From assembly GCA_015711795.1 (NCBI GenBank), contig JACVJC010000015.1:1-58158 (forward strand): a stretch of DNA of 58,158 nt. The letters run 5' to 3'. The translations under genes were made by a program, and so were the position numbers. Positions 1 to 58,158 of this stretch are shown here, one piece after another. The stretch comes from Candidatus Geothermocultor quzhuomuensis. Its GTDB lineage: Bacteria > Actinomycetota > Aquicultoria > Geothermocultorales > Geothermocultoraceae. The notes beneath the pieces are model-generated. The model worked only from the letters and a program-made list of their open reading frames with translations. It did no database searches and was not told where the DNA came from. How positions within the stretch are numbered: the first letter of the stretch is position 1; each line of letters opens with the position of its first letter.

Positions 1-993
1 AAGATAAGTATAAATGATGTCATCCAATTAAGGCCTGATATTGTAATAAGTTATAATTATAGGTTTTTAATTCCAAAAGAAATTATAGAATATATGAATG
101 GTAACATTATAAATTTACATATTTCTTTATTACCTTGGAATAGAGGCGCTCATCCTAATGTTTGGAGTTTTTTAGAAGATACACCAAAGGGTGTTACTAT
201 ACATTATATTGATGAAGGAATAGATACCGGCGATATTATAGTTCAGAAAGAGGTTTTTATTGACGAAGGTAAAGAAACCCTAAAAAGTTCCTACGAAATA
301 CTACACAAAGAAATTCAAGAACTTTTTAAAGAAAACTGGGAAGAGATAAAAAACCAGAAGCATAAGGGTAAAAAACAGACAGGGGGGGGAGTATACACTT
401 TAAGAGAGAATTTAAATCAATCGAGCCATTCATTAGAGAAAAAGGATGGGATACTTCAATTAAAGAACTTAAGGAAAAATTTAAAAATTCAAGATGTAAT
501 TCTAAAGAACTTTATATATATGACAACAGAAGAGAAGAAAATGATATTAAACTGGAGAAATAATGAAAATATAAGAAAATGGTGTCATTCATCACATCTC
601 ATATCTCAAGAAGAACACGATAAGTTTATAAAAGAACTTAAAAATGATTGCAAGAATTTTTATTGGCTTTTAGAAAAAGAAAAAAATTATCTGGGAGTAA
701 TTTCATTAAATATGGTAGATTTTAATAACAAACATGCTTATCTTGGGATTTATTCAAATCCAAAACTTAAAGGTGTGGGTAGCGTACTTATGAATTGTCT
801 AAAAGAAGTTGCTTTTAAAATTGCAAGACTTCATACACTTAAACTTGAGGTCTTTGAGGCAAACAAACATGCAATAAAATTTTATAAAAAACATGGATTT
901 AAAGAAGAAGGTCGCCTTAAAGAATTTGTTTATCGGAATGGCAAATGGCTTGATGTGATAATCATGGGATTGGTAGCAAAAAATGACTCTTAA
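1..993 (+). CDS. pseH: Formyltransferase domain read through into PseH-type N-acetyltransferase (5' partial)
   Basis: The frame is open from base 1, so the gene begins upstream of the window; 330 residues are visible. The first ~125 residues are a methionyl-tRNA-formyltransferase-like domain, with the catalytic-type motif NLHISLLPW and the Asp in DTGDI. Residues ~165-330 are a GNAT acetyltransferase matching PseH (LKNF near the start, ILNWRNNENIRKW, GVGSVLMN), which acetylates the C4 amine of the amino sugar in CMP-pseudaminic acid synthesis. pseI follows, which supports the pathway. The join is odd: after the G8 tract at 382-389 about 40 residues resemble no formyltransferase, while the real formyltransferase C-terminus lies in another frame (to 563). 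The fusion may therefore reflect tract length rather than true architecture. The only standard internal start for PseH is ATG 520, which cuts off its conserved N-terminus. Confidence 0.75.
   Translation, partial: KISINDVIQLRPDIVISYNYRFLIPKEIIEYMNGNIINLHISLLPWNRGAHPNVWSFLEDTPKGVTIHYIDEGIDTGDIIVQKEVFIDEGKETLKSSYEILHKEIQELFKENWEEIKNQKHKGKKQTGGGVYTLRENLNQSSHSLEKKDGILQLKNLRKNLKIQDVILKNFIYMTTEEKKMILNWRNNENIRKWCHSSHLISQEEHDKFIKELKNDCKNFYWLLEKEKNYLGVISLNMVDFNNKHAYLGIYSNPKLKGVGSVLMNCLKEVAFKIARLHTLKLEVFEANKHAIKFYKKHGFKEEGRLKEFVYRNGKWLDVIIMGLVAKNDS
382..389 (+). repeat. G8 homopolymer at a frame switch
   Basis: A run of eight G sits in the last part of the formyltransferase domain. With eight G the frame runs into PseH. 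With six or nine G the frame reads on as GGSIHFKREF and then GWDTS, typical of formyltransferase C-termini. Poly-G tracts of this length in surface-glycan genes are classic sites of slipped-strand phase variation; an indel error in the assembly is the alternative. Confidence 0.7.
390..563 (+). other. Out-of-frame C-terminal part of the formyltransferase
   Basis: Read in codons starting at 390, this stretch encodes SIHFKREFKSIEPFIREKGW and then DTSIKELKEKF, ending at TAA 561-563. This looks like the family C-terminus (a GxxH-KxxF region followed by GWDT). It is not joined to the N-terminal domain in the sequence as given, because of the G8 tract. If expressed, its stop overlaps the PseH frame by about 44 nt, as expected for two coupled genes. 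Confidence 0.6.
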
Positions 994-1053
994 GAAAGGT
1001 GAATTTTCATATAAAAATTTTAAAAAAAACAAAAATGATATAAAATTACTAAA

Positions 1054-2100
1054 ATGCAATTAGAGATAAGTGAGAAAGTCGTTGGAAATAACAATCCCAC
1101 TTTCATTGTAGCCGAGCTTTCTTGCAATCATTTGCAAAAATTTGACTTAGCGGTTAAGACAATTAAAGCAGCTAAAGAAGCGGAAGCTGATGCTATAAAA
1201 TTTCAAACCTACACACCAGATACATTAACTATAAACTGTGATAATCAATACTTTCAAATTCAGCAAGGGACTTTGTGGGATGGGAAAACTCTTTACCAAC
1301 TTTACCAAGAAGCCTATACCCCTTGGGAATGGCAACCTGAGCTTAAACAGCTTGCTGAAAATTTAGGGCTTATCTGCTTTTCCACACCATATGACAAAAC
1401 CGCTGTTGATTTTCTTGAAGAGTTAAAAGTTCCTGCCTATAAAGTTGCCTCTTTTGAAATCACTGATATACCCTTAATTGAATATATTGCTTCAAAAGGA
1501 AAACCAGTAATTATTTCCACAGGAGTTGCTACACTCAATGATATAGAGGAAGCCGTGAGTGCTTGTAAGAGAACAGGGAATGACCAAATAGCTCTCTTAA
1601 AATGCACCTCGGAGTACCCAACACCGCTAGAAGATGTCAACTTGAGAACCCTTCCTGACTTACAAGAAAAATTTAAAACGGTAGTTGGCTTATCTGACCA
1701 TACCTTGGGTATATCTGTTCCCATTGCTGCTGTAGCGTTGGGTGCGAGCATAATTGAAAAACATTTCATCATCGATAGGTCTTTGGGAGGACCTGATGCT
1801 CCCTTTTCTCTAGAACCTGAAGAGTTTAAAGCAATGGTTAAAGCAGTAAGAGAAGCAGAAAAAGCGCTTGGGAAGGTTAGCTATGAACTTACAGACAAAA
1901 TGAAAAGGAGTCGAGAGTTTTCCCGTTCTCTTTTTGTGGTCGAAGATGTTAAAGCTGGTGAAATTTTCACTGAAAAAAATGTTAGATCGATTAGACCAGG
2001 CTTTGGTCTTTCTCCTAAGTTTATAAAAGATATTCTTGGCAAAAAAGCAAAGAAAGATATTGAAAGAGGAACTCCTTTAAACGAGGAGCTAATAGAATAA
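1054..2100 (+). CDS. pseI: Pseudaminic acid synthase PseI (NeuB family)
   Basis: Condenses a 2,4-diacetamido-2,4,6-trideoxy-altrose sugar with phosphoenolpyruvate to make pseudaminic acid in the cytoplasm. The 348 residues have the NeuB TIM barrel (FIVAELSCNH near residue 18, AIKFQTY at ~48, IISTG at ~155, SDHTLG at ~215, EKHF at ~235) and a C-terminal SAF (antifreeze-like) domain from ~290 (RSLFVVEDVKAGE, RSIRPG). Full length. It follows the PseH frame by 60 nt, so the two form the end of a glycan operon whose upstream part is outside the window. There is no clear Shine-Dalgarno sequence; an extended -10-like TGATATAAA lies 9 nt before the ATG, so a very short leader is possible. NeuB paralogues for legionaminic or sialic acid are close, but the adjacent PseH makes PseI the best call. 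Confidence 0.85.
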   Translation: MQLEISEKVVGNNNPTFIVAELSCNHLQKFDLAVKTIKAAKEAEADAIKFQTYTPDTLTINCDNQYFQIQQGTLWDGKTLYQLYQEAYTPWEWQPELKQLAENLGLICFSTPYDKTAVDFLEELKVPAYKVASFEITDIPLIEYIASKGKPVIISTGVATLNDIEEAVSACKRTGNDQIALLKCTSEYPTPLEDVNLRTLPDLQEKFKTVVGLSDHTLGISVPIAAVALGASIIEKHFIIDRSLGGPDAPFSLEPEEFKAMVKAVREAEKALGKVSYELTDKMKRSREFSRSLFVVEDVKAGEIFTEKNVRSIRPGFGLSPKFIKDILGKKAKKDIERGTPLNEELIE

Positions 2101-2201
2101 CATAAAGATGGAGTTAAAAAGTTAAGGTTCACCTTTCATTCCTCTAGTTTTTTCGTTAAAATAAACCTCAATTTCCAATCTCTTATTTCCTTTTTCTCTT
2201 C

Positions 2202-2210
2202 TGGTATAAT
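2202..2210 (+). promoter_or_regulatory. Extended -10 promoter, probably leaderless
   Basis: TGGTATAAT is a perfect extended -10 element with no good -35 box. It ends 6 nt before the GTG at 2217, which places the expected transcription start on the first base of the start codon. No Shine-Dalgarno sequence is present, which agrees with a leaderless mRNA. Confidence 0.6.
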
Positions 2211-2216
2211 AGGACA

Positions 2217-3431
2217 GTGCCAAAAAAATTCATTACCCAAAAGGAAAGAAAAATACCGGTTGTTGCCTCAGCTGATGTCATTGTGATTGGAGGAGGACCA
2301 GCGGGAACATCTGCTGCGGTCTCAGCTGCCAGAGAGGGAACTCAAACAATCTTGATTGAAAGATATGGTTTTCTCGGAGGATTAGCAACTGGTGGCTTAG
2401 TCATTATGCTTTGTGGTGGAACATCCAAAGGTAATCCAATAGTTGGCGGATTATATCAAGAAATTTTAAAGGAACTTCAAAAAAGGAAACTAGCTAACGA
2501 CGAAGAATTACCAACTATTTCTCCTGAAGGCTTTAAATTAATCCTCGATGAATATATGGCAAAGGAAGGAATTAATCTCTTCCTTCACTCTTTTGCCGTA
2601 GATGCTATTTTAAGCGAGAAAAAAGACGCTGTTAGATACATAATCATAGAAAGCAAGGAAGGACGCTTTGCCCTTCAGGGGAAAGCCTTTATTGATGCTT
2701 CTGGTGATGCCGATATGGCAAAGTGGTGCCAAATCCCCTTTGAAATCAGCCCCAACTTAAGACCAATAACTACTGTTTATCGAATGGGAAATATTGATAT
2801 GAAAAAAGCAATGAATTTTAAAGATTCTCCTCAATACACCAAAAAAATGAGCGAATGGTCAGAAATCGAGTTTCGTCCAGCTTGGGAACCTACTTTAAAC
2901 TACGGGGAAGCCTGGATGGATGATATTTTTATGTTTTACTTCAATCCTTTGAAGATAAAAGACCTGACAGAAGCAGAGATTCTTGGGAGGAGAAAAGTTT
3001 TTGAGATGTTTGAGCATTACAAAATGAATTTTCCAGGTTTCGAAAATGCTTCACTCATTGATACAGCTCCTATTTTGGGAGTTAGAGAAACTAGAAGAAT
3101 TAAAGGGCAATATATTTTAACCCAAGCTGATGTCTTAAATCAAACAAAATTTGACGACTCAATAGCCCTAGGAGTTGGACCAAATGGCGTTTTTGCAATT
3201 CCTTATCGCTCTTTAATACCGAAAAAAATAAATAATCTCCTCTTTGCTGGAAGATGTATCTCAGTCGAACCTAATGCTCTTGACTATGTTAGAGTTATCT
3301 CTACCTGTATAGCTATTGGTGAAGCAGCTGGGATTGCTGCCTCACTCATTGTAAAAAATAATTGCTCTTCAACAGAGGTAAATATTAAAAAACTTCAATC
3401 TCTTCTCCAGAAAAAAGGGTCCTTTTTCTAA
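2217..3431 (+). CDS. FAD-dependent oxidoreductase (FAD_oxidored family)
   Basis: A 404-residue flavoprotein of unknown substrate. The N-terminal Rossmann motif VIVIGGGPAGTSAA (residues ~22-35) binds the ADP part of FAD, followed by LIERYGFLGGLATGG, typical of the FAD_oxidored group. DASGDADMA (~160) and FAGRC (~345) complete the FAD fold. GTG 2217 is chosen because it lies 6 nt downstream of an extended -10 box and gives the expected N-terminus. The gene stands alone between pseI on the same strand and a convergent gene. Links to glycan synthesis are only positional. Related proteins are often poorly assigned, so no reaction is named. Confidence 0.75.
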   Translation: MPKKFITQKERKIPVVASADVIVIGGGPAGTSAAVSAAREGTQTILIERYGFLGGLATGGLVIMLCGGTSKGNPIVGGLYQEILKELQKRKLANDEELPTISPEGFKLILDEYMAKEGINLFLHSFAVDAILSEKKDAVRYIIIESKEGRFALQGKAFIDASGDADMAKWCQIPFEISPNLRPITTVYRMGNIDMKKAMNFKDSPQYTKKMSEWSEIEFRPAWEPTLNYGEAWMDDIFMFYFNPLKIKDLTEAEILGRRKVFEMFEHYKMNFPGFENASLIDTAPILGVRETRRIKGQYILTQADVLNQTKFDDSIALGVGPNGVFAIPYRSLIPKKINNLLFAGRCISVEPNALDYVRVISTCIAIGEAAGIAASLIVKNNCSSTEVNIKKLQSLLQKKGSFF

Positions 3432-3458
3432 CCTCAAGCTTCACGCTACCATCTTTAG

Positions 3459-4724
3459 TTATTCTTTTCGCTTGACCATCTTTTCAACTAAATCGACAAA
3501 TCTCTCGGTTGCTTTGCCATCACATAAATAATTAAAACGATAAAGTGTTTTTTTTCGACGCTCTCTCAACTCTTTTTTGGTTTTTTCATCCCAAAGGCAT
3601 TTCTCAATTGCTAAAGAAAGTTCTTGAGAATTAAAAACATAAATGACAGCATCCTGAGGGTCGAACAGTCTGTTGATATCTTTTAAAGTGGGTAGAAAAA
3701 ACTCAATCACTGGCTTATCTAAAAACATCGCTTCGATTCCGGCATTTGAGCCATGAGAAATAACAACATCACTAAGGGAAAGGAAATATTCTAAGTATTG
3801 TTGGGTAACAATCACATTCACCCCTTCCTTTTTTGCTATATTAATATAAACTTGGGGTGAGGTTCCATCACCAGGGTGCATTTTTACAACTAATTGAACT
3901 TCTTTCTTTTCCAACTTTTTTACCGCTTTTAAAGTTTCCAAGTAGTGTTTAAAAGTGTAATGAGGTTCACAGTATGCAGAAACATCTGTTGTCTGGGGCC
4001 AAGTTGTAAAGTATAAAATTATAGGCTTATGAGTGTCCAAGCCAATTTCCCAACAAATTTTTTCTTTCTCAGATTGAGATAGAAAGAAATTAAAATATTT
4101 GTCCCATTTCGGGGCTCCAGTTATAACAATTTTTTCTATCGGATTGTTGTATTTCAAATAAAAATCTTTTGCAGCTGAGCCATAAACAGCAATTTTGTCT
4201 GCATAAATTACATCATGCATACTCGTTGCCACTGGGCTTGAATGAGACAAACAAAGGGTGGGGATTTTCCTTTCCTTTGCCTTCAAAATAACTGGTTTAG
4301 TTTGCCAGGTAACATCGTTTCCCAAAACAATTAACCTTAGATTTCTTTGCCCAATAATCTTTTGAAAAGCTTCAATATAAAGTGTCTCTTCTTCAATTAA
4401 CCTCAAAAACTTTCCAGTAAACTCTTCCATAATCAAAGGAAAAAAATTAACCCCTTTGTAACTAAATTGTCTTTGAAAATCAGGGTCTTTAAAGGCTTCA
4501 TCGAGCTGAACTTTAATCTTTTCAACTGCCTTTTTTGACTTTTCAAAAACTTTCTCGTCAAGGAAATAAGCGAAAGATTCAAATGGTAAACCATATTGAT
4601 ACATCATTTGCTCAATTGACTGGTCATAAATGATAAGATTATATTTTCCTTTTTCAGAAAGCCTTTGGAAGATGCCAAAATTGTCGGGACCAAATTGAAG
4701 AAAAAAGAGGATAGAAGGCTTCAC
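3459..4724 (-). CDS. GT-B fold glycosyl/glycerophosphotransferase-like protein
   Basis: 421 residues. The C-terminal half resembles GT-B transferases of the CDP-glycerol glycerophosphotransferase and capsule type: YFTTWPQTTD at ~240, KMHPGDG at ~285 and SHGSNAGIEAMFLDKPVIEF at ~335-354, where the donor nucleotide usually binds. The N-terminal half is less conserved (GNDVTWQTKP, CLSHSSP). No signal peptide is seen, so it should act at the cytoplasmic face. Its ATG overlaps the stop of the upstream zinc-ribbon gene by 4 nt, so the two are coupled. With the nearby pseudaminic acid genes it may attach a surface sugar, but donor and acceptor are unknown. Confidence 0.6.
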   Translation of the reverse strand: MKPSILFFLQFGPDNFGIFQRLSEKGKYNLIIYDQSIEQMMYQYGLPFESFAYFLDEKVFEKSKKAVEKIKVQLDEAFKDPDFQRQFSYKGVNFFPLIMEEFTGKFLRLIEEETLYIEAFQKIIGQRNLRLIVLGNDVTWQTKPVILKAKERKIPTLCLSHSSPVATSMHDVIYADKIAVYGSAAKDFYLKYNNPIEKIVITGAPKWDKYFNFFLSQSEKEKICWEIGLDTHKPIILYFTTWPQTTDVSAYCEPHYTFKHYLETLKAVKKLEKKEVQLVVKMHPGDGTSPQVYINIAKKEGVNVIVTQQYLEYFLSLSDVVISHGSNAGIEAMFLDKPVIEFFLPTLKDINRLFDPQDAVIYVFNSQELSLAIEKCLWDEKTKKELRERRKKTLYRFNYLCDGKATERFVDLVEKMVKRKE

Positions 4725-5140
4725 TTTATTTTTCCTGCTTCAATATCAGCTAAAACTTTAGTGAGAACAGGCATTAAACCATATTCAGCCGGAATGCCCA
4801 GATTAACACCTTCATAAGTTAAAATCTTTTTAACTTTTTTATGGTTATACCAGCTTTTAATGATTTCAACTGCTTTTTTATTAGCTTTCTTTGCTTGGGA
4901 ATAAGTTAACTTAGCTCCCAATTTATCATAAACTTCACTAATCTCATAAGAAGTAAATGTGTAGTTCTCCCCACAATGAGGGCAAGTTGTTTTACCCATA
5001 ACAAACCCAGGAACATTAAGACCAAAAATGTTCTTGCATTTTTTATTTGAACATTTTATAACAAGATGGAAAGTAGTGTCATAGAGTATTGAAATGACAC
5101 TTGAAATAAATTTTTTGTTAGTAATGGTCTTTTTGCTCAT
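4721..5140 (-). CDS. Small zinc-ribbon protein, unknown function
   Basis: 139 residues. Two Cys pairs form a probable zinc ribbon in the first half (KCSNKKCKNIFG at ~29 and TTCPHCGENY at ~52). The second half is Lys-rich and helical (KANKKAVEIIKSWYNHKKVK). I do not recognise a named family. It overlaps the next gene by ATGA, which implies translational coupling and a shared role with the glycosyltransferase-like protein. Upstream is the AhbD-like gene end, 35 nt away. Zinc ribbons of this kind may bind nucleic acid or be structural; nothing in the sequence decides. Confidence 0.55.
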   Translation of the reverse strand: MSKKTITNKKFISSVISILYDTTFHLVIKCSNKKCKNIFGLNVPGFVMGKTTCPHCGENYTFTSYEISEVYDKLGAKLTYSQAKKANKKAVEIIKSWYNHKKVKKILTYEGVNLGIPAEYGLMPVLTKVLADIEAGKIK

Positions 5141-5174
5141 TTGTCCTATTATCCATCATTTGGATTACTAATTG

Positions 5175-6311
5175 CTAAGCTCTAACCTTTAATGGAGTGT
5201 AGATACAGTAAGGTTCTTCTCCAAGGTAATCACCAGAGATAGCATGGGCTCGAGCACGACAACCACCACAAATTTTTTTATATTCACAAATGCCGCACTT
5301 CCCTTTAAGTTTACTGTAATCCCTCAAGTTTTGAAAAAGCTCTGAATCTTCCCAAACTTTTTTAATGCCTTCTTCCCTCACTTTACCTGCTAAAAGCTCT
5401 AAGTAACCACAAGGATAAACATCACCAAGGTAGGAAACGAAACAAAAAGTAATTCCGCCCAAACAACCTCGAGTCATTGCCTCCAGCGCTTGATGAGCCT
5501 GCCTGCCAGTGCCAGGCTTTGGTAGGCTCGAAAGCTCAACTTTTCTTTCTTCTTCTTTCATCCTTTGCCTGAAAATACGGTAGTAATGAGGAGCACAGGT
5601 TGGTTTAACAAAAATATGTTCATCCCTTTGAACCTCATATAGCCAGTTTAGAGCTTTCTCATAATTTTCAGGTGAAATTTCCTCATCTTTCATATCCTTA
5701 GCCCGACCAGTTGGAACGAGAAGAAAAATGTGCCAAGCTGCTGCTTTTAATTTTTTAACCACCTTTAAAATATTAGGTAAATCCTCTAAATTATGTTTAG
5801 TTACAGTTGTGTTAATTTGAAAACTTACTCCAGCTTTCTTTAAATAATTAATTCCTCTAATTGCACCTTCATAAGCTCCCTTAACCTGACGAAAAGTGTC
5901 ATGAATTTGAGGAGAGGAACCATCAAGGCTAATTGAAACATGGGTGATACCAACCTCTGGGAGCTTCCTAGCCACCTTTTCATCGACAAGAGTGCCATTA
6001 GGAGCCATAACCATTTTTATCCCAAGAGAGGTTCCATAAGCAGCAATATCAAAAATGTCTTTTCTTAAAAGGGGTTCACCACCAGTTAAGATAATTACTG
6101 GGCGAGAAAAGGAAGCAACTTCATCTAGAAATCGCATAGCTTCTTCGGTGGTAAACTCACCTGGCAAGGGCTCATCCACTGCCGCTGCGCGGCAGTGGAT
6201 GCAGTCAAGATTACAAGCTCTGGTTACCTCCCAAGCAATCATCCTCAAGCCTGGAACAATCAGCTTCCTTGAGGTTTTAGATTCCTTTCTATTCTTTACT
6301 AAGGTGTTCAT
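5175..6311 (-). CDS. ahbD: AhbD-like radical SAM protein (siroheme-dependent haem pathway)
   Basis: Radical SAM enzyme of 378 residues resembling AhbD, which oxidatively decarboxylates Fe-coproporphyrin III to haem b in the siroheme pathway. The N-terminal cluster motif is CNLDCIHCRAAA (Cys at ~33, 37, 40), followed by LTGGEPLLR and VMAPNGTL. The C-terminal twitch/SPASM-like region has GDVYPCGYLEL and CGICEYKKICGGCRA for extra Fe-S clusters. hemB lies directly upstream on the same strand (47 nt gap), which supports tetrapyrrole synthesis. Residues SSLPKPGTGRQA (~264-275), encoded by a GC-rich palindrome, look like an insertion just before LEAMTRGC. NirJ/AhbC relatives are similar, so the exact reaction is not certain. 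Confidence 0.7.
   Translation of the reverse strand: MNTLVKNRKESKTSRKLIVPGLRMIAWEVTRACNLDCIHCRAAAVDEPLPGEFTTEEAMRFLDEVASFSRPVIILTGGEPLLRKDIFDIAAYGTSLGIKMVMAPNGTLVDEKVARKLPEVGITHVSISLDGSSPQIHDTFRQVKGAYEGAIRGINYLKKAGVSFQINTTVTKHNLEDLPNILKVVKKLKAAAWHIFLLVPTGRAKDMKDEEISPENYEKALNWLYEVQRDEHIFVKPTCAPHYYRIFRQRMKEEERKVELSSLPKPGTGRQAHQALEAMTRGCLGGITFCFVSYLGDVYPCGYLELLAGKVREEGIKKVWEDSELFQNLRDYSKLKGKCGICEYKKICGGCRARAHAISGDYLGEEPYCIYTPLKVRA
5495..5529 (-). repeat. GC-rich palindromic element inside the AhbD-like gene
   Basis: Outer arms GAGCCT/AGGCTC enclose a second pair GCCTG/CAGGC. The element is much richer in G+C than its surroundings and shares the CTGCC/GGCAG core of palindromes at 18377, 49295 and 55634. 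In the reading frame it adds about 12 residues without breaking the gene. Confidence 0.5.
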
Positions 6312-6358
6312 TCCTTTCCGTCACCCACTAACTGGAGAGTTAAATAGCTTGTCAGCAG

Positions 6359-7590
<1,232 letters not shown>

Positions 7591-7808
7591 CAAAGGGGTC
7601 AGACAAAGGGGGAACAAAGGGGAACAAAGGGGTCAGGTCTTGAATCTTGACAGACAAAGCAGCAGACAAAGGGGTCAGCAGACAAAGGGGTCAGGTCTTG
7701 AATCTTGACAAGCACAAACAAGACAAAGGGGTCAGATCTTGAACCAAACAGCAAATATCAAAGACAAAGGGGTCAGATCTTGAACCAAACAGCAAATAGG
7801 GTCAAGTC
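7591..7808. repeat. REP-like array of CAAAGGGGTCAG repeats
   Basis: CAAAGGGGTCAG occurs six times, at 7591, 7625, 7667, 7683, 7724 and 7765, in most copies followed by GTCTTGAATCTTGACA or ATCTTGAACCAAACAGC. The last two units are near-identical over about 36 nt with a 41-nt period. Shorter AACAAAGGGG units lie at 7603-7630. The array stops just before a RAYT transposase fragment, the normal arrangement for REP repeats and their transposase. Irregular spacing and no constant spacer length rule out a CRISPR. Confidence 0.75.
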
Positions 7809-7860
7809 TTACAATCAAGCATATAATCTGATATACACTTTTGCCTGATATACCCTTTCC

Positions 7861-8100
7861 ATGGCAAGACCGCTAAGACTAGAATTTGAAGGGGAAGTTT
7901 ACCACATTACCACTAGAGGAATTGTTAGAAAAGCAATCTTTCTTTTAGAAGACTACACTGATTTCCTTGAAGTCCTCTCGTTTCTCATAAAGAAGTTTAA
8001 CTGGCTTCTTCATGCTTACTGCCTGATGCCCAATCACTATCATCTCTTCTTTAAAACACCCAATGGCAATCTCTATAGAGGGATGAAGCAATTAAACTGA
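7861..8100 (+). pseudogene. Truncated REP-associated tyrosine transposase (RAYT, Y1_Tnp)
   Basis: 79 residues match the N-terminus of IS200-like RAYT transposases: MARPLRLEFEGEVYHITTRG, then a LxxY-HxxxLMPNHYHL segment with the HUH metal-binding pair (HYH). Full-length proteins run well beyond 150 residues; here TGA follows MKQLN, just before the region with the catalytic Tyr, and the remainder is missing. It is therefore probably inactive. It lies directly after the repeat array it would have mobilised and next to a decayed signalling gene, so this is a remnant of a mobile unit. Confidence 0.8.
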
Positions 8101-8128
8101 CTGGTTAAGCTGCACTTATCCCTTTTTG

Positions 8129-10351
8129 CTATTTACCCTCTTCTTTTTGCTTAAGGTAACAAATAAAAATCTCAACTACCTCGGGGTCAAATTCAACACC
8201 ACTCTTCTTTCTAATGTAATCCATCGCTTCCTTCTTTGACCAGGCTTTACGATAAGGACGGTCACTAGTTAAAGCGTCCCAAACATTAACCACAGCAAAT
8301 ATTTTGGCTGGAAGCGGTATTTCAGGCCCTTTCAATCCCTCTGGATACCCACTACCATCCCATTTTTCATGGTGATAACGAGGAATATCAATAGCTCCTC
8401 TTAAATAATTGATTCTATTAAGCATCTTGTAACCAAAAACGGTATGCATCTTCATTATTGCCCACTCTTCTTCGTTTAAAGGACCGCGCTTCAGTAAAAT
8501 GGCATCGGGAATCCCAATTTTCCCGATGTCATGAAGCAAGGCCCCATAACGAACAAAAACCAGTTCTTCACCTTTAATACCCATTTCTTTTGCCAGCTCA
8601 ACTGTGAGCGTAGTCACTCGCCGGCTATGTTCTTCTGTTTCCTCCTCCTTTAATGCAAGAGCCTTTGCCCAACCTTCAAGAGTTTCCTCGTAAGCTTTAA
8701 GTAACTCCGTTTGCTTTTCCTCCAGGCTCTGAATGAGATTTAAGCTATCAAGAGCAATTGCTATTTGCCTAGCAATCATTTCCAAATCCTTAATCCACCG
8801 CGGACCTCTTGTTTCTGTATCGCTCAGAAAAACACCAAGCACACCGAGAACATTCCCTTTGGAAATCAAAGGAGTGGTGTATAAATCAGAATATTGAGGC
8901 AAGTTCGGTGTTTTCGGTAACTCCTTGCTTCACTCAAGCCATTCAGCAAGTCTTAAAGCTTTCTTTTCTTTAGCTGATTTAGTAACCAAATTTAAGACAA
9001 ACTAAGTTTGAAGAATGCTTAACGGTTCGCCAGGCGAAGTGATGCTGTAAACAAGCTCGAGTTCCCGAGTAAGCGGGTCTTGAATCCAGACAGCAACCGC
9101 TTCTACCCCTAACTGTCGCTTTGTTTCTTCAAGAGCCACCTTTAAGGTTAACTGGAGGTCAAGGCTCCCCAGTATTGTGAGGTCAATAGCGCGTAAAGAC
9201 TCAATGAGAGAAAGATGTTTGCTGGCTTCTAAAAAGAAGCGGGCTTTCTCTAAAACTCCTGCGGCTTGATAAGCAAAGCCTTGAAAAAACTCGATTTGAT
9301 GAGGATTAAAAAAACCGCGAACATCTGAGTAGAGAACTAAAGTTCCAAAAGTTTTTCCCAAACTGACTAAAGGAAAGGCAGTCACCGTAACAAAGCCCGC
9401 CTTTAAAGCTCTTTCTCGAAAAGCAGCAAACCCTTCATAAGTTAGAACATCTTCAACAATTTGAAGTTTTCCACTGCGAATAGCCTTGCCAACAGGGCCT
9501 TGTCCTTCGGGAGTTTCGTCCCACCTCACCTTTATTTGTCGGGGGTAGTCAATGTCTTCCGGATGCTGAGCTACTAGACTAACACTCCCATCTTCCTCAG
9601 CTTTACCAACCCAGGCTAACTTCACTCCAAAATCTTTAACGCAAGTAGCTACAACTTCCTTTGCTATTTCTTCCATGTTTAGCGTTCCAGCCACAACTCG
9701 AGAAAATCTGCGAAGGGCTTCAAGTTCATTTTCGCGTTCCATTAAGTTAGTAATGTCAATCATTATGCCTACTGCCCAGCGAACCGCATCGCCTTTATCT
9801 TCCATCAACCTTAACTCATTTTATACCCACCGAAACTTCCCGTCTTTACAAACAAAACGATAGGTAGCTTCCCACTTTCCTTCATTTAAGAGCTTTTCAA
9901 TATCCACTCTTGCCCGTTCGCGGTCGCGTATGTCAATATGCTCTTCTCGCTTTTCCGGGCTTAATACCGACTCAGAATCGCACTCAAGGATTTCCTCTAC
10001 ATTTTTAGAAATATAAACTGGTATGATTTTTTTATCTCTGATTTCCATTACATAAACAACCCCCCGGGCTCACTGAGAGATAATCTTCCAGAAAACGTTT
10101 TGACTTCAACTCAGCTTCCTGAGCCCGCTTTAACCGATAAAACTGTGCCCTGAACGCTGTAAAAGAAGAAGAGCAGTAACTGCAACAAAAGCCCAACCCT
10201 TAATAGTTTGAAGAAAGACATATAGCTGATGACTGGTTATCAATCGCTCAAGAAGCCAATCGGAAAAGCGTATCCAGAAGCCTGCCACTATTGTATAAGT
10301 TAGAGCTATCTTCAAAGCTGACCCTAACTCAGAACGCTTTATTTCTTCCAA
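8129..10351 (-). pseudogene. Decayed membrane PAS-GAF-GAF-HD-GYP signalling protein
   Basis: Four fragments in order restore one protein of ~740 residues. 10351-10130 holds an N-terminal membrane region (IALTYTIVAGFWIRF, GWAFVAVTALLLL). 10048-9821 is a PAS domain (EATYRFVCKDGKFRWV). 9808-9002 ends the PAS domain and carries a GAF domain plus the start of a second. 8902-8129 holds GAF sequence and an intact HD-GYP domain (HDIGKIGIPD, HHEKWDGSGYP, DALTSDRPYR), a c-di-GMP phosphodiesterase fold. Lesions: a frameshift in 10150-10180, another in the C-run near 10061, in-frame TAA at 9821, TAG at 9002 and TGA at 8930. The last fragment could still make a soluble HD-GYP protein from TTG 8902, but the number of lesions argues for decay. 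Confidence 0.85.
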
Positions 10352-10641
10352 CCCCGCACCCCAAACTTGCCCTTAGATTTTATATTGATTATATCGCCTT
10401 TTATTAAAAAAATTGAAGGGAGTATGATAGAAAAACCAGGACAAACTCAATCCCCTCGCTTGAACTATTTGAAAGTATTTAAAAGCTTTGTTTTAATTTC
10501 CAACATTAAGCCTTATTTTTTAAAAGTTAGAGAAGATCTTAAAAAGAATAAGAATTTGTTTCAGCAGTTCAAATTATGTTAAGGTGCCTAAAAAGGCTTG
10601 AAATTTTTAGCAGATGGTTTCTTTAGTATATTGCTCTGGCG
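10352..10641. other. Non-coding stretch with no recognisable gene
   Basis: Nothing here could be tied to a family on either strand. A plus-strand frame of 71 codons exists but has no homology that I recognise and no Shine-Dalgarno sequence. It is part of the decay zone that begins at the RAYT fragment. Confidence 0.4.
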
Positions 10642-10908
10642 TTAATAAAATTTACTCTTTTTTATTACTTTTTTTGTCACTTTTAAAAATTTGTATTTCT
10701 GGCAGTTGGGACAGCGACCAAATATCCATTTCTTTCTGGTAGCTAAAGCACTCAATCCTCCAATTTCCTAGTACGACCTGGAAAATCCGCACTTCCCACA
10801 TTCAATAAATCATTTCTTTGATTCTTCTTTAACTCTTTGATAAACACCATCAGAAAGTATAAACTTTAAAATTTTTTGAAGCCAGTTCATTAAATCAAAA
10901 TATATCAT
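10642..10908 (-). pseudogene. Broken small zinc-ribbon protein
   Basis: An 88-codon frame starts at ATG 10908 and reads MIYFDLMNWLQKILKF, then VKEESKK, stop TGA, FIECGKCGF, SRSY, stop TAG, EIGG, then KKWIFGRCPNCQKYKFLKVT. The paired CGKCG and CPNC are a zinc ribbon of a small family of unknown function, in which Trp normally occurs at both stop positions. Apart from the two stops the frame is coherent. Two independent Trp-to-stop changes (TGG to TGA and TGG to TAG) make it a pseudogene. Confidence 0.6.
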
Positions 10909-11089
10909 ATTTTTTTGAGCTCGAATCCAATAGTGTTGTATTGCTAAAATTTTGAAGTTTGATTTAACTCGCCAGATTATTTTATTAAAACCTTTCTCTT
11001 AATTTTTAGCTTATCAAGAAAACTTAGAAAGCAGAAGAATACAACTAAAAAGATACTCACAAGAAGTAATGTCTTTGAAAATTGGAATT
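10909..11089. other. Intergenic stretch with a start-less hydrophobic frame
   Basis: On the minus strand a frame ending at 10977 encodes KTLLLVSIFLVVFFCFLSFL then DKLKIKRKVLIK, which looks like a single membrane helix with a basic tail. No start codon or ribosome site was identified; it may be a remnant or chance. Confidence 0.25.
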
Positions 11090-11908
11090 TTAAGTTTTGG
11101 GTAGCACAAGGCGGAAGGTTTCGCCATATTCAACACCGTCTTCCGGGAAACTTTCCTTAAAGCCATACATTTCAACCCGCCTTCGACCAAGAAAAGAAAA
11201 GATAACTCGCAAAAATCTTAAAGCACTAGCTCGTCGCCAAGCGCCATAGTTAGTTAAAGTTTGGAGAGCTTTTTTCTTTTTCTCTTTGACTTTTTCATAG
11301 TTGAAAATGACGTTGGGCTGGCTGGTGTGAAAAAGGTAAAGGGGAACTTTTAATTCTTTGCCTGCTTTCATTGCCACTTCTCCGGCTGCCAGATGGTCGG
11401 AGTGGCGGTAAATATAATGAGGTTTTTCGAAGTCAAAGGTAAAAATAGCCGCCGGGGGCTCGTAAACGGCTAGTCTTTTTAGATATTTAAACAAATTTTC
11501 TTTGTGTTTTTGAAGCTCTCGGTCGGGAAAGCGTAAAAACTCAATTTGCTGATAACCAATAATTTTGCCCGCTTCCAACTGCAGTTTTTCTCTCTCGGCT
11601 CCTAAATTATCGTCATTTGAACCTTTTTCACCTGAAGTGCACATAACTAAAATGACCCGATTTTTCAAGGCTAAAGAAGTGAGAGTTCCGCCCGCATACC
11701 ATTCAGCATCATCAGGATGAGCTACCACTACCCAAAATTTTTTTTCCGCTGATTTAGCCAGATCAAAACCATGATTGAGAGCTTTTTGAGGATTTGAAGG
11801 TCGGGCAATAAAAGAAAGATAGCGAAAAAGAAGAGCTACTAAAGAGATAAGAAAGATAAAAAAAGCAAAAATCACAAGAAAAACCAATACTATCTTCTTA
11901 AAAAACAT
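11090..11908 (-). CDS. Membrane-anchored PIG-L/LmbE family deacetylase
   Basis: 272 residues. An N-terminal membrane helix (IVLVFLVIFAFFIFLISLVA, ~5-25) anchors a PIG-L domain. Zinc-site motifs are visible: VVVAHPDDAEW (~59) and YRHSDHLAAGE (~167), with GEKGS (~92) between. Members deacetylate N-acetylglucosaminyl substrates such as GlcNAc-PI, GlcNAc-Ins-malate or antibiotic precursors. The substrate here cannot be read from the sequence. It lies 19 nt after arsC on the same strand. No Shine-Dalgarno sequence is seen; TGCTAAAAT lies 7 nt before the ATG, so a leaderless transcript is possible. Confidence 0.75.
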   Translation of the reverse strand: MFFKKIVLVFLVIFAFFIFLISLVALLFRYLSFIARPSNPQKALNHGFDLAKSAEKKFWVVVAHPDDAEWYAGGTLTSLALKNRVILVMCTSGEKGSNDDNLGAEREKLQLEAGKIIGYQQIEFLRFPDRELQKHKENLFKYLKRLAVYEPPAAIFTFDFEKPHYIYRHSDHLAAGEVAMKAGKELKVPLYLFHTSQPNVIFNYEKVKEKKKKALQTLTNYGAWRRASALRFLRVIFSFLGRRRVEMYGFKESFPEDGVEYGETFRLVLPKT

Positions 11909-11927
11909 AATGGTTATTTTAGCACGG

Positions 11928-12338
11928 CTAATGCTTACTTAAAAAATCTTCCAATTTAGCTTTAATGGCATCACGGATGGCTCGGAAGGCATCCAAAATC
12001 TCCTCTTCTGAACCCTCTGTCTGTTCCGGGTTAAGAAATGGCCAGTGAAGCCGCTTCCCTTCTCCCGGTAGGATAGGGCATGCATCTTCTGCTTCTGAGC
12101 ATAAGGAAATAATATAATCAAATTTCTCGTCTTTAAATTCATCAAGCGATTTGGAGCGCTGCTTGGAAATATCAATCCCAATTTCTTTCATTACTTTGAT
12201 AGCGTAAGGACTCACCTTAGTCGCTTCAAGCCCAGCGCTAAAAGCTTTGAGCTTCCTTTTGCCTAGCTCTCTTGCTAGCCCCTCGGCCATCTGACTCCTA
12301 GCTGAATTATGAATGCAAAGAAACAAAACCTTTTTCAA
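11928..12338 (-). CDS. arsC: Arsenate reductase, low-molecular-weight phosphatase type
   Basis: 136 residues of the LMW-PTP fold. The P-loop CIHNSARS (CX5R with the nucleophilic Cys at residue 8) is at the N-terminus, and LCSEAEDACP (~79-88) carries the Cys pair used for disulfide relay in thioredoxin-coupled ArsC, followed by KRLHWPF. It reduces arsenate to arsenite in the cytoplasm. Start is TTG at 12338. No arsenite pump or ArsR is next to it, so this is an isolated arsC with the PIG-L gene downstream. A tyrosine phosphatase is the alternative, but the Cys pair favours ArsC. Confidence 0.85.
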   Translation of the reverse strand: MKKVLFLCIHNSARSQMAEGLARELGKRKLKAFSAGLEATKVSPYAIKVMKEIGIDISKQRSKSLDEFKDEKFDYIISLCSEAEDACPILPGEGKRLHWPFLNPEQTEGSEEEILDAFRAIRDAIKAKLEDFLSKH

Positions 12339-12424
12339 AACAAACCTATTTTACATCTTTTCGCTTACCTGTTACTAATAAAATGTTACTAATAAAATAA
12401 ATTAATCCCCTACCAGTTAAAGCA

Positions 12425-12447
12425 AAAATGGCTTTATAAGCCATTTT
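12425..12447. terminator. Possible bidirectional hairpin terminator
   Basis: Perfect 10-bp arms AAAATGGCTT/AAGCCATTTT with a 3-nt loop. On the minus strand the hairpin ends in a short T-rich run. It lies between the tRNA-Ala terminator and arsC, so its role is uncertain. Confidence 0.45.
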
Positions 12448-12503
12448 GTGAGATTTCATTTTTTGTTATTACTGATTTACAATTCACTATTGACAATTCA
12501 CCA

Positions 12504-12531
12504 AACAAAAAGCTCTGACAAGCTTTTTGTT
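12504..12531 (-). terminator. Intrinsic terminator after tRNA-Ala
   Basis: Arms AACAAAAAGCT/AGCTTTTTGTT with a 6-nt loop begin 3 nt beyond the CCA end of the tRNA on the minus strand. The U-rich segment is part of the stem, giving a terminator that would work in both directions. Confidence 0.65.
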
Positions 12532-12533
12532 TT

Positions 12534-12609
12534 TGGTGGAGCATAGGGGACTTGAACCCCTGACCTCCTCCACGCCAAGGAGGCGCTCTCCCAACTGAGC
12601 TAATGCCCC
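12534..12609 (-). tRNA. tRNA-Ala (anticodon GGC)
   Basis: Cloverleaf of 76 nt with encoded CCA. The acceptor arm GGGGCAT pairs with ATGCTCC (one G-U), the anticodon loop TTGGCGT gives anticodon GGC, and GGTTCAA forms the T loop. It is read from its own promoter just upstream and followed at once by a terminator. Confidence 0.95.
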
Positions 12610-12665
12610 AAAAGGAGTTAATGATTAGTAGTTAGTTAATCTTAATAAACCTTTTAAATAAAAAA

Positions 12666-12694
12666 ATTATAAAAAGCTAAAGGTAAAAAGTCAA
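12666..12694 (-). promoter_or_regulatory. Promoter of tRNA-Ala
   Basis: TTGACT and TATAAT with an optimal 17-bp spacer on the minus strand, about 57 nt before the tRNA. It lies right after the rsfS stop codon, so the tRNA can be transcribed independently of the operon. Confidence 0.75.
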
Positions 12695-12702
12695 TTATTT
12701 AG

Positions 12703-13086
12703 CTAAAGCTTTCTTTCATTTGCTACTTCCCCTTTAGGTTTTTGCTCATTCCAGGAAATTTTCTTAACATCTTTCCACAATCTTTCGAGTTGATAATAAT
12801 CCCTAATGTTCTTTTCAAAAATATGAACAACAACATCGCCATAATCTAACAAAACCCAAAGTGCATTATCTTCTCCCTCTTTTCCTAAAAGAGAAATATT
12901 TTTCTGGCTTAGACTTTCCTGGATAGCACGGGAAATTGCCTTGACCTGTTTAGTAGTTTTCCCGCTGCAAATTACAAAATAATCAGTTATAACAAGAACT
13001 GGTTCAACATGGAGAACGAGAATATCAAGCGCTTTTTTTACATGAGAAGTTCGAGCAACTAGTTTTGCAATTTCAAGGCTTTTCAG
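12703..13086 (-). CDS. rsfS: Ribosomal silencing factor RsfS (CTG start)
   Basis: RsfS binds L14 on the large subunit and blocks subunit joining under starvation. The 127-residue product has the family pattern: LEIAKLVARTSHVKKALDI at the N-terminus, ITDYFVICSGKTTKQVKAI in the middle, LGKEGEDNALWVLLDYGDVV, and RDYYQLERLW near the end. The stop of the upstream gene (TAA 13102-13104) is in the same frame, and between it and the conserved region there is no ATG, GTG or TTG. A Shine-Dalgarno sequence AAGGAGGTG overlaps that stop, and CTG at 13086, 10 nt beyond AGGAGG, aligns with the usual first Met. The gene is therefore easily missed by gene finders. It ends the operon with nadD and the LytR_C protein. 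Confidence 0.85.
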   Translation of the reverse strand: MKSLEIAKLVARTSHVKKALDILVLHVEPVLVITDYFVICSGKTTKQVKAISRAIQESLSQKNISLLGKEGEDNALWVLLDYGDVVVHIFEKNIRDYYQLERLWKDVKKISWNEQKPKGEVANERKL

Positions 13087-13101
13087 TCCGGCAACACCTC
13101 C

Positions 13102-14127
13102 TTAAAGTTCCAATTCTCTGGAAGAATAATCTTTCCCAATAATAACTGTAATGTCAACTAATTCCTGGGGCATGCCTCTTATGCTTATTTCTCCCATTCC
13201 CAGTATCCTTTTAACCTTTTGAGCTTCACTTTTCTTGTTTTTATAAAGAATAATTTGAGTTTTCTCATAATCAAAGTTATTAGCATTTTTAATATCTAAA
13301 ATCCGAAAACCGTTTTCAATCAGCTTTTGGGCAACCTCCCCTCCAATCCCAGGCAATCCACAACCATTAAGGACAACCACTTTTGTCTCTTGTTTCTTTC
13401 TAATCCCCCTTTTGCCCCAAATTAAAGAAACAAGTCGTTCGACTTCTTCTCTTTGAGGCTCTAAGTAACTTTGTCCTTCAATTTTAATACTGGTTACAGG
13501 AAGCATCATAATTTTTATTTTGTCCTCATTTAACCTCGCAATTTTATCTGATAACTTCAAGCGAACACTCTTAGTAAGATCACTCTGAATAGAATTTAAA
13601 AAAGCTCTCTCAAATTTAGAATCACCAACAATTCTTTCGAAATCCCGAGCCGAAATTTTGAGATAATGGTCGATATAAATACCGAAAAAGTTTCGAATAG
13701 TGAGAATAGCCGTTGGAATACCAGCTGCCAGTGATTTACCAACTTTTTCAAAGCCCTGACCAGGAATCTCAAGAAAAGTTTCTTTAGGAATAAGGATAGA
13801 ATTAATCTCATTACTAATAGGGTCATAAAGGGTAACTAAAAGACCTGATGTTTCCTCACTTTTTTCTCCTTTCTTTAGTTTTTCTGAACCAATTATAAGA
13901 AAGGTGATAGGTTGAAGTTGTTTTTCTTCTTTGACTATTGGTTTTCGGCTTTTTTTAAATGTTTGAGCACCTTTGAGAGCTATAGAAAAAACAACAAAGG
14001 AAAAAAGAGCTACTATTAAACCAATAGCCACCCCTAAAGCAATTTGCCTTTTTTTCTTTCGCCTTTCCTTTCGAGGAACAAGAAATCTTTTGATTCCTCT
14101 CCTCTTGCTATAAGGGACTTTAATCAT
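13102..14127 (-). CDS. LytR/LCP-like membrane protein with LytR_C domain
   Basis: 341 residues: a basic N-terminus (KRRGIKRF, RKERRKKKR), one membrane helix at ~29-51 (ALGVAIGLIVALFSFVVFSI), a region like the LytR-CpsA-Psr fold (TFLIIGSEK, LIPKETFLEIPGQG), and a C-terminal LytR_C domain (~248-335; VVVLNGCGLPGIGGEVAQKL, then IILYKN). LCP enzymes transfer glycans to peptidoglycan outside the cell. The catalytic Arg residues are not obvious here, so enzyme activity is doubtful. It lies between nadD and rsfS, where Actinobacteria carry such a protein. The Shine-Dalgarno sequence is GGAGG just before the ATG. Confidence 0.65.
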   Translation of the reverse strand: MIKVPYSKRRGIKRFLVPRKERRKKKRQIALGVAIGLIVALFSFVVFSIALKGAQTFKKSRKPIVKEEKQLQPITFLIIGSEKLKKGEKSEETSGLLVTLYDPISNEINSILIPKETFLEIPGQGFEKVGKSLAAGIPTAILTIRNFFGIYIDHYLKISARDFERIVGDSKFERAFLNSIQSDLTKSVRLKLSDKIARLNEDKIKIMMLPVTSIKIEGQSYLEPQREEVERLVSLIWGKRGIRKKQETKVVVLNGCGLPGIGGEVAQKLIENGFRILDIKNANNFDYEKTQIILYKNKKSEAQKVKRILGMGEISIRGMPQELVDITVIIGKDYSSRELEL

Positions 14128-14139
14128 TTTTCCTCCACC

Positions 14140-14775
14140 TCAAAGTGAAGCCTTTTTGTAAAGCCCATATTTAAAGATATAACTAGCAACTCCGTCAGGG
14201 AGTAAATATTTAATTGGTCTCCCCTCTCTTATTCTTTTTCTAATATCAGTGGAAGAAATAGCTAAAGCAGGAACCTCCATAAAAAAAACAGAAGGTTTTT
14301 TCTTCCGTGAATCGTTTTCAGGTAAGAGATGAAGCTTACGAAATCGCTCAAGCGAATAACCAGGTCGAGTAGCTGCAATGAAATGGCAAAGCTCATAAAG
14401 CTTTTCTGAGTCTTTCCAAGTCAAAATCTCTAAAATAGCATCTGCACCAGTAATGAAGTACAAAGTGACATCTTCCTTATAAATCCTTCTCAGTTCTCTA
14501 ACTGTATCAATTGCATAAGAAGGACCCTTTCTTTCTATCTCTAACCGTGAAACAGTAAAATGAGGGTTTGAAGCAGTAGCTATTACTGTCATTAAATAAC
14601 GGTTTTCAGCCGAAATAATCTCTTTGTCTTTCTTGTGAGGAGGTTGACCGGCCGGCATAAAGATTACTTTATCTAAATTAAACTGATAAAATGCCTCTTC
14701 AGCTGTGACTAAATGCCCGTAGTGGATTGGATTAAATGTTCCCCCCATAATTCCTAAGGTCAGGGGTTTCTTCAT
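14140..14775 (-). CDS. nadD: Nicotinate-nucleotide adenylyltransferase
   Basis: Transfers AMP from ATP to nicotinate mononucleotide, the penultimate step to NAD+. 211 residues. The nucleotidyltransferase motif GIMGGTFNPIHYGHL is at residues ~8-22, followed by FMPAGQPPHKK (~39), and the C-terminal ISSTDIRKRI (~178) carries the ATP-binding S-T-x-x-R element. Good Shine-Dalgarno sequence (GGTGATGAG). It is the first gene after a strong terminator, so it starts a new unit with the LytR_C protein (12 nt downstream) and rsfS. Confidence 0.93.
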   Translation of the reverse strand: MKKPLTLGIMGGTFNPIHYGHLVTAEEAFYQFNLDKVIFMPAGQPPHKKDKEIISAENRYLMTVIATASNPHFTVSRLEIERKGPSYAIDTVRELRRIYKEDVTLYFITGADAILEILTWKDSEKLYELCHFIAATRPGYSLERFRKLHLLPENDSRKKKPSVFFMEVPALAISSTDIRKRIREGRPIKYLLPDGVASYIFKYGLYKKASL

Positions 14776-14851
14776 CTCATCACCAAACTAATTTTACTAT
14801 AACTAATAGCTTACTTTCATCTTAAAAGATTTTTAATTTTAAAAGAAAAAA

Positions 14852-14899
14852 GAGGCACCGCCGGAGGGGCTTGGAGGAGCGCCTTTTTAGCGGTGCCTC
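14852..14899 (-). terminator. Rho-independent terminator with a long C-rich loop
   Basis: On the minus strand, perfect 10-bp arms GAGGCACCGC/GCGGTGCCTC are followed by TTTTTTCTTTT (14841-14851). The 28-nt loop holds CTCCTCC, complementary to a Shine-Dalgarno sequence. It ends the rplU-proA-15608 unit before nadD. Confidence 0.85.
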
Positions 14900-14960
14900 A
14901 GAATAATATAAAACAATTTTTTCCTCAGTGCAATAATTCCTATCTGTAACTTTAAATTTT

Positions 14961-15608
14961 TTATCTATTTTTGAAAAAAACATTTTCTAAAAATTGTAGG
15001 TTGCTCTCTCGGAAAAGAGAAAAATTGTCCCAAAAAACACAAGTTCCAATAGAAAAGAGCACTCCCCGTCCAACATTAACTTGAGCCGCCAAAACAAGAT
15101 TGGAAGCGCCTAATAAATTACTTCGATGGTAATCTTCCCCAAAAATGACTGGATTCACTCCTTCACTAATAGTTAAGGAACAGGAACAGGGAAGATAGAC
15201 TTGTTTAACTTTATTGTTGTAAGGGGGTAAAACCTTTGAAGTTTTAATAAGGGGCAAACCATTTTCATCAGTGATAATATCTGAATTAAATTTAATGCCA
15301 AAATGAGAAGAGAGAGAAGAGCAAGCATCAGCAACATTATCTTCATTTTGATAATACCCAGCCAAAAAAACTCTGCCACCCCAATTTAAATACTTGGTGA
15401 TTTTCCGCACTGATTTAGTTGAAAAGGGTCTCTCAGGATAATTAAAGACAATCCAATCAAACTTTTTTAAAAAATCAATATTTAGTGGTTCTCTGCCTTC
15501 AATTATTTCCACTTTTTTCTCTAGTAAATCTTTTAAATGAGAAAAATAGTAAAAGTCTCTATAGGTAAATTCCAAGTGGGTAATGTCCCATAAAATCCTT
15601 GGCTTCAC
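14961..15608 (-). CDS. Hypothetical protein with a class I GATase-like fold
   Basis: 215 residues, no signal peptide or membrane helix. The pattern of strands and Gly-rich turns (RILWDITH, FDWIVFNYPERPFS, KYLNWGGRVFLAGYYQ, GRGVLFSIGTCVFWDN) resembles glutamine-amidotransferase-like or ThuA/DUF4350-type domains, but no catalytic Cys-His pair is clear. It lies 66 nt after proA and before a terminator, so it is the last gene of the proBA unit. A conserved name cannot be given; a link to proline synthesis is only positional. Confidence 0.5.
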   Translation of the reverse strand: MKPRILWDITHLEFTYRDFYYFSHLKDLLEKKVEIIEGREPLNIDFLKKFDWIVFNYPERPFSTKSVRKITKYLNWGGRVFLAGYYQNEDNVADACSSLSSHFGIKFNSDIITDENGLPLIKTSKVLPPYNNKVKQVYLPCSCSLTISEGVNPVIFGEDYHRSNLLGASNLVLAAQVNVGRGVLFSIGTCVFWDNFSLFRESNLQFLENVFFKNR

Positions 15609-15674
15609 AAACTGCTCTCCGCTATCTGTTACCCCACCTGTTTTGCTTTGTTACCTGCTATCTGTTTCCTGTTG

Positions 15675-16949
15675 TTAGGTCCTTATTTGGCCAGTTCCGT
15701 AAACGATAAATTTCGTTGTTGTCAACTCAGGTAATGCCATGGGACCCCGAGCGTGAAGTTTTTGAGTAGAAATCCCAATTTCTGCCCCCATTCCAAACTG
15801 ACCCCCATCAGTAAAACGAGTAGAAGCATTAACAAAAAGAGCAGCCGCATCAACTTCTTCAGTAAATTTCTTAGCGGCAAAGTAATCTTCAGTGATAATC
15901 GCCTCAGAATGCTTAGTTCCATAGGTATTGATATGGTCTATTGCTTCTTCCAAGCTTTCAACAACTTTAACTGCCAGCTTTAAGTCAAGGTATTCAGTCC
16001 GCCAATCTTCTTCAGTAGCTTCCTTAGCCTCAGGGATCAAAGAAAGAGTTTTAGAACAGCCAAAAAGGGTAACCCCTTTATCGATTAATTCTTTTCCGAC
16101 TACAGGCAAAAAATCCTTGACTACTTCCTGGTGAACTAATAAGGTCTCAGCTGCATTGCAAACACCAGGCCGCTGACATTTAGCGTTAATCACTATCCTC
16201 TTAGCCATTTCCAAATCAGCTTTTTTATCCACATAAACATGGCAATTCCCCACCCCTGTTTCAATTACGGGAACAGTTGAATTTTCAATAACTGATTTAA
16301 TTAAGGACTCACCACCCCTGGGAATTAAGGCATCGACGTACTCGTTGAGCCTCATTAATTCTTGAGCTGCCTCCCTTGAAGTTGACCTGACTGACTGAAT
16401 TGCTCCTTCGGGAATGCCGTGAAAAGTAGCCGCTTCTGAAATTGTTTTGGTTAAGGCAAGATTGGAATTAATTGCAATTGAACTACCTCGCAAAATAACA
16501 GCATTGCCTGATTTTAAACAAAGCCCAGCTGCATCAACTGTAACATTAGGGCGAGCCTCATAAATAATAGCAATTACTCCAATAGGAACTCTCACTTTGG
16601 TAATGAGCAAACCATTAGGGCGTTTCCATCCAGCTATAATTTCTCCAACTGGGTCAGGTAAAGCAGCTATCTCTTTTAATCCTTCCGAAATTTCCTTTAT
16701 TCTATTCTCATTAAGAAGAAGTCTGTCCATTAAGGCAGCTGAAATGTTCTGCTTTTCCCCTTCTGCTAAATCTTTCTGGTTTTCTTCTATGATATAATCC
16801 TTTTTCTCAATAAGAGCTTGAGCCATTGCAAGAAGCGCTTTGTTCTTAACTTCAGTTGATAAAGTAGCTAGTTTAAGTGCAGCTTCTTTTGCCTTTTTAC
16901 CTAACTCCTTAACTTCACTTTGAACTGTATTTACTTTCTCTTCTACCAT
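15675..16949 (-). CDS. proA: Gamma-glutamyl phosphate reductase
   Basis: NADPH-dependent reduction of gamma-glutamyl phosphate to glutamate semialdehyde, the second step of proline synthesis. 424 residues, normal length. Aldehyde-dehydrogenase fold: GVIAIIYEARPNVT (~123-136), LCLKSGNAVILRG (~143), and the catalytic Cys in CQRPGVCNAAETLLVH (~258-273). The C-terminal GAEIGISTQKLHARGP is typical of ProA. It follows proB with 14 nt between and has a good Shine-Dalgarno sequence (GAGGAGG). Confidence 0.96.
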   Translation of the reverse strand: MVEEKVNTVQSEVKELGKKAKEAALKLATLSTEVKNKALLAMAQALIEKKDYIIEENQKDLAEGEKQNISAALMDRLLLNENRIKEISEGLKEIAALPDPVGEIIAGWKRPNGLLITKVRVPIGVIAIIYEARPNVTVDAAGLCLKSGNAVILRGSSIAINSNLALTKTISEAATFHGIPEGAIQSVRSTSREAAQELMRLNEYVDALIPRGGESLIKSVIENSTVPVIETGVGNCHVYVDKKADLEMAKRIVINAKCQRPGVCNAAETLLVHQEVVKDFLPVVGKELIDKGVTLFGCSKTLSLIPEAKEATEEDWRTEYLDLKLAVKVVESLEEAIDHINTYGTKHSEAIITEDYFAAKKFTEEVDAAALFVNASTRFTDGGQFGMGAEIGISTQKLHARGPMALPELTTTKFIVYGTGQIRT

Positions 16950-16963
16950 CCTAATCCTCCTCT

Positions 16964-18076
16964 TTAAATTAAAATAACAAGGCTATCTCGGTGAATAATC
17001 TCATCACTAATAGCATCAGGAAAAATTTTGCTCACTTCTTTGCTTTTTAAGCCCTTAATTTTTTTAACCTCATCACAAGAAAAATTGGTTAAGCCTTTAG
17101 CAAAAACTTTTCCTTCTTTATTAGCAATCTCAACAGCCTCACCGACCTTAAAATCTCCTTCCACACCAATTATTCCGGCGGGGAGAAGGCTCTTTTTTCT
17201 TATGATTAAAGCTTCCCTTGCTCCATCATCAATGAAAATTTTACCTTTAGAAGGCAAAGAAAAAGCAATCCAGTGCTTACGACTGGTTAATCTTTTCTCT
17301 TTAGGGTGAAAAAAAGTGCCTAATTTCTCTCCTTGAAAAATTCTTAATAAAACATCAGGCTGCCTCCCATTAGCAATTATCATTCCAATTCCTGAAGTGG
17401 TAACAATTTTTGCTGCTTGTAATTTGGTAACCATCCCCCCTGAGCCAAAAGGTGTACCTGCTCCTCTCGCACATTCACTGATTTCACTAGTTATTTGATT
17501 GACCTCTAGCAATAGCTTTTCTTTCCCTGATCTATCCTTAGCGAAAAGCCCTTCTGTATCAGTTAAGATAATCATCAGTTGAGCTGGAATGGCGCAAGTA
17601 ACCAGAGCAGCTAAAGTATCGTTATCACCAAAACGTATCTCTTCAACCGCTGTTGTATCATTTTCATTAATAATAGGAATTACTCCAAGCTCTAGAAGTT
17701 TGTTGAGAGTATTTTTGGCATTAACATACTGTTCCCGCTGAATAAAATCATATTGAGTTAAAAGTACCTGACCAACGGCGATGCCATAACCGCTAAAAAA
17801 TCTAGCATACTCCCCAATTAAAAGTCCTTGACCAACTGAGGCAGCCGCTTGAAGAGCAGGAATTAAATTAGGTCGTGAAGGGAAATTTAATCTCTCGACT
17901 CCAGCTGCAATTGCACCCGAAGTAACTAATATTATTTGTTTCCCCTCATTTCTTAAAAAGGAAATTTGCCTGACCAAATTCTTAATTTGCTCACGGTCAA
18001 GACTACCCGAAAAATTAGTAATAACACTAGTGCCCACTTTGAGGACTATTGATTTAGCTTTCTGGAAGATACTCAT
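16964..18076 (-). CDS. proB: Glutamate 5-kinase with PUA domain
   Basis: Phosphorylates glutamate, the first and usually feedback-inhibited step of proline synthesis. 370 residues: an amino acid kinase domain (VLKVGTSVITN near residue 12, LVTSGAIAAGVERL at ~51, NENDTTAVEEIRFGDND at ~136) and a C-terminal PUA domain from ~275 (KGKIFIDDGAREAL). The long form with PUA is present in full. ATG has GGAAAGG before it and a further GGAGG upstream; a -10 box at 18107 gives it a local promoter. It forms a unit with proA. Confidence 0.95.
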   Translation of the reverse strand: MSIFQKAKSIVLKVGTSVITNFSGSLDREQIKNLVRQISFLRNEGKQIILVTSGAIAAGVERLNFPSRPNLIPALQAAASVGQGLLIGEYARFFSGYGIAVGQVLLTQYDFIQREQYVNAKNTLNKLLELGVIPIINENDTTAVEEIRFGDNDTLAALVTCAIPAQLMIILTDTEGLFAKDRSGKEKLLLEVNQITSEISECARGAGTPFGSGGMVTKLQAAKIVTTSGIGMIIANGRQPDVLLRIFQGEKLGTFFHPKEKRLTSRKHWIAFSLPSKGKIFIDDGAREALIIRKKSLLPAGIIGVEGDFKVGEAVEIANKEGKVFAKGLTNFSCDEVKKIKGLKSKEVSKIFPDAISDEIIHRDSLVILI

Positions 18077-18106
18077 TCCTTTCCATCTTGAACCTCCACT
18101 TAAATA

Positions 18107-18112
18107 TTATAA
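18107..18112 (-). promoter_or_regulatory. Probable -10 box upstream of proB
   Basis: TATAAT on the minus strand, about 30 nt before the proB ATG, in the context GGTTATAATATTT. No clear -35 box. The transcript would start just before GGAGG, giving a short leader. Confidence 0.45.
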
Positions 18113-18227
18113 CCTAAAGATAAATCTAAAGATAATTGCTTAGGCTAAAATCCTAAATTCCAAATCCTAAAAAATCCCTAATCCAAATGTTCAAATTCTC
18201 AAACACCAGTGAGGAGTTAGCAGTAAG

Positions 18228-18317
18228 CAGTTAAATTCAGACTAAAGTCTGAAGATATTAAATTGAAGTAAAATTTTTGATGTTTTGACTTCAGTCGTCG
18301 GTCTTCAGTCCTTCCTG
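18228..18317. repeat. Dispersed intergenic repeat, copy A
   Basis: Shares CAGACTAAAG, TTAA-TGAAGTAAAA, TGACTTCAGTC and TTCAGTC-TTCCTG in the same order with copy B at 25121-25195; copy A is about 15 nt longer because of two short insertions. It contains inverted pairs (AGACT/AGTCT, GACTTCAGTC). It lies in the proB-obgE gap. Confidence 0.65.
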
Positions 18318-18376
18318 TTTTTTTGCTTCCCCTCACTATTCTAGCTTTACCTGATGTTATCTTTTTTATTTTAGTC

Positions 18377-18398
18377 ACCTGCCTGTCGGCAGACAGGT
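18377..18398. repeat. Palindromic element of the CTGCC/GGCAG family
   Basis: Eleven-base arms, ACCTGCCTGTC and GGCAGACAGGT, pair completely if two G-U pairs are allowed, with no loop. A second hairpin GGAAATC-TTT-GATTTCC follows at about 18419-18435. The element is GC-rich in an AT-rich intergenic region before obgE. Confidence 0.55.
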
Positions 18399-18452
18399 TT
18401 GATTATTGCCTGCTCCGTAGGAAATCTTTGATTTCCCTTTGGGGTTTGATGC

Positions 18453-19802
<1,350 letters not shown>

Positions 19803-19822
19803 TCACTTCAGCATTTCAATTT

Positions 19823-19850
19823 GCTTGCCGTTTGTCCGCCTCTGGCAAGC
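19823..19850. repeat. Small inverted repeat in the rpmA-obgE gap
   Basis: GCTTGCC and GGCAAGC arms flank a 14-nt spacer. Together with nearby 'gttagtagt' type sequence it makes up the 150-nt gap between rpmA and obgE. Its function is unknown. Confidence 0.35.
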
Positions 19851-19887
19851 TCTCTGTTCACTGCTACCTGTTATCTGTAAACCTTTA

Positions 19888-20127
19888 TTATCTAGGGAAA
19901 ACGCTCACTTTTCCACTTGAAAAGACAACTTGCCCATCGATTAAGGAAAAAAGAGTAAAGTCTCGACCTAGCCCGACATTTTTTCCTGGTTTTATCCTTG
20001 TTCCTCGCTGGCGAACTAAAATGCTACCAGCCGAGACAAATTGTCCAGCAAAAGCTTTAACGCCAAGCCTTTTTGACTTACTATCTCGCCCGTTTCTTGT
20101 GCTTCCGCCACCTTTTTTATGCGCCAT
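19888..20127 (-). CDS. rpmA: 50S ribosomal protein L27
   Basis: 79 residues starting [20 protein letters not shown], the N-terminal tail that reaches the peptidyl transferase centre. Firmicutes L27 carries an N-terminal peptide cleaved by Prp; here the protein starts directly at AHKKGG and no prp gene lies between rplU and rpmA, which fits a non-Firmicutes lineage. It lies 48 nt after rplU in the rplU-rpmA-obgE unit. Confidence 0.97.
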
Positions 20128-20175
20128 CCTAACTCACCTTAAATTTATTATACCTAGTTCTACCCCTAAACTCAA

Positions 20176-20706
20176 TTAGCTGATTTTTTTTGGGTTCCTC
20201 TTTGCTTTAGCTCCGGTTTTACCCGTTGTTTTCTTGCTCAACTTAGGCGTTGCTACCTTTTCCTTCTCTTCCTTTTTCCCAGCAACTTCTTTCTTTGCTA
20301 TTAATTTTTCTTCCTTTCCCTTCTTCTCCCTTGGTTTCTTAGTCGCTTTTTCAGCTTTTTTCTCCACTCCTTTTTCCTTTTTAGGTTCCTCTTTGCCTAA
20401 AGTAATCTTTTCAATCAGCAACTTAGTTAACAGCTGACGGTGTCCCTTCTTCTTTCGATACCTTTTTTTGGGGCGATATTTAAAAACAATAATTTTATCT
20501 CCCTTTAAATGAGCAATAACCTTGCCTTTTACTTTAACATCTCTTAATTTTTGAGAATCTGTAATGATTTCCCCATCTTTATTGAGAAAAAGGACATCAT
20601 CAAGGTTAACTACTTTCCCTTCTTCAACTTCAATTTTCTCGACAAGGATTTCGTCACCCTCTTTAACTTTATATTGCTTACCGCCTGATTTTATTACTGC
20701 GTACAC
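20176..20706 (-). CDS. rplU: 50S ribosomal protein L21 with Lys-rich tail
   Basis: Residues 1-~103 are L21 ([20 protein letters not shown], then [20 protein letters not shown] and [16 protein letters not shown]). Residues ~108-176 form an extra tail of Lys, Glu, Ala and Thr ([19 protein letters not shown] and similar), absent from typical L21 and probably disordered. L21 binds 23S rRNA near L20. Start ATG has GAGGTGG before it and a strong promoter ~27 nt upstream, so this gene opens the ribosomal-obg-proline unit. Lys-rich tails on ribosomal proteins are known in Actinobacteria. Confidence 0.93.
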
Positions 20707-20732
20707 ATTACCACCTCAAAAAACAGCGAATA

Positions 20733-20760
20733 ATTATAACACAAAGCCATCCTTTGTCAA
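20733..20760 (-). promoter_or_regulatory. Strong promoter of rplU
   Basis: TTGACA, a 16-bp spacer and TATAAT with an extended TG (TGTTATAAT) on the minus strand. The predicted start is about 20 nt upstream of the rplU ATG, giving a short leader that includes the ribosome site. Confidence 0.85.
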
Positions 20761-20955
20761 CAAGCACGCACAACAGGCACAACTAGGCTAAAGCACTAAA
20801 GTTAAAAATCTTCTTAATTTTTTAAATCTTTTGAAACTCAGATCTTCAATCTTTAGCTCTTTACATTGGTAAAAAAAGGGGAACTCTCAATCCTAAATAT
20901 AGTAAAATAAGAGAAAACTCAAATAAAAGATATTAATTTCAACTAGGAGGCAATC

Positions 20956-22635
20956 ATAATAAAAGATAGCCAAGCTCCTCAAAAGTTAGGTGAAATTCTT
21001 CTCCAGCTTAAGCTAATTAACCAAAAACAGTTAGAGGCAGCTCTTGAAGAACAAGCAAAAGGTTCAGCTCCTCTAGGAAAAGTCCTTTTAAAATTTGGTT
21101 TTATCACTGAAGAAGATTTGGCTAAAGCACTAGCCAGCCAAAAAAAATTGCCCTTTGTTGAACTCTCTAAATATCCTCTTAATCCAAATGCAGCACGCCT
21201 CATCAAGGCTAACATAGCCCGCCGGCACACCCTTATTCCCATCGATTTTTCAGGCGAAAAACTAATTGTAGCAATGGCTAATCCTTTAGATATAGTCGGC
21301 CTTGATAACATACACTACCTGACAGGTTTTGAAACTACACCAGTTGTTTCAACCTATTCTGAAGTCGAAGAGGCTATCGAAAAACTTCTCTTAGATGACG
21401 ATGTTACTTTACTTGTCATGCCTAAAGAAGAAATTGTACCTTCAGAGGAGGAAATTAAAAAGGCACTTGACGAGTCATCTCCTATTTCAATTATCGTCGA
21501 TAAGCTAATATATGAGGGAATTTTCAAAAGAGCTAGCGACATTCATATCGAGCCAACTACAACTAATGTTATAGTACGAAATCGGATTGACGGTGTTCTC
21601 CAAGAAAGCTGGCGTTTGCCTAAAAAAGATCAGCATGCCATCACTTCTCGAATCAAAGTCATGAGCAACTTAGACATAGCCGAACACAGGATACCGCAAG
21701 ATGGCAGTTTTCAAGCAAAAGTAAAAGGACGTCAAATCAACATCAGAGTATCTGTCCTGCCAACAATCTTTGGTGAAACTGTCACCTTGCGGTTGCTAAG
21801 AAAAGACGAAAAAATACCAGAATTAATTGAACTTGGCTTATCAGTAGAGATAGTAAAAAAACTTCTTTCCATACTTTCAAAGCAAACAGGCACAATTTTG
21901 TCAACAGGTCCTACGGGCTCAGGAAAAACTACCACCCTTTATGCCCTCCTTTCAGTAATTGCTACACCTGAGAAAAAAGCTATAACTATCGAAGACCCTG
22001 TTGAGTATCTTATTCCTGGAGTCACCCAAATCTCAATTAACCGCAAGGCAGGCTTGACTTTTGCCAATGGCTTGCGCTCAATTGTCCGAAGTGACCCTGA
22101 CATTATCATGGTAGGAGAAATCAGAGACCTAGAAACGGCTGAAATTGCTATTCAAGCTGCTCTTACTGGTCATATGGTTCTTTCAACTCTCCACACCAAC
22201 GACGCTCCTACAGCTTTGACGCGACTTATTGAAATGGGCATAGAGCCATTTTTAGTCGCTTCATCCGTCTCTGGGATACTTGCTCAACGGTTAGTTAGAA
22301 AGCTTTGCGAGCAATGCAAACTCTCATACTACCCTGACGAACAGACATTAAAACTTCTTGGATTGCCGATTCAATTCAAGAAGTCCCCTGAAATCTATAA
22401 AGCAGTAGGTTGCAGTGAGTGTTCAGGAACTGGCTATCTTGGTAGAACCGGCATCTTTGAATTCCTTCCCATCACCTCATCAATTTCACATCTAGTGCTG
22501 GGGAGAAAAAGTGCGAATGATTTTAGGGCCCAAGCTATAGCTGAGGGAATGAAAACTTTAAGGGGAGATGGATTTAAAAAAGTTAAAGAAGGTATTACCT
22601 CGCTCGAGGAAGTCGTCAGAGTAACCAGATACTAA
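20956..22635 (+). CDS. pilB: Type IV pilus assembly ATPase PilB (GspE family, ATA/ATC start)
   Basis: Hexameric ATPase that drives pilus or pseudopilus extension. 559 residues: an N-terminal MshEN domain (KLGEILLQLKLINQKQLEAA, then APLGKVLLKFGFI), the GspE N-terminal domain, and the motor with Walker A STGPTGSGKTTT, Walker B IIMVGEIRD, the His box HMVLSTLHTND, and a zinc site CEQC...CSEC. The full N-terminus is clearly coding, but between the in-frame TAG at 20944 and codon 55 there is no ATG, GTG or TTG. AGGAGG at 20945-20950 points to ATA 20956 (5 nt away), with ATA 20959 or ATC 20953 as alternatives. No other pilus gene is nearby. Confidence 0.9.
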   Translation: MIKDSQAPQKLGEILLQLKLINQKQLEAALEEQAKGSAPLGKVLLKFGFITEEDLAKALASQKKLPFVELSKYPLNPNAARLIKANIARRHTLIPIDFSGEKLIVAMANPLDIVGLDNIHYLTGFETTPVVSTYSEVEEAIEKLLLDDDVTLLVMPKEEIVPSEEEIKKALDESSPISIIVDKLIYEGIFKRASDIHIEPTTTNVIVRNRIDGVLQESWRLPKKDQHAITSRIKVMSNLDIAEHRIPQDGSFQAKVKGRQINIRVSVLPTIFGETVTLRLLRKDEKIPELIELGLSVEIVKKLLSILSKQTGTILSTGPTGSGKTTTLYALLSVIATPEKKAITIEDPVEYLIPGVTQISINRKAGLTFANGLRSIVRSDPDIIMVGEIRDLETAEIAIQAALTGHMVLSTLHTNDAPTALTRLIEMGIEPFLVASSVSGILAQRLVRKLCEQCKLSYYPDEQTLKLLGLPIQFKKSPEIYKAVGCSECSGTGYLGRTGIFEFLPITSSISHLVLGRKSANDFRAQAIAEGMKTLRGDGFKKVKEGITSLEEVVRVTRY

Positions 22636-22762
22636 AATGGTGATTGTAAAAACAATTACTAGTCGCCAATCATTGTCTTTAACGCTTTAGCTCTTGTGCC
22701 TCCTACCTCTTCATCGCCTACTTACTTCACAAACTCATGTTCGATTTTTTGTCATACCCTGT

Positions 22763-22771
22763 TGCTATGAT
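22763..22771 (+). promoter_or_regulatory. Extended -10 box before a small ORF
   Basis: TGCTATGAT ends 6 nt before ATG 22778, the same spacing as at 2202 and 54608, so any transcript would begin at the start codon. Confidence 0.4.
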
Positions 22772-22777
22772 ATAGCT

Positions 22778-22876
22778 ATGACTGAAAAAATGATGTGGAA
22801 AACAACTAAATTTATCGTTTATTTGAGCTTAACTTATCTCTATCTTCATTTGTGTCGATGGGCACTAAAGATATAA
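22778..22876 (+). CDS. Possible 32-residue membrane peptide
   Basis: ATG 22778 opens a frame of 32 codons: MTEKMMWKTTK, then a hydrophobic segment IVYLSLTYLYLHL, then CRWALKI. A short charged N-terminus plus one membrane helix is typical of small membrane proteins. The extended -10 box exactly 6 nt upstream supports leaderless expression. No homologue is recognised, and the gap between pilB and rng holds nothing else. It could be chance. Confidence 0.35.
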   Translation: MTEKMMWKTTKFIVYLSLTYLYLHLCRWALKI

Positions 22877-22902
22877 AGCCATCTTATTACCCTTTTAAGT
22901 TT

Positions 22903-24381
22903 TTAGGCACCTTTGAAGAACTTTTCAACTTCTTCTCTTTTTCCACTTAAAATTACTTCGAAGCTCAATTGGTCAATCTCACTATCACTCAAAATAAAAA
23001 TTCGTTTTCCCGTATCCTTTTCAATCTTACTTAAAATTGATTCTCTCCTCCCCGTCAAAAAGGGAACAGCTCGGGTGTGAACTTTAATTAAATAAGCTTC
23101 ATCTTTTGCTCTTTTTAAGAAATTACCTATTTTACGAGCAACAATTATACTAACTGTTTGGTCAGAAAGGTAATAACCAGCTACTCCACAAGAAGGGCAA
23201 GATTCTCCCACAATTTCAAAGAGATTTTCAAAAACACTTTTGCGTGTCATTTCAACCATACCTAGTGCAGAAATCTCTGTAACCTTGCTTTTACTTCGAT
23301 CATTTAAAAGGCATTCATTAAATACCCGAATAACTTCTTGGCGATGGCTTTCATCCTTCATATCAATAAAGTCGATAATAATTATTCCTCCAATATCCCG
23401 TAACCTAATTTGACGGACTATCTCTCTAGCTGCTTCTAGATTTGTCTTATAAATTGTCTCTTCTAAATCTTTTCCTCCAGTGAATTTTCCCGTATTTACA
23501 TCAATTGAGGTTAAAGCCTCTGTTGGATCAATAACTAAGTAACCACCAGATCTAAGCCACACTTCTCTTCTTAAAGCTTTTTCTAACTCTTCTTCTATCC
23601 TAAACTTCTCAAAGAGGGGCAGATTATCCTTGTACAAATGAACTCTCTCCGCTAAAGAAGGAGTTATTCCTCTGAGGTAAAGGTTGATTCTTCGAAAATA
23701 CTGATAAGAATCGACTAAAAGTCTTCTAAAGTCATGGGTAAAAAAGTCTCTCGCTGCTCGCAATGGTAAGTCAAATTCACTATGGATTAATGGAGTTGAT
23801 AAATTTTTAGCTTTACGTTTTATCTCCTCCCAAGTTCTAACAACATCGTCCAAATCTCTTTGTATATCTTCTTCTTCAACGTCTCTTGCAGCCGTTCTTA
23901 TAATAATCCCCATGCCAGGAGGTTTAATTCGTTCTCCGATTTCTTTGTATTTATCCCTCTCCTCTTCAAGACGCCTTGAAATCCCAACAAAATCGATGAA
24001 TGGCATTAAAACAACATAGCGGCCTGGCAAAGAAATCAAAGAAGTTAATCGAGCTCCTTTCCCCCTTTTGGGCTCCTTAACTACTTGAACCAGAATTTTT
24101 TGATTCTTTTTTAAAACCTTCTCAATAGATGGAAAAAAATCAGTTTCCTCATAAGCAATCTCAGCAGCACCGAGGAAAGCATTTCTTTCCATGCCAATAT
24201 CAACAAAAGCAGCACCCATCCCAGGCAAAATATCCCTTACCTTGCCCTGATATATATTGCCAACTCTCCTAGGTTGTCCAACTCTTTCGATGTAAATCTC
24301 AACTAGCTGCCCGCCTTCAAGAATAGCAACCCGTCGTTCAAAGTCATCAATTGAGATGAGGATCTCCTTTAAATCTTTCAT
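22903..24381 (-). CDS. rng: Ribonuclease G/E
   Basis: Endonuclease for rRNA processing and mRNA decay. 492 residues: an S1 domain at ~35-120 (RRVGNIYQGKVRDILPGMGA, FVDIGMERNAFL), then the catalytic DNase-I-like domain with the Mg2+ Asp residues in TSIDVNTGKF (~290) and IIIDFIDM (~333), and the zinc-link Cys pair CPSCG (~395). There is no long acidic C-terminal scaffold, so it is RNase G-like. Its start overlaps the DUF2344 gene by 35 nt with AAAGGAG inside the overlap, which suggests coupling. It lies upstream of rplU in the genome order seen in Actinobacteria, though pilB now separates them. Confidence 0.92.
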   Translation of the reverse strand: MKDLKEILISIDDFERRVAILEGGQLVEIYIERVGQPRRVGNIYQGKVRDILPGMGAAFVDIGMERNAFLGAAEIAYEETDFFPSIEKVLKKNQKILVQVVKEPKRGKGARLTSLISLPGRYVVLMPFIDFVGISRRLEEERDKYKEIGERIKPPGMGIIIRTAARDVEEEDIQRDLDDVVRTWEEIKRKAKNLSTPLIHSEFDLPLRAARDFFTHDFRRLLVDSYQYFRRINLYLRGITPSLAERVHLYKDNLPLFEKFRIEEELEKALRREVWLRSGGYLVIDPTEALTSIDVNTGKFTGGKDLEETIYKTNLEAAREIVRQIRLRDIGGIIIIDFIDMKDESHRQEVIRVFNECLLNDRSKSKVTEISALGMVEMTRKSVFENLFEIVGESCPSCGVAGYYLSDQTVSIIVARKIGNFLKRAKDEAYLIKVHTRAVPFLTGRRESILSKIEKDTGKRIFILSDSEIDQLSFEVILSGKREEVEKFFKGA

Positions 24382-25075
24382 CTCCCCTAAAATCCAATAA
24401 ATCTTCTAACTTATCATTAGATTTGTAACAAACTTGTTTTCGCCATATTTCTTTTATTTTAAAACAAGTTTTTTTAAAAAATAAGTCACGAAATGAATCT
24501 ATAAGAATTTCTGGTCGAATATTTCTCTTGCCTCCTAAAGGGAGCAAAAGTTGAAACTCGATTTTCTCTCCCCTTGCCTTAACGGAAAAACTCAAAATAT
24601 CCTCTATTACATTTACCTCTTTCTTTTTTCCTCTATAAAAATAAGAAATTTTTCTTAGCGAAAGGAACTTTTTTCTTTTTTCCTCTAACACTTCTAAAGA
24701 AAAGGGTGGATTAACTTCCCCTTTAACCAAATAAAGAGCATAACAAGGGATTGACATCAAAGATTTCCCTTTAAGATAGACATATTTTGCTTGAAGAACT
24801 TTTAGCCCTGCGGGAAAGCTTTTTTCTGTCTCGTTTAAAAAAGTTTTAAGCTCAATGGGTGAGCTTAAAAAGAGGTCAAAAAATTCAGATTCGCTTAGAT
24901 AACCAACGGGGAGGGGAAAACCAAAAGAAATCTTAAGGTGAGGAGAAAAACCAGAAGTTAAAATAAAAGGAATCTCCGCTCTTCGCAAGGCTCTTTCAAT
25001 TGCTTTGATTGTTTCAAGATGTGAAAGATATTTTCCTACCCCATATTTGCCATATTTAACTCTCAGTCGATACAT
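24347..25075 (-). CDS. DUF2344 radical-SAM-linked protein (TIGR03936 type)
   Basis: 242 residues. The N-terminus RVKYGKYGVGKYLSHLETIK and the motif PFILTSGFSPHLKISFGFPLP (first part) are diagnostic for this family, which always accompanies the radical SAM gene immediately upstream here, sometimes fused to it. The biochemical role is not known; linkage with rng and rplU suggests an RNA or translation connection. No membrane segments. The coding 3' end overlaps rng. Confidence 0.85.
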   Translation of the reverse strand: MYRLRVKYGKYGVGKYLSHLETIKAIERALRRAEIPFILTSGFSPHLKISFGFPLPVGYLSESEFFDLFLSSPIELKTFLNETEKSFPAGLKVLQAKYVYLKGKSLMSIPCYALYLVKGEVNPPFSLEVLEEKRKKFLSLRKISYFYRGKKKEVNVIEDILSFSVKARGEKIEFQLLLPLGGKRNIRPEILIDSFRDLFFKKTCFKIKEIWRKQVCYKSNDKLEDLLDFRGDERFKGDPHLN

Positions 25076-25120
25076 TTTTCACCTTAAAAAATCAGTTAAC
25101 AGTTAGGAGTAAACAGTTCG

Positions 25121-25195
25121 CAATTAAACTCAGACTAAAGATGTTAAGCTGAAGTAAAACCTCGAGGTTCTGACTTCAGTCTTCAGTCATTCCTG
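25121..25195. repeat. Dispersed intergenic repeat, copy B
   Basis: About 75 nt matching copy A at 18228-18317 in content and order, located between the DUF2344 gene and its radical SAM partner. Confidence 0.65.
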
Positions 25196-25196
25196 C

Positions 25197-27065
25197 TCAC
25201 TCCTCTCTCCTCACTACTTCTTTTGCTAGGATGTTTTTTGGGCCTTTGGGAGAGCAGATTCCGCAATCTATGCATTTATCTCGACAATCAGGGGTGCTTT
25301 CTCCACGAAAACTTTTTTCAAATTCAGACCATAAAAAATCTTTTTTAAGTCCAATGTCGATAATATCCCAAGGAAACAACTCATCTTTTAAACGATTTCG
25401 GTAAAGATAAAAAGAGGGGGAAATATTACTCTCTTTTAAAGCCCTCTCCCAAATAGAAAAATTAAAATACTCGCTCCAACCATCCAAGATTGCTCCTTTC
25501 TTCCACGCTTTGTAAAGAGCTAAGGAAACTCTCCTATCACCTCGGGAAAAAACTCCCTCAACTAAACACTGAAAAGGGTCATGCCACTTAAAATTAATAA
25601 ACCTACTCTTTAATTTCTCTCGCAAAAATTCTTTTTTTCTTAAAACTTCATCTGCTCTCTCCTGAGAACACCATTGGAAAGGTGTGAATGGTTTGGGCAC
25701 GAAAGGAGAAACATTCAAAACAATTCTTAACATACCCTTTTCTTTAGAAGGAATTACCGATAAACCTAAATCAATTATCTTGGTAGCTAAATCGACAATT
25801 CCTTTTAAGTCTTCTTCAGTTTCGCTTGGCAAACCAACCATAAAATAAAGTTTAAATTTGCGCCAACCACTTTCAAAAACATGCTTCACAGTTTGAATAA
25901 ACTCTTTCTCTAAAAAACCTTTATTAATCACTTTCCTCAAGCGCTCTGTCCCTGCCTCGGGCGCAAAGGTTAAACTTGTTCTTTTTGTTTTTGAGATAAG
26001 ATTAGCTAGCTCTACTGAAAAAGAATCAAGCCTCAAGGAAGGAAGAGAAATTGAAATCCCCCTCGGAGAAGTGTAATTAGTTAAATCTTTAATAAAAGTT
26101 TCAATTTGAGAATAATCACTAGTGCTTAAAGAAGTGAAAGCAATTTCTTCGTAACCAGTAGCCTTTAACATTTGAATAGCCTTTTCTTTAAGGTTTTTAA
26201 CTTCTCTTTCTCTTATTGGCCGATAGACCATTCCTGCTTGGCAAAATCGACATCCTCTACCACAACCCCTCATTATCTCAAGATTGCATCGATCGTGAAC
26301 CACCGCAACAAAGGGAACGATTTGAGAAGTGGGAAATGGGACTTGATTTAAATCATTAACTACCCTTTTTCTAACTTTGGTTGGAGCAAAACTTTTAGGC
26401 TCAATTTCCTTAAGCTCTCCTGACTTCTTATATTTAAATTGATAAAAAGAGGGAACATAAACCCCTTTAATTTGACAAAGTTCTCGAAGTAAATCAGCCT
26501 TTTGAAGTGAGGTTTTTTTCCAAGCAACAAAAGAATCACAAATTTCAAGAATTATTTCCTCGCCATCCCCAATGACAAACAAATCAAAAAAAGGTGCCAA
26601 TGGTTCTGGATTGTAAGCACCAGGACCTCCCCCAATAACTAAAGGATAGCTCTTATCTCTTTGAGAAGAATAAAGAGGAATTTGAGAAAGCTCTAAAATG
26701 TCTAGGATATTGGTGTAAGTAAGCTCCGATTGCAAAGTGAAGCCTAAGATATCAAAGGAGGAAAGAGGGGACTTAGATTCAAGAGAAAAAAGAGAAATTT
26801 TTTTAGCCCGCAATTTTTTAGCCATATCGGGGGCTGGAGCAAATGCTCTCTCAGCAATATATTCTTTTTTTTGATTTACTATATGGTAAAGAATCTGAAG
26901 CCCTAGGTTGGGTAAGCCAATCTCATAAAGGTCAGGATAGATTAAAACCATTCTTAGCTTTGCTTTTTTCTTATGGATAGAATTCCACTCATTGTTTAGA
27001 TATTGGGAAGGCTTCTCAACTTCTAGCAAAAAATCTTCTATTTCATTCCAAAAAATCTGCTTCAT
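25197..27065 (-). CDS. Radical SAM protein with B12-binding-like N-terminus (TIGR03960 type)
   Basis: 622 residues. An N-terminal cobalamin-binding-like domain (~35-190; MVLIYPDLYEIGLPNLGLQI, GGGPGAYNPEPLAPFFD) precedes the radical SAM core with the cluster motif MRGCGRGCRFCQAG (~264), and a C-terminal Cys cluster CRDKCIDCGIC (~598). The family pairs with DUF2344 in Actinobacteria and Firmicutes; the reaction is unknown, possibly an RNA or protein modification. Its stop lies near the dispersed repeat copy B and its start overlaps the DUF697 gene by 4 nt. Start ATG. Confidence 0.85.
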   Translation of the reverse strand: MKQIFWNEIEDFLLEVEKPSQYLNNEWNSIHKKKAKLRMVLIYPDLYEIGLPNLGLQILYHIVNQKKEYIAERAFAPAPDMAKKLRAKKISLFSLESKSPLSSFDILGFTLQSELTYTNILDILELSQIPLYSSQRDKSYPLVIGGGPGAYNPEPLAPFFDLFVIGDGEEIILEICDSFVAWKKTSLQKADLLRELCQIKGVYVPSFYQFKYKKSGELKEIEPKSFAPTKVRKRVVNDLNQVPFPTSQIVPFVAVVHDRCNLEIMRGCGRGCRFCQAGMVYRPIREREVKNLKEKAIQMLKATGYEEIAFTSLSTSDYSQIETFIKDLTNYTSPRGISISLPSLRLDSFSVELANLISKTKRTSLTFAPEAGTERLRKVINKGFLEKEFIQTVKHVFESGWRKFKLYFMVGLPSETEEDLKGIVDLATKIIDLGLSVIPSKEKGMLRIVLNVSPFVPKPFTPFQWCSQERADEVLRKKEFLREKLKSRFINFKWHDPFQCLVEGVFSRGDRRVSLALYKAWKKGAILDGWSEYFNFSIWERALKESNISPSFYLYRNRLKDELFPWDIIDIGLKKDFLWSEFEKSFRGESTPDCRDKCIDCGICSPKGPKNILAKEVVRREE

Positions 27066-27967
27066 CTTTTTTTCAACACTTCTTCAACAAATCCTCTCCC
27101 TATGCTCTTTCCTCCCTTAAAATAAAGTTGAGCTGCTTTTCCCATTCCGTAAGTCCCACTAAAAGCAACTCCACCTTTAATAATCCAACCAGGACCTGGA
27201 ATAAAGTTTAAAAGTTGTCGGGCTAAAGCTCTAAAAGTAAACCCTCCACCCACTACCGCTAGTAGTTCTTTAGCAATTGTCCTATCTATTCCGACCCCAT
27301 AAAGAGAAGCTAATCTCAAAACCATTTTAAGTTGATTAGCAGTTAAAAAAGGCATATCAGCTCCGGGGAGAATAGTTATCCCTCCAATTAATCCATTTTG
27401 CCAAGCTGTTTTTCTAATAATTCTTTCAGCCACCTCGTCTCTAAAGACAGGGAGGTGTTTCCCTAAGGCAAGCCTTTTTCTTTCCAAACCATCAACGATT
27501 AATAAAATAAGTTTATTTAAGTCTTCAGGTTCAGTAAATAAAATCACTTTTGATGAAGGGATACCTAAAAGACTTTCCAATCTCTCAAGATAGGGAACCA
27601 TCTCTGATTCCTCCTTTACATGGTCAATTAAGATAAGATAAGGTGCATCAAGCTCTTTTAAGCAAATAGCAAAGGAAACAGTATCTTCATCAAAAAATTT
27701 AGTAGCATCAATGACAAGGATAGTAAAGTCTGATTGCTTAACAATCTTTATAAGTTCCTTGAGATTCTCCTCGACTTTTTCTAAGTCAAGGGAGCGAAAA
27801 AACTTCCTTTGACCATTTTTAGAAAGCATTTCAACAAATTTTTCTTTCTCGACTTCTTTTTCGCTCGCAATTAAAAGTTGTAACGGTAAAGCTAGCTCTT
27901 CCTTAATTTTTTTAATTGTTTGAGTAATTTCCCTGATCTTTTTAATCTTTTTCATTTCCCTTCTCAA
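27062..27967 (-). CDS. DUF697 protein with a degenerate GTPase-like domain
   Basis: 301 residues. The first ~190 residues follow a GTPase-like pattern (PLQLLIASEKEVEKE, TILVIDATKFFDED, PYLILIDHVKEE) but no P-loop GxxxxGK[ST] is seen, so GTP binding is doubtful. The C-terminal ~110 residues are a DUF697 module (GLIGGITILPGADMPFL, LAVVGGGFTFRALARQLLNF, GWIIKGGVAFSGTYGMG) with hydrophobic helices. It sits between rodA and the radical SAM gene with 4-nt overlaps on both sides, thus in the cell-wall operon. A role in the cell envelope is an inference. Confidence 0.65.
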   Translation of the reverse strand: MRREMKKIKKIREITQTIKKIKEELALPLQLLIASEKEVEKEKFVEMLSKNGQRKFFRSLDLEKVEENLKELIKIVKQSDFTILVIDATKFFDEDTVSFAICLKELDAPYLILIDHVKEESEMVPYLERLESLLGIPSSKVILFTEPEDLNKLILLIVDGLERKRLALGKHLPVFRDEVAERIIRKTAWQNGLIGGITILPGADMPFLTANQLKMVLRLASLYGVGIDRTIAKELLAVVGGGFTFRALARQLLNFIPGPGWIIKGGVAFSGTYGMGKAAQLYFKGGKSIGRGFVEEVLKKR

Positions 27968-29073
27968 CCAAATCTTTTACGGTAGATACTCAAGAGAAGT
28001 CCCACCCCAATCATGTTTGCGAGAAGAGAACTTCCGCCAGAACTAATAAAAGGCAAAGGGATTCCTGTAATTGGCATTATACCAAGATTCATCCCAATAT
28101 TAGTTATAATCTGAAAAAGCCACATTGATGAAAGCCCAATTGCAATTAGGGTACCAAAAATATTTTTTGAAGAAAGAGCAATGCTTAGTGCCCGAAAATT
28201 TAATAAAAAATAAAGAAAAAGCAAGAAACAAGCCCCAAAAAAGCCAAGCTCTTCACCGATAACAGCAAAGATAAAATCAGTATGACGGGCCGGAATAAAC
28301 TTCAAATTGGTCTGAGTTCCTGAGAAAAGACCTTTCCCAATTACTCCACCAGAGCCAATTGCAATCATTGCCTGTTGAAGATTGTAACCACTCCCTAAAG
28401 GGTCAATATTAGGGTTAAGAAAGACAATTAATCTCTTTATTTGATAATCTCTTAAAAGGTGAAATTGCCAAACAACTAAAAATAAAACGAGCCCAACTAG
28501 AAATATAGCTCCAAAATGAACCACTTTTGCTTGAGCAACCAAAAGCATGCTCAAGAGAATAACTGACAAAACAAGGGCAGTCCCTAAATCTGGTTGAATA
28601 AAAATAAGAAGCATTAATGGAATTAAGTATGCAAAAGCCCTTAAAACATCGCTATTCTCTAAAGACTCTGCTTTTTTTTCACTAAAAAGAGAAGCCAAAC
28701 AAATAATCAAAACTATCTTTGCAAATTCAGAAGGTTGAAGGTTAAAACCACCAATTAAAATCCATCTCTGTGCCCCTTGGGCTATTCTCCCCGTAAGAAC
28801 AACAATCAAAAGGAGAATGAAAATGAAAGCATAAATAAAAGAAATGTAATGTCTCAACCAATTGTAATCAATCCAAGCAAAGAAAACTAAAACAAAGATA
28901 CCTAAAAAGGCTGCGATTAGTTGCTTCTTGAAAAAAATTAAAGTATTTTCTCCTTTACTTCCCCCAGAAGTTGCACTATAAATCATCAAAAGACCAAAAG
29001 ATACCAAAATTAAAACAACAACAATTAGAGTTAAATCAATCTTCCTTAAATTTTCTTGAAAATAAAGCTTCAA
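27964..29073 (-). CDS. rodA: Rod-shape SEDS glycosyltransferase RodA
   Basis: Polymerises lipid II glycan strands for lateral wall growth together with PBP2. 369 residues with about ten membrane helices and SEDS signatures: LIYSATSGGS near residue 30, RWILIGGFNLQPSEFAKI (~103-120), GSGGVIGKGLFSGTQ (~248-262), and the C-terminal ITGIPLPFISSGGSSLL. Start is TTG with AGGAGGG upstream. It lies 9 nt after mrdA in the mreBCD-mrdA-rodA order. Confidence 0.95.
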   Translation of the reverse strand: MKLYFQENLRKIDLTLIVVVLILVSFGLLMIYSATSGGSKGENTLIFFKKQLIAAFLGIFVLVFFAWIDYNWLRHYISFIYAFIFILLLIVVLTGRIAQGAQRWILIGGFNLQPSEFAKIVLIICLASLFSEKKAESLENSDVLRAFAYLIPLMLLIFIQPDLGTALVLSVILLSMLLVAQAKVVHFGAIFLVGLVLFLVVWQFHLLRDYQIKRLIVFLNPNIDPLGSGYNLQQAMIAIGSGGVIGKGLFSGTQTNLKFIPARHTDFIFAVIGEELGFFGACFLLFLYFLLNFRALSIALSSKNIFGTLIAIGLSSMWLFQIITNIGMNLGIMPITGIPLPFISSGGSSLLANMIGVGLLLSIYRKRFG

Positions 29074-29082
29074 CTTTCCCTC

Positions 29083-30951
29083 CTATCGCGAGAAATCTTT
29101 TATCCCAGCTGGTAAGATAATTGGTTGATGATAAAGATAGCTTAAGATTTTTCTCGCCACGGGGGCAGCAACTGAGCCACCATGTCCTCCTTCTTCTATT
29201 AAAACAACAATAACATATTCAGGCTTCTGAATAGGGGTAAAACAAGCAAACCAGGAAAAGTTCTCTTTTCCTTTAACTTCAGCCGTCCCAGTTTTACCAG
29301 CAACTGGGAGACTAAAACCAAGAAAAGCATCCTTTGCTGTTCCTTCAGTCACCACCCTCTTTAAATCCCTTTTAATTTTATTTAAAATTGAAGGAGAAAC
29401 GCTTATCTTTGATTTTACCTCTGCTTTAATTAAGTGTACAACCTTGCTTTTAGAGTCACCAAGCTTTTTGACTAAATGAGGCTGAAATAATGTGCCACCA
29501 TTAGCTAAGGCTGAATAAGCGACAGCAATTTGGATAGGAGTAACCAGTAAATCACCTTGACCAATCGCCATATTAACTGTGTCCCCAGGAAGCCAAATTT
29601 TTTCTTGAGGATGCTGGTAGTGGGCTCCTTTCCATTTTGCATCAGGAACTGTTCCCTTAGCTTCAGAACTTAGCTCGATGTTAGTTTTTGAGCCAAAACC
29701 ATATTCCCGAGCCCAGTCCTGTAAAATTTCAGCTTTGGTCTTGCGATAAATTTTATAAAACTTATATCCAATTTCGTAAAAGACAACATCACATGAATCA
29801 GCTAAACCTACCCCTAAGCCTACCCTCCCATGGCCTGACCTTTTCCAACAATATTTAGGCCAACTTTTACCCATCCCAATCCACTTTCCTTCACATAAAA
29901 AGACCGAAGAATAGTTAACAACCCCCTCAGCTAAACCAGCAACTAAAGTAAAAGGCTTAAAAATAGAACCTGGCGGATACACCGCCATTACTGCCCGATT
30001 AAAGAGGGGGTAATTACTCTTTTTTGACTTAAAATAAGCCCAATCTTTAGGCGATAGTGAACCACTTAAGAGTGAAGGGTTATAAGAAGGAAAACTAGCC
30101 AAAGCCAAAACCTCTCCATTTTGAGGATTCATCACAATAATTGCTCCTGCTCGTGCTTTGCGATACCCCTGTTGATGAGCTAACTTTATCCCTTCCTTTA
30201 AAGCATTCTCAACAAATCTCTGCAAATCCTTATCAATAGTCAAATAAAGGTCGTAACCCGCTAAAGGTTTCTCTTCCTCCAAAACTCTAAGAGGGCGTCC
30301 AAAGGCATTAACCTCCAACTTCCTTTTCCCTTTAACCCCTCGCAATATTGAATCGTAAAACCTTTCAATCCCAGTTTTGCCAACTTCATCTCCTAACTGA
30401 CAATCAGCAAAATTCTTCATTTTTAGTTCTTCATCAGAAATCTCCCCAAGATAACCTAAGATATGAGCAGCTAAATTTTTCTCCAGATAATTTCGAACTG
30501 GTATTATAGAGACATTTACACCAGGAAATTCATCTTGATGCTCCTTGATATAACTGATAATTTTGAGCGAAACATCTTTTTTAATGACTCTAGAAAAAAG
30601 AAAACTACCTCGATATTTTTTTAATTTTTCTTCAATTTCAACAGGTTCGATTTGAAGAAGATTAGCTAAACGGTTTACCGCTTCTTTATCATTTAAAAGA
30701 ACAGGATAAGCAATAACAGAAAAGGCTGGTCGATTATTAACTAAAATTTCTCCTTTTCGATCAAAGATTGAACCTCTAAGGCTATCAATGGAAATCTCCC
30801 GAATTCGATTCCTTTCAGCTAGTTGACTGAAATTTTTTTCCGCCATAACCTGTAGATACCAAAGACGACTGAATAATAAAACAAAGATGGAGACAAAAAT
30901 AATAAAATAGATGGTTAATCTAGTGCGAATCCCTTCTTCAGACCTAATCAA
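29083..30951 (-). CDS. mrdA: Penicillin-binding protein 2 (class B transpeptidase)
   Basis: Cross-links peptidoglycan in the elongasome. 622 residues: an N-terminal membrane helix (~13-33), the dimerisation domain, and the transpeptidase domain with SxxK in YPPGSIFKPFT (~327), a SxN-type site in LADSCDVVFYE (~385) and KTG in VAGKTGTAE (~553). Start is TTG 30951, which overlaps the mreD stop; GGGGGAG precedes it. Forms a unit with rodA. Confidence 0.95.
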   Translation of the reverse strand: MIRSEEGIRTRLTIYFIIFVSIFVLLFSRLWYLQVMAEKNFSQLAERNRIREISIDSLRGSIFDRKGEILVNNRPAFSVIAYPVLLNDKEAVNRLANLLQIEPVEIEEKLKKYRGSFLFSRVIKKDVSLKIISYIKEHQDEFPGVNVSIIPVRNYLEKNLAAHILGYLGEISDEELKMKNFADCQLGDEVGKTGIERFYDSILRGVKGKRKLEVNAFGRPLRVLEEEKPLAGYDLYLTIDKDLQRFVENALKEGIKLAHQQGYRKARAGAIIVMNPQNGEVLALASFPSYNPSLLSGSLSPKDWAYFKSKKSNYPLFNRAVMAVYPPGSIFKPFTLVAGLAEGVVNYSSVFLCEGKWIGMGKSWPKYCWKRSGHGRVGLGVGLADSCDVVFYEIGYKFYKIYRKTKAEILQDWAREYGFGSKTNIELSSEAKGTVPDAKWKGAHYQHPQEKIWLPGDTVNMAIGQGDLLVTPIQIAVAYSALANGGTLFQPHLVKKLGDSKSKVVHLIKAEVKSKISVSPSILNKIKRDLKRVVTEGTAKDAFLGFSLPVAGKTGTAEVKGKENFSWFACFTPIQKPEYVIVVLIEEGGHGGSVAAPVARKILSYLYHQPIILPAGIKDFSR

Positions 30952-31454
30952 AACTTCTCCCCCTCAGTAGTAATCCTTTTCTGACAATAAACTTTAAGAA
31001 ATAAAGGAGCTATCAAGAAACTAATAGAAGAATTGTAAAGAGCAAGGAAAAGAATCTTGCGATAAAAGGTAACCCCAAAGGATAATTTTGCTCCAATCGT
31101 AAAAAGAAGTAAAAAATAAATGATTTGACTTAATAAAGAAGCAAAAAAAACGAAAAAAGAAATTATTAAGGGTGATTCCGCTGCAATAGCTTTCCTCGTT
31201 AATCCAGAAAAAAACCCGGTTAAAGTTTTTAAAAGCATGTTCACCCCAAAAAAAGAAAGAGTAAATAAATCAAGAAAAAAACCACTTAAAAATCCCCATA
31301 AGCTACCATTTAATTCTCCTTCAAAAAAACCAAAGAAAATTACTAAGAGAAGAACAAGATTAGGTTCCACTTTGTTTATCGAAAAATGGGGGATTAAAGT
31401 TAATTGTAAAATCACGGCAAAAAATAAAATGAGAAGTTTTAAAAAAAAGTTCAA
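30948..31454 (-). CDS. mreD: Rod shape-determining protein MreD
   Basis: 168 residues, nearly all hydrophobic, with five or six membrane helices (LLILFFAVILQLTLIPHF, LVLLLVIFFGFFEG, and others). TTG 31454 is chosen because AAGGAGG lies 5 nt upstream and the protein then starts MNFFLKLLILFF; GTG 31481, next to the mreC stop, has no ribosome site. Links MreBC to the PBP2-RodA pair. The stop overlaps the mrdA start. Confidence 0.85.
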   Translation of the reverse strand: MNFFLKLLILFFAVILQLTLIPHFSINKVEPNLVLLLVIFFGFFEGELNGSLWGFLSGFFLDLFTLSFFGVNMLLKTLTGFFSGLTRKAIAAESPLIISFFVFFASLLSQIIYFLLLFTIGAKLSFGVTFYRKILFLALYNSSISFLIAPLFLKVYCQKRITTEGEKF

Positions 31455-31481
31455 GTCGCCCTCCTTAGCTAGACTAGACAC

Positions 31482-32312
31482 TTAACGACGTGAGTTCGTA
31501 ACAATTATTAGAACTTCCTCAAGCTTTCTAAAATTTACTTCTGGCTTAACAATAATTTTTTTATCTAATCGATAAGGAACTTCCCTAACTTCTATCACCT
31601 TACCAATAAATAATCCCTTGGGAAAAATTCCACCTAAGCCTGATGTAATTACAGAGTCTCCTTTCTTTACCTTCGATTTTTTGGGAATAAAGTTCAACTC
31701 GAGCTTTTCTCCAACTGCTCCTTCCAAAAGGCCTGTCTCTCTTGTTTCAACAATTTGAGCTCCAATACCACTCTTAACATCAATAATAAGTCGAACTACT
31801 GAAGCATCTCGAGAAACACTCACTATTTGACCGACTAATCCTTCATTAACTACAACGGGGAAGTTTTTTCTTACCCCATCTTTAAAACCTCTTCCAATTA
31901 AAACAGTTTCTTCCCCTTCACCAAGTGAAGAGCCAATAACACTTCCAAAGATAACTTGATATGATGTTTTTTCTTTAAATTTCAATAATTTTTTTAATCT
32001 CACATTTTCAGCTTCCATCTCCTTTAGTTCTAAATTCTTTTTCTTTAAGAAAGCAATTTCCTTTTTCAATCTTTCGTTTTCCCTTTGTATTTTTTTAAAA
32101 TAAAATAAACCCTCAAAGAACCTTTGGGTTGTGGTACCTAATTTGGAAAAAAAGCTCAAAAAGGGAGAAAATAAATTAAGGGAAATTGTTTGGGTTTGAT
32201 GAAGTATTCCTTTCTCACCCTCTCGAAAATGCACTGCCATTAGGAGAAAACTTATGAAAATTAAAACTAGCAAAACTATTATTGGATTGGTTAAAATTTT
32301 TCTTAAATCCAC
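31482..32312 (-). CDS. mreC: Rod shape-determining protein MreC
   Basis: 276 residues: one N-terminal membrane helix (IIVLLVLIFISFLLMAV, ~10-27), a coiled coil at ~70-110 (RENERLKKEIAFLKKKNLEL and on), and the beta-barrel MreC domain (VIGSSLGEGEETVLIGRGFK, VTSGLGGIFPKGLFIG). It activates PBP2 and RodA in the periplasmic or extracellular space. Start is GTG. It lies 18 nt after mreB. Confidence 0.93.
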   Translation of the reverse strand: MDLRKILTNPIIVLLVLIFISFLLMAVHFREGEKGILHQTQTISLNLFSPFLSFFSKLGTTTQRFFEGLFYFKKIQRENERLKKEIAFLKKKNLELKEMEAENVRLKKLLKFKEKTSYQVIFGSVIGSSLGEGEETVLIGRGFKDGVRKNFPVVVNEGLVGQIVSVSRDASVVRLIIDVKSGIGAQIVETRETGLLEGAVGEKLELNFIPKKSKVKKGDSVITSGLGGIFPKGLFIGKVIEVREVPYRLDKKIIVKPEVNFRKLEEVLIIVTNSRR

Positions 32313-32330
32313 TCAAGACACCTTAAAAGG

Positions 32331-33362
32331 CTAACGCCGAGCACCAATTAAAACTTTCTTTAAAATTCCTATTTCCTCTAAGGCTCTACCAGAGCCAACA
32401 ACCACACAAGTAATTGGATCTTCAGTAACATGAACAGGCATACCTGTTTCGTGGCGCAAGCGCTCATCCAAGTTTCTCAAGAGGGAACCCCCTCCAGCTA
32501 AGAACATTCCTCGATCTATTAAATCACTGGCAAGCTCTGGGGGAGTCTCTTCCAATGTTTCTTTAACCGCTAAAATTATTTGAGATAAAGGCTCTTCAAT
32601 AGCACCTCGTATTTCCTCTGAGGAAACAATAATACTTTTAGGAAGCCCTGATAAAAGGTCACGACCTTTCACTTCAACATCTTCTTCCTCAGGCAAAGGA
32701 TAAGCTGAGCCAATTTGAATCTTGATCTCCTCTGCCCACTTTTCCCCAATCATTACATTATATTCTTTTTTAATATGAGAAACGATTGCTTCATCAAATT
32801 CATCGCCCCCAACCCTAATTGAAGTACTAACAACAATTCCTCCTAAAGAAATAACTGCAACTTCAGTTGTTCCACCACCAATATCAACAATCATATTCCC
32901 CGTTGGTTCCTGAATAGGAAGCCCCGCACCAATTGCAGCAGCCATTGGTTCCTCAATTAAATAAGCCCCTCTTGCCCCAGCTGATAAGGTAGCTTCAAAA
33001 ACTGCTCTTCTTTCAACCTCGGTCACCCCTGAAGGGACGCAAACAACCACCCTAGGCTTTACAATAAATCTCCTTTTATGAACTTTTTGAATAAAATAGC
33101 GAAGCATTGCTTCAGTCACATCAAAGTCAGCAATAACACCATCTTTTAATGGGCGAATTGCTACAATATTACTAGGTGTTCGACCAATCATTTCCTTTGC
33201 TTCGTTTCCAACGGCAAGAATTTTTCCGCTAGATTTCTCAATAGCTACTACCGATGGTTCATAGAGAACGATACCTTTTCCTTTAACATGAACTAAGGTG
33301 GTTGAAGTCCCTAAGTCTATTGCCATATCCTTACCAAATGGACTAAGAAAAAAATCAAACAT
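32331..33362 (-). CDS. mreB: Rod shape-determining protein MreB
   Basis: Actin-like filament protein that guides lateral wall synthesis. 343 residues with the family signatures [20 protein letters not shown] (~14-33), [20 protein letters not shown] (~65), [19 protein letters not shown] (~157), and FLAGGGSLL (~287). Start ATG, 8 nt after radC. In Actinobacteria ndk normally precedes mreB closely; here the rnf block and radC are between them. Confidence 0.97.
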
Positions 33363-33369
33363 TTGTTCT

Positions 33370-34062
33370 CTAAATAACTCCCTCCTCTTTTAAGCTGATG
33401 AAACCTTTTTCAGCCAAAATAATATGGTCGAGCAACTCAATGCCGAGAATTTCTCCAGCTCGAAAGAGCCTCTTAGAAATATTAACATCCTCCTCGCTCG
33501 GCGTCGGATCGCCACTAGGATGATTATGAACTACTATCACGGAAGCTCCATTTGCTTTAATCACTTCTTTGTATAATTCACGAGGATGCACTATAGAAGA
33601 ACTTAAGCTTCCAATTGAAATATTAACTATTTTAATAACTTCATTTTTAATGTTTAAAATTATAGCTTTAAAATACTCTTTATCCAAATAGCGCATTTCA
33701 GAACTTAAAATTTCAACCACATCCTGAGGTTTTGAGATAACAACCTTTCTAAAAAAATCAGCTGAAAAGAGTCGCTTGCCCAACTCGAGCGCAGCTAATA
33801 TCTTGCTTCCCTTTGCTAAACCTACCCCTTTAATCTTCAATAACTCCTCTAAGGAAGCTTGATTTAAATTTTTTAGGCTTTTAAACTCCTTTAATATTTT
33901 TTGGCTGAGGTTAAGAACGTTTTCACCTCTCCTTCCTGTTTGTAAAATTACCGCTAAAAGCTCTGCATTAGAAAGCGAACCAACCCCAAACCTTTCTAAT
34001 CTCTCTCTTGGTCGAAGGTCTAAGGGTAGTTCCTTAACAATCAAAGAATCTTTTTTCCTCAT
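33370..34062 (-). CDS. radC: RadC-like JAB1/MPN protein
   Basis: 230 residues: a helix-hairpin-helix N-terminus ([20 protein letters not shown]) and a C-terminal JAMM metalloprotease-like domain with [16 protein letters not shown], which has the two His and the Asp of the zinc site. Function is debated; no proven DNA repair role. ATG 34062 is chosen because GGGAGGGG lies just upstream; an earlier start at 34107 has none. It lies 8 nt before mreB. Confidence 0.9.
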
Positions 34063-34154
34063 TGCCCCTCCCTTAGTAAATTTATTAACTTCAGATATAA
34101 TTCTCAAAATACAATTTATAACTACTAATAAATCCCATTGCTACCTTTAAAAAA

Positions 34155-34796
34155 TCATAAATCATTAGTATTAAAGTTAGAGCTATCTTTACCCAAACCT
34201 TTTCTCTCCTTCCTGCCCACTGGTTTTAGCTTCAGCGTTTCAGCTCCTTTTAGTCGCTCAACAATTAAATTGCCTAAAATTCCGGTGAAAAGACCTGCTA
34301 TTTCCCCTAAAAAAAGGAGTAAGGGAAGATAAATAAAGACCCCAAGGCTTTTAGTTAAATAAGCCACAATGATAAGTTGAGTTACATTGTGAAAAGCTGA
34401 ACCAACCAAACTAACCCCAACAAAACTAAAATGACCATAGTAAAGTTTAAAGAAAACAATCATCGAAATAGTACTAACTAAACCAGCGCCTAAACTAATG
34501 TAAAAAGTAGGTAAAAAAATAGTTCCTAGGATAAAAGAGCCAAGAATAACTCGGAGAATAAGATTAAATAAGCACTCTGGCCAGTTAAAGTAAGCTAAAA
34601 GGAAGAAGGTAACAACATTAGCTAACCCCAATTTTAAACCAGGTAAGGGGAAAGAAGGAATTAAAATTGATTCTAAAATGTAAATAACGATGCTTACTCC
34701 CAAAAGAAGAGACAAAAAAGTTAAACGCCTTAAGCCAGCAACATCTTTAAAGCTACTTAAATAAAATTCCTGATGTGAGCTTTGAACAGTTTTCAA
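34155..34796 (-). CDS. Gx transporter family / heptaprenyl diphosphate synthase component I-like membrane protein
   Basis: 213 residues with six hydrophobic helices (LTFLSLLLGVSIVIYILESI, LGLANVVTFFLLAYF, and others). The segment PGLKLGLANVVTFFLL is typical of the Gx/HepS-like S-component fold. Members are often found beside NusG-II proteins and flavin electron-transport genes such as rnf. It may be a small-molecule carrier; the name heptaprenyl diphosphate synthase component I is historical and probably misleading. Start is TTG with AGGAG upstream, 16 nt after the NusG-II gene. Confidence 0.75.
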   Translation of the reverse strand: MKTVQSSHQEFYLSSFKDVAGLRRLTFLSLLLGVSIVIYILESILIPSFPLPGLKLGLANVVTFFLLAYFNWPECLFNLILRVILGSFILGTIFLPTFYISLGAGLVSTISMIVFFKLYYGHFSFVGVSLVGSAFHNVTQLIIVAYLTKSLGVFIYLPLLLFLGEIAGLFTGILGNLIVERLKGAETLKLKPVGRKERKGLGKDSSNFNTNDL

Positions 34797-34812
34797 ATGC
34801 TTCTCCTAAAGT

Positions 34813-35193
34813 TTAACGATTAAGAGCATCAATTTTTTCTTCCCCTTCGACTTTTATTACCACTCTATTAGGAGCACAAATAATTTGTTCACCAGGGTAT
34901 TTTATCCATCCCTGCATGATACAATTCTTATTAGGACAAGGTGATTTAATCATTCGTACTTTCCCTTCCAAAATTTCAAAGGTGCTTACCCCCATATAAC
35001 CCTTTATTTGAGCCTTTCTTTTTTGTTTTAAAAGATAGCTGCTCCTTTCAACCCCATTAACATATATCTTGACCTTACCACCTTCAAAAGGGTTAGCAAA
35101 AATGAGATTTTTAACGAGAAGAAAGGAGGCTAAAGAAAAAGCAATTAAAAGAAAAAACAGTATTTTATCATTAAAAGTCATAACTTGCTTCAT
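34813..35193 (-). CDS. NusG domain II protein
   Basis: 126 residues: an N-terminal membrane helix (~11-30, FFLLIAFSLASFLLVKN) and an extracytoplasmic NusG domain II-like fold (GGKVKIYVNGVE, STFEILEGKVRMIKSPCPNK, CIMQGWIKYPGEQIICAPNR). Despite the name it is not a transcription factor. The CPNKxC pair may bind a metal or form a disulfide. Commonly next to the Gx gene and Rnf genes, as here, so likely an accessory protein of that system. Confidence 0.8.
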   Translation of the reverse strand: MKQVMTFNDKILFFLLIAFSLASFLLVKNLIFANPFEGGKVKIYVNGVERSSYLLKQKRKAQIKGYMGVSTFEILEGKVRMIKSPCPNKNCIMQGWIKYPGEQIICAPNRVVIKVEGEEKIDALNR

Positions 35194-35349
35194 AAATTAC
35201 AGTCCCATAAATGTAATTTAGTTAACCTGCCAGAATATTATTTTTCGACCTCAACCAATTCTCAAAAACTTTTTCGATTGACCAAATTGTAATAGCACAA
35301 GAAAAAAGTTTACATTTTGAAAGGAGGAATAACAAGGTCGCCTTAGAAG

Positions 35350-36150
35350 TTAAAGAAGAACAATGCATTTCGTTGGGCATTTTTCAATACATTTACCGCA
35401 AAAAGTGCACTTTTTATAATCAATTATGGCTAAATTATCTACAAGGGTAATAGCTCCACTTTCACAAACTTTGACGCATGCATTGCAAGCAATACAGCCC
35501 ACTTGGCAAATTTTTCTCACAACTGGCCCTTTGTCTTTTGAGTTACATGCCACCCCGATTTGAGCCTTTTCAGGAACGAGTGAAATTATTTTCCGAGGAC
35601 AAATGGAAACACAGATACCACAACCAGTACACTTTGCCCAATTTACTACAGGGAGATGGTTTTCCCCTATTGAAAGAGCATCAAAAGGACAGCTTTTAAC
35701 ACAACTCCCTAGCCCTAAACAACCATAAGAGCAAGCTAAATCTCCGTGAGTAGTCTTTTCTGCAATTACGCAATCAGCCACGCCGTCATAAAGAAACCTG
35801 AGAGAAACTTTTCCTCTCCCTCCGCCACATCTAATAAAAGCTCTAAACGGTTCTATTAAGGTTGTTACCTCAACTCCCATCACGCGAGCAACTGCTTCAA
35901 GCGTTTCCTGGCCACCTGCGACACAAGAATCAATTGGAATCTTTCCACTAGCGATAGCTTCAGCTGCTGCTTCACAACCTGGAAGTCCACAAGCTCCACA
36001 ATTAGCCCCAGGTAAAACTGCCAAAAGTAAGCTCACTCTGGGGTCAACTTCAACAGCAAACTTCCTTGAGGTAACTTCTAAAAGACTACCAAAAACCAAT
36101 CCTAAACCACCAAGAGCCGCAACTGCTTTTAAAACTAACATCACTTCCAT
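35350..36150 (-). CDS. rnfB: Rnf complex iron-sulfur subunit RnfB
   Basis: Accepts electrons from ferredoxin in the Rnf ferredoxin:NAD+ oxidoreductase. 266 residues: an N-terminal membrane helix (MLVLKAVAALGGLGLVFGSL), the CGACGLPGCEAAAEAI cluster-binding region (~52-67), then three ferredoxin-type Cys groups (LGSCVKSCPF, CTGCGICVSICP, CIACNACVKVCE / CTFCGKCIEKCP). All key Cys are present as TGT/TGC. Last of the rnfCDGEAB order, 83 nt after rnfA, with a Shine-Dalgarno sequence AAGGAG. Confidence 0.95.
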   Translation of the reverse strand: MEVMLVLKAVAALGGLGLVFGSLLEVTSRKFAVEVDPRVSLLLAVLPGANCGACGLPGCEAAAEAIASGKIPIDSCVAGGQETLEAVARVMGVEVTTLIEPFRAFIRCGGGRGKVSLRFLYDGVADCVIAEKTTHGDLACSYGCLGLGSCVKSCPFDALSIGENHLPVVNWAKCTGCGICVSICPRKIISLVPEKAQIGVACNSKDKGPVVRKICQVGCIACNACVKVCESGAITLVDNLAIIDYKKCTFCGKCIEKCPTKCIVLL

Positions 36151-36233
36151 TATTGCTTCTCCTTCTTTTAACCAAAAGTCTAAAAAATTAGTTTTTAGCT
36201 CCTCAGCGCTTCATTTCCTCAGCACTGCTGTTC

Positions 36234-36857
36234 TTACAAACCAAAAAGCCCATAAAAAGCCATAAAAGCCAGGGACATCAAGGCAGCCGTAATAAAAGTG
36301 ATAGGTATTCCTTTAAATATAGATGGAACAGGAGCAAGCTCAATTCTTTCCCTTATTGTTGAAAAGATAATAATTACTAAAGTAAAACCTAACGCTACTC
36401 CGATTGAAAAAATGATGGCTTCAATAAAGGAGTAGTGAAAAGCCACATTTAATTTGAGAAATCCAGGCTTAACTCCCTCAGTTGCTGCAGCTAAAACGGC
36501 ACAGTTAGTAGTAATTAAGGGAAGGTAAATCCCCATTGCTCTATATAAAGGAGGACTAATTTTCTTAATAACTATCTCTTCAAACTGAACCAAACTCGCA
36601 ATTACCAAGATAAAAGAAACAATATATAAAAATTCACCAATCCCAAGAGGATTTAAAAGGTAATTCCAAATCAACCAGCAAGCAGAAGAAGCCATTGTCA
36701 TTACAAAGGTTACCGCAATTCCCATTCCAATAGATGTTTCAACCTTAGAAGAAACCCCAAAAAAGGGGCAAAGCCCAATAAATCTAATTAAAAGAATATT
36801 TTGAACCAATGCAGCTGTTAGAAAAATGAGAAATAACCTTAGAAGTTCACTCATCAA
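36234..36857 (-). CDS. rnfA: Rnf complex membrane subunit RnfA
   Basis: 207 residues, six membrane helices. It shares with RnfE the intramembrane [2Fe-2S] cluster; its two Cys ligands are in FIGLCPFFGVS (Cys 30) and ITTNCAVLAAATEG, the second encoded by TGT. Start overlaps the end of rnfE by 4 nt (ATGA), giving coupled translation and a 1:1 ratio. Part of the ion-pumping core. Confidence 0.95.
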   Translation of the reverse strand: MMSELLRLFLIFLTAALVQNILLIRFIGLCPFFGVSSKVETSIGMGIAVTFVMTMASSACWLIWNYLLNPLGIGEFLYIVSFILVIASLVQFEEIVIKKISPPLYRAMGIYLPLITTNCAVLAAATEGVKPGFLKLNVAFHYSFIEAIIFSIGVALGFTLVIIIFSTIRERIELAPVPSIFKGIPITFITAALMSLAFMAFYGLFGL

Positions 36858-37462
36858 GTTCCACCTCGCTTTAAAAATCGAACTAGAGCAATATAAAAAC
36901 CAAAGGTAAGGAAAGCTCCGGGAAAAAGTATTAAAATTCGAGGGGGGTCAAAACCAGGACCGAAAGAAATTAATTGTTTGCCAAAAAAAACAAGTTTGCC
37001 TGTTCCCAAAAGCTCTCGAAAGACTCCCATGGTCAACAAGACAAAAATATAGCCAAATCCCATTCCAAAACCATCAGCAATCGAGTTTAATATTGGATTT
37101 TTTGAAGCAAAGGCTTCCGCCCGCCCTAAAATTATTCAGTTAACAACAATTAGAGGTATCCAGACTCCCAGTCTTTCATAGGCAGCAGGGAAATAAGCAC
37201 GCATTGTTAAATCAACAATAGTAACGAACGAAGCAATGACTACAATGAAAATGGGAATTCGGACTTGGTCAGGAGTGAACAAGCGGATAAGAGAAATAAA
37301 CAAGTTAGAAAAGACAAGAACAAAGGTAACCCCCGCACCCATAAAAATGGCATTTTCAGCTTTGGTTGAAACAGCTAAAGCAGAGCAAAGGCCAATCAAC
37401 AAAATAAGTAAGGGGTTTTCCAAAAGAAAGCCTTTTTTAAAGTCGAACCAGAGCCTTTCCAT
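36854..37462 (-). CDS. rnfE: Rnf complex membrane subunit RnfE, with in-frame TGA at a cluster-ligand codon
   Basis: 202 residues if TGA at 37136-37138 (codon 109) is read. Everything else is intact: MERLWFDFKKGFLLENP, IGLCSALAVS with the first ligand Cys 26, GVWIPLIVVN, the TGA, then IILGRAEAFASKN and the rest of the membrane domain to FLKRGGT. In homologues the TGA position is the Cys of the motif NCIILGRAEA, one of four Cys that hold the intramembrane [2Fe-2S] cluster between RnfA and RnfE. TGA is one step from TGT/TGC and is the selenocysteine codon. A hairpin follows at a suitable distance. The alternative is a nonsense mutation or a base error that splits the gene into 108 and 69-93 codons. 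Start has GGAGG. Confidence 0.85.
37104..37122 (-). promoter_or_regulatory. Possible selenocysteine insertion hairpin in rnfE
   Basis: Downstream of the TGA the mRNA can form GGGC-GGAA-GCCU (4 bp, one G-U, GNRA-type loop starting with G), with 17 nt between TGA and loop, within the range of bacterial SECIS elements. A competing hairpin GAAGC-CUUU-GCUUC overlaps it. The codons are also set by a conserved peptide, so the structure could be incidental. Confidence 0.35.
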
Positions 37463-37464
37463 CC

Positions 37465-38031
37465 TTACCTCCTTTCCAAATATTGTTCAAAAACTTCAAC
37501 TGCAGCCTTTAAGCCGCTAGCAACACCCCTCGAAGAAATAGTTGCTCCTGAAATAGCGTCTATATCTTTACCCACTTCAAATTGGTCTTCTTCTCCTTTG
37601 CCAATAAATTTTTTTTGAAAGCTTCTTTCTTCAATAGCTGTGCCTAAGCCTGGAGTTTCCCTATGTTGAACTATTTTTATACCAATAATCTTTCCCTCTA
37701 AATTTAACCCTACAGCTATTTTGATTGGTCCACCATATCCTCGAGGAAGAACTTGAATGCAGTAGCCAACTAAATGATCACTCTTTTTCCCCTCAAAGAT
37801 TCTATCTAAAATCTGATTTTTTTTCTTTGCTTTTTTAGTTAAATTATCTATTGGCTTAAATTTTGTTGCTCCTATTGGTTTCAAGACTTCCCGAACCGCT
37901 TTGATTTGCTCTTCCCAAGTCTGCTTCATTATCCTATTTTTGGTTAAAGCATAAGTTCCAGCTAATCCTCCTGAAGCAATTATGCAAACTATAGCTAAAA
38001 TCAAACCAATTCTTAAAACATCTTTTATCAT
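37465..38031 (-). CDS. rnfG: Rnf complex FMN-binding subunit RnfG
   Basis: 188 residues: an N-terminal membrane helix (IGLILAIVCIIASGGLAGTY, ~8-27) and an extracytoplasmic FMN-binding domain. The motif DAISGATISSRGV (~162) contains the Thr that carries covalently bound FMN via a phosphoester bond made by ApbE. It lies 2 nt before rnfE with a good Shine-Dalgarno sequence. Confidence 0.95.
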   Translation of the reverse strand: MIKDVLRIGLILAIVCIIASGGLAGTYALTKNRIMKQTWEEQIKAVREVLKPIGATKFKPIDNLTKKAKKKNQILDRIFEGKKSDHLVGYCIQVLPRGYGGPIKIAVGLNLEGKIIGIKIVQHRETPGLGTAIEERSFQKKFIGKGEEDQFEVGKDIDAISGATISSRGVASGLKAAVEVFEQYLERR

Positions 38032-39011
38032 TTGGTTACCGCTCCAAACTTTCTTGGAATAATATAACGGTCAATAAGAGGTGTCCAAGCATTCATAAAT
38101 AAAATTGAATAATTGACTGCTTCAGGGTTCCCAGAGTATAACCTAATTAAAGTGGTCACTATGCCACATCCTATTCCAAAAATAACCCTACCAGTTCGAG
38201 TAATCGGTGAAGTAACATAATCAGTTGCCATAAAGAAAGCGCCCAAAAATAGTCCACCAGCCAAGATATAAAAGATAGGATCACCTTTCAAGAAATAAGT
38301 AAAAACTAAAACTGTCCCGATATAGCTCACCGGGATCCGCCAATCAATTATTTTTTGCCAAATTAAAAAGAGACCACCGAGTAAAAGAAGAAAAGCTGAG
38401 ACCTCACCGAGCGAACCATGGGAATTAGCAAGGAGCAAAGGTTTATAATATTGAGCTAAATTAACTGAAATTAAGCCAGCCCGAGCTTGCTTAGCAACAA
38501 AAAGGGGAGTAGCCCCACTAACTGTATCAATTGGTGGAAGAGGTATAAAATCACGGGTCATATGTTTAGTCCAAGAGAGAAGAAGAATTGCTCGAGCAAC
38601 CAGCGCAGGATTAAAAATATTGTAGCCCAACCCACCAAAAATTTGCTTACCTAAAGCAATGGCGACAAACCCACCGATTAAAGGAATCCAAAAAGGAACT
38701 CGAGGTGGCAAAACTAAAGCTAAAAGAAGGCCAGTTAAAAGAGCACTACAATCAGTTATGGTCAGTGGCAATCTTCTCATTTTATTAATTGCTGCTTCAG
38801 TTAAGACAGCTGAAATAACAGAAAGTAAAATTACTTGAAGAGCATCAAATTTAAAGAGAAAAATTGCTTCTAAAGTCACAGGCAAAAGAGCTAAAATGAC
38901 TAAGAGCATTATTTTAGAGGTAGATATTACATCTTTAATATGGGGAGAAACAGAAATTATTAACTTTAACTCTTCTTTTTTTTCTTCCTTCTTTTCTTTT
39001 CCCTCTTCCAT
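38028..39011 (-). CDS. rnfD: Rnf complex membrane subunit RnfD
   Basis: 327 residues with about nine membrane helices. IDTVSGATPLFVAK (~174-187) carries the Thr for covalent FMN. The N-terminus is charged (EEGKEKKEEKKEELKL), then SPHIKDVISTSKIM is typical of RnfD/NqrB. It overlaps rnfG by 4 nt and follows rnfC without a gap. With RnfG it moves electrons across the membrane. Confidence 0.95.
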   Translation of the reverse strand: MEEGKEKKEEKKEELKLIISVSPHIKDVISTSKIMLLVILALLPVTLEAIFLFKFDALQVILLSVISAVLTEAAINKMRRLPLTITDCSALLTGLLLALVLPPRVPFWIPLIGGFVAIALGKQIFGGLGYNIFNPALVARAILLLSWTKHMTRDFIPLPPIDTVSGATPLFVAKQARAGLISVNLAQYYKPLLLANSHGSLGEVSAFLLLLGGLFLIWQKIIDWRIPVSYIGTVLVFTYFLKGDPIFYILAGGLFLGAFFMATDYVTSPITRTGRVIFGIGCGIVTTLIRLYSGNPEAVNYSILFMNAWTPLIDRYIIPRKFGAVTK

Positions 39012-40352
39012 CTAAGCCTTTTTCTCCTCTAAAATTTTACCTTTAGCATATCTTATTAATTGGACAAAAGGTCTTTTGGTTGGGCAAACAAAGCCACAGC
39101 ATCCACACTCTATACAATCAAGAACACCGTACTTCTCCACTAAATCCAACTTTTCAGCTAGGGTAAAATCAAGAATAAAGTTAGGCATAATGCGGGAGGG
39201 GCAAGCCTCAACACAACGACCACAGCGAATGCAAAGGTCAATTTGGTCTCTTAATTCTGGTGTCATTTTCTTTGGTATCACAACGATACCAGAGGTGCCT
39301 TTAACCACTGGTACATCGAGAGTAAAAAGAGCATATCCAGTCATTGGGCCACCAAAAATAATCTTTCCTGTTTCTCCTACTACATCTCCACAAAAATCTA
39401 TTAATTCTCTAGCCAATGTACCTATCTTAACTAGTAAATTTTTTGCTTCTTTTATCCCTTGGCCACTAACAGTAATAATCCTTTCTATAAGAGGTTTTCC
39501 TTCGCGCACAGCTTCAGAAATAGCAATTGTCGTTCCAACATTTTGAACTAAAGCTCCAACATCAAAAGGAAGTCCCCCTGAAGGAACTTCCCTTTTCAAG
39601 ATAGCTTTAATAAGTTGCTTCTCTGCTCCTTGAGGATATTTCGTTTTTAAAGCAACAACATCAATCTCCACCTCTTTTTCACAGTGCTTCAATATAGTTT
39701 CTATAGCATCAGGTTTGTTATCTTCAATTGCAATATAACCTTGTTTAGCTGAAACTGTTTTCATAATTAACTTTAAACCATCGATTATCTTTTCTGGCTT
39801 TTCAAGTAAATTGCGATGGTCAACGGTAAGATAAGGTTCACACTCACAACCATTGATAATAACTGTATCTATTGGCTTCTCCTTAGGAGGAGAAAGCTTT
39901 ACATGCGTAGGAAAAGCTGCTCCGCCTAATCCAACAATTCCTGCTTCCTTAACAATTTCCCTGATCACTTCTGGCGTAAGCTCAGTTTCATCTCTTGGAA
40001 CCACTATCCTTTCTTCCTGTTGCTCTTCAAAAGGAGCGATAACAATACTCATTACCTTAGCAGAAGTAAATGTTAGGTGAGGTTCAATTGCTTTAACTTC
40101 ACCAAATACTGGCGAGTGAATCGGAGCTGAACAAAAGGCCGAGCTTTCTGCAACTTTTTGGCCCGCTTTTACTTTATCACCAACCTGAATTAAAGGTTCG
40201 CAAGGCGCACCAACATGCTGAGAAAGAGGTAAAACTACCAATGAAGGAAAAGGAGCTTTCTCAATCCTCTTCTCCGAGGTAAATTCTTTATACTCTGGCG
40301 GGTGAGTGCCCCCTTTAAATGTTTTAAACCTAACCCCCAGATTGGTTAAAAT
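39012..40352 (-). CDS. rnfC: Rnf complex NADH-binding subunit RnfC (ATT start)
   Basis: Transfers electrons to NAD+ through FMN. 446 residues from ATT 40352. The N-terminus RFKTFKGGTHPPEYKEFTSE is the standard RnfC beginning, then LPLSQHVGAPCEPL, the NuoF-like domain (AGIVGLGGAAFPTHVK, INGCECEPYLTVDH), and two 4Fe-4S sites (CIRCGRCVEACPS, CIECGCCGFVCPT). No ATG, GTG or TTG occurs in frame between the stop upstream and the TTG at 40241, which would cut off 37 conserved residues. AAGGAGG lies 8 nt before the ATT, ideal spacing. First gene of the rnf unit, 79 nt after ndk. Confidence 0.92.
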   Translation of the reverse strand: MLTNLGVRFKTFKGGTHPPEYKEFTSEKRIEKAPFPSLVVLPLSQHVGAPCEPLIQVGDKVKAGQKVAESSAFCSAPIHSPVFGEVKAIEPHLTFTSAKVMSIVIAPFEEQQEERIVVPRDETELTPEVIREIVKEAGIVGLGGAAFPTHVKLSPPKEKPIDTVIINGCECEPYLTVDHRNLLEKPEKIIDGLKLIMKTVSAKQGYIAIEDNKPDAIETILKHCEKEVEIDVVALKTKYPQGAEKQLIKAILKREVPSGGLPFDVGALVQNVGTTIAISEAVREGKPLIERIITVSGQGIKEAKNLLVKIGTLARELIDFCGDVVGETGKIIFGGPMTGYALFTLDVPVVKGTSGIVVIPKKMTPELRDQIDLCIRCGRCVEACPSRIMPNFILDFTLAEKLDLVEKYGVLDCIECGCCGFVCPTKRPFVQLIRYAKGKILEEKKA

Positions 40353-40431
40353 CCTTTTAGCCTCCTTATCTCCAAATTTAAATCAAGAATATACTCTTGT
40401 TTTTTTATCTAGTCAATTAATTTTCATTTAA

Positions 40432-40833
40432 TCACTCAGAAAAAAAGAGGGAAATTTCATACTCAGCTGTTTCTTGAGAATCTGACCCATGAATTATATT
40501 TTTGGTTATCTCTAAAGCATAATCTCCTCTAATAGTTCCTGGTAAAGCTTCCTTAGGATTTGTTGCTCCGATCATTTTCCTGACAACCTCAATAGCATTC
40601 TCCCCACTTAAAACCATCAACACAACCGGACCAGAAAGAATATGATTAACTAAAATTTCAAAAAAATCTTTTCCCTTGTGAACTGCGTAAAGAGCTTTAG
40701 CTTTTTCTTCAGATAATCTCTCAAAACTTAAGGTCTCTAAGGTTAAACCTTTTTGTTCAAACCTCTTAATTATCTCACCAACTAATCCCTTCTTTACCCC
40801 ATCGGGTTTAATCATCACAAAAGTTCTTTCCAT
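40432..40833 (-). CDS. ndk: Nucleoside diphosphate kinase
   Basis: Balances NTP pools by phosphate transfer through a His. 133 residues: [20 protein letters not shown] at the N-terminus, [18 protein letters not shown] (~88-105), and the active-site His in NIIHGSDS. Complete. Followed on the same strand by rnfC. Between valS and mreB is the usual place of ndk in Actinobacteria. Confidence 0.96.
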
Positions 40834-41196
40834 CGTATCCCCCCAACCTTTTAGTTGTTGGCTGTTAGTTGTTAGTAACTTTGCTCTTCATAACCGATCA
40901 AATTGGAAAGCAAAAATAGATATCGCTTTAGGCTCTAGTTGCCAAACTCTAAGGTTCAGTGAATTTTGAACTGAGCCCAAGATACTATCCCTGAACCCTG
41001 TCTTTGATTTATTTTTGCAACTTTCATTTATCATTTTGCAGACGAGATTTTTTTAATTTTCTTGTAACCTTAACTTATCTTTTCTCCACTTCTCGCTCCT
41101 TTCTTTTCCCGATATTCTACCCACTATTTACCGCTTCTCTGCTAACTTTTCTCTGTTATCCCTTCTCTAACTCGGCTTTCAGCGCTTCAAATGGAC
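40834..41196. other. Non-coding gap upstream of ndk
   Basis: No gene is recognised. It contains GTTAGTTGTTAGTAAC-type low-complexity sequence at 40850-40880 and an inverted pair GGTTCAGT/ACTGAGCC (one G-U) at about 40953-40978, neither with a U-run. The ndk promoter must lie here but no clear boxes were seen. Confidence 0.4.
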
Positions 41197-41637
41197 TTAA
41201 AGGGTTGTTCGACAGTAAGGGCAAACTGCCCAATCTAACTTCAAAAGACGGTTACAGTTAGGGCAAGGCTTTTTAAGTTTTTTAAAACAATAGGGACAAA
41301 CTTGAAAGTCTTCCTCGCAAGGGCGAAAGCAAGCAGGGCAATGAAGCCCTTGCTTTTTAAGTTGAGTTTCTTTGGTTCTTATATCTAATTCTCTATCTTT
41401 CACTTCTTCTAAATATTCAGGTGGCCTTAAAATTAAATAAATAAGCCAGCCAAAAAAATTAAAGAAAAAGACAGCTGTAGCCCAAGAAAAAGCAAAACTG
41501 CCTCGCTTTTTTGCATCTCGATAAGTCCAGAAAACTAAACTAAGCCAAATGAGAATAATGAAAAGACCTAGAAGTCTAAGAAGAAAGTGAAAAAGGGGAG
41601 AAGTAAAAAAATTATAAAGTGATTGGAAAAATTCCAT
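41197..41637 (-). CDS. Membrane protein with C-terminal double zinc ribbon
   Basis: 146 residues: two membrane helices (LLRLLGLFIILIWLSLVFW, ~20-38; FSWATAVFFFNFFGWLIYLI, ~49-68) followed by a cytoplasmic tail with four CxxC knuckles (CPACFRPC, VCPYCFKK, PCPNCNR, VCPYCRTT), a double zinc ribbon. The first half resembles phospholipase_D-N / PLDc_N-type membrane segments (DAKKRGS, RPPEYLEE). It follows valS by 20 nt. Function unknown. Confidence 0.7.
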   Translation of the reverse strand: MEFFQSLYNFFTSPLFHFLLRLLGLFIILIWLSLVFWTYRDAKKRGSFAFSWATAVFFFNFFGWLIYLILRPPEYLEEVKDRELDIRTKETQLKKQGLHCPACFRPCEEDFQVCPYCFKKLKKPCPNCNRLLKLDWAVCPYCRTTL

Positions 41638-41657
41638 TCCTTTTCCTCACTTTTAAT

Positions 41658-44306
41658 TTATTCAAGTAAACGGTGAATTTGCTCGAGTTTTTCTATCTTT
41701 TCTTTTAATTTTTCCAGTTTGTTCTTTTCTTTCTGAATGATATTTGTTGGAGCTTTCTCAAGAAAAGCTTTATTAGAGAATTTTTTCCTCACTTTCTCCA
41801 ATTCTTTTTTAAGCTCAAAAATTTCCTTTCCAATCCTTTCCCTTTCTTCCACTATGTCAACTAAATCAGCAAGCGGAACAAAGATTTCCACCCCATGTTC
41901 AATTGAGATAGCTGATTGACTGGGTTTGACTACATCAATACCAACTCCTATCTTTGATGCCCCTGTTAAAAAAGAAATGTAATCAGCATAATTACGAAGA
42001 AGTGCTTCTTTATCCTTGTCCGGGGCTTTAAAAAGGATCTCAATTTTTCTTAAAGGAGAAATGTTTAATTGAGATCTGATCGACCTTACCGCTGTAACTA
42101 AATCTTTTAAAATTTCCATACTTTCTTCACTTTTTTCATCCATTGGGATGATTTCTTCCTCAGGATAAAGTGCAACAACAATGTCCCCCTCGCATCCAGG
42201 AAGCTTTTGCCAAATCTCTTCAGAAATAAAGGGCATAAAGGGATGAATAAGCTTAAGAAAATTCTTAAGAATGTAGGTAAGAAGAAACTGCGACTTCCTT
42301 CTCTCAATTTCCTCACCATTATAAAGGGAAAGTTTTGAAAGCTCAATGTACCAATCGCAAAAATCATCCCAAAAAAAGTTATAGAGAGTCTTCGCAGCTT
42401 CACTAAAACGATAAACATCGAGAAATTGATTAACTCTCTTAATAGTTTTAGCGTACCGACTCAATATCCATCGGTCTGAAAGAGTGAATGTTGAAGGGTC
42501 AGGTTTAAATTGAGGAGAAAAATCTTTAAGATTCATTAAGACAAACCTTGAAGCATTCCAAATTTTATTACAAAAATTCCGATAGCCTTCAATTCTCTCT
42601 TCTGAAAGGTAAATCTCCCGACCTGGGACTGACAAAGCTGCTAAAGTAAAGCGCAAAGCATCTGTACCAAAGGTATTAATTATTTCTAAAGGGTCAATCA
42701 CATTCCCTCTAGATTTACTCATTTTTCTTCCATAAATATCTCGGATAAGACCATGAATATAAACTTCCTTAAAGGGAATTTCTTTTAGAAGATAAAGACC
42801 CATCATCACCATTCGGGCAACCCAAAAAAATATTATGTCATGGCTGGTAACAAGGAGGTCAGTTGGGTAAAAATACTTTAAATCGTCAGTCTTTTCAGGC
42901 CAACCAAGAGTTGAAAAGGGCCATAAAGCTGAAGAAAACCATGTATCTAAAACATCGCTTTCTTGAACTAACTCTAAACTACCACAAAACTTGCAAGAAA
43001 CTGGTTTTTCAACCTCGACGTTTTCTTTATTGCAATCTTGACAGTACCAGACTGGGATTTGATGCCCCCACCAAATTTGCCTAGAAATACACCAATCTTT
43101 TATATTTTCCATCCAATCAAAGTAAGTCTTCTCCCAACTCTTTGGAGTAAATTTAATTCTCCCATCCCTAACTACTTTTATAGCTTCCAATGCTAGCGGT
43201 TTTGTTTTAACAAACCACTGAAGGGAATAATAAGGCTCAATTGGTGTATCACAACGATAACATTTCCCTAAAGACAAAAGATAATTTTCAATCTTTTCAA
43301 TTAAACCTTGTGCTTTTAAATCTTTAAGGACAGCTTCCCGAGCTTTTTCCCTTGAAAGGCCACAATAGTTCCCTCCATTTTCATTAACCTTAGCATCAGG
43401 GGTAAAGATATTGAGAGCAGGTAAATTATGTCTCTGGGAAATCTCAAAATCATTTAAATCATGAGCTGGAGTAATTTTAAGAGCCCCGCTTCCAAAATTA
43501 GGGTCTACATACTCATCTTCAATAATGGGAATTTTTCTCCCAACTAAAGGTAAAATGGCTATTTTCCCAACATAACTTCGATAACGTTCATCATTAGGGT
43601 TTACCGCCACTGCGGTATCGCCAAGCATTGTCTCGGGGCGGGTGGTAGCCACAACAATGAAACTACTTCCATCTTCTAAGGGGTATTTTACATACCAAAG
43701 CTTCCCCTCAATCTCTTCATGTTCTACTTCAATATCAGATAAAGCTGTGAGACAGCGAGGGCACCAATTAATAATATAATTCCCTCGATAAATTAAACCA
43801 TCATTATAAAGACGAACAAATGCCTCCCGAACTGCTCTTGAACAACCTTCATCCATGGTAAAACGCTCTCTCGACCAGTCACAAGAACACCCTAATGTCT
43901 TTAATTGGTTAATGATGAGATTGCCATAAGTTTCTTTCCATTGCCAGACTCTCTCAATAAATTTTTCTCTCCCCAAAGAGTCTCGAGTAAGTGATTCTTG
44001 AGCCAATTGGGATTCAACAACATTTTGAGTAGCAATTCCAGCATGGTCAGTTCCAGGAAGCCAAAGGGTAACATATCCTTGCATTCTCTTTCTCCTAACC
44101 ACAATGTCCTGTAAGGTATTGTTAAGAGCATGCCCGACGTGGAGTGAACCAGTAACATTGGGAGGTGGAATAACAATTGAAAACCTTTTCTTACCCCAAT
44201 CAATTTTAGCTTGAAAATAATCTGTGGAAAGCCAATAAGAAGACCACTTTTTTTCTACTATCGAAGGGTTATATGCTTTAGGTAAATCTGTCATCAATCT
44301 TCTCAC
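41658..44306 (-). CDS. valS: Valyl-tRNA synthetase
   Basis: 882 residues. HIGH-type motif in PPPNVTGSLHVGHALNN (~48-64), editing domain (TTRPETMLGDTAVAVNPND), KMSKS in GRKMSKSRGNVIDP (~525), the anticodon-binding domain, and a C-terminal coiled coil (ERERIGKEIFELKKELEKV). GTG 44306 and ATG 44294 are both possible starts; no strong ribosome site decides. The 100-nt gap to clpX is too short for a T-box leader. Confidence 0.97.
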   Translation of the reverse strand: MRRLMTDLPKAYNPSIVEKKWSSYWLSTDYFQAKIDWGKKRFSIVIPPPNVTGSLHVGHALNNTLQDIVVRRKRMQGYVTLWLPGTDHAGIATQNVVESQLAQESLTRDSLGREKFIERVWQWKETYGNLIINQLKTLGCSCDWSRERFTMDEGCSRAVREAFVRLYNDGLIYRGNYIINWCPRCLTALSDIEVEHEEIEGKLWYVKYPLEDGSSFIVVATTRPETMLGDTAVAVNPNDERYRSYVGKIAILPLVGRKIPIIEDEYVDPNFGSGALKITPAHDLNDFEISQRHNLPALNIFTPDAKVNENGGNYCGLSREKAREAVLKDLKAQGLIEKIENYLLSLGKCYRCDTPIEPYYSLQWFVKTKPLALEAIKVVRDGRIKFTPKSWEKTYFDWMENIKDWCISRQIWWGHQIPVWYCQDCNKENVEVEKPVSCKFCGSLELVQESDVLDTWFSSALWPFSTLGWPEKTDDLKYFYPTDLLVTSHDIIFFWVARMVMMGLYLLKEIPFKEVYIHGLIRDIYGRKMSKSRGNVIDPLEIINTFGTDALRFTLAALSVPGREIYLSEERIEGYRNFCNKIWNASRFVLMNLKDFSPQFKPDPSTFTLSDRWILSRYAKTIKRVNQFLDVYRFSEAAKTLYNFFWDDFCDWYIELSKLSLYNGEEIERRKSQFLLTYILKNFLKLIHPFMPFISEEIWQKLPGCEGDIVVALYPEEEIIPMDEKSEESMEILKDLVTAVRSIRSQLNISPLRKIEILFKAPDKDKEALLRNYADYISFLTGASKIGVGIDVVKPSQSAISIEHGVEIFVPLADLVDIVEERERIGKEIFELKKELEKVRKKFSNKAFLEKAPTNIIQKEKNKLEKLKEKIEKLEQIHRLLE

Positions 44307-44406
44307 TACTCAAACCAACCTTTAGCCGAGGGTATTTTGCCTTAAATTATTAAATGAAAAAGGGCAAGTAAGTTCAATTAAATTTTGAGTCAGGAAAGAT
44401 CTTTTC

Positions 44407-45660
44407 TTAAAGGGAGATAACGCCTTCATTCTCTTTAATTAGAGTTGGTGGAAGATTATTTTCTAGCACTTCTTTAGTGACTACGCATTTTTTAACTCCC
44501 TTAATAGAGGGAATCTCATACATAACATTAAGTAAGGCTTCCTCTAAAACTGCTCGTAATCCTCTTGCTCCACTTGCTCTTTTTAAGGCTTTCTTTGAAA
44601 TAAATGTAAGAGCCTCATCCGTAAAGATAAGCTCAACTCCATCATAACTAAAGATTTTCTTATATTGTTTAATTAAAGCATTCTTGGGCTCAGTTAAAAT
44701 CTTAACTAAATCCTCTGAGTTAAGATTATCAACTGCTGTAACTACTGGGACTCGACCAACAAATTCTGGAATCATCCCATATTTGATTAAATCCTCTGGT
44801 AAGACTTGGGAAAGAATTTCTCCAATTGGTTTTTCTTCCCTCTTTTTAACATTAGCACCGAAACCAATTCTTTTTTCCCCAATTCTTTGCTCAATTATCT
44901 TCTCCAACCCAACAAAAGCTCCACCTGTAATAAAGAGAATATTGGTCGTGTCTATCTGGATAAACTCCTGATGAGGATGCTTTCGTCCACCATGGGGGGG
45001 AACGTTAGCTATAGTTCCCTCTAAAATCTTCAAAAGAGCTTGTTGAACACCTTCTCCAGAGACATCCCTAGTAATAGAAGGTCCTTCAGACTTTCGGGCA
45101 ATTTTATCAATTTCATCAATGTAAACGATTCCCATCTCAGCTCTTTTAACATCATAATCAGCTGCTTGAATCAATTTTAATAAGATATTTTCAACATCTT
45201 CCCCAACGTAACCAGCTTCCGTTAAAGAAGTGGCATCAGCAATAGCAAAAGGAACATTTAACATCTTTGCTAAAGTTTGAGCTAAAAGGGTTTTCCCGCA
45301 ACCTGTCGGTCCTAAAAGAAGAATGTTGCTCTTTTGCAGTTCAAGGTCATCGCTACTTTTTCTGAAACCTTTTTGAACTCTCTTATAATGATTATAAACT
45401 GCAACTGCCAAAGTTTTCTTGGCTCTGTCCTGCCCCACTACATACTGATTTAGAAAATTATAAATCTCTTTTGGCTTCGGCAGTTCCTCAAATTTAATTT
45501 CAGCTTCAGCTTCCAATTCCTCTTCCAAAATTTCATTACACAAGTCAATACACTCATCACAGATATATACGCCGGGACCAGCAATAAGCTTTCTTACTTG
45601 TCTTTGTGATTTTCCACAAAAGGAACACTTTAAGTTTTCAGCTTCACCAAAGCGAACCAT
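44407..45660 (-). CDS. clpX: ClpX ATPase subunit of ClpXP
   Basis: 417 residues: an N-terminal zinc-binding domain ([20 protein letters not shown]), Walker [16 protein letters not shown] (~115), Walker [11 protein letters not shown] (~180), GGAFVGLE pore-region, and the C-terminal D2 domain ending near KENEGVISL. It unfolds substrates, including tmRNA-tagged ones (the AA end of the tag found at 55160-55508), and feeds ClpP. Shine-Dalgarno GGAGG; 11 nt after clpP. Confidence 0.97.
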
Positions 45661-45671
45661 CTTATTTCCTC

Positions 45672-46259
45672 CTACTTCTTTTGAGTCACTACTTCATCGA
45701 TAATACCATATTCCTTAGCATCTTTAGCTGTCATAATAAAATCTCGGTCAGTATCACGATGTATCTTTTCAATGGGTTGACCTGTATGCTTAGCCATAAT
45801 TTCGTCAAGTAAATTTCTCATCCTTAATATCTCCCGAGCTTGAATATCAACATCGACTGCTTGCCCCGTTGCTCCTCCGTGAGGTTGATGAATCAACACT
45901 CTAGAATTTGGAAGAGCTGATCTTTTCCCCTTTGTTCCAGCCGCTAAAAGAACAGCTGCTCCACTAGCGGCTTGCCCAATACAAATTGTGGAAACATCAT
46001 TTTTAATATACTGCATTGTATCATAAATTGCTAAAGTTGAAGTAATAAGACCACCTGGTGAATTAATATATAGAAAAACATCTTTTTCCGGGTCTTCTGA
46101 TTCCAAATGGAGAAGCTGAGCAATGACTAAGTTAGCAATATGGTCATCAATTTCACTCCCGAGAAAAACAATCCTTTCCGCTAAGAGTCTTGAATAAATG
46201 TCGTAGGATCTTTCGCCTCGGCTTGTTTGTTCAATAACAATGGGTATTAAACCATTCAT
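45672..46259 (-). CDS. clpP: ClpP protease subunit
   Basis: 195 residues. Catalytic Ser in [16 protein letters not shown] (~92-107) and His in [12 protein letters not shown] (~118-129); the Asp is in the DRDF region near residue 177. The site reads AASGA where AASMGA is most common, which is still normal for the family. Start overlaps the tig stop by 4 nt. Works with ClpX encoded next. Confidence 0.96.
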
Positions 46260-47584
46260 TTCCCTTTCCCCCTCACAGATTGTCTTGTTTTAGGTAAAGG
46301 CTTTGCTTCTTTAATAACTAAATCTAATGCCTTCTTTAAAAGAATATCATATTCTAAGCCTTTTAGGTTACCACTTTTTTCTATGTAATTTTTTAGTGCC
46401 TCCTTATCCTGTCCATAGTATTGGGCTGTCTTTTCAATTTCTTTTTCAATTTCTTCTGGTGTCACTTTTAACTTTTCTCTCTCAGCAATCTCTTCTAAAA
46501 CTAACTCATTTTTAACTCTCGCTTCAGCATCTTTCCGAAAGCTTTCTCGATATTCTAAAGGTTCTTTCCCAATCCGCTTTAAGTAATCCATCATTTCAAC
46601 CCCTTGGACTTTAAGATTTAGCTCGAAGCTATTCATCATTTTATCCATTTGCCTTTCAACAAGAACTTGAGGCACTTCTAAATTAATCCCATCAGTTAGT
46701 TTTTTCATAACCTCATATCTAAATTCTAAATCAGCTAACTCCTTCTTTGCTTCTTTGAGTTTTTCTTTTAAATGCTTTCTTAACTCCTTTAAACTTTTGA
46801 AATCTCCAACTTGCTTAGCAAATGCATCATTTAATTCAGGAAGAATCTTTTCCTTTACTTCTTTAATTGTCACTTTATATTTAACCTCTTTCCCAGCTAT
46901 TTCCTTAACATGATGATTATCTGAGGCTTTGAGTGAAAATTCTCGCGTTTCTCCTTTCCTTGCTCCAATTAAATGCTTTTCAAAATCTTTATGAAGAACT
47001 CCTTTGCCAACCTCAAAGAGAAAATCATCAGCCGAGGATTCTTTATAAGGCTTGCCATCCACAAATCCTTGAAAGCTGATTAAAGCAAAATATCCCTTTT
47101 TTAAAGGTTTATTAACAACTTTTAAATTAGAAAATTTTTCTCTTAACTCATCAATTTTTATATCTATTTCTTTTTCCGTTACTCTATCAGAAATCTTTTC
47201 AGCCTCTATCCCTTTGTAATTCCCGATCTTGAACTTGGGTTTAACTTCGACTTTAGCTTTAAAAATTAACGGTTTTTCCTCCTCAAATTGAATCACTTCT
47301 ACTTCAGGCTGTGCAATTGCTTTAATTTTATTTTTTTCTAATGCAAGAGTGTAAAAGTGAGGTAAAGCTTCACGAAGTGCTTCCTCGTAAACAACAGCCT
47401 TTCCAATCTTAGAATCAATAACTTTTTCGGGAACGTGCCCTTTTCGAAATCCCGGGATGATAACTTTAGCCCTAATTCTTTTATAGGCATTTTTAATGAA
47501 AGGCAAAGTGTCCTTAAAGGGAACTTCTATCTTTAATAAAACCTTATTTTTCTCTCTCTTTAATTCTCTAGTTGATACTTTCAA
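46256..47584 (-). CDS. tig: Trigger factor (ribosome-bound chaperone and PPIase)
   Basis: 442 residues: the ribosome-binding domain with the signature [13 protein letters not shown] (~45-57), the FKBP-type domain (~160-240; [22 protein letters not shown]), and the helical C-terminal domain. Start is TTG with a weak GAAGGG upstream. The first gene of tig-clpP-clpX, preceded by tRNA-Leu as in several Actinobacteria. Confidence 0.95.
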
Positions 47585-47864
47585 AATTTTCCCTTCTCAA
47601 TAAGTTTGCTATCTTACCTCTCGATTTGCTTTTTAGCCTTTTAAAGTATTCTAATTTTACAAAAGGTGACAAAATATCTCAATAAACAAAGTTGTTTAGT
47701 TTTGCCTAATCTATTTACTCTCTTTGATTTACTTCCACCTTTTTAACTTTAGCCTTGCCTTCAGACTTCTGCTTACAATTAGGTAAGGACAAAAAGGCAG
47801 TTAGCTTTAAATAACTTAAATAAAGAGAGATAAATCGGAAACAAACTCCAACTTTAATTCAAAG
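47585..47864. other. Gap between tRNA-Leu and tig
   Basis: No gene is recognised in these 280 nt. On the minus strand TTGTCA at about 47667-47672 could be part of the tig promoter, but a matching -10 box at good spacing was not found. Confidence 0.35.
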
Positions 47865-47951
47865 TGGTGCCGCGGGGGAGATTCGAACTCCCACCCACCA
47901 AAGCGGACGTGGTCCTAAGCCACGCGCGTCTACCAACTCCGCCACCGCGGC
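47865..47951 (-). tRNA. tRNA-Leu (anticodon TAG)
   Basis: 87 nt with encoded CCA and the long variable arm of class II tRNAs. Acceptor GCCGCGG pairs with CCGCGGC; the anticodon stem CGTGG/CCACG encloses CTTAGGA, anticodon TAG. GTTCGAATC is the T loop region. Confidence 0.95.
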
Positions 47952-48085
47952 TTTAAAAATTAAACTTACTTTTAAAATCCATTTAACAAAATTTTTCAAA
48001 GGAAAGGGAGTTAAAATTAATTTATCCTAGTTATCCTAGTAATATTATAAAAATCTTAAAGTGGCATATCAAGAAAATAAAAAAT

Positions 48086-49084
48086 TTAATTAAAAGTTTT
48101 TAACTCTTCCTTTATCTTTGCCACAACCTCATTTTTAACTGTCTCATAGCTAAATTGAATTGCATTTTTAATTGCCTTGGCATTTGACTTACCGTGGGAA
48201 ATAACAACTACTCCATTAATTCCAAGTAACTTTGCTCCTCCATATTCATCATAACTTAGCCTCTGAGCTAGCTTTTTAAAGGAAGGTTTAACTAAGAGCC
48301 CACCAATTTTTGAGAAAAGAGTACTACCTACAGCTTCTTTAACCTCAGCCATTAAAGTTTCAGCTAAGCCTTCAGCGACTTTTAAAATTACATTCCCAGT
48401 AAAACCATCACAAACGACTACATCAGCCTTGCCTTGAAAAATTTCTCCTCCCTCAATATTGCCAATAAAATTGAGATTTGAGCTTTCTAAAAGTTTATAA
48501 GCTTCTTTAGTAAGTTCATTCCCTTTTCCTTTTTCTTCACCGATGTTTAAAAGACCAATTTTGGGTTGGGAAACACTATGGAGACTTTGGATATAAACTT
48601 TGCCCAAAAGAGCAAAGTGGTAAAGATTTTCTGGTTTACAGTCTGCATTAGCTCCTGCATCAATTAAGACCACTGGTCTAGTTGGAGTAGGAATGACAAT
48701 GCCAATAGCTGGCCTAGAAATTCCTTTAATTCTTCCAATATTTAAAAGAGAGGCAGCCACTACAGCGCCAGTGTTTCCTGCTGAAACAAAGGCATCTCCT
48801 TTCCCCTCTCTAACCATTCTTGTCCCAATAACAATTGATGACCTCAGCTTAGACTTGATTGCTTGAGTCGGAGGTTCATCCATTTCAATTACTTCCTCAG
48901 CTCTCTCAATCGTAATCCTTTTATTTTCTGTTCCTAACTCTTTCTTTATCTCCTCAAACCTACCAACCAAAACAATCTCGAGATTTTTATTTTCAGCCAA
49001 AGCTAAAAGGGCACCCTTTATTACCTCAAAAGGAGCAAAATCCCCTCCCATAGCATCAGTAATAACCTTTACTTTCCTTCTCAA
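48086..49084 (-). CDS. plsX: Phosphate acyltransferase PlsX
   Basis: Makes acyl-phosphate from acyl-ACP for phospholipid synthesis by the PlsX/PlsY route. 332 residues: VKVITDAMGGDFAPFEVIKG at the N-terminus, DEPPTQAIKSKLRSS (~72), AFVSAGNTGAVVAAS (~101), GLLNIGEE (~181), and VVCDGFTGNVILK (~221). TTG 49084 is chosen because GGGGTG lies 4 nt upstream and gives a start close to the conserved DAMGGD; GTG 49096 is an alternative. Not followed by fabD or fabH here. Confidence 0.92.
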   Translation of the reverse strand: MRRKVKVITDAMGGDFAPFEVIKGALLALAENKNLEIVLVGRFEEIKKELGTENKRITIERAEEVIEMDEPPTQAIKSKLRSSIVIGTRMVREGKGDAFVSAGNTGAVVAASLLNIGRIKGISRPAIGIVIPTPTRPVVLIDAGANADCKPENLYHFALLGKVYIQSLHSVSQPKIGLLNIGEEKGKGNELTKEAYKLLESSNLNFIGNIEGGEIFQGKADVVVCDGFTGNVILKVAEGLAETLMAEVKEAVGSTLFSKIGGLLVKPSFKKLAQRLSYDEYGGAKLLGINGVVVISHGKSNAKAIKNAIQFSYETVKNEVVAKIKEELKTFN

Positions 49085-49351
49085 ACTACACCCCACGCAA
49101 ACTTACTTAGCTTATATAACACTGTAAGAATTTTAAACAGCTGTTTCCAGCATTACAAGACAGAAGAGGTCACTTTATGACATTTTATCCCGTTAAAAAG
49201 GTTTATTCAAATTTTTCAAAGTTAAGAGCAATATCAAAAAGATATTGTTAATGAAGTTTTTTATTAAATCTTCGATTTCAATAATCGAAAAGCTGTCTGC
49301 CAGCGCCTGGCGCTGGCAGACAAAAGACATTTACAAAAAAGATTGACAAAA
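49085..49351. other. Gap between the efflux operon and plsX
   Basis: No gene is recognised. It holds the strong palindrome at 49295-49321 and a neighbouring hairpin TTCGATT/AATCGAA at about 49271-49289. Confidence 0.45.
49295..49321. repeat. Perfect 13-bp palindrome, CTGCC/GGCAG family
   Basis: GTCTGCCAGCGCC and GGCGCTGGCAGAC are exact reverse complements around a single T. It is far more GC-rich than the flanks. It shares TCTGCCA/TGGCAGA with the pair at 55634/55661. It lies just after the SHOCT gene on the minus strand, where it could act as a transcript end, but no U-run follows on that strand. Confidence 0.65.
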
Positions 49352-49606
49352 TCAATCAAGAATGTTCTTTTTCATAGTCTTGAATTCTTTTTCATTTATC
49401 TCGCCTTTAGCATATCGTTCCTTAAGAATATCAAGCGCTTTATTTCCCGAAATATAATGTATTGCCTTTTTGGAAGTAAATAGCTTTACAATCAGGAAAA
49501 CTATAAGAAATACCACTATGAAAAGGAGAAGGAATTTGAAAAAGAAAAACGGAAATGGATGATGGATAAAAGCTCCACCCCTACCAACAACAGCTAAACT
49601 TAGCAT
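49352..49606 (-). CDS. Small membrane protein with SHOCT domain
   Basis: 84 residues: a membrane helix rich in Phe, Leu and Val (~23-43, FKFLLLFIVVFLIVFLIV) and a C-terminal SHOCT motif (ALDILKERYAKGEINEKEF), a short helical module used for oligomerisation. Last gene of the efflux unit, 26 nt after the DUF5666-like gene. Function unknown. Confidence 0.75.
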   Translation of the reverse strand: MLSLAVVGRGGAFIHHPFPFFFFKFLLLFIVVFLIVFLIVKLFTSKKAIHYISGNKALDILKERYAKGEINEKEFKTMKKNILD

Positions 49607-49632
49607 TTGAAATCACCTCCCTACTTTCTAAA

Positions 49633-50076
49633 TCAGTTCTTTGATAACGATATAATCATAATTTCTCTGGCTTCAATGTTTCCGTCTTTGTCATGCTCCC
49701 CTTCTACGAGAACTTTTGCTCCTGCTTTAATATCATCAAGGCTCCCCAAGCCAGCTTTTTTAACCACAACATTAGCAGGAATTTTTATTTTGATAGAGCC
49801 CATACGGGTAGTCATAGTGATGGTATCCCCACTAACTTTATCCACCTTCCCCACTATGTTAGCTTGACCTACTTGGTTCCTTCCTGCTCCCGGCTGTTCT
49901 CCTCCAAACATTCCCGGCATCCTCTGCTGGAAACCCTCTACTCTATTGCCAAACCGCTGCCGCATTTGATTAATAAAACTTTGCTCTTGATACTTCATGC
50001 CAAGCCAAAATGAACCTCCTGCAACCGCTAAAAATGCAACTATCAATATTACTGCTAACATTCCCTTACTTTTCAT
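49633..50076 (-). CDS. Membrane-anchored DUF5666-like protein
   Basis: 147 residues: one N-terminal helix (GMLAVILIVAFLAVAGGSF, ~5-23), a Gly/Gln/Met-rich linker (FQQRMPGMFGGEQPGAG), and a small beta domain (NIVGKVDKVSGDTITMTT, IKAGAKVLVEGEHDKDGNIE) of the DUF5666/OB-like type. The linker resembles metal- or stress-related envelope proteins. In the efflux operon after the permease (23 nt). Role unknown, perhaps an accessory protein outside the membrane. Confidence 0.6.
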   Translation of the reverse strand: MKSKGMLAVILIVAFLAVAGGSFWLGMKYQEQSFINQMRQRFGNRVEGFQQRMPGMFGGEQPGAGRNQVGQANIVGKVDKVSGDTITMTTRMGSIKIKIPANVVVKKAGLGSLDDIKAGAKVLVEGEHDKDGNIEAREIMIISLSKN

Positions 50077-50099
50077 AACAAAATTCCCCTCTTTAAAAT

Positions 50100-51323
50100 T
50101 TACTCATACCTCAAAGCCTCAATCGGACTTAAGAGAGAAGCTCGTCTCGCTGGATAGATGCCAAAGAATATCCCAACCGCAGCTGAAAATAAAAAAGCGA
50201 GAAGAACTGAGGTCATCGATACGACAAAGGGCCAACCACCAATGATTGAAAAGATATAACTCCCGATAAAACCAAGGAGAAGCCCCATGCTCCCGCCCAA
50301 CAAACTCAAGACCACAGATTCGGTGAGAAACTGCCCGAGGATGTCTTTCCGCTTGGCGCCGACTGCTTTTCTCAAGCCAATTTCCCGCGTTCTTTCCGTT
50401 ACCGAAACCAGCATAATATTCATAATCCCGATGCCTCCAACGATGAGAGAGATAGCAGCAATGCCTCCCAGCAACATAGTGAACGTCGCACTTACCTGGG
50501 TCATCGTACTTAAAATATCAGTCTGATTCATAATGCGAAAATCTGCATTGTTGGGGTTATCTATTTTATGCTGGTGCAACAAGAGAGTGCTAATTTGGTT
50601 AGCTGCTAGCTCCATTTCGTCTTCATTTTTTACCTTAATACTGATAGACTGGAGGTTATCTGAACCAAAAAGCCTTTTTTGGGCAGTGGAAAGAGGAATA
50701 AAGACTTGGTCGTCAAGGTTTTGAAAACCAGCCTGACCTTTTTTCTCCATGATGCCAATTACTAAGAAAGGTAAATTTTTAATCTTGATGGTCTTGCCGA
50801 TGGGGCTATCCCCCTGAGAGAAGAGGTCGCTGACCACATTTTGACCTAAAACAGCTACTCTGCTTTGAGCGTTTTGGTCTTCAGGTCGAATAAACTCGCC
50901 AAAAGCTACGTTAGAATTATGAACCTCTTGATATTCGGGAACCACACCTGTAATCCTGGTGTTCACATTTCGATTTAAATATACAACCTGAGCAGAACCG
51001 CTAAACTCGGGCGAGACCATTTCCACAGTCGGTACTTCTTTGGTAATGGCATCTGCATCATCATTGGTAAGCGTTGTTGCTGTGCCAGCTGCTTGACGGG
51101 CTCCACCAAAGGCTATGCCAGCGCTACCAGGCATTATCATAAGCAGGTTTGAACCAAGCGATTGGATTCTACTAGTCACAGATGCAGTTGCACCGTTGCC
51201 GACTGAAATCATAGCAATTACTGCCCCCACGCCAATCATGATACCGAGCATAGTTAAACCAGAGCGCATCTTATTAGCTGATAACCCCCGCCAGGCAATT
51301 TTAATGTTTTTAATGATGTTCAT
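50100..51323 (-). CDS. MacB-type ABC transporter permease
   Basis: 407 residues with the FtsX/MacB layout: a first helix (SGLTMLGIMIGVGAVIAMIS, ~18-37), a large extracytoplasmic MacB_PCD domain (~55-270), and three C-terminal helices, with VTERTREIGLRKAVGAKRKD (~311) as the cytoplasmic coupling helix. Such mechanotransmission ABC systems export antibiotics, peptides or lipids. Encoded with its ATPase 47 nt upstream and an adaptor protein. Confidence 0.92.
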   Translation of the reverse strand: MNIIKNIKIAWRGLSANKMRSGLTMLGIMIGVGAVIAMISVGNGATASVTSRIQSLGSNLLMIMPGSAGIAFGGARQAAGTATTLTNDDADAITKEVPTVEMVSPEFSGSAQVVYLNRNVNTRITGVVPEYQEVHNSNVAFGEFIRPEDQNAQSRVAVLGQNVVSDLFSQGDSPIGKTIKIKNLPFLVIGIMEKKGQAGFQNLDDQVFIPLSTAQKRLFGSDNLQSISIKVKNEDEMELAANQISTLLLHQHKIDNPNNADFRIMNQTDILSTMTQVSATFTMLLGGIAAISLIVGGIGIMNIMLVSVTERTREIGLRKAVGAKRKDILGQFLTESVVLSLLGGSMGLLLGFIGSYIFSIIGGWPFVVSMTSVLLAFLFSAAVGIFFGIYPARRASLLSPIEALRYE

Positions 51324-51370
51324 TCCTTCTCTCCTACCTAATCCAGTTGGTCTGGGCTGTCTTTTAAATC

Positions 51371-52072
51371 TTAATGGTTTACTACTTTTTCATCGCTTAT
51401 GACCTTTCCGTCTTGGAGATGAATGATTCTTTTAGCGTAGTCAGCAATATGCTTCTCATGGGTTATTAAAATTACCGTTTTGCCTTCCTGGTTTAGCTTT
51501 TTGAAGATAGTCATAATCTCATTACCAGATTTGGTATCTAAATTCCCAGTGGGCTCATCGGCTAAGATAATGGAAGGATTATTAACTAAAGCGCGGGCGA
51601 TGGCAACTCGCTGCTGCTGTCCTCCGGATAGTTCATTGGGCATAGAACCCACTTTATGCTCAAGGCCGACTGCGCGTAACACCTCAAGAGCCTTGCCTCG
51701 CACGTCTCGAGTCTTTCTCGGTCCATATGTCAACGGCAAAATTACATTATCAAGTGCAGATGTCCTAAGTAAAAGATTAAACTGCTGAAAAACAAAGCCA
51801 ATTTTTTCATTGCGTATCTCCGCTAGTTGGTCATCGTCGAGTTCGCCAACAACGACACCATCTAAGAGATAATGCCCGCTAGTCGGCTGGTCGAGGCAGC
51901 CCAGAAGGTGCAATAAAGTCGATTTCCCCGAGCCAGAGGGTCCCATAATCGCTACGAATTCCCCTTCACAAACGGTTAACATAACATTCTGGAGAGCTTT
52001 AACTGCTGTTTCTCCAGAACCATATATTTTTGTCAGTCCAATAGTCTTAATAATCGTCTTACCATTAATCAT
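51371..52072 (-). CDS. MacB-type ABC transporter ATPase
   Basis: 233 residues. Walker [16 protein letters not shown] (~44), Q-loop FVFQQFNLL, signature [15 protein letters not shown] (~143), Walker [13 protein letters not shown] (~163), and the H-loop in LITHEKH. Typical of the LolD/MacB/FtsE group. It powers the permease encoded downstream. Confidence 0.95.
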
Positions 52073-52077
52073 GATTT

Positions 52078-53448
52078 CTACCTCCCAAACATCAGTCCCA
52101 TACCAGGCACGCCCATTCGCTTCTCTATGCTAGATTGCTGACCAGTACTTAAAAACAGACTTATCACAATTTCATCACCTTCCAAAAGCCCACTGGTAAT
52201 CTCAGTATTATCGTCATCGGAAAGACCAACTTCCACCGGGATATCAGTAGGAGTTCCGTCAATCAGCTTACTCACAACCTTCTGTCCTTCTACCGAACGG
52301 AGAGCCAGATTGGGCACGACCAAGACATTCTCTCTCCGTCCCAAATCAATCTTCAAATTGGCAGTCATACCAAGTTGAATTTTCGGATCAGGCTTTTCAA
52401 TAGAGACAATAATGTTGTAAGTAATTACATCCTGACTACTTAGTGGATTAGGGTCGACAAAAATAACCTTTCCTTTAAATTCTTTATCAGGTAAAGCGTC
52501 CAAGCTAATAGAAACACTTTGGCCTTTAGCTACTTTTGGAATATCCACCTGGTCAACTGAAGCTTTGACTTGAAGATTTTCTAAATCAGCAATGACAATA
52601 AAATCATTTGAGCTTGAAGAGGCACTGGTAGCGGCTGAGCTTACACTTGCCTGAGAACCAGCGCTAACTTGTTCGCCCACGCTGGCATTGACCGCTAGGA
52701 CAGTACCAGCAATCGGGGAGACAAGTGTTGCTTTAGCTAAATTATCTAAAGCTTCCTCGTAGTTCTCTTTAGCTTGAATAACTAAAGCTTCTTGAATATC
52801 AATGTCATAACTTGAAGACCCAGCTTTTTTTGCTTCAAGTTGGGCTACAGCTAAATCATATTGTCCTTGAGCATAGTCAACCTTGTCTTGAGCAGCCCTA
52901 ATTTCTTCTTTGGTTGCAGATGAATTGTGTTGAAGTTTATCTAAATCACTCTTAGCTTTATTGAGCTCTTTTAAAGCATTATTTACTGAGACTTCTTGAA
53001 CTTTGATGTCTTCAGAGCTTGTCCCAGCTTTAAGCTGACTCAATTTGGCATTGGCACTATAAAGGTTTGCTCTAGCGATGGCGACCTGTCTTTTTAAGTT
53101 TTTATCATCAATCCTTGCTAGTACTTGTCCTACTTTAACTTTATCGCCAACTTTTACTTTAACTTCGGTCAGCTTCCCGCTAACTTCGAAATTTAATGTC
53201 ACTTTGTTTTGCGATTCCACTATTCCAGTAACAGCTAAAGTCGGGGTGATGTCGCCTCTAACAACTTTAACCGTTTGAGTCTCTCCCCTTTGGGCGTCAG
53301 TTTTTTTAAACCAAATATTGTATGCGACAAATGCGAAAGAGAAAAAAGCAATCACTGACAAAATAACCATTAAAGCTTTTGTCCCCATTTTGCTTTTTTT
53401 AATATTCTTTCTCTCTTTTAGTAGTTGATTGCCTATTTCTTCTTCCAT
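52078..53448 (-). CDS. MacA/HlyD-type periplasmic adaptor (efflux RND/ABC)
   Basis: 456 residues: an N-terminal membrane helix (~24-46), lipoyl-like half-motifs (VESQNKVTLNFEVSGKLTEV; SPIAGTVLAVNASVGEQVS), a long alpha-helical hairpin (~125-235), a beta-barrel and a membrane-proximal domain (VLVVPNLALRSVEGQKVVSK). A Ser/Ala-rich stretch (SAATSASSSSN, ~272-283) interrupts the beta domain. First gene of the five-gene efflux operon. No Shine-Dalgarno sequence is seen before its ATG. Two 11-bp direct repeats end 20 nt before it. Confidence 0.9.
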   Translation of the reverse strand: MEEEIGNQLLKERKNIKKSKMGTKALMVILSVIAFFSFAFVAYNIWFKKTDAQRGETQTVKVVRGDITPTLAVTGIVESQNKVTLNFEVSGKLTEVKVKVGDKVKVGQVLARIDDKNLKRQVAIARANLYSANAKLSQLKAGTSSEDIKVQEVSVNNALKELNKAKSDLDKLQHNSSATKEEIRAAQDKVDYAQGQYDLAVAQLEAKKAGSSSYDIDIQEALVIQAKENYEEALDNLAKATLVSPIAGTVLAVNASVGEQVSAGSQASVSSAATSASSSSNDFIVIADLENLQVKASVDQVDIPKVAKGQSVSISLDALPDKEFKGKVIFVDPNPLSSQDVITYNIIVSIEKPDPKIQLGMTANLKIDLGRRENVLVVPNLALRSVEGQKVVSKLIDGTPTDIPVEVGLSDDDNTEITSGLLEGDEIVISLFLSTGQQSSIEKRMGVPGMGLMFGR

Positions 53449-53468
53449 GGAAATAAATTTAAAAGAAA

Positions 53469-53490
53469 AAGCTGAGAAAAAGCTGAAAAA
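53469..53490 (-). promoter_or_regulatory. Tandem 11-bp direct repeats before the efflux operon
   Basis: TTTTTCAGCTT and TTTCTCAGCTT follow each other without a gap on the minus strand, 20 nt before the adaptor ATG. OmpR/PhoB-type regulators bind tandem 11-bp repeats. A closely related pair lies before the response regulator gene at 55755. Confidence 0.5.
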
Positions 53491-53666
53491 TAATTTTTTG
53501 GCTCTCGCTTAAGCTCCAATTGTGCACAACTACTCAGTCGGCTTTCCCCATTTATATTTTTCCGTCTTTCTTCATCCAACAGTCTTAAATGATAGAAGGA
53601 GAAAAGATAGGTTAGAGTAAGGGTTGAAGTTTGAGAAGTTCAAATGTTATGGAGACTTAAAATGAG

Positions 53667-53696
53667 ATGACAAGGTTTATTTTTTTTTGATATAAT
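53667..53696 (+). promoter_or_regulatory. Promoter of hypC
   Basis: ATGACA (-35, 5 of 6), an 18-bp spacer and TATAAT with an extended TG (TGATATAAT). The start would be about 50 nt before the hypC ATG, leaving room for the GGGGGTG ribosome site. Confidence 0.65.
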
Positions 53697-53755
53697 TTTT
53701 TTCAATTTAAAAAGTAATCTTAGTAATTAGCTGATATTAATTAAGGGGGTGCAGG

Positions 53756-54001
53756 ATGTGTCTAGGAGTTCCAGGCAAGATTATTAAGATAAAGGATTTA
53801 GTCGGAATGCCTATAGCTGAGGTTGACTTTGGGGGTGTGGTCAAAGAAGCAGGTTTAACCATGCTTCCTGAAGCTAAAGTAGGCGATTATGTAATAGTTC
53901 ATGCTGGCTTTGCAATCAGACTTCTTGAAGAAAAAGAAGCCCTTGAAACCATCAAGCTTCTTGAAGATATGAGTGGCCAATCTTACTATCAAGAATCTTA
54001 A
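53756..54001 (+). CDS. hypC: Hydrogenase maturation chaperone HypC/HupF family
   Basis: 81 residues starting MCLGVPGKIIKI; the Cys directly after Met is the residue that carries the Fe(CN)2CO precursor with HypD and binds the hydrogenase large subunit. Later GDYVIVHAGFAIRLLEEKEA is also standard. Shine-Dalgarno GGGGGTG. No other hyp gene or hydrogenase is in the window, so it stands alone here; the rest of the maturation set must be elsewhere if it works in that pathway. Confidence 0.9.
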   Translation: MCLGVPGKIIKIKDLVGMPIAEVDFGGVVKEAGLTMLPEAKVGDYVIVHAGFAIRLLEEKEALETIKLLEDMSGQSYYQES

Positions 54002-54122
54002 AGAAATCTTAGAGAAACTTGCCTCAGGAATTCAGTAAGGAAAAATTTCCCAATATAGTCTTGCCTTGTCATATTATTTAAATTACAATATGGGCAATTT
54101 TTAAAAGAGTAAGGAAGTAAAA

Positions 54123-54485
54123 ATGGAAAAGGAAAATTTTGCAGGAAAATATTATATAAAGATCTTTGGAACGGCAGCAGTGGAAATCCCAAGTTCTCAT
54201 TGTAACATTTGTGGATCATTTGGAAAGATTGAAGAATATGTAGCTGAACTCGCTTCAATTCTTAAGCAGAAGTACGGAGACCAGGTTGAAGTGAAGTTTA
54301 TTGATATTTTTCTTTCACCTGAAATTGATGCCTACAAGGAAATTTTGTTTTTAGCTCTGACTGGTCAGGTTCAGTTGCCTATTGTAACAATAAATGACCA
54401 AGTCAGATTGAGCGGGAATCTTTCTATGACTTCAATCCTCGATGAACTGGAATCAATTGGACTTAAACCACCAGTTGAGCATTGA
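54123..54485 (+). CDS. Small thioredoxin-fold protein with CxxC
   Basis: 120 residues. The N-terminal strand IKIFGTAAVEIPSSHCNICG ends in a Cys-Asn-Ile-Cys pair (~27-30), a helix follows (EEYVAELASILKQKYG), then strand VEVKFIDIF, and QLPIVTINDQVRLSG has the cis-Pro position of thioredoxin folds. It looks like a DUF1462/YuzD- or NrdH-type redox protein, but I cannot name it. It follows hypC by 121 nt on the same strand and may share its transcript. Confidence 0.6.
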   Translation: MEKENFAGKYYIKIFGTAAVEIPSSHCNICGSFGKIEEYVAELASILKQKYGDQVEVKFIDIFLSPEIDAYKEILFLALTGQVQLPIVTINDQVRLSGNLSMTSILDELESIGLKPPVEH

Positions 54486-54607
54486 CCAAAATAAAAGCTT
54501 TAATAAAACCAGATTGTCACTTTATCTAAACCGATATGCAAAACCACAATCCTTAAACCAAAATTTAAATTTCAAGCAGTTCAAGCAAAAAATTTATCTT
54601 TAAGATA

Positions 54608-54616
54608 TGATATAAT
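54608..54616 (+). promoter_or_regulatory. Extended -10 promoter of smpB, probably leaderless
   Basis: TGATATAAT ends 6 nt before GTG 54623, so transcription should begin at the start codon. No Shine-Dalgarno sequence is present and no strong -35 box was found. Confidence 0.6.
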
Positions 54617-54622
54617 ATAAAA

Positions 54623-55084
54623 GTGGAAAAAGTTGTTGCAACTAACAAAAAAGCTTATTATGACTATTTTATCGAAGAGGCCTATGAAGCTGGAATTTCT
54701 TTAGAAGGTTCGGAGGTGAAGTCGCTTCGGGAAGGAAAAGTCTCTTTAAAAGATAGTTATGCCCAAGTAAAGTTAGGAGAAGTATTCATTTATAATATGC
54801 ATATTAGTCCTTTTGAAAAAGGAAGCGCTTTTAATCCCCAACCAAAAAGGGTACGGAAGTTACTTCTTCATAAATATGAGATTAAAAAACTGATTGGGAA
54901 AACTAAGGAAAAAGGATATACTCTTGTTCCCTTAAAAGTTTATTTTAAAGGCAAAGTGGCTAAGATTGAGCTGGGTTTAGCCAAGGGCAAAAAGCTTTAT
55001 GATAAAAGAAGGAAAATAGCTGAAAAAACAGCCCAGCGTGAATTAGAAAGAACTCTTAAAGAACGCACGCTCAGTAAAAAATAA
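54623..55084 (+). CDS. smpB: SsrA-binding protein SmpB
   Basis: Binds tmRNA and brings it to stalled ribosomes. 153 residues: [20 protein letters not shown] at the N-terminus, [20 protein letters not shown] (~30-49), [12 protein letters not shown], and a basic C-terminal tail ([20 protein letters not shown]) that mimics an mRNA in the decoding channel. Start GTG, in a probable leaderless setting. The tmRNA gene lies 75 nt downstream on the same strand. Confidence 0.95.
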
Positions 55085-55107
55085 CTGTGAGCTGTGATTC
55101 ATGTTCC

Positions 55108-55144
55108 GTGACTCGTAAAATCATTAAAATGAGTAACGAGTCAC
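55108..55144. repeat. Inverted repeat before the tmRNA gene
   Basis: GTGACTCGT and ACGAGTCAC, nine perfect pairs around a 19-nt spacer, end 15 nt before the tmRNA 5' end. It could be part of the tmRNA precursor or a protein site; nothing decides. Confidence 0.5.
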
Positions 55145-55159
55145 AATCAAGAAAAGATT

Positions 55160-55508
55160 GGGGGCGATTGGTTTCGACGCAGATAAGCAAGCAAGAGAAG
55201 CGAGCCGGGTTGGAAGAACCTCGTAACAAACTTCCAAGCGCATTTAAGCGCCAACGAATCTTATGCTTTGGCTGCTTAAATAGTAGCCACGTCCCCTTAA
55301 GTTTTTCTGTCAGCTTAAGGTAAGGCGTCATTAAGGCAGATACTTTCAAGTTTTTGCCTCAAGGAACTTGAAAGGAAGTTGAATTGAGGCTAGTTATTTG
55401 AATCCTGCCCTTGGGAAGTCAAGTAACGAAATTAAACAAGGGCTGCGCTCGGAGATTCTCTTGTAGGTTTATTTGCGGACGCGGGTTCGATTCCCGCCGC
55501 CTCCACCA
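55160..55508 (+). ncRNA. ssrA: Transfer-messenger RNA
   Basis: 349 nt, one-piece type. The 5' end GGGGGCG pairs with CGCCTCC before the encoded CCA; the T-arm GCGGGTTCGATTCCCGC is at the 3' end. The tag frame reads ANESYALAA then TAA-A-TAG. LAA is the degron recognised by ClpXP, whose genes are in the same window. smpB is just upstream. Confidence 0.95.
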
Positions 55509-55633
55509 CCTTCTGTTGCCAAAGGCTATGGAGAATAAACCAATCTTCCTGAGGTTATTCCTAATTTATTTTTTCCGTTTTCTTTTCCCTATTTTTGCCT
55601 TTTATTCCTGCTGTGCTTAAAGCAAAGCCATCC
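55509..55633. other. Gap after tmRNA
   Basis: No gene is recognised, and no clear terminator hairpin with a U-run was found directly after the tmRNA. Confidence 0.35.
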
Positions 55634-55669
55634 TGTCTGCCATCTCTAGGGTAAAGTTATTGGCAGACA
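55634..55669. repeat. Inverted repeat TGTCTGCCA/TGGCAGACA
   Basis: Nine-base perfect arms with an 18-nt spacer. The core is shared with the perfect palindrome at 49295 and related to those at 5495 and 18377. Confidence 0.5.
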
Positions 55670-55754
55670 TGGTTAATGGTAAACCATGAAAAAATTTTCT
55701 TAAAAGAATGTTTTATTAAAGCAATTTTTGTTTTGTGAGTAGTGAACGATTACG

Positions 55755-55776
55755 CTTTTCTCAGCTTTTCCTCAGC
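55755..55776 (+). promoter_or_regulatory. Tandem 11-bp direct repeats before the response regulator
   Basis: CTTTTCTCAGC and TTTTCCTCAGC, head to tail, 20 nt before a TATAAT. This is the place and period expected for an OmpR/PhoB-type activator site, and it suggests autoregulation. Confidence 0.5.
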
Positions 55777-55796
55777 AAGCTAATATATAACTAATA

Positions 55797-55802
55797 TATA
55801 AT
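55797..55802 (+). promoter_or_regulatory. -10 box of the two-component operon
   Basis: TATAAT, 11 nt before the ATG at 55814 with AAAAGGT as ribosome site between; the leader would be only about 5 nt. No -35 box, consistent with an activator-dependent promoter. Confidence 0.5.
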
Positions 55803-55813
55803 AAAAGGTAAAA

Positions 55814-56491
55814 ATGAGAATTCTAGTTATTGAAGACGAACATAAAATTGCTAATTCTATTAAAAAAGGGCTGGAGCAAGAATCCTATGCTGTTGATGTT
55901 GCTTATGATGGAGAATATGGCTTTGATTTAGCTGCAACTGAAGACTATGACATTATTGTTTTAGACCTTCTGTTACCTAAAATAAATGGCATAGAGATTT
56001 GCAAAAGGTTACGAAGCAAAAATATCCACACTCCCATTCTTATCCTTACTGCCAAAGGTCAGCTCCATGAAAAAGTCGAAGGATTAAATGCTGGAGCTGA
56101 TGATTATTTAGTTAAACCATTTTCCTTTGAAGAACTTTTGGCACGAATAAGAGCAATAACAAGAAGACCTAAAGAAAGTTTGGGAACTACTTTAAAGGCA
56201 GGCGACTTAACTCTTAATACATTAACTTTTGAGGTCAAAAGGGCAGGAAAACCTATTAAGTTATCAAAAAAAGAATTCGCTCTTCTTGAATATCTTTTAA
56301 AACACAAAGGGGTGACCCTTACTAAGGACCAAATTATCAATCATGTTTGGGATTTTAATGCTGATATACTACCTAATACTGTTGAGGTTTACATCGGCTA
56401 TTTAAGAAAAAAAGTTGATAAACCGTTTAAAAACAAGCCTCCCCTTATTCATACGGTGAGGGGATTTGGCTATAAAGTTGGTGACGATTAA
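55814..56491 (+). CDS. OmpR-family response regulator
   Basis: 225 residues: receiver domain with the phospho-acceptor Asp in IIVLDLLLPKING (~51), conserved Lys in LILTAKGQ, and a winged-helix DNA-binding domain (LSKKEFALLEYLLKHKG, TVEVYIGYLRKKVD, HTVRGFGYKVGD). Encoded 1 nt before its histidine kinase. Direct repeats upstream suggest it controls its own gene, and the same repeat type lies before the MacAB-like operon. Resembles CusR/MprA-type regulators, but the signal is unknown. Confidence 0.93.
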   Translation: MRILVIEDEHKIANSIKKGLEQESYAVDVAYDGEYGFDLAATEDYDIIVLDLLLPKINGIEICKRLRSKNIHTPILILTAKGQLHEKVEGLNAGADDYLVKPFSFEELLARIRAITRRPKESLGTTLKAGDLTLNTLTFEVKRAGKPIKLSKKEFALLEYLLKHKGVTLTKDQIINHVWDFNADILPNTVEVYIGYLRKKVDKPFKNKPPLIHTVRGFGYKVGDD

Positions 56492-56492
56492 T

Positions 56493-57512
56493 ATGTTTCG
56501 TTCAGCTCGCTTTAAACTGACTACCTGGTATTTACTTATCATTATGTTTATTAGTCTTATTTTTAGTTTTATGATTTACCATAGCATAGCTTTTGAGCTT
56601 GGAAGAAGATTTAACAGGATTGAATATCGTTTGCGAGCGGAAGGAATGAGACTTCCACCCCCAATGCCTATGAGACCCCATTTCTTTGCAGAAGATTTGG
56701 AGTTTGCTAAAAAAAGGGTGTTAATTATTCTTTTCTATATTAATGGAGTGATATTGATCCTCTCGGGAGCCGCTGGATATTTCCTAGCTGGAAAAACACT
56801 AAAACCTATTGAGGAAGCCATGGAGGAACAGAAAAGATTTGTATCCGATGCTTCACATGAACTGAGGACTCCATTGGCTGCTCTAAAAACCTCAATTGAG
56901 GTAGCTTTGAGAGAAAAGAAAATGACAATGAAAGAGGCAGTAAAAGTTTTAAAAAGCAGCCTTGAGGATATCGATAACTTACAGAAGTTAACGGATGATC
57001 TCTTGAGTCTAGCTCAAAATGAGAAGAATGAAAGCCTTACAACTTTCAGCGAGGTAGATATTGCAGAAGCAATCAATCATGCTTATAAATCAGTGCAGCC
57101 ACTCGCCAAGAGAAAAGGTGTTACCATTGCAATTGAAGCTAAGAAGCATTTTGTCGAAGGTGATTCCAAGAGTTTAGAAAAATTAATGACGATATTTCTT
57201 GATAACGCAGTCAAGTACACTCCTAGGAAAGGAAGGGTTGCTGTGATTACAAGAGAAGACCACAAAAACGTGGTGGTTGAGATAAAAGACACAGGCATTG
57301 GTATTGATAAAAAGGATATCCCTCACATCTTTGACCGATTTTATCGGGTAGAGCAATCTCGCTCAAAGACAAAAGTGCCAGGTTTTGGGTTAGGATTATC
57401 GATAGCCAAAAAAATCGTTGACCTGCATAATGGCTCAATCAATGTTACAAGCGCTCTTGGAAAAGGTACATCTTTTATCATTAAGCTCCCATTTAAACAA
57501 GCTAGAGTCTAA
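56493..57512 (+). CDS. Membrane sensor histidine kinase
   Basis: 339 residues: two membrane helices (TTWYLLIIMFISLIFSFMIY, ~9-28; RVLIILFYINGVILILSGAA, ~75-94) with a short sensor loop rich in Pro and Met (PPPMPMRPHFF, ~56-66), a short HAMP-like linker, the phospho-acceptor His in FVSDASHELRTPLAALK, and the ATPase domain (N box DNAVKYTP, G1 DTGIGID, G2 GFGLGLSIAK). ATG 56493 is chosen; GGTGA precedes it. The Met/Pro/His loop could sense a metal, which is an inference. Convergent with the rRNA genes. Confidence 0.92.
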   Translation: MFRSARFKLTTWYLLIIMFISLIFSFMIYHSIAFELGRRFNRIEYRLRAEGMRLPPPMPMRPHFFAEDLEFAKKRVLIILFYINGVILILSGAAGYFLAGKTLKPIEEAMEEQKRFVSDASHELRTPLAALKTSIEVALREKKMTMKEAVKVLKSSLEDIDNLQKLTDDLLSLAQNEKNESLTTFSEVDIAEAINHAYKSVQPLAKRKGVTIAIEAKKHFVEGDSKSLEKLMTIFLDNAVKYTPRKGRVAVITREDHKNVVVEIKDTGIGIDKKDIPHIFDRFYRVEQSRSKTKVPGFGLGLSIAKKIVDLHNGSINVTSALGKGTSFIIKLPFKQARV

Positions 57513-57546
57513 CCTCTTCCGCTCATTAAAATACCAAAATTAAAAA

Positions 57547-57663
57547 TGCTGGCACCGCCCTACTCTCCCACTCCGTTGCCAGAGCAGTACCATCGGCGAA
57601 GAGAGGCTTAACTTCCGGGTTCGGAATGGAGCCGGGTGTTTCCCCCTCTCTATGGGCACCAGC
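57547..57663 (-). rRNA. rrf: 5S ribosomal RNA
   Basis: About 117 nt. The ends pair (GCTGGTGCCC with GGCGGTGCCAGC), and CCGAACCCGGAAGTTAAGCC is the conserved loop. It is the last gene of the rRNA operon on the minus strand. Confidence 0.95.
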
Positions 57664-57752
57664 AAACTTAATTCTCAATTATTAATTTTCAATTGTTAAT
57701 TACTTTTGTGCCTTCAAAACTGCATAGCGGTATCCAATTTTACTCATATCCA

Positions 57753-58158
<406 letters not shown>

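Follow-up and report, generated by a model that had tools for sequence, protein, structure and literature searches.

A poly-G tract at a formyltransferase–PseH overlap as a candidate switch between N-formyl and N-acetyl pseudaminic acid

Poly-G phase variation, PseJ and PseH are each already known. Most documented cases of phase variation come from studies of pathogens and consist in switching a surface gene on or off. In Helicobacter canadensis, C-terminal phase variation has been described for the formyltransferase HCAN_0643, whose tract ranges from G8 to G14 in reads, and a tract change in HCAN_0660/0661 would merge two genes (PMC2823697). Campylobacter carries poly-G tracts in surface glycan genes including Cj1295, and a formyltransferase-domain protein of C. 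fetus contains G9–10 (PMC6321876). The pseudaminic acid pathway is summarised in PMC5109656, and 7-formamido pseudaminic acid, cited in PMC7281560, is a known natural sugar.

Here, we analyzed the window, a stretch of 58,158 nucleotides from Candidatus Geothermocultor quzhuomuensis (contig JACVJC010000015.1), which begins with a G8 tract-bearing overlap between a PseJ-like N-formyltransferase (FT) and PseH (Table 1). We regard it as probable that slippage at this tract, which lies in a pseudaminic acid operon, switches between the two enzymes and thereby between 7-N-formyl and 7-N-acetyl.

Table 1. Features at the FT–PseH junction, in window coordinates
Feature	Position	Strand	Evidence or remark
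PseJ-like N-formyltransferase (FT)	1..389	+	Formyl_trans_N 79 bits; N-terminus off contig
G8 tract, proposed switch	382..389	+	Homologous tracts G9 (L081), G9 (L208), G8 (L211), G7+C (L210)
FT C-terminus, read only with a 3n tract (G6/G9)	390..563	+	FT frame conserved in L081, L208, L210, L211
Linker from tract to PseH, +1 frame, open in G8	391..468	+	Open in 5/5 tract carriers, 0/10 tract-less FTs
PseH, UDP-4-amino-4,6-dideoxy-L-AltNAc N-acetyltransferase	469..993	+	TIGR03585 164 bits
PseI pseudaminic acid synthase, downstream, same operon	1054..2100	+	TIGR03586 517 bits, cut-off 340

Reading frames across the tract

As sequenced with G8, frame 1–993 is open over 330 residues, and FT runs directly into a full PseH. 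Pfam and NCBIfam searches placed Formyl_trans_N at residues 7–107 and PseH at residues 169–322, the latter covering the full model with a curated cut-off of 93.1 bits. The FT catalytic core ahead of the tract includes the N..H motif (NLH) and the D of DTGDI. The frame remains open at its 5' end and the FT N-terminus is absent because the contig (C15) begins at window base 1; the tract lies 382 bases from this contig end, which counts against a switch.

The tract is a simple repeat within coding sequence whose length sets the frame, as is characteristic of phase-variable contingency loci, and its three phases give a fused FT–PseH, a full FT or an early stop. A tract of G6 or G9 keeps reading in the FT frame, which continues as SIHFKREFKSIEPFIREKGWDTSIKELKEKF... 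to a TAA stop at 561–563, and the C-terminus so obtained corresponds to those of intact relatives; with G7 or G10, a stop follows no more than four codons past the tract. Frame translation, combined with domain placement and comparison with intact relatives, confirmed two statements of the first-pass annotation, namely that FT loses its C-terminus and enters PseH with G8, and that G6 or G9 restores a family-like C-terminus ending at 563. The same annotation had described an unrelated linker between the two domains. A linker is indeed present, but it is recognisably common to the tract carriers in the PseH frame (SLEKKDGILQLKNLRKN / SEKKDGIHPSENLRRN / SDKKGGIQQSENLKNN), as it results from reading the FT C-terminus in +1.

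PseH and the FT C-terminus share about 95 bases. Helicobacter pylori PseH (4ri1, 116 bits) aligns from LRKN, corresponding to window base 469 and codon TTA, and C. jejuni PseH (4xpk) aligns from V166. A start codon scan of the window detected no in-frame ATG, GTG or TTG between the tract and ATG 520, and initiation at ATG 520 would cut off the first strand of PseH. In two of the relatives described below, the scan likewise returned no early PseH start (L211) and no PseH start (L081). These observations suggest that the window's organism produces PseH chiefly in fused form. L208 and L210 contain in-frame GTG codons near the PseH start, and their PseH may be partly independent of the fusion; these codons, like the weaker PseH match of L081, count against a switch.

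Two enzymes for one amino group

The closest intact relative of the window FT, from locus L081 of a Nitrospiraceae metagenome-assembled genome (MAG), is 72% identical over the 136 residues of the shared part and was used as its stand-in. L081 FT matches PseJ in sequence and fold over its full length: the best solved relative by sequence is PseJ of Anoxybacillus kamchatkensis (6ci2, 143 bits), and the top Foldseek match of its model is 6ci4 (TM 0.83/0.88). An AlphaFold prediction of the window fusion itself was too poor for use (pLDDT 46). Cutting FT at the tract removes a histidine that is invariant in the FT alignment together with two predicted helices, and the truncated enzyme is probably inactive or impaired.

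According to its PDB description, 6ci4 was soaked with UDP-4-amino-4,6-dideoxy-L-A..., and the PseH family acts on UDP-4-amino-4,6-dideoxy-L-AltNAc, so FT and PseH would compete for the same amine. The amino group acted on by PseJ and PseH ends up at C7 of pseudaminic acid. A predicted formyl/acetyl choice thus appears well motivated. Some pse operons, L082 and L086 among them, contain an FT with no PseH next to it; in these, FT takes the place of PseH, which counts in favor of a switch. No PseG was detected in the window genome by tblastn with PseG of two relatives as queries, and weak PseC- and PseF-like matches lie on other contigs, so the operon would begin off this contig. FT also occurs in a different fusion of this pathway: in two Lachnospiraceae loci (L084:4879-6492 and L085:4879-6492), it is joined in frame to PseI.

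In the proposed mechanism, PseJ-like FT and PseH would act on the same 4-amino group, and their genes overlap in different frames with poly-G just ahead of the overlap. A 3n tract (G6/G9) would complete FT and yield the N-formyl form; in this state PseH, lacking a good start in the window genome, would be made in small amounts or not at all. A 3n+2 tract (G8) would deprive FT of its C-terminus, including the conserved histidine, fuse the remainder to complete PseH and yield the N-acetyl form. With a 3n+1 tract (G7/G10), reading would end just past the tract and leave neither enzyme complete. The most likely cause of changes in tract length is slipped-strand mispairing as the DNA replicates, that is, phase variation. 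We infer that such changes arise within populations and are reversible, and that the activity of each product, and with it the sugar made, would follow tract length. High switching rates would call for longer tracts than G8 or G9, which counts against a switch.

The tract in relatives and competing explanations

The tract occupies the same codons of the FT/PseH overlap in the window, in the Nitrospiraceae MAG (L081, genome G397) and in three Aquificota species. In L081, the tract is G9, FT ends normally and the acetyltransferase overlaps in +1; one G fewer would give the window's arrangement. The Aquificota loci comprise L208 (G729), with G9 and separate genes; L211 (G740), with G8 and a 366-residue fusion; and L210 (G730), with G7+C and a 368-residue fusion in a genome assembled as a single 1.8 Mb contig. 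Tract lengths across the carriers are therefore G9, G9, G8, G8 and G7+C with both frames intact, and the near-identical junctions of G729 and G730 are in opposite states. FT genes examined outside the carriers lack the tract and read QTGEGS, QKGKGS, QREEGT and similar at this position. The first-pass annotation had proposed a phase-variable contingency pattern, and this proposal is supported by tract length varying among relatives (G7+C, G8, G9) while both protein ends are kept; relatives are not uniformly G6 or G9, and the fusion is not fixed in frame. A true in-frame fusion as the ancestral state was rejected, as FT ends by itself in L081 and L208.

The carriers do not represent five independent cases, and the poorly resolved FT tree does not separate single from multiple origins of the tract. 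Searches of Thermotogota gave no FT at E 1e-35, and no tract carrier was recognised in virus and plasmid collections. In the three Aquificota (L214, L215 and L216), the FT–PseH pair does not adjoin pseI and lies near a pseG-like gene and a coiled-coil-like gene of 242–301 residues. The acetyltransferases at L081:2219-2728 and L221:982-1480 score 60 and 44 bits, respectively, against the cut-off of 93 and fall into a separate PseH-like group with weaker matches; the substrate of these tract-linked enzymes may differ.

Homopolymer counts place the tract in context. The window genome holds four G8 and two C8 runs and none longer, against a Markov estimate of about seven and ten; with no genome-wide excess, G8 as such is unremarkable, and a poly-G excess was dropped as an argument for phase variation. 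Outside the tract, G729 (1.69 Mb) has no G/C run of 8 or more, and G397 has none of 9 or more. Chance alone does not account for poly-G recurring in other phyla at matching codons of this overlapping pair. As a side observation, G730 has a single G run of 9 or more, a G16 (L218:6014-6029; G730:C1:402013-402028) in the short gap between a 1050-residue gene and a glyceraldehyde-3-phosphate dehydrogenase-like gene, possibly a promoter-spacing phase-variable tract.

Both overlapping frames are retained. Between the tract and PseH, the +1 frame is free of stops in all five carriers, whereas ten tract-less FT genes, two of them near-identical, have two or more stops each. With the FT protein fixed and codon choice matched, an open +1 frame would arise by chance with a probability of 0.04 to 0.21 per carrier, values left unmultiplied as the carriers are related. 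The FT C-terminal frame is unbroken and conserved, though out of frame, in all three fused genomes (window, G730, G740), and pairwise differences between carriers within the overlap fall mostly at FT third positions.

This conservation bears on a stable loss, in which G8 would be a fixed frameshift toward loss of FT, leaving a PseH-only operon with no return. The pair does decay in g88, a genus of the window's phylum: G151 contains FT without the tract, followed by the first residues and tail of a PseH whose middle is deleted, and G269 has lost FT, and its PseG is followed directly by a PseH that has a TTG start and Shine-Dalgarno sequence of its own and retains the overlap residues LKKNITVGDQILKNF. 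The C-interrupted tract of G730 could likewise be locked in the fused state. Nevertheless, the unbroken FT C-terminus in 3/3 fused genomes, the poly-G kept in two of the three and the opposite states of sister species make a stable loss very improbable. That one g88 species kept the formyl gene and the other the acetyl gene suggests that either enzyme would be enough for the pathway.

A homopolymer error in assembly or sequencing would imply a true G9, with FT normal and PseH initiated at ATG 520 or a non-standard start. The homopolymer near a contig end of a 38-contig draft assembly and the perfectly preserved FT C-terminus past the tract fit such an error. Even with G9, however, the locus would be the same tract-bearing overlap as in L081 and L208; the fused state is also seen independently in G740 and in the C-interrupted, single-contig G730; and the rest of the 58 kb is intact save one decayed gene, broken by stops rather than frameshifts. 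We consider such an error quite unlikely; the relatives argue against a private error, and from their sequences the locus looks like a real switch rather than a sequencing slip. The decayed gene (8129-10351, minus strand) encodes a PAS-GAF-HD protein interrupted by in-frame TAA, TAG and TGA in one frame and looks like a pseudogene rather than a recoded gene; beside it lies a truncated Y1 (IS200-like) transposase fragment (7861-8100, plus strand).

Alternatively, programmed slippage of RNA polymerase or the ribosome during expression could yield FT and the fusion from one DNA sequence at a fixed ratio, with no genetic switching. Maintenance of overlap and tract over long distances with both frames retained, the shortness of the tracts (G8/G9) and the missing PseH start in the window, L211 and L081 are all compatible with this explanation. 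In contrast to programmed frameshifts with tract length and shift direction conserved among homologues, the DNA tract here differs and the default with it, separate in L081 and L208 and fused in the window, L210 and L211, and a ribosome would have to shift one way in the first set and the other way in the second. The G14 of G1104, described next, is moreover typical of phase-variable tracts. Slippage in expression is accordingly rather unlikely; because the DNA tract, and the default frame with it, differs between relatives, slippage in DNA rather than in transcription is the preferred reading.

G1104, from a fourth phylum (that of the Desulfoscipio locus L095), presents the reverse order, with a PseH-like acetyltransferase, G14 and FT in one frame, flanked by pseG-like and pseI-like genes. 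With G13 or G15, stops occur 4 or 26 residues past the tract, and a start codon scan found no own start at the FT N-terminus. The acetyltransferase matches PseH weakly (44 bits). This reversed arrangement is an independent case. The wider proposition, that PseH/PseJ junctions have acquired poly-G two or more times, in both gene orders and across four phyla of environmental and thermophilic bacteria, as a heritable N-acetyl/N-formyl switch with a bifunctional fusion as one state, seems to us evenly balanced.

Comparison with known systems

A literature search, thin on subscription journals, found no description of a PseJ/PseH switch and no paper naming PseJ. To our knowledge, a single tract that selects which of two enzymes acts on an amine has no precedent. 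If the proposed DNA-level switch is real, the N-acyl group of the sugar would change instead of the sugar being removed. It would occur in free-living and thermophilic lineages, where the pressure would be escape from phage or grazers rather than immunity, and would explain the odd formyltransferase–PseH fusion reported by annotation pipelines.

Among the individual enzymes, A. kamchatkensis PseJ (6ci2, 6ci4, 6edk) shares the fold of L081 FT at about 43% identity over the full length. Unlike the carriers, the aligned tract-less FT genes (e.g., L082, L083 and L086; the A. kamchatkensis gene is outside this set) have no poly-G and no overlapping PseH. H. pylori (4ri1) and C. jejuni (4xpk) PseH match window PseH over the full length including the first strand, yet they are separate genes with their own start, whereas window PseH begins inside FT at a non-start codon.

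Among phase-variable loci, H. canadensis resembles the window in that late poly-G alters a C-terminus, one case concerns two proteins versus one fusion and one concerns a formyltransferase. It differs in that the merged genes are hypothetical, the formyltransferase tract swaps only short tails (17, 18 or 22 residues) and no acetyltransferase partner is described. Campylobacter likewise has poly-G within the coding sequence of surface-sugar genes, with tract lengths that vary between strains; there, a single gene is turned on or off, whereas the window tract would choose between two enzymes for one amino group.
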